This document shows, piece after piece, positions 1 through 34,620 of a stretch of 34,620 bases of DNA (positions within the stretch are counted from its first letter, which is position 1; every line of letters begins with the position of its first letter). Under the pieces are notes generated by a model. It searched no databases. It saw only the letters and a list, made by a program, of their open reading frames with translations, and was not told the DNA's origin. The DNA is from Caldilineaceae bacterium (GTDB lineage Bacteria > Chloroflexota > Anaerolineae > Caldilineales > Caldilineaceae): assembly GCA_019455155.1 (NCBI GenBank), contig JACFMY010000010.1:1-34620 (forward strand), written 5' to 3'. Made by a program: the position numbers and the translations under genes.

Positions 1-3000
1 CAAGCGTGGGCTTCCTCGTGCCGGCCTTGGGCCTCGCGCGTCTCTCCCAAGCGGCCCAGGCGGACATGCAAATAGTGTTGGTCCTCCATGCGCCGGGTGG
101 CCGCGATGGACTCTTCCATCATGGCCGCCCCCTTCTCCAGGTCACCGTCGTCCGCTGCCATGACGCCCAAATTGTAGAGCACAGACGACAGACCGCGCAG
201 AAAGCCGATCTCCCTCGCCAGCACCAATCCACGCTCAAAATAGGCGCGGGCTTGCGGCCGGTTGTTCTGATCCAGCTGATTCGTGCCCAGATTGTTGAGC
301 ACGATGACTTCGCCCACGCGATAGCCAGTCTCCCGTGCCTGGCGCAGCAACTGGAGAAAGTATCGATCGGACTGGGCAAAGTCCTTGCGCATAGCATAGA
401 CTGCGGCCAGATTGTTGAGAATCCGGCTCGTCCGGTGCTCGTCACCGAGCCCGCGTGAAAGGCGCAGCGCGGCTTCGAACTGTTCCGTGCCCTGTTCGTA
501 CTGGCCGCGCAGGCTGGCGGCCACTCCCAGGCTGTTTAGGGTCCAGGCCTCCCCGCGCCGGTCACCCAGTTCGCGGTAGAGCGCCAACGCGCGCTCGAGC
601 AGGGGATCAGCGTCCGCATTCGCAGCATACATGAGCAAATCGCCCAGGCATTGGCAGCACGCCGCCAACAGCGCAATGTCGCCAATGGTCTCGGCCTGCG
701 CCAGCGCACTTTCCAGTTCAAGGCGCCCCTCAGCAACCTTCCCTTGTGCATATAGGGTATTGCCACACCACATCCGGGCCATTACCTCGATGTGAGACAG
801 CCCATGGGCACGTGCAACTTCGGTGGCCTCTTGCGCGGCGGTGAGCGCCGGATCGTAATTGCCAAGCGTCGATTGGATCTTCGCCTGTTCAGCCAGCAAT
901 TGTGCCAGCAAAGCCGGGGCGTTCATCCCTCTGGCCTGAACTGACGCTTCCTCCACCGCGTCGCCTGCCTCGCGGTATAGGGCGGCCAGCTCAAAAAAGC
1001 GTACCAGGCCAGGCAACGCCTCCGTCAGGTATTGAAAATCTCCCTGTTGTACGGCCCACTGCCACGCGACCCGCACATTATCTAGCTCACGCCGGATGGC
1101 ATCTATAGCCGCGCCGGGTGTCGCTCCCACTAGCTCGCGGGCGTGCGTGGTTACTAAGGTCAGGTAATAGGTGTAGTGACGCCGCCGAACCTCAGCCTCG
1201 TCAGGTAGATAGCTGGCGGCGAATTGCCGGACCAACGTGTGGAGCGCATAGCGGCCAGGAGCCGCCACCTGCAAAAGCGACTTGTGCACCAACGCTGTTA
1301 ATTCGGCTACTGTTGCGCCAGTAACGGCAAGCGCCGCCTCCCGGCCAAACATACCGCGCATAACAGAGAGCTGCGCCAGGGTGCGCTGCTCGTCAGGCGC
1401 AAGCAGATGCCACGAATAGTCGAATACACCGCGCATGCTGCGGTGGCGGACAGGCAGATCGCGCATGGAGGTCTGAAGGAAGTCGATGCTGCGCGCGATC
1501 GCTTGCGCAATCTCCTGGCAGCTATATTCCTCGACCCAGCTTGCCGCCAGCTCGATGCCCAATGGTAGCCCACCCACCAACCGGCAGATTTCGGCCACAT
1601 GTGACAGCGTGTCATCTGCGAATGCGAACGCAAGCGCCGAACGCTGTGCCCGCTCTACAAAGAGCTGCACACAACTATACCTACGCAACGTTGCGAAGTT
1701 TTCCTCTGTGGATTCCGGCACGGGCAGACCGTCCAGGACGAACACGCTCTCAGCCTGGAGATGCAGACGCTCGCGCGTCGTCACCAGCACCTTCACACCT
1801 GCGGCTTGGGCCAATAGTGTTTGCACATAGCCTGCATACTCCAGAAGATGTTCGAAGTTGTCTAGAATGAGGAGCAGCTCGCGCCCGCGCAAAAAATCGA
1901 CGACCCGGCTGGCTGGATCGGCATGTTCGGGCAGCGAAATGCCCAGCGTTCTGACCAGCGCCGCAGCCAGACCCGTTTCCTTCTCGACGCCGATTAAATC
2001 GCTGAACCAGACGCCATCAGAAAAAAAGCCGACGAGCTCTGCCGCTGCGGCAAGCGCCAAACGGGTTTTGCCCGCGCCCCCTGGACCAACAATGCTTACC
2101 AGCCGGTTGGATGGATTCAACAGCGCGTGGCGCAGGCTGGTAAGCTCGTTGGTCCGGCCCACAAATGATGTGGTGGTCGCCGGCAGATTGTGGGCAGGAC
2201 GGCCGGCCACCGCTGCGGCAGCATCCGCGTTGACGCTTGCAACGCGCTCCTCCTCGATCTGCTCACGCAGCGTCTCTGTTTCGTGGCCAGGCGTAACGCC
2301 CAGCTCATCATATAAGACGCGCCAGCAAGTCTCATATGCGGCCAGCGCTTCGTTTCGGTGCCCGCTCTGTGCGAGGGCCCACATCGCCTGCCGGTATGCA
2401 TCCTCGCGCAGCGAATCGATGGCGAGCTGGCGTTGGGCCATCTGCAGGGCAAGATCGAATTCCCCGCGGCTGCCGTGCCACCGAGCCAGAGCAGACATCG
2501 CGTCGAGCGCGGTATGCTGATACCATTCTCGACGCAACAAGATCCACTCATCCAGCGCCGGGCTGTCCTCCACATAGAGCCCTTTGAGAAACTCGCCGCG
2601 ATAAAGAGCCACGGCTTCGGCATGGCGCGCCATGCAGGGTGCGCATTGGGTCAGCTCCGCGTGCCCATGTTGACGGCAGCGTTGCATCAATGTCTCAAAG
2701 GCCGCGGCATCGACCCAGCTGTTCCCAGAGCCGCGAAACTGGACCGTTCGTGTGGCGACCTCAAGAAAAGAATCTGCGCCTCTATCCGGCGTACGCAGCA
2801 GCGTCCGCAGTTGAAAGAGCGCCTGGCGCAAATTATGCAGGGCAGCAGAGTCGGGAACCTCCGGCCAGAGCAAGGCAGCCAGAGCAGAGCGGGCATGCGG
2901 CCGATCGCCTTCAAGCGCCAGGTAGGCCAACAACGCTGCATTCTTGATGGAACGAAAACTCAGGATCGGCTGTTCATCAAGCTGAACGTCAAGTGCGCCA

Positions 3001-3026
3001 AACATGTAGATCTGTAACGTGGGCAT
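1..3026 (-). CDS. BTAD/AfsR-type transcriptional regulator with NB-ARC ATPase and TPR repeats (3' end cut by window)
   Basis: The reading frame stays open from the ATG at 3026 to the window edge, about 1008 codons, so the C-terminus is missing. Residues 1-100 look like the OmpR-type winged helix of SARP/AfsR regulators (LALEGDRPHARSALAALLWP region). Residues 100-255 are the BTAD helical-repeat domain (GEFLKGLYVEDSPALDEW). A P-loop GPGGAGKT lies near residue 315 and a Walker B LLLILDNFEHLL near 382, followed by TTRERL, which is typical of NB-ARC/LuxR-AfsR-like ATPases. From about residue 650 to the edge the protein is TPR-like (LNSLGVAASLRGQYEQGTEQFEAALR). The family usually activates nearby promoters after a signal is sensed by the ATPase/TPR part; the signal here is unknown. 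The start is supported by a consensus promoter immediately upstream, which implies a leaderless mRNA. It diverges from the small gene at 3203. An H-x-H-x5-C-x2-C motif lies at residues 120-131. Confidence 0.9.
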   Translation of the reverse strand, partial: MPTLQIYMFGALDVQLDEQPILSFRSIKNAALLAYLALEGDRPHARSALAALLWPEVPDSAALHNLRQALFQLRTLLRTPDRGADSFLEVATRTVQFRGSGNSWVDAAAFETLMQRCRQHGHAELTQCAPCMARHAEAVALYRGEFLKGLYVEDSPALDEWILLRREWYQHTALDAMSALARWHGSRGEFDLALQMAQRQLAIDSLREDAYRQAMWALAQSGHRNEALAAYETCWRVLYDELGVTPGHETETLREQIEEERVASVNADAAAAVAGRPAHNLPATTTSFVGRTNELTSLRHALLNPSNRLVSIVGPGGAGKTRLALAAAAELVGFFSDGVWFSDLIGVEKETGLAAALVRTLGISLPEHADPASRVVDFLRGRELLLILDNFEHLLEYAGYVQTLLAQAAGVKVLVTTRERLHLQAESVFVLDGLPVPESTEENFATLRRYSCVQLFVERAQRSALAFAFADDTLSHVAEICRLVGGLPLGIELAASWVEEYSCQEIAQAIARSIDFLQTSMRDLPVRHRSMRGVFDYSWHLLAPDEQRTLAQLSVMRGMFGREAALAVTGATVAELTALVHKSLLQVAAPGRYALHTLVRQFAASYLPDEAEVRRRHYTYYLTLVTTHARELVGATPGAAIDAIRRELDNVRVAWQWAVQQGDFQYLTEALPGLVRFFELAALYREAGDAVEEASVQARGMNAPALLAQLLAEQAKIQSTLGNYDPALTAAQEATEVARAHGLSHIEVMARMWCGNTLYAQGKVAEGRLELESALAQAETIGDIALLAACCQCLGDLLMYAANADADPLLERALALYRELGDRRGEAWTLNSLGVAASLRGQYEQGTEQFEAALRLSRGLGDEHRTSRILNNLAAVYAMRKDFAQSDRYFLQLLRQARETGYRVGEVIVLNNLGTNQLDQNNRPQARAYFERGLVLAREIGFLRGLSSVLYNLGVMAADDGDLEKGAAMMEESIAATRRMEDQHYLHVRLGRLGETREAQGRHEEAHA

Positions 3027-3034
3027 GGGTTTCA

Positions 3035-3062
3035 ATTATAGGATGCATCTATTCACTGTCAA
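3035..3062 (-). promoter_or_regulatory. Consensus sigma-70-like promoter of the BTAD/NB-ARC regulator
   Basis: On the minus strand a perfect TTGACA (3062-3057) and a perfect TATAAT (3040-3035) are separated by 16 bp. Only 8 bp lie between the -10 and the ATG at 3026, and no Shine-Dalgarno sequence is present, so the transcript is probably leaderless or nearly so. Confidence 0.75.
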
Positions 3063-3087
3063 TCCAACGATTGGCTGTACCGGCGAT

Positions 3088-3101
3088 AAATATGCATATT
3101 T
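3088..3101. promoter_or_regulatory. 14-bp perfect palindrome between divergent promoters
   Basis: AAATATGCATATTT is a perfect AT-rich palindrome between the leftward consensus promoter and the rightward SARP-like site. Its position suits an operator for a dimeric regulator, but no binding protein can be named from sequence. Confidence 0.4.
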
Positions 3102-3102
3102 G

Positions 3103-3134
3103 TTGACGATCTGCTGACGTTTGCCTGCTAGGAT
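3103..3134 (+). promoter_or_regulatory. Candidate SARP-type activator site and -10 for the small gene at 3203
   Basis: Heptamers TTGACGA (3103-3109) and CTGACGT (3114-3120) repeat with an 11-bp period. The second ends 8 bp before a -10-like TAGGAT (3129-3134). Known SARP sites in Streptomyces have this same period and -10 distance. A matching arrangement occurs at 23112-23143 beside the second BTAD gene. The inferred start of transcription is near 3141, about 60 nt before the small gene. Confidence 0.5.
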
Positions 3135-3202
3135 GATCAACCGTTACGAGACCCCGAAGCGTACACTAACCATTCGACCAGGTGAAGCGAGGAGACTATC
3201 GT

Positions 3203-3430
3203 ATGCAACCCATGGAAAAGGAAATCCCCACGATTCAAGACAGCACGGCAAATAACTATCAGATCTATCTGCTGCGCGTCTGGCGCAATGATTCCAACGA
3301 GCCGTGGCGCGTCACCGTCCACCGCACAGGTGAAAAGGAGCTCCAGCACTTCGCGAGTCTTTCTGAGTTCTATGCTGCGTTTTGGCAACGGTTAAGCGAT
3401 TCTAACCACCAAGAACAGCTGCCCGTCTGA
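3203..3430 (+). CDS. Small conserved-type hypothetical protein next to BTAD regulator
   Basis: This is a 75-residue protein. The ATG at 3203 is chosen because GAGGAG (3189-3194) sits 8 nt upstream; an in-frame GTG at 3182 would bury that ribosome site. The middle of the protein reads YQIYLLRVWRNDSNEPWRVT and is followed by a FASLSEFYAAFW stretch. That pattern (YLLR-W, then PWR, then FASL) resembles small proteins I recall from Chloroflexota regulators' neighbourhoods, but I cannot assign a function. There is no signal peptide or membrane segment. It is transcribed divergently from the BTAD/NB-ARC gene, downstream of a SARP-like repeat pair, so it may be the direct target of a BTAD regulator. 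Acidic and basic residues are mixed; it is likely cytoplasmic. Confidence 0.7.
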   Translation: MQPMEKEIPTIQDSTANNYQIYLLRVWRNDSNEPWRVTVHRTGEKELQHFASLSEFYAAFWQRLSDSNHQEQLPV

Positions 3431-3847
3431 AACGAGCGAGCCCAGAGCAAAACACATAGAGGGTAGCCTGGTTACCGGTTTTTCGTCTTCTCTTGTCCTC
3501 GTCGCATCATCGCTGCCGCAGCAGACGTCACAACGGAACACCTCATTCCCCTCGGCTGACAGGACTTCTGCCTTTATCCTTAGGGTATAGATAATCGCAA
3601 AGCATGCGGCGGATCGAACGCAGCGTGTCTCGCAAAGCGGAATCTGCGTCGATCCGCTGTATTTGCTGCGCCTGTGCTCTCTCCTGGCAACTAGACCCAT
3701 GCGGTATAATGGAGAAGCCATAGACCTTCTTACCAACAACCGGACTGTGATTGGCGATTCTTTTCTGCCTCAGCAGTTGCCGGGCAGCGCGTCATTCCAG
3801 ATCGCGTGCTTTCCTTTTTTTCATGCATTCACAGGAGGGAGTTCCGT
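3431..3847. other. Intergenic region before ridA
   Basis: I see no convincing gene in this 417-bp gap. A perfect TATAAT lies at 3705-3710 on the plus strand with only a weak -35 candidate (CTGGCA, 3684-3689, 15-bp spacing). It could give a transcript with a leader of about 130 nt for the RidA gene. A strong ribosome site AGGAGGG is at 3833-3839. Confidence 0.4.
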
Positions 3848-4231
3848 ATGCGCGAGGTGATTTCGACCGGTAAAGGCGTTATTCCTGTAGCGCCCTATTC
3901 CCAGGCCATCGTCGCCCAGGGCCGCACCATCTACGTTTCTGGCCAGGCCTCGTTTGATCCGGAGACCAATCAGTTCCAACCGGGCAGCTTTCGCGAACAG
4001 GCAGAGCGTACGTTCCGCAATATCGAAATCCTGCTAAAGGCCGCAGGGGCAGGATGGCAGAACGTAGTCAAGGTCAATATCTATTTGGCGAATATCCTTG
4101 ACTTCGCGGAATTGAATGAGGTCTATCGCCAGTTTCTGACGGAACCATACCCGGCTCGCACAACAGTCCAGGCTGGGCTCATAGGGCAGATGCTGATCGA
4201 GATAGATTGCATCGCCGTTTTGCCGGACTAG
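3848..4231 (+). CDS. ridA: RidA/YjgF/YER057c family deaminase
   Basis: This is a 127-residue protein of normal RidA length. RidA hydrolyses reactive enamine/imine intermediates released by PLP enzymes such as threonine dehydratase, giving 2-oxo acids and ammonia, and acts as a cytoplasmic trimer. The sequence shows the N-terminal PYSQAI segment, the VSGQ strand, and the signature EPYPARTTVQ, with the substrate-carboxylate arginine at R104 and the conserved acid at E118 in IEIDCIAV. These residues mark the canonical, deaminase-active RidA type. The start ATG at 3848 follows AGGAGGG by a good distance; an upstream in-frame ATG at 3806 would add a tail absent from the family. A second, more divergent family member is at 24433-24840. 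Confidence 0.92.
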   Translation: MREVISTGKGVIPVAPYSQAIVAQGRTIYVSGQASFDPETNQFQPGSFREQAERTFRNIEILLKAAGAGWQNVVKVNIYLANILDFAELNEVYRQFLTEPYPARTTVQAGLIGQMLIEIDCIAVLPD

Positions 4232-4620
4232 CGGTCATTGGCTGGTGCCAGGCTCTGGCGGCGGGCAATACAAACCGGCGGGGAGCGGGGCGCGACCGTG
4301 GGCCTGCGCGGTGAGTGCCCGTGCTGGCCAACGTTAACCATGCCATAACCATAACGCAATGGAATGTTAATCGTTTTGCCGCACACTGTACGTGCAAAAG
4401 CCTCATGACGAAGCGTACGCACCCGTCATGGTTCGGAATGACCGTCCTGCATGCGAAGATTGCAGGAAGCACGGCTTCCGTCAACACCACACCGTTGGAG
4501 GAGGAGTCGCCCGGCATGCGAAGATTGCTGGCTGTGCTCCATCCTCGCTATTGGCGGGCCAGCAGCTCACCACCTCGGTTGACATCTCCTCTCGTTGCCG
4601 GCAAATCGACTCCTACATAA
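4232..4620. other. Hairpin-rich leader region before the phosphatase gene
   Basis: No convincing gene is present in 389 bp. The region contains several inverted repeats: CATGACG/CGTCATG (4404-4410 and 4424-4430), CCTGCA/TGCAGG (4446-4451 and 4461-4466), GGAAGC/GCTTCC (4465-4470 and 4474-4479), and CCGGCA/TGCTGG (4511-4516 and 4526-4531). The second and fourth hairpins share an identical loop. A TTGACA at 4579-4584 has no well-placed -10. Confidence 0.45.
4449..4528 (+). repeat. Pair of 15-bp direct repeats forming matching hairpins
   Basis: GCATGCGAAGATTGC occurs at 4449-4463 and again at 4514-4528. Each copy sits in a 6-bp stem with the same 9-nt loop TGCGAAGAT. One stem pair differs between the copies (T-A in the first, G-T in the second), so pairing is kept in RNA. 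Confidence 0.6.
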
Positions 4621-5070
4621 ATGTCGAACTTTTCCCGGATCACCGACCTGCTTTATCTCTCTTCACTGATTCGTAAAGAGCATCTGGCCGATTTGCATAC
4701 ACAAAAAATCCGGCTGCTCATCAATATGACACACGAACAGGCGCCCCCAGAAGTACGCCGGCCGCCTGTTCGTGTCTTACATCTCCCCACTTTCGACACA
4801 CCGTTCTTGCCAATTCGCATCTCCATATTGCGCCGTGGGGTCGAAGCGGCTCTCGCTGCCTTCGAAAGCCAGGAGCGTGTGCTTGTCTATTGTCGATACG
4901 GAATCCATCGCAGCGTTGCCATGGCGTCATGCATCCTGATTGCCCAGGGCATGGGCGCCGAGGAAGCCATGGCGTTCATCAAACAGCAGCGGCCCGTAGC
5001 CGACCCGACAATCTGGTACATCCGCCGGCGCATCGTCCGCTTCGAAAAAGCGTGGCGGGGCAGTATCTGA
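4621..5070 (+). CDS. Dual-specificity protein phosphatase family protein
   Basis: This 149-residue protein fits a single-domain DSP/PTP-like phosphatase. The N-terminal ITDLLYLSS matches the family's opening strand. The catalytic loop YCRYGIHRS gives Cys91 and Arg97 of the CX5R signature. The usual HC is YC here, a variation seen in divergent members. Asp59 in TFDTPFLP is the likely general acid. The C-terminal AEEAMAFIKQQRP helix is also family-typical. It would hydrolyse phospho-Tyr/Ser/Thr or another phosphomonoester; the substrate is unknown. No clear Shine-Dalgarno precedes the ATG, and the unusual hairpin-rich leader lies upstream. It converges with the small membrane-protein gene, with only 4 bp between the two stop codons. 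Confidence 0.85.
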   Translation: MSNFSRITDLLYLSSLIRKEHLADLHTQKIRLLINMTHEQAPPEVRRPPVRVLHLPTFDTPFLPIRISILRRGVEAALAAFESQERVLVYCRYGIHRSVAMASCILIAQGMGAEEAMAFIKQQRPVADPTIWYIRRRIVRFEKAWRGSI

Positions 5071-5074
5071 TTCC

Positions 5075-5473
5075 CTATGCCTGCGCAGTAGGAGCGCCCG
5101 GCTTGTTGTTCGTTTGGCTACCGGCTGGGGCTTCTGGTACGGGAGATGCCGCCTGCTGAGGGGACGGCGGCTGCTTCTTGCTGCTGCGCCGGGGAAGCTG
5201 CTCCATAAGGACCTGTGCCGTTCGCCGGACCCCAGCCAACTTGCTGCTGGTCTCTACCACTGGCATCACTACATGATCGCTCATGAAATGGGTCGTACCG
5301 CGCACCGTGGAGAGGGTATCCTGCGTGTCGCGAATGATCGGCTTTACCTCGTTCTGGATCATGCGCGTCAACCGCCAGATCTGCCAGATGAGAATGCCCA
5401 GCATCGCGGTGACCACTATGCTCTCTACCGCCAAAAAGATAATGACAATGTCACGAATCGTGGCAACAATCAC
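5075..5473 (-). CDS. Small single-pass membrane protein, unknown function
   Basis: This is a 132-residue protein starting at a GTG (5473) preceded by an AAGAAGGA ribosome site. Residues about 5-33 are a strongly hydrophobic helix. A charged, probably amphipathic helical stretch follows (about 35-95: MIQNEVKPIIRDTQDTLSTV), then a low-complexity Pro/Gln/Ala tail. The layout of TM helix plus long helix resembles DUF948-like or envelope-associated coiled-coil proteins, but I do not recognise a named family. The gene begins 34 bp after mnmA and is probably cotranscribed with it. Confidence 0.7.
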   Translation of the reverse strand: MIVATIRDIVIIFLAVESIVVTAMLGILIWQIWRLTRMIQNEVKPIIRDTQDTLSTVRGTTHFMSDHVVMPVVETSSKLAGVRRTAQVLMEQLPRRSSKKQPPSPQQAASPVPEAPAGSQTNNKPGAPTAQA

Positions 5474-5507
5474 TGTGTCGTGGTCCTTCTTTCGTAGTTA
5501 CCGCTGG

Positions 5508-6584
5508 CTATGCGTCGCGGGCAATCACGCCGCCGCCCAGGCAGAGATCGCCATCATAGAAAACTGCGCCCTGGCCCGGTGTGATATCGCGCAATGGCTC
5601 GTCGAAACAGACCTCCACGCGATCCGCGCCCTGGGGAAAGAGTGTGCAGTCAACGGCACGGGCCTTATAGCGAATCTTGCATTGAACACGGGTGCCGGCC
5701 GGCGGCGATACACCCAGCGTCCAGTTGACACGCGTAGCCGTCAACCGCTTGCGCCCCAGCTCCCGGGCCGTGCCCACCACAAGCTGATTGCGCTCGTAAT
5801 CCAGCTCCAATACAAACATGGGTTCGGCTGTGCCGCTGATTCCGAGCCCCTTGCGCTGGCCAATGGTGTAGCCGGGCAAACCAGCATGCTCACCCCACAG
5901 CCTCCCTTGCCGGTCAATTATGGGCCCCGGTTGCATGGCATCAGCGGCCCAATCGCGCAAGAAGCGGCGGTAATCGTCATCTAAAATGAAACAGAGATCC
6001 ATGGAATCGTGCTTGCTGGCCGTGGGCAATCCCCGCTCAGCCGCCATGCTTCGCACCACTGTCTTGGGATAATCCCCGACAGGGAAAAGTACGTCGTTGA
6101 GCTCATCCTGCCCCAACACGCTGAGGACATAGCTCTGATCCTTGGCCTCGTCCACGCCCTTGAGCAGCTGCACCGTGCCTTCGTCGGTACGGCGCAAGCG
6201 AGCGTAGTGACCTGTGGCCAGATAATCTGCGCCCATCCGCCGCGCATAGTTGAGCAGATAGTCGAAACGGATGTGCCGGTTGCATTCCAGGCACGGATTC
6301 GGCGTCAACCCGTGGCTATAGCCATCGATGAAGAAGTCAACAACGTGTGCCTTGAAGGGCCGCTCTACATTGATCAGGTAGAACGGGATGCCGAGCGCGT
6401 CGGCCACCCGCCGGGCGTCATGCACGCTTTCCAGGCTGCAACACTTGTTGGTAGAGCCTACGCCGCGTCCAGTCTCATTATACCCCTGCTCCACAAGCAG
6501 GGCCGCTGCCACCGACGAATCCACCCCGCCGCTCATGGCGACGACTACCGTGGTCTCCTGCGGCTTCTGATGCTTGGTACCCAT
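5508..6584 (-). CDS. mnmA: tRNA-specific 2-thiouridylase MnmA, with apparent internal deletion
   Basis: MnmA puts sulfur on U34 of Lys, Glu and Gln tRNAs, using ATP and a persulfide donor. From the ATG at 6584 the protein has 358 residues. The PP-loop SGGVDSS is at 18-24, TPNPCLECN at 94-102 carries the first active-site cysteine, and DSMDLCFI has the second, Cys198. HYARL and the C-terminal [18 protein letters not shown] are also typical. Oddly, the text goes straight from LLVEQGY to [17 protein letters not shown]. Family members normally have about ten more residues there, with a pattern like VIGxxxRLW, so a beta strand beside the ATP site seems to be missing in frame. The gene is either impaired, compensated, or affected by a sequence error. 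The upstream in-frame start at 6611 is less likely because a TACAAT lies at 6597-6592. Confidence 0.88.
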
Positions 6585-6591
6585 AGGCCAT

Positions 6592-6597
6592 ATTGTA
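6592..6597 (-). promoter_or_regulatory. Possible -10 element for mnmA
   Basis: TACAAT on the minus strand lies 7 bp before the mnmA ATG at 6584. No convincing -35 is seen. If used, the mRNA would be leaderless. The gene could equally be read through from the upstream CHAT operon. Confidence 0.3.
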
Positions 6598-6630
6598 CAC
6601 GAAGCCGGCAAATTCGCTTCACCGTCGCGG

Positions 6631-8634
6631 CTAGCGAATGTCGACGTTCATCTCTATCTGTTTCGTCCGTCCATCGTCGGCTTGTGCCACGGCCACCAGG
6701 CGGTGATTGCCTGCCTCAAACGCGGCGCCATCCGGCCACTCAAAGTTGTGGTCGGCGAATACCCACACGTTGCAGTCTGGCTCGCCTCCCTGGAAGATAC
6801 AGTAACCGGCTGTTCCCTCACGGCGGTAGCGCACCTCGCGACCATTTGGCCCAAACACCCACATTTCCACCGAGTCGATGCCGTCGCCGTCCCGGTTGCC
6901 CACGGAAGGATCGTAGGCCTCCACGCGGAAGGTCAACGCGTCCGAAATCTGGTTGGAGGTCGTGCCCGGTCCGGTTTCAACGATGTTGACGACCAAATCT
7001 GGCCGGCCGCCGCCGCCGGTCGTTTCCGTCTGCAAGTCCAGCTCGAAGCCCATGTTCCAGACCCGTGCCTTGCGGCCGGATGTGCTGGGGAAGGCGCGTA
7101 TCTGAACCGAGTAGAAGCCACCGTCCTCCACCGCGCAGTCGCTGTCTGGGAAGAAGCTGTTGCGGTCGACACGGAACGTGTTGCACTCTGGGAAATTGCC
7201 GCCAAATGAACAGAAACGAGGCGTTTCTTCATCCGTCGTGTAGGTGCCGCCATTGGGACAGTTGAATTCAAACTCGACATGGCTGATGCCGTCGCCGACG
7301 TTGTTGCCCTCCCTTGGGTCGAAGACGTACGCTTCCAGATACATCCGATCCCGGAAGATTGGATTGTCCGCGGTGCCGCGATTGTAGCCGTTGCCAGTGT
7401 AGATCTCGCCGATCAGGTCACCCGGCTCGCCGCCAGGCGCCTGCAGCACCACACCGGTGACACCAGGCAGTTGCGGCTGCGGCGGCACCGGCGTCTGCGT
7501 GGGGGTTGGCGTGGCCACAGGCGTACGCGTGGGGGTTGGTGTTGGCAGCGGCGTCGGTGTCGGCGGGATGACGCCAAGCGGCAGGCTGGACAGGTCGCCG
7601 GTGCAGTCAAGGAAATTCGGCGAGGCGCTGATCCAACCTTCCTCACCCGTATCTGGCATAGCGACCACCACCCAGCTGGCCGCTGCGTTGCGTGCCAGTG
7701 GGCGCACCTGGGTGCCCACTGGCAGCGCGCCGATGGTGGGCACGTAGACCGTACCCGGTCCGTAGCGCATATTGAGCGTAGCGACAAGAACATCACAGAC
7801 CGGACCAACAGCTGTGGCCACCGGCGTTTGCACGGCGGGCGCTGTGGTGGTCGTTGGGCTCAGGCTGCCCGTTCGCGTGAGGGGCATCGTCGTCGAGATC
7901 ATGTATGTCAGCGAATAGCCGCCGCGGTCGCGGATGCTGCTGCCTGCCGCTACCACCGTGTAGGGACCAACCTGGGGCAACACATAATCGCTGATGCGCG
8001 CGTTTGTGTCCTCGCCGCTGTCATCGTCAACCGCGAGTGGCTCGCGTCCTGTGGGACCATACAACTCCAAAAACGTGTTGAATTCCTGGCTCTCCATGTC
8101 AATGACGATGACGTCACCCGCGCAGCCGCGGAAGACCCATTCATCACCAATGCGGTCGGCCACGACACCCGTCACGGTCATGCTGGGCCACAGACTGACC
8201 TCCCCAGCAGCCGCCGGTAGGGCGACATCCTGAGCAACGAGCGTCAAGGTATAGGGGCCACGGTCGCGGATGCTTTTGGCTGCCGCCACAATCGTATACG
8301 GGCCGTTGTCCGGCAGAACGACCGCGGCGAGCGTGCCTTCCTCATCGGTCGCGGTCAACGGGTCACGGCCCGTAGGACTGTACAGTTCCAAGAACGGCTC
8401 GTACGCATCGCTCATCATGGTAACTGTGACAACATCCCCAGCGCAGCCGCTGAACACCCATTCGTCGCCGAAGCGGCTTTCGACCGTGGACGTTACGACA
8501 TCGCCGTAGCCGATGGTCAGATCACCGGTCATATCATTTTGGGCAACGCCGTTTCGAGGTACGCCCACAAGCCAAAGGCCTATCATGGCCAGTAACGCCA
8601 ACGCGACGATCAAGGGTCGAATGGCTTTTCGCAT
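6631..8634 (-). CDS. Secreted multidomain protein: two PPC-like repeats, SH3b domain, Pro-Thr linker, two C-terminal beta domains
   Basis: This 667-residue protein has a Sec signal peptide (about 1-31, [20 protein letters not shown] then a cleavage site near VAQ). Two homologous repeats at about 44-135 and 152-247 share [17 protein letters not shown] and GPYT(I/V)VAA(A/G)xSIRDRGxY; they resemble bacterial pre-peptidase C-terminal (PPC) domains. Residues 278-346 are an SH3b-like domain ([27 protein letters not shown]). A Pro-Thr linker runs 357-390. Two related C-terminal domains follow (about 405-545 and 548-667), each with a VFDP/AYDP...GDGI motif and a pair of cysteine-rich loops. It is likely exported and possibly cell-wall or surface bound. 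It starts 30 bp after the CHAT gene and is surely in the same operon, so the two products may act together. Confidence 0.85.
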
Positions 8635-8664
8635 GGTGATGTCTCCTTCGTCAACTCATCTCGC

Positions 8665-11337
8665 TTACGGCTGCGCGCTGGTCTGGGCGTCTTGTCTCGC
8701 CTCAATAAACGTTTCGGTCTGCTGCTGGACAGTCTTGGTGACATCTCGATAGTACGTGCAGCCGCACTCGATCACCTTTAGCTGAAAGACCGGATCGGGC
8801 ACACTCTGGCCCGTATCGATACAACGCTGAAACTCGGTCTGGGCGTTTTCGAATTCAGGCAGGCTGGCCGCAGCTTTCTCCGTGACCACAGTGGGCGAAT
8901 CCTCTGCTTTGATAGTGGCCTGGATTGCCAAGCCTCGCAGAAGATGGTTGGCGCCCAATCCTTGTACCGCCCATGCCTGGTATTGCTGGTTATCCTCTTC
9001 CGTGAATATTCCTAGAACCTGCTCCAACTCGGCCCGCCCTTTGTCCAGCCACGCCACCGCGTCCTGCGCCGGACCATATAGCAGCGCAAAGTTGCCTTTG
9101 AGCTGGTAGGCCATGCCAAGCGTCAACCGGGCGACGTTGCCCGTTGGCGGCCAGGCCGACGTTGGCGCTAGCTCTACGGCCTTCATAAGCTGTTCAACGG
9201 CTCTGTCCAGGTCCCTTTCCGCTTCCTGTTCGCTGGCCGCGGCACGGCCTACAGCCTCCACCGCAATACATTTCTCCAGCTCAGGCGGGACGCCGGCACG
9301 AAGCGTAAAGAGCTGGGCGCGGTCAAAATAGGTGGCGCCGAGGGTCTGGTACGCATTGGCATAGTCCGGCGCCAGCGCAATGGCCTGCTCCAGCGCGTCG
9401 ATGGCCACGTCATATTGGCGTAGCCAAAAGGCCTCGCGCCCGATGAAGTAATAGATCACATCCAATCCGCGGGGCGCGTCCAGCCCCCGCATGGCACGCT
9501 CAGCCTGCTGAAAGATGCGCAACGCCTCTTCCTGCTCGCCGCTGAAATCCTTGACCATCCCTACGGTCAGCCAGAAGAGCGCCTGCGTCCGCGGGTCGAG
9601 CTGTTTTACGGCCTGGTCCATGGCCCGGGTTGGATCTTGGCCAAAGGAGATGGGCAGGGCGATGGGCTCACCAATGCGGTGACGCCCGGCCGCTGCGTCC
9701 GGTTCACCGTGCAGAAAATCTGACCGGTAATAGAATTCCAGGGACAAAGTCTTGCCGCCGTCGCGCACCAGGCCATAGACCACCAGATCCGCGGCGATAC
9801 GCTCGGCCAGCTGCGCCGCGGCACGGGTACGATCCTTCTCACTGTCTCCCAGAATCGGGCCAAATGTAATATTCTTGACCTTGTTGCCCTGGCAATCGTC
9901 ACCGTTGGCCCCATCATGCCAGATCCACACGCTGTCGGCCGCGCTGCCTGTAAGCTGCGGAAAATTGCCCGCGTATTCGGCGCAGAGACGGTCGAACACT
10001 GCCGTGCTGAGGCGTGCCCCTACCTCGGATGATCGCACCTGGCCGTTGGCTGCCACCTCGCCAAATTCAGCAACGGCAATGTTGAACCGGCCTTCCATCT
10101 GTGACGGATTCCACATCGGCTCAAGAACGGGATACAGCATCACGCCGGCAATGAGCAAGAGAATCAACACAATGGCGGCCAACGGCACCAGCAGCTGCCG
10201 CACGAGCCCCCGGAGCTGCCGGCCTGACTCCTGCTCTTCGCCAGGAAAGGTCCAGATCACACCGTCGGCCAGACGAGTGAAAAGCACAGGCGTACCCCAC
10301 TCAGCAGAATTGGCATTGGCCAGCTGAATTGCCTTCCGCCCCTCACCGACCGCGCTGTCCACAGGCAGGCCGGCCGCCAACGCGCTGTAGAAGCTGCCGG
10401 CAAACTCGGTCGCCGCCGCGTCTGAAATGGCATACTGCATGGCGACAACCGCCGGCAGACCGCGGCGCACCAGCGACGCCGCGATGCTGGAGAAGGGCAT
10501 CTGTTCGTTGCCGCGCGCGCCTTCACACGCATTCAGGACGGCAAGGCGCAGCGATGGGTGATCGGCAAGGAGCTGGCCCAGCTGTTCAGCCGGCAAGGGC
10601 CAGGCATGACCCGCTTCATCCTCCACGAGAATCGCACCCTGACCGGCCTGAGGGTCGAACATGGCATGACCTACGAAGTGAACGATGTGCCACGGCCCTT
10701 GCTGCATCGCTGTGTGTAGACTACGCCAAGTAGCACTCTCTAGCCACACGAGCTCAATTGTGTCCGCATCCTGGCGCCCGATGGCCGCAGCCAGTCGCGC
10801 CTTTTCTTTGTCTACGTCCAAAGGCGGCAGGTCGGCCGGGTTGGCTACGATGCCGAGCACGCGCAGCGGCGGTGTGACCGTAAACTCGCCATCCGCCTGC
10901 AAGATCTCGAGATAGCGCACGACGGGCGTATGGCGCGACAACACCACAAACTCGTTCGCCTGGGTATCATATAGAAACTCCCAGGGTACTGCCGCCAGCT
11001 CTGGGGCATTGATACGCAGCCGGATCCGCAATCCCCCCTCGCGGCCGGCCATCGCCTGGCGGCTCTGGGCATACGCCGTAAGAATATCCTGTTGGAAGAG
11101 CGCGTCGAAGAGCGTTGCGCCAAAGGCTTGAACCTGGCGCCGTCCATCGGCGTCGCCAGGCGCCAGGACAGCTGCATCCACGCGGCCAAGCCATTGCTCC
11201 AGCTCGGCGCGGCTATAGGGGAAAGTCATTTGGCCACGCGCCGCGCCGGCTGGCGAACGCAGCACAGACACGGGGTAGTGTGTGCCGTCGCCAGCGTCAA
11301 TTTCCAATTCAAAATCGCGGAGCGTAGCTATGGTCAT
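8665..11337 (-). CDS. CHAT-domain caspase-like protease with transmembrane helix and C-terminal TPR region
   Basis: This is an 890-residue protein. Residues about 1-365 form a CHAT (caspase HetF-associated with TPRs) module. The catalytic dyad is visible as H224 in WHIVHFVGHA and C271 in LNACEGARG, with VPWEFLYD at 118-124 as another family mark. A single hydrophobic helix lies at about 383-404. Beyond it is a domain beginning FNIAVAEFGE and containing ADLVVYGLVRDGGKTLSLEF (about 418-560), then TPR-like helices to the end (ALRIFQQAERAMRG; AIDALEQAIALAPDYANAYQTLG). Thus the protease and TPR parts are probably on opposite sides of the membrane. CHAT proteases cleave specific protein partners when triggered; the target here is unknown. 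The gene is followed after 30 bp by the secreted PPC/SH3b protein. ATG at 11337 has no clear Shine-Dalgarno. Confidence 0.88.
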   Translation of the reverse strand: MTIATLRDFELEIDAGDGTHYPVSVLRSPAGAARGQMTFPYSRAELEQWLGRVDAAVLAPGDADGRRQVQAFGATLFDALFQQDILTAYAQSRQAMAGREGGLRIRLRINAPELAAVPWEFLYDTQANEFVVLSRHTPVVRYLEILQADGEFTVTPPLRVLGIVANPADLPPLDVDKEKARLAAAIGRQDADTIELVWLESATWRSLHTAMQQGPWHIVHFVGHAMFDPQAGQGAILVEDEAGHAWPLPAEQLGQLLADHPSLRLAVLNACEGARGNEQMPFSSIAASLVRRGLPAVVAMQYAISDAAATEFAGSFYSALAAGLPVDSAVGEGRKAIQLANANSAEWGTPVLFTRLADGVIWTFPGEEQESGRQLRGLVRQLLVPLAAIVLILLLIAGVMLYPVLEPMWNPSQMEGRFNIAVAEFGEVAANGQVRSSEVGARLSTAVFDRLCAEYAGNFPQLTGSAADSVWIWHDGANGDDCQGNKVKNITFGPILGDSEKDRTRAAAQLAERIAADLVVYGLVRDGGKTLSLEFYYRSDFLHGEPDAAAGRHRIGEPIALPISFGQDPTRAMDQAVKQLDPRTQALFWLTVGMVKDFSGEQEEALRIFQQAERAMRGLDAPRGLDVIYYFIGREAFWLRQYDVAIDALEQAIALAPDYANAYQTLGATYFDRAQLFTLRAGVPPELEKCIAVEAVGRAAASEQEAERDLDRAVEQLMKAVELAPTSAWPPTGNVARLTLGMAYQLKGNFALLYGPAQDAVAWLDKGRAELEQVLGIFTEEDNQQYQAWAVQGLGANHLLRGLAIQATIKAEDSPTVVTEKAAASLPEFENAQTEFQRCIDTGQSVPDPVFQLKVIECGCTYYRDVTKTVQQQTETFIEARQDAQTSAQP

Positions 11338-11388
11338 GAAGCTATACAGGGAGTGAACGAACGCGCTGGGTGAGCGACAAGTCTGTTC

Positions 11389-11416
11389 ATTGTGCCAGAG
11401 CCTAGGGATATGTCAA
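11389..11416 (-). promoter_or_regulatory. Promoter of the CHAT/secreted-protein operon
   Basis: On the minus strand a perfect TTGACA (11416-11411) is separated by 16 bp from CACAAT (11394-11389). The expected leader before the CHAT ATG is about 45 nt. Confidence 0.5.
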
Positions 11417-11442
11417 GCATCGTTAGGAAACCCAGGGCTGAT

Positions 11443-12444
11443 TCAGGCACGGCGTTGGAGCATAGGTAACACCCGCTCGCCTAACAAACGTAGCCCGCGC
11501 TCAGGCGTGAGACCATGTGGCGTGCCCAATTCTACGCGGGTAGCGCCAGCAGCGAAGAGTGCTTCGACGTGCTCGACCAGGGCTGCCGGTGTGCCCGCAA
11601 AGGCAAATCGCTGTAACAGCGCGTCGGACACCAGTGCGCCAGCCGACGCGAAATCGTAAACGGCGGCCGCAGCCTTGATGCGCGCCAGGAGCTCGGGATC
11701 AAGTTGGACAGTCGGATCGAGGCCAGCGACTACGGGCAGGTAGAGCGCCACTTCACGACGAGCCGCTGCTCTGGCCTGGGCCCCATCTTCATCGACAACA
11801 CAGACCGCTCCCATCACAATACCGATCTCGTTGCCGCGCCGGCCCGCAGCCTCTGCCGCGCTGTCGATAATGGCACGGAAATGGGGCACTACCTCGGGAT
11901 TGGCGCTGCCGCCGATCTTTACCTCACTGATCTCCCCAATACAGGTGCGAATCGTCTGCTCACCCCACGTGCCCAGCAGAAACGGAATGTCTGCGCGCAG
12001 GATTTCCCACCGCAGCGAATCGCCGCCGGCCAGCGAAAAGATCTCGCCCGCCAACGGCTCGGGCGAACAGCGCAGCAGGTGGCGCACACAGGCCAGCGCT
12101 TCGCGCAACGCTTTGGTCGTCCGCCTGGGATACAAACCGGCGAAATCCAACCAGGCCCCGCGGGCAATACCCAAATAGGCGCGGCCCCCTGATGCCTCAT
12201 CGATGAGCGCAATGTTGCCTGCTATGTTAATAGGATGGCACGTGAAGGGGTTCACGGCCGCCACGCCCAGCCTGATACGCCGCGTCGCGCGTGCCATCTC
12301 CAGGAGAGGCAACCACGCCGGCTGGTAGAGCATATCGTTATAGACAGTCACGACATCGAAACCATACGCTTCGACTGCCGCGGCCAGCGCCCCATACGTG
12401 TGGATCGGTTTGTCAGTCTGGAAAGCAATGGCAAGCTGAGGCAT
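11443..12444 (-). CDS. LLM-class (luciferase-like, probably F420-dependent) oxidoreductase
   Basis: This 333-residue protein has the TIM-barrel pattern of bacterial luciferase-like flavin enzymes: an N-terminal LAIAFQTDKP strand, EMARATRRIRLGVAAVNPF, and GGRAYLGIARGAWLDFAG, which matches the F420-type subfamily's LGxGxG region. PFLLGTWGEQTIRTCIGEISEVKIGGSANP is also typical of the methylenetetrahydromethanopterin-reductase-like subfamily. It would carry out a hydride transfer or monooxygenation with F420H2 or FMNH2; the substrate cannot be read from the sequence. It lies 153 bp downstream of livF on the same strand, so it may act on a compound imported by the Liv transporter. A second LLM enzyme is at 23386-24381. 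Confidence 0.85.
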   Translation of the reverse strand: MPQLAIAFQTDKPIHTYGALAAAVEAYGFDVVTVYNDMLYQPAWLPLLEMARATRRIRLGVAAVNPFTCHPINIAGNIALIDEASGGRAYLGIARGAWLDFAGLYPRRTTKALREALACVRHLLRCSPEPLAGEIFSLAGGDSLRWEILRADIPFLLGTWGEQTIRTCIGEISEVKIGGSANPEVVPHFRAIIDSAAEAAGRRGNEIGIVMGAVCVVDEDGAQARAAARREVALYLPVVAGLDPTVQLDPELLARIKAAAAVYDFASAGALVSDALLQRFAFAGTPAALVEHVEALFAAGATRVELGTPHGLTPERGLRLLGERVLPMLQRRA

Positions 12445-12597
12445 AGGGTGGTTCAGGGAAATAGTCAGAGGTCAAGGTTGCAGACACAGCGGCGTGCACC
12501 GGCTTGCAGGATGGCCGGTATAGGATTCTGTGCACAGGCCGGTACCCTTTGCCGGTATCCATTTGAGCGACCCTTCTTCATGCTGCATTTTCCGGCC

Positions 12598-13323
12598 TCA
12601 ACCCTCGTTCCTCTGCCGTCTGCCAACCCCCAGGTATCCCTTCGCGGTCTCCTCGTCGGCCAGAATTGCATCGGCTGAGCCGTGGAACACGACACGGCCT
12701 TCACGCAGCACGTACGCGTCGTCACACCAGCGCAGGATGCTGCGTGCGTTCTGCTCCACCACCAGCAACGTGATGCCGGAGGCGCATAGATCCTTCAACG
12801 TTCGGAACACCTCGCTCACGAAGAGCGGTGAGAGGCCGGCGCTGGGCTCGTCGAGCAGCATGAGCTGCGGCCGTTTGAGCCAGCCCATGGCAATAGCCAG
12901 CATCTGCCGTTCCCCTCCACTGAGATGTGCCGTCTTCTGGCGCTGGCGTTGGGCCAGAATTGGGAACAGGGCATAACATTCGTCCATTGTCTCAGCCGCG
13001 GCGCGGTGCGACAGGCCACGCAGGGCCAGCTGTAGATTCTCGCGCACAGTCATCGTGGCAAACACATTCCCTCGCTGTGGCACGTAAGCCATGCCCAACC
13101 GGCTTAGCCCTTCCGTGCCGCGCCCTAACACCTCTTCCCCGCGCAGCCGTACCGAGCCGCCGCTGACAGTGGTCAGATTAAAGACGCTCTTGAGCAAAGT
13201 GGATTTGCCACTCCCATTGGGTCCCAACAGCGCCACAAACCGGTGCGCGGGCACCTCGAGATCGACCGCGTGTAGAATGGTGAGCTTGCCGTAACCGGCG
13301 GTGAGATTGGTTATTGAAAGCAT
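12598..13323 (-). CDS. livF: Branched-chain amino acid-type ABC transporter, ATP-binding protein LivF
   Basis: From the ATG at 13323 this is 241 residues, normal for LivF. Walker A GPNGSGKST is at 34-42, Q-loop VPQRGNVF near 81-88, signature LSGGERQ at 134-140, Walker B LMLLDEPSAGL at 154-164, and H-loop region LLVVEQNA. The AGLSPLFVSEVF segment and the lack of an inserted helical domain distinguish LivF from LivG. The frame is open back to a GTG at 13416, but homology begins at MLSITNLTAGYG, so I use 13323. This leaves a 127-bp gap after livG. It energises import together with LivG at the cytoplasmic face. Confidence 0.92.
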   Translation of the reverse strand: MLSITNLTAGYGKLTILHAVDLEVPAHRFVALLGPNGSGKSTLLKSVFNLTTVSGGSVRLRGEEVLGRGTEGLSRLGMAYVPQRGNVFATMTVRENLQLALRGLSHRAAAETMDECYALFPILAQRQRQKTAHLSGGERQMLAIAMGWLKRPQLMLLDEPSAGLSPLFVSEVFRTLKDLCASGITLLVVEQNARSILRWCDDAYVLREGRVVFHGSADAILADEETAKGYLGVGRRQRNEG

Positions 13324-13450
13324 AGACACCCGATTAGGTAGACCTCTCGACCAGACATGGCGGCCGCTTCGTGCGCGGGTCTGCCCTTCTGCTTTATCCA
13401 CATGCCGCACTGGCACGATGAGAGCGGCACCCAGCTGTTATACGCGGCCG

Positions 13451-14215
13451 TCATGGATGCTCCGCCGTCCCCCCAAAGTACACCTCTCTAACGACGGGAT
13501 CTTCCGCCACTTGCGCGGGCGTGCCCTGGGCGATTATCTGTCCCAGGTGCATCACATAGACCGTGTCGACATAGTCAAAGAGGATTTCCAGCCGGTGCTC
13601 CACAATGAGAAACGTGAGCCCTTCCTGTCGCCGCAGCCGTTCGATGAGGTCAAAGATCTCGTATGCCAGATAGGGCGCCACACCAGCCGTCGGCTCGTCC
13701 AGCAACAACATCCGCGGCCGGCCCATTAGCGTGCGGCCCAGTTCCAGCAGTTTCATCTGTCCGCCTGACAGGTCGGCCGCCGGCGTCAACGCCTGCCCTC
13801 TCAGGTTGAGCAAGTCGAGAATCATGAGCGCCTGGCTGGTCAGGTCACGTTCCTGCGGCCACCAAACGCGGTGAAACGGCGCACGCAGCGGTCCCTCCCC
13901 GCGTTGGTCGCGGGCCGCCAACAACACGTTATCCAGGACGGACATGCGAAAAAAGAGCGATGGATCCTGGTAGCTGCGCGCCAGCCCCAGTTGGAAGTTC
14001 CGATCCGGCCGTTGCCCGCCGATGTCATGGCCGTCGAAATGGATCGTCCCGCTGTCTGGGCGGATTGAGCCAGCCACGGTGCTCAACAGCGTGGACTTCC
14101 CGCTGCCGTTTGGTCCAATTAAACCCACGATCTGCCCGCGTGCGACCCGCAGATCGACCCCGTCCACTGCCAGCAGACTGCCGAACGATTTCCGCACACC
14201 GCGTAGCTCAAGCAT
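13451..14215 (-). CDS. livG: Branched-chain amino acid-type ABC transporter, ATP-binding protein LivG
   Basis: This 254-residue protein shows Walker A GPNGSGKST at 34-42, a Q-loop in ARSYQDPSLFFRMSVLDNVLLA at about 79-100, signature LSGGQMKLLELGR at 149-161, and Walker B MLLLDEPTAGV at 169-179. H-loop FLIVEHRLEILF and the C-terminal VVREVYFG are LivG hallmarks. The ATG at 14215 has GGGAG 7 nt upstream. It follows livM by 48 bp and pairs with LivF as the nucleotide-binding subunits of the importer. Confidence 0.93.
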   Translation of the reverse strand: MLELRGVRKSFGSLLAVDGVDLRVARGQIVGLIGPNGSGKSTLLSTVAGSIRPDSGTIHFDGHDIGGQRPDRNFQLGLARSYQDPSLFFRMSVLDNVLLAARDQRGEGPLRAPFHRVWWPQERDLTSQALMILDLLNLRGQALTPAADLSGGQMKLLELGRTLMGRPRMLLLDEPTAGVAPYLAYEIFDLIERLRRQEGLTFLIVEHRLEILFDYVDTVYVMHLGQIIAQGTPAQVAEDPVVREVYFGGTAEHP

Positions 14216-14263
14216 CGATATCTCCCAAACCGCAAGACCTGGACCATTGGATGAGTCGCCCGA

Positions 14264-15346
14264 TTAACCCTCTGTGAGGGATTGTACTTCTCCCCTTCTG
14301 CGCTCCGTGTGCGATACAAGTGAGCTCGCGCGCGTCGTGTTCGCGGGTTCCGGCAGGAGCCCTTGCGTACGGAAACGCAGCATAATGAGCAGAATGATGC
14401 CGAAGAGGATATAGCGGACGTAGTTGAATTCAAGCGAGCTGCCTAGCATGTTGAGCTGGATCGCGGATACGGCCGTGATGCGGTCCAGGAGGGTAACCAG
14501 CAGCGCGCCCAATAGCGCGCCCCGCATATTGCCCAGACCCCCTAGCACGATCATGACCCAGATATCCAGCGTGAGCCCCACACCATAGTCATTGGCGCTG
14601 GCAAAGCCGATGTTCGTCACAAAGAAGACCCCGGCAACTGCTGCCATGGCCGAGCCAATCACCATGGTCTGGGCCCGGAGACGGGCCATGGGCTTGCCCA
14701 ACGCGGTGGCGACGTCACTGTTTTCGCGCATCGCCTTGAGGACGCGACCGTAGGGTGATTGTACCAGGCGCCGGCTGTACAGATAGAAAAGCCCTGCAAG
14801 GACCAGCGTCAACACCGCGAACGCGCCGGCTTTTGCCTGGGGTGTGGGCAACCAGACGAAGGGCTGTGAGATGCCCGACACGCCGTTATAGGCACAGATG
14901 ATCGGTTCCGTGCCGCGCACGATAATGCGCACGACCTCGCTGCCTGCCAACAACACCAGCCCCAAATACCATTCATCTTTGAGCCGTAAAGCCGGGTAGG
15001 CAGCCAGATAGCCGACCAGGCCGCCAAGCAGAATTGCTATCAACAGCGTAATGCCGAAATTGGCCAGGGCAACGGCAGGCATGGTGCGCAGAATTTCGCT
15101 GCGTAGCTGCAGTGCCTGCCCCATGGTCGCGCCGCATGGATTGATGGCTTCACGTCCGGCAAGGAGCGGAAGCAGACGTGTATAGGTCACGCCAGCAGTA
15201 TAGGCGCCGATGGAAACGAAGAGCGCCTTGCCGAAGTTCGGTATGCCAGCCAGGCCATACTCAAGGTTCAGGCTCAGAGCGATCATGGCCGCGATGCCGA
15301 AGAGCGTGAGCAACGTGATGGTGGTACCGGCAGGGTCAAAGATCAT
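14264..15346 (-). CDS. livM: Branched-chain amino acid-type ABC transporter, permease LivM
   Basis: Using the ATG at 15346, which lies 2 bp after the livH stop, this is a 360-residue permease with about eight to ten hydrophobic helices. Family marks include LNLEYGLAGIPNFGKALFVSIGAY near the N-terminus, LVGYLAAYPALRLKDEWYL, the long EAA-like cytoplasmic loop SPYGRVLKAMRENSDVATALGK, and WVMIVLGGLGNMRGALLGA near the C-terminus. An unusual GREAINPCGATMGQALQLRSEI segment probably forms an external loop. The frame is open upstream to 15469 but overlaps livH there. It forms the membrane channel with LivH. Confidence 0.92.
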   Translation of the reverse strand: MIFDPAGTTITLLTLFGIAAMIALSLNLEYGLAGIPNFGKALFVSIGAYTAGVTYTRLLPLLAGREAINPCGATMGQALQLRSEILRTMPAVALANFGITLLIAILLGGLVGYLAAYPALRLKDEWYLGLVLLAGSEVVRIIVRGTEPIICAYNGVSGISQPFVWLPTPQAKAGAFAVLTLVLAGLFYLYSRRLVQSPYGRVLKAMRENSDVATALGKPMARLRAQTMVIGSAMAAVAGVFFVTNIGFASANDYGVGLTLDIWVMIVLGGLGNMRGALLGALLVTLLDRITAVSAIQLNMLGSSLEFNYVRYILFGIILLIMLRFRTQGLLPEPANTTRASSLVSHTERRRGEVQSLTEG

Positions 15347-15348
15347 GG

Positions 15349-16266
15349 CTAGCTCTGTCCTTCGCGGCGCGCCAGCAGTCCAACCAGCCCTTGGGGCCGG
15401 ACCAGCAGCATCACGACAATGATGAGAAACGGGATGGCTGGCTTGAAGCTGAAATCGATCCCGATCCACTGGTTGAGCGCAAGCATGAGCGTATTCTCGG
15501 CAAAGGCGACCACGTACGCGCCCAGAATAGCGCCAGTAAAGCTGGTCATGCCTCCCAGGACCGCCGCGGCGAAGATCGGCAACAGGATCAGCCAGCCAAC
15601 AAGTGGGTCAACAAAGGTATACATCCCCCACAGCGCGCCGCTCACGCCGGCCAGGCCGCCAACCAACAGCCACGTGAGGTCGACGACCCTGTCCACCGGT
15701 ATGCCGGTAATGCGGGCCAGCGTCTCGTTGTCGGCCAGCGCGCGCATCTGGCGTCCCAGGTCAGTGAAAGTGAGCAGGAAGCTCAGCACGGCAACCAGCA
15801 ACAGGCTACCTGGCACAACCCAGAGGAAAATGGTCGTAAGAGTCACTGGCCCCGCGGTCAACCACACCTGCTGAGGCACTTGAATGCGCTTGTCAAAGAG
15901 GTTGTACTGGTCCGCGAGCAGAAAGATGAGGTAGCGCACGATCAAGCCCACGGCAAACGTGGCCAGGATCAGCACATAGGTAGACGAACGCCGGCGCACA
16001 AGGGGACGGAATACGGATCGGTGCGCAGTCCATGCCGTCAGCGCAGCCACTGGAAACGCGCATCCTATCACAGCCAGCGGCTGGTCCGAAACAAACAGGG
16101 ATACGACCAGCGCCGTATAGGCGCCCACGGTGATCAGCTCGGCATGGGCAAAATTGGGGAGTTTTGCCACAGCCATGGTCAAGGTCAAACCGACGGCCAT
16201 CAAGGCATAGAGGCTGCCCACCTGAACGGTGATTACGAGCGAATTAACCAGCAATTGCAGCGTCAA
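15349..16266 (-). CDS. livH: Branched-chain amino acid-type ABC transporter, permease LivH
   Basis: The permease carries LivH hallmarks: GSLYALMAVGLTLTMAVAKLPNFAHAELITVGAY near the N-terminus, the cytoplasmic loop LGRQMRALADNETLARITGIPVDRV, and GGMTSFTGAILGAYVVAFAENTL near the C-terminus. I choose a TTG start at 16266 (305 residues) because GGAGG (16281-16277) is 10 nt upstream and a consensus-like promoter sits at 16331-16359. The frame is open to a GTG at 16452, but that start would lie upstream of the promoter and add an unrelated tail. It is the first gene of livHMGF and diverges from livK. Confidence 0.9.
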   Translation of the reverse strand: MTLQLLVNSLVITVQVGSLYALMAVGLTLTMAVAKLPNFAHAELITVGAYTALVVSLFVSDQPLAVIGCAFPVAALTAWTAHRSVFRPLVRRRSSTYVLILATFAVGLIVRYLIFLLADQYNLFDKRIQVPQQVWLTAGPVTLTTIFLWVVPGSLLLVAVLSFLLTFTDLGRQMRALADNETLARITGIPVDRVVDLTWLLVGGLAGVSGALWGMYTFVDPLVGWLILLPIFAAAVLGGMTSFTGAILGAYVVAFAENTLMLALNQWIGIDFSFKPAIPFLIIVVMLLVRPQGLVGLLARREGQS

Positions 16267-16330
16267 GCCGTGTTCGCCTCCACAGGTCGCCGGAATGTAG
16301 CCCACACGTAATTGGTGCTTATGTGTGCCG

Positions 16331-16359
16331 ATTATAGCCGTTGAGGTGTATCTGTACAA
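16331..16359 (-). promoter_or_regulatory. Promoter of livHMGF
   Basis: On the minus strand TTGTAC (16359-16354) and a perfect TATAAT (16336-16331) are 17 bp apart. The leader to the livH TTG start is about 58 nt and contains the GGAGG ribosome site. Confidence 0.65.
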
Positions 16360-16407
16360 GCAACCCCACGGCGCCTGGGGTTCCAACGGCTGGCCCAGGG
16401 AGGGCAC

Positions 16408-16436
16408 TTGCAGCAACGTCACCCCTGTTGTATAGT
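16408..16436 (+). promoter_or_regulatory. Promoter of livK
   Basis: TTGCAG (16408-16413) and TATAGT (16431-16436) are 17 bp apart. The predicted leader before the livK ATG is about 140 nt. Confidence 0.55.
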
Positions 16437-16585
16437 GCACCGCGCCGCCCAATCCCTCTGTTGCGGTACGCGCTACAGCGAGGCGGCATCCCTCCGTCTA
16501 CAGCGCCGTCATCTGAATGAGAGCAGCCAGCAACCTGGCAAGGCAGACCAACCTGTCGGAGAGAACCCATAAAAGGAGAAGACCT

Positions 16586-17815
16586 ATGCGCAGAGTTTCC
16601 CTGAGTATGCTCGGCGTCATGCTGCTGAGCGCCCTGCTTTCCGCGTGTACAGGCGTGCAGCCGGTCGCGCCGGCCGCCACGGGCCCCCAGACCTACACAC
16701 TGGGCATCGTTTTGCCCTTTACTGGTCCATTGGGCTCGTTTGGCACCGATTTCGGCAAGGGTGTGGAGCTTGCTGTGGAGCAAATGAACCAGGAGCTGGA
16801 ACAGGCGGGCGCTGCGGTCCGCTTCCAGACAGCCAGCGCTGACACAGAAGGCACTCCGGACGGCGCAGCCAGGGCGGTCCAGACCGTCGCCCAATCTAGC
16901 GGCGCCAAAGTCATTGTCGGCCCCCTAAGTACCAGCGAGGTGCTCGGCGCCAAGCAATATGCCGACGATAACCAGGTGGTCATTGTCGCGCCGGCCTCCA
17001 GCGCGCCCGCCGGCGCCATTCCAGACGACTATATCTTCCGCGTGATGTACCCGCCAGATGTCTATGCGGGCCAGGCCTTTGCCGAAATTGCCATCCAGCG
17101 GGGCTACCAGAACATCGCCGTGTTGGCCGTGGATGACCCCTTCGGCAACGGCATGGCAGATGTGTTCGCGCAAAAATTCACCGGCGAAGGTGGGCAGGAG
17201 GTCGTCGTGATCAAATACGCGCCCGATCCCGCTGACCTTTCCGGTGAGGCAGCCAAGGTCAGCAGCGAGATCGAGCGGCTCAAAGGTGGCGGCAGCACAG
17301 CGTTCTTCCTGATCGGCTTCTTGGGCGATGCCCAGAAGTTGTTGCAGCAGGCCGTCACCGACGCCAACCTGGGCAGTGTGCCCTGGCTAGGGGTGGAAAA
17401 CCTGGTCAATCCCGAAATCCTGGGCGATCCAAGCCATGCTCAATTGCTTGCCAGCGTCGGGCTCACGTCGGTCTCCTTTGCCGACCAGCAGAACCCGAAT
17501 TCACAGCCGTTCAAGGATTCTTTCCAGGCCAAGTTCGGTACAGAGCCAGGACCCTTCACCAACTACGCCTATGACGCCGCCAACATCGCCATGCTCTCAA
17601 TGCTGGCTGCCGGCAATGACGGCACAGCGGTGAAGTCGATCCTGCCCTTCATCTCCAACCATTACATCGGCACGGCCTTCCAGGCCTACCTGGACGAGAA
17701 TGGAGATCAGGCTATCGTGTACTATACGATTTTCCGGCTGAACGACGAAGGCACGGAGTTTGTGCCCATCGGCAATTACGACGGCGCCAGCGGCCAGGTT
17801 ACGCTGGAAGAATAG
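16586..17815 (+). CDS. livK: Branched-chain amino acid-type ABC transporter, substrate-binding lipoprotein LivK
   Basis: This is a 409-residue lipoprotein. A signal peptide with lipobox LSAC (Cys22-23 region of MRRVSLSMLGVMLLSALLSAC) is followed by a periplasmic-binding-protein type 1 fold: YTLGIVLPFTGPLGSFGTDFG, VIVGPLSTSEVLGAKQYADD, VIVAPASSAPA, and FRVMYPPDVYAGQAFAEIA. The C-terminal half has GPFTNYAYDAANIAMLSML. Such proteins bind leucine-type amino acids, amides or other small ligands; the ligand here is not determined. The ATG at 16586 has AAAGGAG upstream; an earlier in-frame start would bury the signal peptide. It is transcribed divergently from its permease and ATPase genes. Confidence 0.92.
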   Translation: MRRVSLSMLGVMLLSALLSACTGVQPVAPAATGPQTYTLGIVLPFTGPLGSFGTDFGKGVELAVEQMNQELEQAGAAVRFQTASADTEGTPDGAARAVQTVAQSSGAKVIVGPLSTSEVLGAKQYADDNQVVIVAPASSAPAGAIPDDYIFRVMYPPDVYAGQAFAEIAIQRGYQNIAVLAVDDPFGNGMADVFAQKFTGEGGQEVVVIKYAPDPADLSGEAAKVSSEIERLKGGGSTAFFLIGFLGDAQKLLQQAVTDANLGSVPWLGVENLVNPEILGDPSHAQLLASVGLTSVSFADQQNPNSQPFKDSFQAKFGTEPGPFTNYAYDAANIAMLSMLAAGNDGTAVKSILPFISNHYIGTAFQAYLDENGDQAIVYYTIFRLNDEGTEFVPIGNYDGASGQVTLEE

Positions 17816-17836
17816 CTGCAGGCATCCTCAGCACGC

Positions 17837-17879
17837 GCCATCCTGAATCCTTTAGGATATGGAGAGGATTCAGGATGGC
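17837..17879. terminator. 14-bp perfect inverted repeat after livK
   Basis: GCCATCCTGAATCC (17837-17850) and its exact complement GGATTCAGGATGGC (17866-17879) flank a 15-nt loop. No T-tract follows, so this is a strong hairpin that may stop or stabilise the livK mRNA rather than a classical terminator. It overlaps an ATG at 17875, which argues against using that ATG for the next gene. Confidence 0.5.
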
Positions 17880-17916
17880 CTTTGCAGCTTCTGCAACTTG
17901 GGAGATCCACGCCATC

Positions 17917-18321
17917 ATGTCGCCCAACAACGCCCCCTCAGGCCAGCCGGAATCGTCCTCTGGCCAGTTCGACCTCTACGATCTCACCGTCGTCGTGGAA
18001 GCCATTGAGGGCAACTGCACCTGCAACATGGCCGTAGGCGACCATTTCCACCTGCGCGGTGGCAAGCTGTCGCTTCCCGAAGGCCAGGATTTCTGTGTGT
18101 ACGCGCTGCAGGCAACCTTGCCCCTGTTGCCAGCCAAGCAACGGCTCAACCATCCGGCTGACTGGATGGAAAGTGACGCGCGCGTCAGCTGCCCAGACCC
18201 GGCCTGCCGGCTTATCATGCGTATCGACCGGACACAGCTCCGTACTTTTCAGCATGACGATGTCAGCCCGATTCCATGGGAAAGCATCCGCGATAGCAGA
18301 CAAGCGCCCCCAACCTCGTAG
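17917..18321 (+). CDS. TIGR04076-like cysteine-containing small protein
   Basis: This 134-residue protein resembles the TIGR04076 family of small proteins of unknown role: a YDLTVVVEAIEGNCTCNMAVGD opening, then FCVYALQATLPLLPAKQ, then SCPDPACRLIMRID. Five to six cysteines recur in pairs (CTC, CPDPAC), suggesting metal or redox chemistry, but this is inference. I prefer the ATG at 17917, with GGAGAT 10 nt upstream, because the in-frame ATG at 17875 lies inside a 14-bp hairpin stem. It follows livK on the same strand and converges with the giant WD40 regulator, 7 bp between the genes. Confidence 0.75.
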   Translation: MSPNNAPSGQPESSSGQFDLYDLTVVVEAIEGNCTCNMAVGDHFHLRGGKLSLPEGQDFCVYALQATLPLLPAKQRLNHPADWMESDARVSCPDPACRLIMRIDRTQLRTFQHDDVSPIPWESIRDSRQAPPTS

Positions 18322-18328
18322 CTGTCCG

Positions 18329-21300
18329 TCAATCGGAAATCTTGGGGCATACTTTCCGGTAGGGCAACACTTCCACGTACCGTTCCCATTCCTCATCCGT
18401 CAGATTCCGGTTGGCCATATCGCAGACGAGATCGCGCCAGGGGCGTATATCGAGCTGCCACATGAGGGCAGTGGTGTCGAAACTGCCCAGATAGGCGAAT
18501 CGGCCATCAGGGGAGACGGCCATTACTTCGCTCTCCTTCTCCGTCGGTATTAGCGGGGCCAGCGGCGCGTCCGTGGCCAAATCCCAGAAGAGAATATTGC
18601 CGTCGGAGCCAAGGGATATCAAGGTCTTTTCGCCGTGCGGTGGATAAAACTGAAGGGACCATACCTGGCCAGTATGTCCTGCGATCGCCTGGCCAACCGC
18701 GACACGTCTTTCCACGTCCCATCTGCGAATGGTATGATCCCCGCCACCGGAATACAACAGCTGGCCGTCATGGGTAAATAACAGGGAAGTAACCCAGTTG
18801 CCAGGGCTCGTCGATAGGCGCTTACCCTGCTCCTGAAGCTCCTGGTCATGCGCTGACTCCAGGCCAGCGACATTCCAGAACGCAATCGAGCTATCTGTGC
18901 CGCCTGAGGCCAACAAAGTCCCATCTGGGCTAAAGGCCAGCGACAGCGCCCAGCCATTGTGAGTGAGGGTGGGCGCACGTACCATCTCTCCCGTTTCCGT
19001 ATCCCAGACGATTACATAACCATCAAAATCGCCTGAGGCCAGGTAGCGTCCATTGGGGCTGAAGGCGAGGCCAATGATCACTGTTTTGTGCCCCACCAGG
19101 GAGGGGAAACGCAGCTGACGCGTGGCCGCGTCCCACAGCAACAGCTTGCCTCCAGCATCGGCCGTAGCCAGGATCCTGCCGTCGGGGCTGAACACGCCTT
19201 GAATGATCGGTCGTTCGTGCTCCTTGGGATAGTCAGCGACCCGCGCGCCATTTTCAGCGTTCCGGAGGACAATGCGGCCATCGAAGCCAGCCGTGACCAT
19301 GGTTCGACCATCAGGATTCACGGCAACCACGCGCACGCGGCCGGTATGGCCGGCGAGAATACGCCGTGATGCCAGATTCCAGGCCACGACAGTACCGTCG
19401 TCGTCCCCTGAATAGAGCATTGAGCCGTCGCGGCTGAAGCGCAACGTGCGCACCCAATTGTCATTGCCCGACAACGGCGAACCTAGGAGCATACCCGTTG
19501 CCACATCCCACAGATAGATCTTGTGATCCGTGCCGCCCGTGGCCAATATTGTTCCATCCGGGTTGAAGGCCGTGGCCAAGACGCGACCAGCATGTCCGCG
19601 CAGCGGATCTCCCAACAGCTCACCCGTAGCCAGGTTCCACAGCCGGACCGAACCGTCAAAGCTGGCTGTGGCCAGCATCGTGCTGTCATCGCTAAAGGCA
19701 ATTTGGTGAATTGTGGAGGTATGTCCCCCCATAAATATGGGGGACTGTTCGCCCGTTCTCAAATCCCATATGTTGACACCCACATCGTCGTCACTGCGGG
19801 TCTCTGTCACGGCCATGAGCAAGGCATCTGGACTCACGACAATGTTCTCAGTTTCGTCAGGTACCGTGACAGTGCTGATCGGGCGGCCCGATGCCAGGTC
19901 CCACAGCACTACGGTGCCCTGATTACTCAACGACATGAGCTTGCGATCCCCATCCGTGAACTGCAGCATCGTAATCTGGACATCTGTGTCCTGGGGGATT
20001 GTGCTTAGCACTTCGCCGGTCGATTCGTCAATCAATTCGATGCGGCGCTCGCGGGTCACGGCGATCTGTGTGGCATCGGACGAAATGGCTGCCACTACCC
20101 CTACTTCATCAGCAAACAGCTCGCCAGCATAACGACCATCCTGTGGGTTCCAGGCAAGCACAGTCGCGGCGGAGCCGTTGAGCGCAAATGCCACCATGCG
20201 CTGACGCACCGGATCTATCTCAAGTTGGTGAATGGCGCCGCGGTAGCTGTAATAGTAGCGCTCCAGCAGACGATTCGCTGTAGATTCGAGAAAATATGAT
20301 TCCATCTCAGACGGTTCGTCTGCCAGGTCCAGCGCCAATGCGGCCAGGAGTAGCGCGCGATCCAGCCGATCATCCTCAAGATTCAATGACTGGGCAATCA
20401 GCTGGCGAAGAAGCGCCAAACGGGCTTGCTCTTCCGCGCGGCTGCGCTGCTCCGCCGCAATCCGGCGCGCGTCTTCCGCCCTTCTGAGGGCTATCACGGC
20501 CTCTTCACGAGCATCAGTTGCCTGCTGCTGTTGCACAAAAGCCCAGATTGCGAAGGCAACTGCGACGCACAAAGCCAGGGCCAGGCCGGCGGAAAGCCAG
20601 CGCAGCCGGCGGCCCGCGGTGCGAGCCAGGTCAGCACGCCGCATTTCGGCATCAGCGCGCTGATGCTCAGCACGGGCTAACGCCTGCACGCGGTCAAGCT
20701 CGCGCTGCCGCGCCGCGTCCGCCTCGGCTTGCTGTCGATTACGCACGGCAATGCTGGCGCCGATATAGCGCTGTTCGGCCGCACTTAACTCATCGTCGCG
20801 CTGTTCAGCCCACTGTTCCGCTTCGGCTAGCACCGCGCCGCGCAGGAGTAGATCTTCTTCTTGACCGCTAGCCTGCCATTGCTGTAGCGATGTCCGCAGC
20901 CGCTGCTGCCAACGGCGGAAATCGCGATTATCATCCATCCACGCGCGCAGCCGTCCCCAGCTCCAGATCAACGCCTCATGGACAAGCTCCACGACCTCCT
21001 CTCCCGCAGCATTGACCCCAGTTACCACAAGACGCAGGTCAGCCAGTTTTTGCGCCAGGTGCCAGCCGTCGGGACCCACCTCAGCTCGCGTCGCCGGCCG
21101 GCGCGTATCCTCCGTGGACTCCCCAGGCAATACCAGTTGCGTGAAGAGGTGCCGGGCCAGAGGCCGGTCGGCGGCAGGCAGACGATCAAAGACATGGTCC
21201 GCGTAGCGCGCCACAGCGGCGGCCACACCGCCGATCTCATCGTAAACCGCGTGGGTCAACCGGCTATCCTCGCGCCGGGCCCAGAGCTGAGTAAGCGCAA

Positions 21301-22909
21301 ACTGAAGCAGGGGTAGATTGCCCGGTTCTTCACCCACGTCGTCCAACAGCCGATCGACCAGTCCTGGCTCAAAGAGCACACCCCGGTTGCGCGCCGGCTC
21401 CTCAATCGCCGCACGGAGTTCCTCGCGGGTCATGGGCCCTAACACGATGCCACCGCGCTGGACTACGTCGGCCAGAGGCCTTTGGGTGAGGACCTGGCTC
21501 ATGAAATCCGCACGCAGCGACGCGAGAATCGTTAGGGGCAGTTCGTGTTGGCTTGCCTGTTCTACGGCGCTATGGAGCAGATCGACAAATCTACGCCGGG
21601 TGCCCACGTCCCGGCACAGCGTATACAGCTCTTCAAATTGATCGATAAAGATCAGCAGGCGTTCAGCATTGTGAGACGGCAATGCCAGGATTTCAGTAAC
21701 CGTGTCAAAAAGAGCCGTGTTGTCCTCACAGAACGCCGCAGCCAGAACAGACAGCTGGGGCGTTTCCGGCAACAGGTGCACCAGTGCTTCAGCCAGTGAC
21801 TGAAATGGATCCACACCTGGCCGCATTATGGTTGTTTTCCACCGGAGGGAAGGTCCACCGTTCATCGCGTGAACCTCCCCGGCCGGCGCCAAAGGCGCTG
21901 CCGGTTTAGCAAGACTGGGCAGTAATCCTGCCAGGATTGCGGAGGATTTGCCGCTGCCCGAAGCGCCAAGTACCACAACCATGGGTGACCTGTGGACAGC
22001 CTCGAAAAGGTAACGTACCGCCTCAGCACGACCGTAATAGTCAGCGGCATCCTGCTGGCCAAATGGATAAAGCCCCTTGTACGGGGTGTCACTCTCCAAC
22101 AGCTCGGGCAAGAGTTCGCGCGCTTTGATCTGTTCGTATAGGGCCACGGTTTCGGGCGACAGATCCGCCGCCAACTCCTCCGCAATGATGCGCTGCGCGA
22201 CTTCAAACTGATTCAAAGCCGCCACGCGGCGGCCACTGAGCGCCAGCACTCGCATGAGCCCGCGGTGCGTCTCCTCACTCCACGGTTCCAGTTCCAGCAT
22301 CCGCTGCAGGAAGCGACGCGCCTTATCATATTCTCGCCGCCGCTCGTAGAAGGTAGTCAGATGCGTCAGCGCGGACAACACGCGCGCCTGCAATTTGGCC
22401 CGCTGCTGTTCCCGCCATAGATCAAACTCATTGGCATCCGGCAAGGTCAGCCCGTGTAGGAAGTCACCCGTATAGAGAGCAACCGCCTGCTCCACCAGTT
22501 CCATGCACTCGGCACAGGCGTCAAGCCTGCGGTGTTGGTGACGCTCGACCGCGTTGAGTGTGGTGTTGAACGCATGCACATCCACCCAACAGTCTGGGCC
22601 GAGAGTGAACCGTACATCCAACCGTGAGATCTGGAGGCACGCGTCGTGTTCATCGTCCGATCCGGCTTCGCCTTCGACGCCGGTCAGAGCCTTACGCAAT
22701 ACGTAGAGCCGCTGGCGCAGATTCTGCAGCGCGCTTTGGGGGCTAGCTTCGGGCCAAAGCAGCGCGGCCAAGGCATCGCGTGGATGAACGCGGTCCGCTT
22801 CGACAGCCAGATAGGCCAACAACGCGCGGCCTTTCTGTGTGTCGAGCGTCGTAATCGGTTCACCATTTACGCTGATTTCGTAGGAACCCAGAAGCCTCAA
22901 TGAGAGCAT
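18329..22909 (-). CDS. Giant BTAD-nSTAND-transmembrane-WD40 regulator
   Basis: This 1526-residue protein has five parts. Residues 1-100 are a SARP-type winged helix (MLSLRLLGSYEISVNGEPI, HPRDALAALLWPEASPQSALQNLRQRLY) and 100-262 a BTAD domain with H-x-H-x5-C-x2-C at 124-135. Residues 277-700 are an nSTAND1-type ATPase: YKGLYPFGQQDAADYYGR, P-loop GASGSGKSS at 315-323, Walker B LLIFIDQFEEL at 418-428, and ELVHEALIWSW at 641-651. A charged coiled coil (about 720-765) leads to a hydrophobic helix at 769-791, and a second coiled coil follows. From about 890 to 1500 I count 14 WD40-type units, enough for two seven-bladed propellers. The domain order suggests a one-component regulator whose propellers lie across the membrane from its DNA-binding end. 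A ribosome site AGGGG is about 9 nt before the ATG. Its target genes are unknown. Confidence 0.9.
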   Translation of the reverse strand: MLSLRLLGSYEISVNGEPITTLDTQKGRALLAYLAVEADRVHPRDALAALLWPEASPQSALQNLRQRLYVLRKALTGVEGEAGSDDEHDACLQISRLDVRFTLGPDCWVDVHAFNTTLNAVERHQHRRLDACAECMELVEQAVALYTGDFLHGLTLPDANEFDLWREQQRAKLQARVLSALTHLTTFYERRREYDKARRFLQRMLELEPWSEETHRGLMRVLALSGRRVAALNQFEVAQRIIAEELAADLSPETVALYEQIKARELLPELLESDTPYKGLYPFGQQDAADYYGRAEAVRYLFEAVHRSPMVVVLGASGSGKSSAILAGLLPSLAKPAAPLAPAGEVHAMNGGPSLRWKTTIMRPGVDPFQSLAEALVHLLPETPQLSVLAAAFCEDNTALFDTVTEILALPSHNAERLLIFIDQFEELYTLCRDVGTRRRFVDLLHSAVEQASQHELPLTILASLRADFMSQVLTQRPLADVVQRGGIVLGPMTREELRAAIEEPARNRGVLFEPGLVDRLLDDVGEEPGNLPLLQFALTQLWARREDSRLTHAVYDEIGGVAAAVARYADHVFDRLPAADRPLARHLFTQLVLPGESTEDTRRPATRAEVGPDGWHLAQKLADLRLVVTGVNAAGEEVVELVHEALIWSWGRLRAWMDDNRDFRRWQQRLRTSLQQWQASGQEEDLLLRGAVLAEAEQWAEQRDDELSAAEQRYIGASIAVRNRQQAEADAARQRELDRVQALARAEHQRADAEMRRADLARTAGRRLRWLSAGLALALCVAVAFAIWAFVQQQQATDAREEAVIALRRAEDARRIAAEQRSRAEEQARLALLRQLIAQSLNLEDDRLDRALLLAALALDLADEPSEMESYFLESTANRLLERYYYSYRGAIHQLEIDPVRQRMVAFALNGSAATVLAWNPQDGRYAGELFADEVGVVAAISSDATQIAVTRERRIELIDESTGEVLSTIPQDTDVQITMLQFTDGDRKLMSLSNQGTVVLWDLASGRPISTVTVPDETENIVVSPDALLMAVTETRSDDDVGVNIWDLRTGEQSPIFMGGHTSTIHQIAFSDDSTMLATASFDGSVRLWNLATGELLGDPLRGHAGRVLATAFNPDGTILATGGTDHKIYLWDVATGMLLGSPLSGNDNWVRTLRFSRDGSMLYSGDDDGTVVAWNLASRRILAGHTGRVRVVAVNPDGRTMVTAGFDGRIVLRNAENGARVADYPKEHERPIIQGVFSPDGRILATADAGGKLLLWDAATRQLRFPSLVGHKTVIIGLAFSPNGRYLASGDFDGYVIVWDTETGEMVRAPTLTHNGWALSLAFSPDGTLLASGGTDSSIAFWNVAGLESAHDQELQEQGKRLSTSPGNWVTSLLFTHDGQLLYSGGGDHTIRRWDVERRVAVGQAIAGHTGQVWSLQFYPPHGEKTLISLGSDGNILFWDLATDAPLAPLIPTEKESEVMAVSPDGRFAYLGSFDTTALMWQLDIRPWRDLVCDMANRNLTDEEWERYVEVLPYRKVCPKISD

Positions 22910-23111
22910 ATGTCAATTCCCCTGTCAGGCGAGCTACACACTCTTCCGTATGCCGGGATGTTGCAGTTCTTGCCTATGCATACAAGATTACCGCAACAAT
23001 GCCCGCATCATCCAGGTGACATTCTATTATTCTTTGGAGACCTTCATTTCGTAAGGTTTTCTTTATCAATCCGGCAGATTCTTAATTTGATCGGGGCGTT
23101 CTTACATTTCT

Positions 23112-23143
23112 TTGACGAATCTGTGACGTTCGATTGCTATAGT
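23112..23143 (+). promoter_or_regulatory. Second candidate SARP-type site and -10, no gene downstream
   Basis: Heptamers TTGACGA (23112-23118) and GTGACGT (23123-23129) have an 11-bp period, and the second ends 8 bp before TATAGT (23138-23143). Aligned with 3103-3134, 21 of 32 positions agree without gaps. The direction points away from the WD40 regulator, into a stretch with no recognisable gene. Confidence 0.45.
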
Positions 23144-23342
23144 AATGACACTTGCCGGCTTACCTGGCTGTGAGAACTCTTCCTCCCCGGAGCTATCAAC
23201 AGATTCATGTTCGTTAGTTTCCGGATCGGCGCATCCCTCGGCGTCGGTCCGGTGCTATGCATGCATCCTTGCAGGCAATGCGTTTCACCCACCCGTCTTA
23301 CCACTAATTGGGTGTCGTGTCCTGCTAGGTTGAAACCCGGCC

Positions 23343-23372
23343 ATAGCAATACACCGTATAGCAATACACCGT
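23343..23372. repeat. 15-bp perfect tandem duplication
   Basis: ATAGCAATACACCGT is present twice head to tail (23343-23357, 23358-23372) just beyond the 3' end of the leftward LLM gene. It is probably a replication slip or a two-unit repeat. Confidence 0.8.
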
Positions 23373-23385
23373 CCAGACAAATAGG

Positions 23386-24381
23386 CTATTCAGCGCGGAA
23401 GTAATGGATCACTTCGCCGAGTAATCGTACTGCGGCAAGCCGGTCCGGCCCCAACGGCGGGCCAAAGCTGAGGTGGCGCACGCCCGCTTCCACCAAAGGT
23501 CCCAGCCGCTCGATGACGTCAGTTACTGTACCCGTGACGCCGATCCGCAACATGCGTTCGTCTACAAGGCTGACAGCCTTTTCCACATCCCGCTCAACCA
23601 TGATGGCACGCTCGATTGGCACAAAGTCCGTCTTGGCTAACCCAAGCCGCTCAAGGATCAATGGCCCCAGCGCATGCCCATAGTAGGCGATCTTTTCGGC
23701 GAGCACCTGACGCGCGGCCGCTCGATCAGCGGAAAGCGAAACCCATATGCACGCGGCAAAATCCAGCGTATCCAACGCCGCGTCGCGATTGGCAATGCCT
23801 GCCTGCACGTAGGGCAGCACCGTCGCGTAATGCTCGGGTGGAAACAGCAGCGGCAAGACCCCGTCCGCCAGGGCACCGGCAAGTGCCAACATTCTGGGCC
23901 CCATTGCCCCAATATAGATCGGGGTCACGCGCGGCGCTTTGAAACGCAGATAGGCTTCCTCGCTCCATTGCAGAAAACGTCCCCTTAGCGCCGCTGGGTG
24001 GCCCTGCAGCAGGCCGCGCACTGCCAACACTGTCTCGCGTGTAGCCGATAGCGGCGTATCCTGTGCAATGCCCACCCATTTGAGGAAATCACCCGCGCCG
24101 GCCGCCAACCCAAGATTGAAGCGATTGCCACTCACTTCGTCCAGTGTGGCGGCCAGCATCGCTATCTCGGCTGGATGGATAGTGTAGGGGTTGAGGATTC
24201 CTGTACCGATCTCGATCCGTGTCGTGGCGTGGGCCACTGCGGTGAGGATGACGGGCGCACTGCGCAAGAACAGGTCGTTGCTGACCCAGAATTGGTCAAA
24301 GCCAGCGCTTTCGGCCGCACGCGCCAGCCGGATATACTCTTCCAGGGAGAGATCGTTATTGAGCCGCAGACTGAAACGCAT
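23386..24381 (-). CDS. LLM-class (probably F420-dependent) oxidoreductase
   Basis: This 331-residue TIM-barrel enzyme begins MRFSLRLNNDLSLEEYIRLARAAESAGFDQFW, a classic LLM opening. It continues with HATTRIEIGTGILNPYTIHPAEIAMLAATLDEV and RFNLGLAAGAGDFLKWVG, as in the 5,10-methylenetetrahydromethanopterin-reductase-like group. TPIYIGAMGPRMLALAGALADGVLP is also a strong family mark. The cofactor is inferred as F420 or FMN; the substrate is unknown. It starts 51 bp after the RidA-family gene and is likely cotranscribed with it. It is related to, but not a close copy of, the LLM enzyme at 11443-12444. Confidence 0.88.
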   Translation of the reverse strand: MRFSLRLNNDLSLEEYIRLARAAESAGFDQFWVSNDLFLRSAPVILTAVAHATTRIEIGTGILNPYTIHPAEIAMLAATLDEVSGNRFNLGLAAGAGDFLKWVGIAQDTPLSATRETVLAVRGLLQGHPAALRGRFLQWSEEAYLRFKAPRVTPIYIGAMGPRMLALAGALADGVLPLLFPPEHYATVLPYVQAGIANRDAALDTLDFAACIWVSLSADRAAARQVLAEKIAYYGHALGPLILERLGLAKTDFVPIERAIMVERDVEKAVSLVDERMLRIGVTGTVTDVIERLGPLVEAGVRHLSFGPPLGPDRLAAVRLLGEVIHYFRAE

Positions 24382-24432
24382 AGCTCGTTATCCACCAATA
24401 AGAACCCGATGGCCGGGACGTTGACCGGACGC

Positions 24433-24840
24433 TCATGAGCCTAATCCATCACCCGCGCCGACAATGGCCTCTGCCTCAATCTCTACAAGAAACTCGGGGC
24501 CGACCAGCCGAGCTTCAACCAATGTGTTCACAGGGCGAATGTGACCAAAGCGTTCGCCGTGCACCCGTGCCACAGCTTCCCAGTGGCCAATATCGCTGAC
24601 AAAGACGCGCGTGCGCACGACATCCTCTAGCCGTCCCCCTAACTGGCGAATGGCCGCCTCGATCTTGTCAAACGCAAAGCGAGCCTGGGCAGCCGGGTCA
24701 TTGCCGCCCACAAGGCCGTCCGGTCCCGTTGCCGTCGTACCGGCGACCAGGATCCGGTCGCCGACACGCACAGCGCGGCTATATCCAGCCAGATCTTCCC
24801 ACACCGTTCCACTACTTACTGATTGCCGGTCAACAGTCAT
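24433..24840 (-). CDS. RidA-family protein (divergent subgroup)
   Basis: This 135-residue protein has the RidA fold pattern: WEDLAGYSRAVRVGDRILVAGTTA, then RFAFDKIEAAIRQLGGRLEDVVRTRVFV, and the end LVGPEFLVEIEAEAIV. The classic YPART signature is replaced by IRPVNTLVEA, so it belongs to a different Rid subgroup than the RidA at 3848-4231, and its enzymatic activity is uncertain. An AAAAGAGG ribosome site precedes the ATG. Its genomic link to the LLM oxidoreductase hints at removal of a reactive imine or carbonyl product in the same pathway; this is inference. Confidence 0.87.
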   Translation of the reverse strand: MTVDRQSVSSGTVWEDLAGYSRAVRVGDRILVAGTTATGPDGLVGGNDPAAQARFAFDKIEAAIRQLGGRLEDVVRTRVFVSDIGHWEAVARVHGERFGHIRPVNTLVEARLVGPEFLVEIEAEAIVGAGDGLGS

Positions 24841-25217
24841 TTTCTGCCTCTTTTTTCTCGTCTGATATGCTACCTGGAGACCTGGATTCTAGCATTGCAC
24901 CGCACAGTGGCCAACTACAAAAGACCGCTCCTCATACAGGAACTAAGTTTAGGACACAACAACGCCACTGCCAGACCTCGCCTCCGGCTGTTCAGGCTTG
25001 TGAGCAGCAGGTGCTCTGGCGAGGCTGGCAGCAGCCACGCATACGCTGCGGCCGCACAGAAGTGGTGCACTTGACGCGCGCGGGCGTTGACTGACCGATC
25101 GACGGGCGCATCTGGCTGCTGCCTGTGGTATGGTATAGGCGAGCCCCAACTCAACAGCCGCAGCGCCAATATTCTAAGAAGATGGGCGGGCAACGCGCCA
25201 CAAAAGGGGAGGTCTCT
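24841..25217. other. Divergent region between the RidA-family and acyltransferase genes
   Basis: No gene is supported in this 377-bp gap. A leftward promoter lies at 24886-24914. For the rightward gene a strong ribosome site AGGGGAGG (25205-25212) is clear, but promoter candidates (TATGGT, 25129-25134) lack a convincing -35. Confidence 0.45.
24886..24914 (-). promoter_or_regulatory. Promoter of the RidA-family/LLM operon
   Basis: On the minus strand TTGGCC (24914-24909) and TAGAAT (24891-24886) are 17 bp apart, giving a leader of about 40 nt before the ATG at 24840. Confidence 0.45.
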
Positions 25218-26762
25218 ATGCCCACCACGACACAACCAATGGCGCCTGTCGACGCAGCCTGGTATCACATGGACGGCGCCACCAATCTGGCCATGGTCAC
25301 CGGCGCGGTGTTGACGCGTACACCGCTGGACTATCAGCGCGTGATAGCAGTCTACGCGCACCGGATACTCCACCTAAAACAGTTCCGGCAGCGCGTTGTC
25401 GAGAAGGGATGGCCGATCCCGTCGCCCCACTGGGAAGAGGATCCCTACTTCAACATCGACGACCATTTTCGCCACGTGGCCCTGCCAGAACCCTGTGACA
25501 AGCAGGCGCTCATGCAGCTCTTGAGCGATCTGGCCAGTACACCCCTTGACTATCGCCGGCCGCTCTGGCAGGTACATGTCATTGACCGGGTCGATTCCGG
25601 CAGCGCCATGGTCCTTCGTTTTCATCACTGCGTGGGAGACGGCACGGCCATGATCGCGGTTGCGCAGTTGTTGCTCGATACGATGGCCGGCGCCCCCTTG
25701 GACATCAGCCTGCCTCCCCAACAGCCCTCCCCCTCAGGGCTGCTGGACCCTTTCGTGCGCCCCGTGATCCAGTTGGCGGATCGATCTGCCCGCCAGATCG
25801 GGTCAGCGCTCCACGATGGACTTGAGCTCCTGTCGCACCCGGCTCAAGTCTTTGAGCTGGCTCAGTTGGCCGTAGGGAGCGCCGCGATTGCTGTCGGAAC
25901 ACTGTTGAAACGCCCCGATCCGCCGTCGCCACTCAAAGGCAGACTCGGTGTCCCCAAACGGGTGGCGTGGTCTGAGCCCGTGCCTCTGGCGGAGGTCAAG
26001 GCAATCGGCAAGGTAACAGGCGCCAAAGTAAACGACGTCCTGGTCGCAGCCACCGCCGGCGCTCTACGCCACTATATGCAGGCCCGCCAGGTCGATGTGG
26101 AGGGTATGGTCATTCGCGCCGTTGTGCCCGTAGACCTGCGGCCGCCCGACCAGGCCATGGAACTGGGCAACCGTTTTGGCCTTACCTTTCTGGATCTCCC
26201 CGTCGGCAGAAGCGGCGTCCTGCAACGGCTGGCCAGCACCAAGCACGCTATGGACGCCATCAAACGATCACCTGAAGCCGGAGTCTTTCTTGGTATCCTC
26301 GATTTGTTTGGGCGTACCCCTAAGGCCGTGGAGGATGTGGCCGTCGGTATCTTCGGCAGTAAAGCCAGCCTCGTCTTGACCAATGTGCCCGGGCCACGCC
26401 AGACTCTCTACCTGGCTGGTAGCGCCATCGAGCGCATGATCTTCTGGGTGCCCCATCCCGGTAAGTTGGGAATGGGGATCAGCATTCTGAGCTATGACGG
26501 TGCTGTTACGCTGGGGGTCGTGGCGGACGCTGGTCTGGTGCTCGAACCAGACGCCATCACAGCAGAATTCAACCGGGAATTTGCCCGCATGCGCGCCGCA
26601 GTCAACTCTCATGTGGCCGGCACGTTTGAAGGCGAACGCTGCCATGGGCACACAGCAGCCGGCCGGCCCTGCAAAAACCGCCCCATGCGCGGCTCATCCT
26701 ACTGCCGCGTACACAGCTCCCGCGCACACCCACCCGATGGGGCCAGCAGGCGCGCCTCCTGA
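25218..26762 (+). CDS. Wax ester synthase/diacylglycerol acyltransferase (WS/DGAT) with C-terminal Cys/His motif
   Basis: This 514-residue enzyme would transfer acyl groups from acyl-CoA to fatty alcohols or diacylglycerol, making wax esters or triacylglycerol at the membrane. It opens MAPVDAAWYHMDGATNLAM, as in the family. The catalytic motif HHxxxDG is HHCVGDG at 136-142, preceded by PLDYRRPLWQVHVID. KVNDVLVAATAGALRHYM, GNRFGLTFLDLPVG and the TNVPGPRQTLYLAG segment are conserved C-terminal marks. The last 40 residues are unusual: CHGHTAAGRPCKN, then SSYCRVH, give C475, C485, C496 and H499, a zinc-finger-like pattern seen in small CxGxTxxGxxC proteins but not expected in WS/DGAT. ATG 25218 follows AGGGGAGG. 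Confidence 0.92.
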   Translation: MPTTTQPMAPVDAAWYHMDGATNLAMVTGAVLTRTPLDYQRVIAVYAHRILHLKQFRQRVVEKGWPIPSPHWEEDPYFNIDDHFRHVALPEPCDKQALMQLLSDLASTPLDYRRPLWQVHVIDRVDSGSAMVLRFHHCVGDGTAMIAVAQLLLDTMAGAPLDISLPPQQPSPSGLLDPFVRPVIQLADRSARQIGSALHDGLELLSHPAQVFELAQLAVGSAAIAVGTLLKRPDPPSPLKGRLGVPKRVAWSEPVPLAEVKAIGKVTGAKVNDVLVAATAGALRHYMQARQVDVEGMVIRAVVPVDLRPPDQAMELGNRFGLTFLDLPVGRSGVLQRLASTKHAMDAIKRSPEAGVFLGILDLFGRTPKAVEDVAVGIFGSKASLVLTNVPGPRQTLYLAGSAIERMIFWVPHPGKLGMGISILSYDGAVTLGVVADAGLVLEPDAITAEFNREFARMRAAVNSHVAGTFEGERCHGHTAAGRPCKNRPMRGSSYCRVHSSRAHPPDGASRRAS

Positions 26763-26816
26763 TGCCCAGAACGGGCCACCGCCGGATATTTCCGGATTCT
26801 TAACGCCGTTGTCTGC

Positions 26817-28079
26817 TTAATCGCCGACCACGGCCGGGCGGCCGTTCCTGCTGCGTGCGAAAAGGGCCCACACCAGAAGCGCGCCGCTGCTCGCGATCGC
26901 CAGGATGAAGAATATCTGCGGCAGCGACATCCCCAGACTATCGTAGGCAAAGCCCGCCCATAGCGTACTGATAGACTGGGTGAGGGTCAGGGCTGCAAAC
27001 TCAAAGGCAAATACCCGGCCGCGAAAGCTGTCCGGGCTAGCGACCTGCAGCAACACAGTGGAAAAGACCCAAATTGAACCCGTTCCCAAACCGCGCGTGA
27101 CAGTAGCTGCCAATACCCAACCCAGACTAGGCGCCACCGCAAGCCCAAGAATACCAAGGGTCAAGGCCATAAAGCCGATGGTAATAGCCTTGTACATCAC
27201 GCTGTGGTGGTCGCCCAAGCGCGCCCGCAACAACAGCGGCCCAAAGCCTGTGCCGATCCCTACTCCGGCATAGATTAACCCTAGCGTCAGCGAACCATTG
27301 CCGTTGAAGGGAAAGATGTTCTCGGCCAGTGGAATCTCCAGTACATTGATGCTGCCCCAGATCAGCGCGCCGCCCGCCTTGGCCAGCGCGATCGCCAGCA
27401 TGGCAGGCCGGGCCCACAGAAAACGCATCCCATCCACCACTTCCAGCAACCCATTCCTGACAAGAGCGTGCCGTCCAGCCGCGGCTTTGACAGAACCTGA
27501 GATGGCAATCCGGCCCACAAACCACGCCGAGACGAGGAAGCTGAGGGCATCCAGGCTAAATGCTGCCTGCACGCCCAGAAAGGCAGTTGCCAGACCGCCC
27601 AGCAGCGCGCCCAGTGCCAGCATCGTGCTCCAAGTGAAGCTGTCCAATGCATTGGCAGCGACCAAATCTTTTCTGTCCACCACTGCGGGCACATAGGCTT
27701 GATGGGCGGGCATGTACACGGCACTGAAGACAAACTGCAGAATCGTCAGCACATACAACAGCCCAATGCGTTCGGGCCGGTCGATGAGCAAGAAGCCCAG
27801 CACCGTTACCGCACGGAGCAGGTCAGTGGCGATGAGAATCTTGCGCCGGTCAAAACGGTCCGCCAACACCCCACCAAAGGGGCTCATGACAAAGAGAGGC
27901 ACGAAACGCGCCAAAAACAAAAGACTAATGGCGGTTCCCGCACCCGTCAGCTGAGTGATCAGCGCAGCGGAAGCCAGAAGATTGAACCAGTCACCGAGGT
28001 TGCTGACTACACGCGCAAACCACAGGTTTCGAAAGCTAGCATTACGCCGCAGCAGCTCTATATAGGATCCCACTAGCAT
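26817..28079 (-). CDS. MFS transporter, enterobactin-exporter-like (MFS_3) family
   Basis: This 420-residue integral membrane protein has about twelve hydrophobic segments. The N-terminal RNASFRNLWFARVVSNLGDWF and the loop GGVLADRFDRRKILIATDLLRA (the MFS motif A analogue) are typical of EntS-like exporters. PAHQAYVPAVVDRKDLVAANAL and PDSFRGRVFAFEFAALTL are further marks of this group. It probably exports a small hydrophobic compound by proton antiport; the substrate is unknown. The ATG at 28079 is used; a GTG directly before it at 28082 is equally possible, and the ribosome site is weak. It converges with the acyltransferase gene, 54 bp apart. Confidence 0.88.
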   Translation of the reverse strand: MLVGSYIELLRRNASFRNLWFARVVSNLGDWFNLLASAALITQLTGAGTAISLLFLARFVPLFVMSPFGGVLADRFDRRKILIATDLLRAVTVLGFLLIDRPERIGLLYVLTILQFVFSAVYMPAHQAYVPAVVDRKDLVAANALDSFTWSTMLALGALLGGLATAFLGVQAAFSLDALSFLVSAWFVGRIAISGSVKAAAGRHALVRNGLLEVVDGMRFLWARPAMLAIALAKAGGALIWGSINVLEIPLAENIFPFNGNGSLTLGLIYAGVGIGTGFGPLLLRARLGDHHSVMYKAITIGFMALTLGILGLAVAPSLGWVLAATVTRGLGTGSIWVFSTVLLQVASPDSFRGRVFAFEFAALTLTQSISTLWAGFAYDSLGMSLPQIFFILAIASSGALLVWALFARSRNGRPAVVGD

Positions 28080-28317
28080 CACCGTCTTCGTTTTGTGACA
28101 GGAGCTAATCAGTCAAAAGGACTGCACGTTCCGCATCGTGGAACACCCTTGACGACCAGCTACCTGATCGTGCAACTTGCATTACGTCACGGGCCACAAC
28201 GCGTGGTGCCTTCCAACCGCCCGCAAATCGCACTATTTTACCCAATGGCCCCGCCAAGCGGAAGTAAGCGGGCATGATTTATCAGAAGTTGCGCCTTTTC
28301 GAGCAGGGCCGGGAGGC

Positions 28318-29751
28318 TCACTGGCGCCGGCGCAGATCGCCAAGCACGGCCTGAGCTGCGTAGTAGCCACACATGCCATGCACGCCGCCTCCAGGAGGTG
28401 TGGACGAAGAGCAGAGATAGACCCCCTTCACTGGCGTGCGATAAGGCACCAGATGCAACGACGGACGTGTAAAATGCTGGCGCAGATCCTGCACACCGCC
28501 GTTGATGTCGCCTCCCACGTAGTTCGGGTTATAACGTTCCATCGCCCGGGCGTGACGCGTCTCACGGGCCAGAATCAGGTCCCGAAAACCGGGGGCAAAC
28601 CGCTCCACCTGCCTCTCGATGGCCTCGGTCATATCAACGGGAGAGCCGTTGGGGACGTGACAATAAGCCCATGCCGTGTGCTTGCCCGCCGGCGCACGGC
28701 TGTCGTCAAACAGGCTTTGCTGAGCGAAGATGACATAGGGCCGCGCCGGATGCTTCCCCTGCCAGACGGCGCGCTCCGCCGCGGCGATCTCATCCATGGT
28801 GCCGCCAAGGTGTACGGCCGCGGTTCGCTGGCACACGGCTGCCTGCCATGGGATGGGACCCGCCAGCGCCCAGTCTACCTTGCAGACGCCGGGATTGTAG
28901 CGATAGCGTTCCAGCTGGCGACGGTAGCTGGCAGGCACCCGGTCGCCCGCGATGGCCAGCAGGCCGGCAGGCGCCGTGTCGAACAGATAGGCGCGTGCCC
29001 TCGGCAACTCTTCCAGCGAGCGTATGCTCCAGCCACAGACCAGGTCAGCGCCAAGTTGTTGCAGATAGTGCACCATGGCTGTGACAATCGCCTGCGATCC
29101 CCCACGCGCGACCGGCCAGCCAACCGCATGGGCCAGCATGGTGAGCAACAGGGCGAACGCGGCCGTGGGCGACCGTTCCAATGGCATGATGGAATGGCCA
29201 GCCATGCCCGCAAGCAAACTGCGTGTACGTTCCTCGCGAAAGAAAGTCCGGGCTAGCACCGTCGCCGGCAGGAGCAACAATGGCGCCACGCGCGCAAAAA
29301 CGATTGGATGGCGGGGCATATGCAGCGGCGCCAACAGATCGTCCATCACCGCCTGCCATTGGCGCACCAGCGGCATGAAGAGACGGCGCCACTTCTCGTC
29401 ATCACGCCCCAGGCTGGCCGCAGTCTCCTCCACCGAGCGCGCTAGGACGGCGGCGCTGCCATCGTCCAAAGGATGCGCGAGCGATACAGGTGGCACAATC
29501 CACTCGAGACCGAATGCCGCCAGCGGCAGCGTGCGCAGGAACGGCGAGGCCAGGCCAAGGGGATGGATGGCCGAACAGACGTCATGGCGAAAACCGGGCA
29601 GAGTTAGCTCCTCGGTGCGCGCGCCCCCGCCTACACTACTTCTGGCCTCAATCACAAGCACCCGCAACCGCGCGCGGGCGAGAGTAATGGCAGCTGCCAG
29701 CCCATTCGGACCGGCCCCCACAACGACTGCATCATACAGAGTCCCATTCAA
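28318..29751 (-). CDS. Phytoene-desaturase-like NAD(P)/FAD-dependent oxidoreductase
   Basis: This 477-residue flavoprotein starts with the Rossmann motif DAVVVGAGPNGLAAAITLA (G12, G14, G17), ending in the ribose-binding acid E35 of VLVIEA, then SSVGGGARTEELTLPGF. The C-terminal PVKGVYLCSSSTPPGGGVHGMCGYYAAQAVL is the conserved second FAD-contact motif of the carotenoid-desaturase/pyridine-nucleotide-disulfide-oxidoreductase-domain 2 group. The substrate is not evident; the enzyme lacks carotenoid genes nearby, so a carotenoid role is not supported. The start codon is TTG at 29751 with GAGGA upstream, 16 bp after the previous stop. It is the third gene of an operon with two unknown proteins. 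Confidence 0.87.
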   Translation of the reverse strand: MNGTLYDAVVVGAGPNGLAAAITLARARLRVLVIEARSSVGGGARTEELTLPGFRHDVCSAIHPLGLASPFLRTLPLAAFGLEWIVPPVSLAHPLDDGSAAVLARSVEETAASLGRDDEKWRRLFMPLVRQWQAVMDDLLAPLHMPRHPIVFARVAPLLLLPATVLARTFFREERTRSLLAGMAGHSIMPLERSPTAAFALLLTMLAHAVGWPVARGGSQAIVTAMVHYLQQLGADLVCGWSIRSLEELPRARAYLFDTAPAGLLAIAGDRVPASYRRQLERYRYNPGVCKVDWALAGPIPWQAAVCQRTAAVHLGGTMDEIAAAERAVWQGKHPARPYVIFAQQSLFDDSRAPAGKHTAWAYCHVPNGSPVDMTEAIERQVERFAPGFRDLILARETRHARAMERYNPNYVGGDINGGVQDLRQHFTRPSLHLVPYRTPVKGVYLCSSSTPPGGGVHGMCGYYAAQAVLGDLRRRQ

Positions 29752-29767
29752 AGCGCGCGTTTCCTCA

Positions 29768-29995
29768 TCATCGGTTTGGTTCTGCGCCCTGATACGTGGC
29801 AGCGTCGATCCGATTGCCGGTATCCACGGCCAGGGGCACGTATTCCCCTAGCTGGGACACGCCCACGGGGCCGACGCGCCTCCCATCTTCCAGACTGCCA
29901 GCATCCTGTCCATCTGCGATCTCTTCCACAACCAACAACGCAAGCGCCAAAACCGCGAGGACCAAAAAGAGACTGTTATGTGCAACTATGTCCAT
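29768..29995 (-). CDS. Tiny single-pass membrane protein
   Basis: This is a 75-residue protein beginning MDIVAHNSLFLVLAVLALAL, with one hydrophobic helix (about residues 8-24), then an acidic and glycine-rich soluble tail. It resembles no family I can name. Its ATG lies inside the last 20 bp of the upstream gene, so translation is probably coupled, and the flavoprotein follows after 16 bp. The order suggests a membrane anchor or partner for the oxidoreductase. Confidence 0.6.
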   Translation of the reverse strand: MDIVAHNSLFLVLAVLALALLVVEEIADGQDAGSLEDGRRVGPVGVSQLGEYVPLAVDTGNRIDAATYQGAEPNR

Positions 29996-30434
29996 TACAT
30001 GCCCCCTCGATATAGACGATGTTGGCCTTCCCAATCTGCTTACCATTCCGGTGCGACCAGCCATTCTCCTGCAAATACTGTTCCGCCGCAGCCCGGCTTT
30101 GCAATAAGAAGCCTGGGTAGCCACGGGTCAGATAGATCGCCATGCCAGGCACAATGATGTGTGGCCGCAAGAGCCATCTCGACAATCCATGGTCCAAAGT
30201 GCCAAGTACCGCGTAGCTCACAGCACCGCCCGTCGCATCTGGCGAGGGTTGGATGGCCAGACTCGCGGGCCCCGGCTGGGCGTCGAAACCTGCACCTGGC
30301 TCTAGCGTGAACGGCTGGTGCGGCGCGATGGGTTGAACGTGGCAGCTCACACTGACCGGCTCGTTATTGTGATCGAGTGCGAACAAGACTGCTTTCGCGT
30401 ACCCCTCTTTGAACAGCTGGACATCAACCCTCAT
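29976..30434 (-). CDS. Hypothetical protein, first gene of flavoprotein operon
   Basis: This is a 152-residue protein of unknown function. The ATG at 30434 is preceded by GCGGAAG at a reasonable distance; the frame is open to 30455. No signal peptide or membrane helix is seen. The N-terminal half is beta-rich (MRVDVQLFKEGYAKAVLFAL; VSVSCHVQPIAPHQPFTLEPG), which might be a small beta-sandwich. The C-terminal part has WLLRPHIIVPGMAIYLTRGY and an end with Cys residues (CNGHSCT). It overlaps the small membrane-protein gene by 20 bp, so the two products are probably made together. Confidence 0.7.
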   Translation of the reverse strand: MRVDVQLFKEGYAKAVLFALDHNNEPVSVSCHVQPIAPHQPFTLEPGAGFDAQPGPASLAIQPSPDATGGAVSYAVLGTLDHGLSRWLLRPHIIVPGMAIYLTRGYPGFLLQSRAAAEQYLQENGWSHRNGKQIGKANIVYIEGACNGHSCT

Positions 30435-30822
30435 TGAGCACTTCCGCAAATTCATGGCGATCGATCAGCACCTGCCCAGTATCGCGCCGGGCCGTCTCCG
30501 CAGCGTTAGAGGGAGCGTCTCGCCACGCGTTATGCGCCACGAAGTTCAACGATCATGGTTCATGTGCAGTGGAACGCGCAGGCGCGCGACGACGCCCGTT
30601 GGCGAACGCCGCACTCAAAGGCAGGGGGCCGCGCGGAGAGAAGATTGCGGCGCCGTCACGGCCAAGAAAATGTGGGAACGGAAAACTGAGGGCGCTTGGT
30701 GTGAGACAGCACGGACTCAATGACCTGCCCGGCTACCCGCTGCCGGCCCCGCTAAACAGGGGCAGGGCCAGCAGCCCACGATCGCCTGTGACGGGCCAGG
30801 TCAGCAGACAAATGCCTGCCGC
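30435..30822. other. Intergenic region between pdxT and the flavoprotein operon
   Basis: I see no gene in this 388-bp gap; the longer open frames there lack coding character. It contains a GC-rich hairpin, 30739-30775, downstream of pdxT. No promoter for the flavoprotein operon stands out. Confidence 0.45.
30739..30775 (-). terminator. GC-rich hairpin downstream of pdxT
   Basis: GCTGCCGGCCC (30739-30749) pairs with GGGCCAGCAGC (30765-30775) with one mismatch and a 15-nt loop. No T-tract follows on the minus strand, so termination is only possible. Confidence 0.35.
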
Positions 30823-31449
30823 CTAGCCACTCTGACCAACCTCTGTCGCTTCGGCCTGGGCGGTCATCTCCACGAACAGCTCATGCCAGCGCAGATCGTT
30901 GGTCAATTCAGGATGAAAGGCCGTCGCCAGGATGTGATCCTGCCGCACGGCAACGACAACCTCTTGCTCGCGACCAGCAACGCGCGCCAGCGCGTCGACC
31001 CCGGGTCCTGCATCGATGATCGCTGGCGCCCGGATGAAGATCGCCCGGAACGGCCCATTGCCGAGACCGGGGGTTTCCAGCCAGGTTTCGAAGCTTTCAT
31101 TCTGGCGGCCAAAGTAGTTCCGGTTAACCGTCACATCGAGGCCACCGATCAGGGGCTGGCCCCCTTCCTTCTGACCAACAGCACGGTCAGCCAGCAGGAT
31201 CATACCGGCGCATGTGCCCCACACAGGCCTGCCAGAATGCACCCATTTGCGTAGCGGCTCTACCAATCCCCAGCGTTCTGCGACGAGCCCCATAGTCGTG
31301 CTCTCACCGCCGGGAATGATGAGTCCATGGAGCCCCGCGAGCTGTTCCGGCCTGCGTACCTGGACAGCGTGCGCGCCCAGCCGCCGCAGCATGGCCTCAT
31401 GCTCGATAAATGCTCCCTGGAGGGCCAGCACGCCGATGGATACCGTCAT
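30823..31449 (-). CDS. pdxT: Pyridoxal 5'-phosphate synthase glutaminase subunit PdxT
   Basis: This 208-residue class I glutamine amidotransferase supplies ammonia from glutamine to PdxS for PLP synthesis in the DXP-independent pathway. The oxyanion region PGGESTTM is at 47-54, nucleophile Cys80 in GTCAGM, and His179 and Glu181 in FHPELT complete the triad. [20 protein letters not shown] and IFIRAPAI are PdxT-specific. It starts 3 bp after the pdxS stop, so the two genes form a tight operon. Confidence 0.96.
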
Positions 31450-31452
31450 GCG

Positions 31453-32382
31453 TCACCATCCTCGAACAGCCATCTTTTCACTGTCAGCCAGTGTGTCCAG
31501 GTTGATGCCAACCATCGGCTCGCCGAGATCCTCGCTGATTTCCGCCAGGATTTTGGGGTCGTTGTAGTGGGTCACCGCCATAACGATGGCACGGGCACGC
31601 TTTTCCGGGTTGCTGCTCTTGAAGATGCCCGAGCCCACGAAAACGCCGTCTACGCCCAACTGCATCATCAATGCTGCGTCAGCCGGGGTGGCCACCCCGC
31701 CCGCGGCGAAGTTGACCACAGGCAGCCGGCCCAGCTCCGCTGTCTGCTTCACAAGGCCGTAGGGCGCGCGCAGGTCCTTGGCAAAGGCGAACATCTCATC
31801 TTCATCCAGGGTCTGCAGACGGCGAATATCCCGGTGCACCGTGCGGGCATGGCGCACCGCTTCCACAATGTTGCCTGTACCCGCCTCGCCTTTGGTGCGG
31901 ATCATCGCCGCACCTTCGGCAATGCGACGCAGCGCCTCACCCAGGTCCCGCGCACCACACACAAAAGGCACCGTGAACTTGTGCTTGTTGATGTGGTTCT
32001 CCTCGTCGGCTGGAGTCAGCACTTCACTCTCGTCGACGTAATCGACACCTAGCGCCTGCAAGATCTGGGCCTCGACAAAATGGCCAATCCGCGCCTTGGC
32101 CATGACCGGAATCGTCACAGCCTCGATGATCTCCTTAATCTTGCGTGGGTCACTCATGCGCGCCACACCGCCGTCCTTGCGGATGTCGGCAGGCACGCGC
32201 TCCAGGGCCATCACTGCACACGCGCCGGCCTCTTCGGCAATCCGCGCATGCTCAGCGGTGACCACGTCCATAATCACACCGCCCTTCAACATCTGCGCCA
32301 GGCCTACCTTCACGGCAAAGGTCCCGGTAATCACATCTGATCCTACACCGCCGTTGGCCGGTGATTTGCTCTGCTCGTCCAT
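31453..32382 (-). CDS. pdxS: Pyridoxal 5'-phosphate synthase lyase subunit PdxS
   Basis: This 309-residue (beta/alpha)8 enzyme joins ribose 5-phosphate, glyceraldehyde 3-phosphate and ammonia into PLP, as a dodecamer decorated by PdxT. The catalytic lysines are visible as K96 in [15 protein letters not shown] and K164 in [33 protein letters not shown] and [20 protein letters not shown] are also diagnostic. I use the ATG at 32382, with CAGGAG upstream, over the open frame back to 32421. Its promoter is at 32442-32470. Confidence 0.96.
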
Positions 32383-32441
32383 TTCTTGTCGCTCCTGTTT
32401 CAGCATCCTCACAAAGGACACGGGAGAATGTCGGATTAATC

Positions 32442-32470
32442 ATTGTACGCACCTTTGCGCCCATCATCAA
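32442..32470 (-). promoter_or_regulatory. Promoter of pdxST
   Basis: On the minus strand TTGATG (32470-32465) and TACAAT (32447-32442) are 17 bp apart. The leader to the pdxS ATG is about 53 nt and carries CAGGAG. Confidence 0.6.
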
Positions 32471-32473
32471 ACC

Positions 32474-32534
32474 ACGCAGGCGACAAGAAAGGGGGTAGAT
32501 CCACGCGCGAATCTACCCCCGGTTGTGCCTGCGT
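32474..32534 (-). terminator. Intrinsic terminator after the META-domain gene
   Basis: GGGGGTAGAT (32491-32500) and ATCTACCCCC (32511-32520) form a perfect 10-bp stem with a 10-nt loop; on the minus strand it is followed by TTTCTTGTC. An outer stem ACGCAGGC/GCCTGCGT (32474-32481, 32527-32534) extends it. It directly follows the stop codon at 32542 and separates that gene from the pdxST promoter. Confidence 0.75.
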
Positions 32535-32541
32535 AGTCTAC

Positions 32542-34620
32542 CTAAGGCGCCGGCGCAAACTCCATGATGCCCCCATACTCCTTAAGGACGAACAGCTTTC
32601 CTTCCGCCATTTCATAGGAGGCTGCCGCCATCAGGTCGAAAACATAGTCCAGGTGCTGGGAGCCCGCGGCACACGACGCCGCTGTGCTCGTCTTCAGATC
32701 AATGGCCAGCGCAGCGTCTTCGCCAGTCGAGTAACTGCCGCTCAAATCAGCGCAGTCGGAGGTGGCACGTAGCGTACCGTCGCCATGGAAGACGAGCGTA
32801 TATTGTCCCGTTACAGCCGGCACAGTTACCGCTTCGTCGCTGTTGATCGTCAGAAGCCACTGCCAGGCCGTGCCGGCCAGGGGTGAGCCATCCGCTGTCT
32901 CGTCGTGCGCACCGTCATCTAGCACAAGCTGCGTATCCTGCCACCTGTAGCGCTGGGTCACAGGCTGGTTGGGGCAGCACGCGGGATCGTCAGGGCCGTG
33001 GGCCAGCATTTCCACCCTGATCAGATCGTCCTCCAACGTCAAGCTGCTGACCTGGACACGGTCACCTAGGGGTGCGCTGGCCACATGTACAGGCACGCCG
33101 TCGCGGTTCACCACGACGGCCAGGTTGACGAATGTGCCGCTGCCTCCGCCGTTCTCGGCCAATAACACGGCTGCGGCCTCCTCTCCATCGAGCCGGCCGT
33201 AGGCAAGGGGGAATGGCACCAGCTGCACAGTAATGATACTGGCGCTGCCGGGCAGGACCGTCTCCGTGTAGATGCCGTTCTGCAGCAGTGCACCCCCCGC
33301 TTCCGCCATCTCTGACTTGTATTCCATGTTGGCGAGCGACCTTGGGCTAAGCGGATTCCGGGCTACGGTCACATCAACCGATTCCAACAGCGCATCCAGC
33401 ACATCAAGGTCCGGGACGAAGTCACCCGGAGCCGCGGCGTCGAGCGTCGCAGTCGTCTCCTCCAGGTAGCCAATATAGTCTTGGACAAAGCGCTCATATT
33501 CCGCGCCGCTCAACGACTGGGGCTCAGCGGGCAAGAGCGATGTCGTAACCGGTATCGAGGCCGTTATGAGATATTGGCCGTCCCTGGTCAGGCCCTGGAA
33601 CAGATATCGTAGCTGCGCATTCTCGACAGGCGAGAGGTCCTGCACAAAGCGACCCACGAAACGTACTCCGGCGCCGTCCGGCAAATCTAGATAGGCCACC
33701 TGAGCCGCCAGGTCATTTGCCGCGGGCACAGGCGGCAGTACGGGCAGGGCCGGCTGGGGCGCTGCCGGCCGGTCGGTTAGCAATGTCTCGATCTGTGCCA
33801 GTGTGTCAGCCACGAACGGATCATCCGCCTCGGCCCAGATCTGCTTGTACTCCTCCACCGGGTAGACGGCCACATAGCCGTTACCCAACTGCTGGGCCTG
33901 GTCCGGATTGTCGCCGTCAAAGGCGAAGACGAAGTGCCTGGGTTGCCCTTGGGCGCCAGGCGGCATGCTCGTGTCATACGCAACCGGCTCGATCACGGCC
34001 GCGCTGACCGGACCACTTTCCCCGGTAGCGGCGATGGCAGCGGTCGTCTCCTCTTCCATCACCAGCTGGTCGCCCGCCAGCACATAGACCTGTGTCGTGG
34101 GTAAGGTCGGGCAGCACATGGGATCATTGGGTCCTTGTTGGACCATGTCGACCACAATGCGACCCTCGTCCGTGATAGCCAGGTTGCTTACGGAAACACG
34201 ATCACCTAGCGTAGTGGATGCAATATTGATCGCGTCGCCCCCTACATCGAGCACCACGGCCAGACTGACAAAGCTGCCGCTGCCGCCGCCATTTTCCACA
34301 ATGAGCACCGCAGCGGCCTCAAAGCCGTCGAGCTCACCTGATGCCATTGGCTCTGGCGCCAACGTCACTGAAATGCGATTTTCGCCATCTTCATAGCTGC
34401 CATCCACCAGCCTGACTTCGCCTGCTGGCGCGAGCGTCGACTTGTAGCTGGTATTGGCCAGTTTCTCAGGCGTCAAAGCCGGGCCCGGGCGCTGGACGGT
34501 CAAGGACGCCACGACGGCGTCGAGCGTCCCCGGAGCCGGTGACCACTGGTCATCAGCCAGATCGAAGAGCTCCGCGGCTATAGCAGCCAGATAAGCGCCA
34601 TAGTCTGCCGTAGATGCATC
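32542..34620 (-). CDS. META-domain protein with internal duplication (5' end outside window)
   Basis: The frame is open from the window edge to the stop at 32542, giving 692 residues of the C-terminal portion. Two homologous units occur, one around 34050-34620 and one around 32920-33500. Each has a helical lead-in (DYIGYLEETTATLDAA type), then (Y)KSxxAxAG, GELDGFEAAAVLIVENGGGSGSFV or its relative, LGDRVxVSxL, and HGPDDPACCPNQPVTQ / QGPNDPMCCPTLPTTQ with a CC pair. The last 110 residues are a META/HslJ-like domain (LAGTAWQWLL, TSDCADLSGSY, LMAAASYEMAEGKLFVL). Such proteins in this phylum are often surface lipoproteins, but the N-terminus that would show a signal peptide is missing. A GTG at 34512 lies inside the first unit, so it is not the true start. 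Function is unknown. Confidence 0.85.
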   Translation of the reverse strand, partial: DASTADYGAYLAAIAAELFDLADDQWSPAPGTLDAVVASLTVQRPGPALTPEKLANTSYKSTLAPAGEVRLVDGSYEDGENRISVTLAPEPMASGELDGFEAAAVLIVENGGGSGSFVSLAVVLDVGGDAINIASTTLGDRVSVSNLAITDEGRIVVDMVQQGPNDPMCCPTLPTTQVYVLAGDQLVMEEETTAAIAATGESGPVSAAVIEPVAYDTSMPPGAQGQPRHFVFAFDGDNPDQAQQLGNGYVAVYPVEEYKQIWAEADDPFVADTLAQIETLLTDRPAAPQPALPVLPPVPAANDLAAQVAYLDLPDGAGVRFVGRFVQDLSPVENAQLRYLFQGLTRDGQYLITASIPVTTSLLPAEPQSLSGAEYERFVQDYIGYLEETTATLDAAAPGDFVPDLDVLDALLESVDVTVARNPLSPRSLANMEYKSEMAEAGGALLQNGIYTETVLPGSASIITVQLVPFPLAYGRLDGEEAAAVLLAENGGGSGTFVNLAVVVNRDGVPVHVASAPLGDRVQVSSLTLEDDLIRVEMLAHGPDDPACCPNQPVTQRYRWQDTQLVLDDGAHDETADGSPLAGTAWQWLLTINSDEAVTVPAVTGQYTLVFHGDGTLRATSDCADLSGSYSTGEDAALAIDLKTSTAASCAAGSQHLDYVFDLMAAASYEMAEGKLFVLKEYGGIMEFAPAP

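Follow-up and report, generated by a model that had tools for sequence, protein, structure and literature searches.

The window (the whole stretch of DNA analysed, 34,620 nucleotides from a Chloroflexota genome) carried two genes for BTAD regulators. Upstream of each lay a pair of direct repeats followed by a -10 element. The features were as follows.

1–3026, minus strand: BTAD regulator 1 (P0001), AfsR-like, with OmpR-like winged helix, BTAD, NB-ARC/AAA and TPR; incomplete, cut at the contig end
2799–2843, minus strand: recognition helix of regulator 1, NLRQALFQLRT, corresponding to AfsR residues 82–96 by alignment with 8hvr
3035–3062, minus strand: perfect sigma-70 promoter of BTAD gene 1, TTGACA-N16-TATAAT (12/12 matches), divergent from the operator
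3103–3113, plus strand: site 1, direct repeat 1, TTGACGATCTG, predicted upstream SARP half-site, -38 to -28
3114–3124, plus strand: site 1, direct repeat 2, CTGACGTTTGC, predicted downstream SARP half-site
3129–3134, plus strand: site 1, -10 element TAGGAT, TGC just before; 4 bp past the 22-bp box and 8 bp past the second heptamer
3141, plus strand: predicted transcription start, 7 nt past the -10, placed by the register of leaderless relatives
3203–3430, plus strand: gene of a 75-aa small protein (ATG at 3203, stop at 3428–3430), predicted target, member of a beta-beta-beta-alpha family
3462–3484, plus strand: terminator-like hairpin and T run, candidate end of the small-protein transcript; the region has 2 such structures vs. 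1.0 expected in shuffles, so the call is weak alone
18329–22909, minus strand: BTAD regulator 2 (P0002), 1526 aa, with winged helix, BTAD, nSTAND1 NTPase and WD40 propeller
23112–23122, plus strand: site 2, direct repeat 1, TTGACGAATCT
23123–23133, plus strand: site 2, direct repeat 2, GTGACGTTCGA
23138–23143, plus strand: site 2, -10 element TATAGT

The BTAD domains of the two regulators scored E 1.3e-23 and 2.9e-19 and stood behind an N-terminal OmpR-like winged helix, as in SARPs. The winged helix and BTAD part could be aligned with AfsR (8hvr) and EmbR (2fez), recognition helix included. In regulator 1, Q72 corresponds to AfsR residue 92 and R67 to AfsR residue 87. A receiver domain, the hallmark of OmpR/PhoB proteins, was found neither among the Pfam families listed for P0001 nor among the best 25 of 66 Pfam matches of P0002. 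The ATG of BTAD gene 1 lay just 8 nt past its -10, and this message may also be leaderless. A single-protein scan with regulator 1 returned 6 distant loci; a full-length BTAD-profile match was obtained at L260 only, and no small-protein match was found at L260.

The sequence was re-read, and the layout described in the initial annotation was real at both places. Positions 3103–3134 read TTGACGA-TCTG-CTGACGT-TTGCCTGC-TAGGAT, and the proposed twin at 23112–23143 reads TTGACGA-ATCT-GTGACGT-TCGATTGC-TATAGT. By hand count, 21 of 32 positions were identical, as claimed. Both sites showed direct repeats with an 11-bp period and, between the 3' repeat and the -10 element, a distance of 8 bp, which is the SARP arrangement. 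The start codons of the two BTAD genes lie at 3026 and 22909; site 1 began 77 nt upstream of the first and site 2 began 203 nt upstream of the second, each oriented away from its BTAD gene.

The rarity of the motif was investigated in the window and in the whole genome. The pattern of the initial annotation had 2 exact matches in the window and 0 in 100 shuffles. In the genome (6,854,888 bases), sites 1 and 2 were the only hits, whether up to 1 mismatch was allowed to this pattern, up to 3 to a stricter consensus or up to 1 to a relaxed core. Random placement, which was to be looked for in such a search, was not what was found: both matches were divergent from BTAD genes. A control pattern read backward gave 0 matches in the whole 6.85-Mb genome. 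The assembly (G000) was fragmented, with 780 contigs and 5.3% contamination. It held 24 BTAD genes, and the TGACG version of the box occurred at only 2 of them; the same geometry with different letters was present at three further BTAD genes (L008, L016 and L023). A divergent box above the shuffle range was found at 5 of the 24 (L004, L008, L014, L016 and L023), and 3 of these five BTAD genes were divergent from a small-protein gene.

A total of 150 relatives were searched with DNA only, using the consensus with up to 3 mismatches. One site with 0 mismatches was found in another genus (L049), together with many weaker sites. The clustering proposed earlier was borne out among the 49 inspected sites, all outside the window genome: 14 adjoined BTAD genes, 19–214 nt upstream and reading away, where chance adjacency was estimated by the author at about 1% (about 24 BTAD genes per genome of such size). 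One further inspected site lay near a BTAD gene in a different layout. In L048, the BTAD-linked box at 1501–1532 faced a gene that looked SpoVS-like by eye, without a search, and not a small-protein gene.

The geometry was quantified with a strict criterion: a heptamer repeat with at least 6/7 matching, a period of 11, and TANNNT 8 bp on. A period of 11 at a distance of 8 was found in 27 of 61 divergent regions that had been chosen independently of the motif. In the same 61 regions, periods of 8–10 and 12–16 at this distance gave 0–1, the reverse strand gave 2, and shuffles gave a mean of 0.3. Distances of 9–10 also scored, because the repeat exceeds 7 bp. For a hold-out of 45 new regions, the code and predictions were written beforehand; 18 of the 45 showed the geometry, compared with at most 1 in controls. 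Overall, 51 of 116 small-protein/BTAD intergenic regions passed, compared with 51 of 4000 random genomic windows. The strict criterion was thus passed by about 44% of the regions, and the remainder had a weaker site or none.

The registered sites read nnnACGwTTnn twice, then a gap of 4, then TAnnnT; the 4-bp gap between the 22-bp box and the -10 was found in 85 of 98 sites. The base frequencies at positions 4–6 lean to ACG because the site finder partly weights the ACG core, while bases 1–3 were unweighted toward any letter. Repeats 1 and 2 were identical at bases 1–3 in 83, 79 and 87% of cases vs. 30–45% expected, an agreement that is partly built in, since repeat identity enters the site score; the residue-base associations are not affected in this way. 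Bases 1–3 varied between loci and agreed within a locus, which fits a pair of identical protein molecules, each reading one repeat. Boxes seemingly with three repeats in 11-bp steps, like some Streptomyces SARP sites, were seen in L075, L071 and L078.

The relation between the recognition helix and the repeat letters was investigated with 47 BTADs less than 60% identical. Residues were numbered as in AfsR, from the BTAD alignment to AfsR, and 132 residue-base combinations were tested by permutation. The four strongest associations were those of residue 87 with base 6 (z = 11.7), residue 84 with base 3 (z = 6.0), residue 88 with base 2 (z = 5.5) and residue 92 with base 1 (z = 5.3). In the hold-out, in which row L181 repeats a locus of the first set, L123, with a slightly different cut, Arg92 went with G1 at p = 0.006 (both repeats) or 9e-5 (either), and Arg87 with G6 in 34/34 vs. 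0/2 (p = 0.0016). In the combined sets, whose rows are related, Arg92 went with G1 in 14/19 vs. 5/75 (p = 6e-9) and Arg87 with G6 in 84/88 vs. 1/6 (p = 1e-5). The Arg92-G1 rule was broken by 10 of 94 regulators, one of them via a register slip. Arg92 changed at least 10 times on the tree. A tree-based test of independent pairs gave 4 supported pairs for residue 92 (3 agreeing on average, 0.1 opposing, p = 0.25) and 1 for residue 87, and it fell short of significance because supported pairs were too few. Where Ser or Thr replaced Arg87 (L115, L114, L071, L078, L092, L123 and L117), the repeats were without the ACG core; repeats of regulators lacking Arg87 included CTGATAG, TTGAGG, CTGACAC and ATCGTA.

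The start site was placed from the relatives. An ATG lay exactly 6 nt past the -10 in 10 of 98 units, compared with about 1–2 at most other offsets. This indicates leaderless messages, whose +1 is the A of the ATG and whose -10 element spans -12 to -7; bases 1, 3 and 6 of the direct repeat then fall at -38, -36 and -33, respectively. The start near 3141 postulated in the initial annotation coincides with the position predicted from this register. In promoter numbering, the covarying pairs are residue 92 with base -38, residue 88 with -37 and -36, and residue 87 with -33. In the AfsR complex, R92 contacts T-38, T88 contacts the template-strand G-36, and R87 touches the backbone from -35 to -33 (PMC10936776). 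The covariation was obtained without use of the AfsR structure coordinates. Through this covariation at AfsR contact positions, the results indirectly suggested that the recognition helix reads the repeat, as a SARP would.

The 75-residue ORF is a real gene by homology. Downstream of most motif sites, a protein of 56–90 residues was found with the consensus YxSYLLRLW...WRASLE..TGER.GFA.L..LF.FL. In Pfam, NCBIfam and PDB, no family matched it above chance. Its AlphaFold2 model showed a beta-beta-beta-alpha fold with a mean pLDDT of 82 (about 95 in the strands), and a fold search of the PDB gave nothing below E 0.6 and no convincing neighbour. The small protein belongs to an undescribed beta-beta-beta-alpha family. 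Its profile matched in 84 of 150 relatives and in 59 of 400 genomes of the phylum; as many as 18 copies of the family (L056–L145) were seen in a single genome (G004). When loci were picked by the small protein alone, a BTAD gene was divergent in 70 of 90, which partly overlap (71 unique regions remain, motif-found ones included). The figure was 48 of 89 in a second set with weaker matches and more distant genomes. Orphan small-protein genes with no BTAD neighbour were mostly without a strict site.

At loci with at least 700 nt beyond the small protein, the next same-strand gene had a hydrophobic signal-like start in 56 of 66 cases vs. 8 of 55 control ORFs, at a median distance of 63.5 nt for the exported or membrane gene. 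On this count, the usual unit consists of a regulator, a small protein and an exported protein. An exported or membrane partner may point to a surface or secretion function. At the window locus the exported gene was absent, and the terminator-like hairpin followed the small-protein gene. For the small protein, the likeliest role, on weak support, is that of a partner in the cytosol or of a feedback factor in the pathway. Among the papers searched, none was found on the regulator/small protein/exported protein cassette.

Conservation upstream of orthologous BTAD genes had been called for, and site 2 was found conserved at relatives of its BTAD gene. The closest relatives of regulator 2, in two other genomes, have 44% identity and the same BTAD-nSTAND-WD40 size class of 1500–1580 aa, and both carry the motif in the same divergent position. 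Site 1 faces the 75-residue gene, and no target could be assigned to site 2. No small-protein gene or other conserved ORF followed the box in the three related loci. In the window, 23144–23385 held no recognisable gene after the second box, and the next gene (23386–24381) is on the opposite strand. The output of site 2 is possibly autoregulation or an untranslated RNA.

The preferred reading, with a probability of about 0.86 on sequence evidence, is that 3103–3134 is a SARP-type activator box with its -10 element, used by the adjoining AfsR-like regulator for the small-protein gene. Regulator 1 (BTAD/NB-ARC/TPR) would be made from its own consensus sigma-70 promoter at 3062–3035. Sensor part permitting, it would occupy both 11-bp repeats side by side, which replace a -35 element, and recruit RNA polymerase to start at about 3141. 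The small-protein gene (3203–3430) would thereby be switched on, and its transcript would end at the terminator near 3462–3484. Residues 84, 87, 88, 91 and 92 of the recognition helix (AfsR numbering) would set the letters of the repeat. One regulator with one divergent target promoter would be a local design widespread in Chloroflexota, usually with an exported gene after the small protein. Geometry, conservation, residue-base covariation, leaderless starts and gene pairing are properties of the sequences themselves, and from them we infer binding, activation and control by sensor domains.

The strongest competitor, itself improbable, is autoregulation: the BTAD protein would act through the box on its own gene, as a repressor or an autoactivator, and the box would not be an activator site of the divergent gene. 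The box does lie between divergent genes, and neither site 2 nor its two closest relatives has a conserved divergent gene after it. However, the -10 element stands on the strand leading away from BTAD at a fixed spacing, the divergent gene has leaderless starts 6 nt past this -10, and BTAD gene 1 is preceded by a perfect promoter of its own that lies outside the box. Autoregulation and activation of the divergent gene could coexist.

It is very unlikely that an OmpR/PhoB-type two-component response regulator occupies the site, with the BTAD gene as bystander or target. The geometry alone is not SARP-specific, because PhoP of M. tuberculosis uses 7-bp direct repeats with a 4-bp spacer (PMC4832192). 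Against such a regulator, the repeat letters track the recognition helix of the adjoining BTAD protein, the sites are clustered near BTAD genes belonging to many families, and the Pfam matches listed for P0001 and P0002 include no receiver domain. A response-regulator box was disfavoured by the covariation with the BTAD helix. An ordinary or extended -10 promoter, with TTGACG as the -35 box and a repeat by chance, is least probable of all. TTGACG does resemble a -35 element, and TGC stands ahead of both TAGGAT and TATAGT, but it stands 20 bp from the -10, which is too great a distance, the genome has no other copy of the pattern, and the period of 11 was strongly enriched in the 116 regions over shuffles and random windows. 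A chance repeat was rejected on the window shuffles, the genome-wide rarity and the period-11 enrichment over random windows.

The claim that these BTAD proteins are SARP-like activators thus gains support from the clustering, the specificity of the geometry and the covariation between bases and recognition helix. Judged from sequence, SARP-type operators are present and diversified in Chloroflexota. The regulators would be SARP-type single-target activators, mostly for a small protein and then an exported protein. A large and diversified set of such switches is probably present in Chloroflexota, with operators that can be read from the regulator by a residue-to-base code and with a small-protein family, itself tied to exported proteins, as the output. 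Examples of such a code are a G at -38 in company with Arg at position 92 (AfsR numbering) and a missing G at -33 where Arg87 is missing. New here are the cassette found across the class, the family of small proteins and the testable recognition code.

SARP operators have been studied in Streptomyces. With the SARP architecture spread across another phylum, natural variants were numerous enough to yield a protein-DNA recognition code in agreement with the contacts in the AfsR cryo-EM structure. Where BTAD regulators bind thus becomes predictable and directly testable, and a nameless conserved cassette of regulator, small protein and exported protein is exposed. If the code is true, it could be used to predict targets of BTAD regulators that are still uncharacterised, those of antibiotic clusters included.

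The closest known system is AfsR, the afs box and afsS of Streptomyces coelicolor (PMC10936776). AfsR likewise consists of winged helix, BTAD, NOD and TPR, and its 22-bp box, made of two 11-bp direct repeats, overlaps the -35 region, with afsS as the target. The AfsR contact positions 87, 88, 91 and 92 (PMC10936776) are among the covarying residues in Chloroflexota. The AfsR repeat CGTT(T/C)ATCG (PMC10972967) and the TTCACG class of Chloroflexota have TT(T/C)A in common at -38 to -35. The Chloroflexota systems differ in phylum, in the divergent position of the target, in box letters of many classes, and in genomes with many regulators, each with its own site. The target in Chloroflexota is a beta-beta-beta-alpha protein that looks unrelated, and an exported protein usually comes next. 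Small and large Streptomyces SARPs (DnrI, ActII-ORF4 and PimR) also use heptameric direct repeats in 11-bp units, the last near the -10 (PMC10972967). Those SARPs were reviewed as activators of secondary-metabolite clusters (PMC10972967), whereas the downstream genes in Chloroflexota mostly encode exported proteins. Among PDB sequences, the winged helix-BTAD part matched EmbR of M. tuberculosis best (PDB 2fez, E 1.4e-8). This likeness concerns the protein only, and EmbR has an FHA domain where regulator 1 has NB-ARC/TPR.
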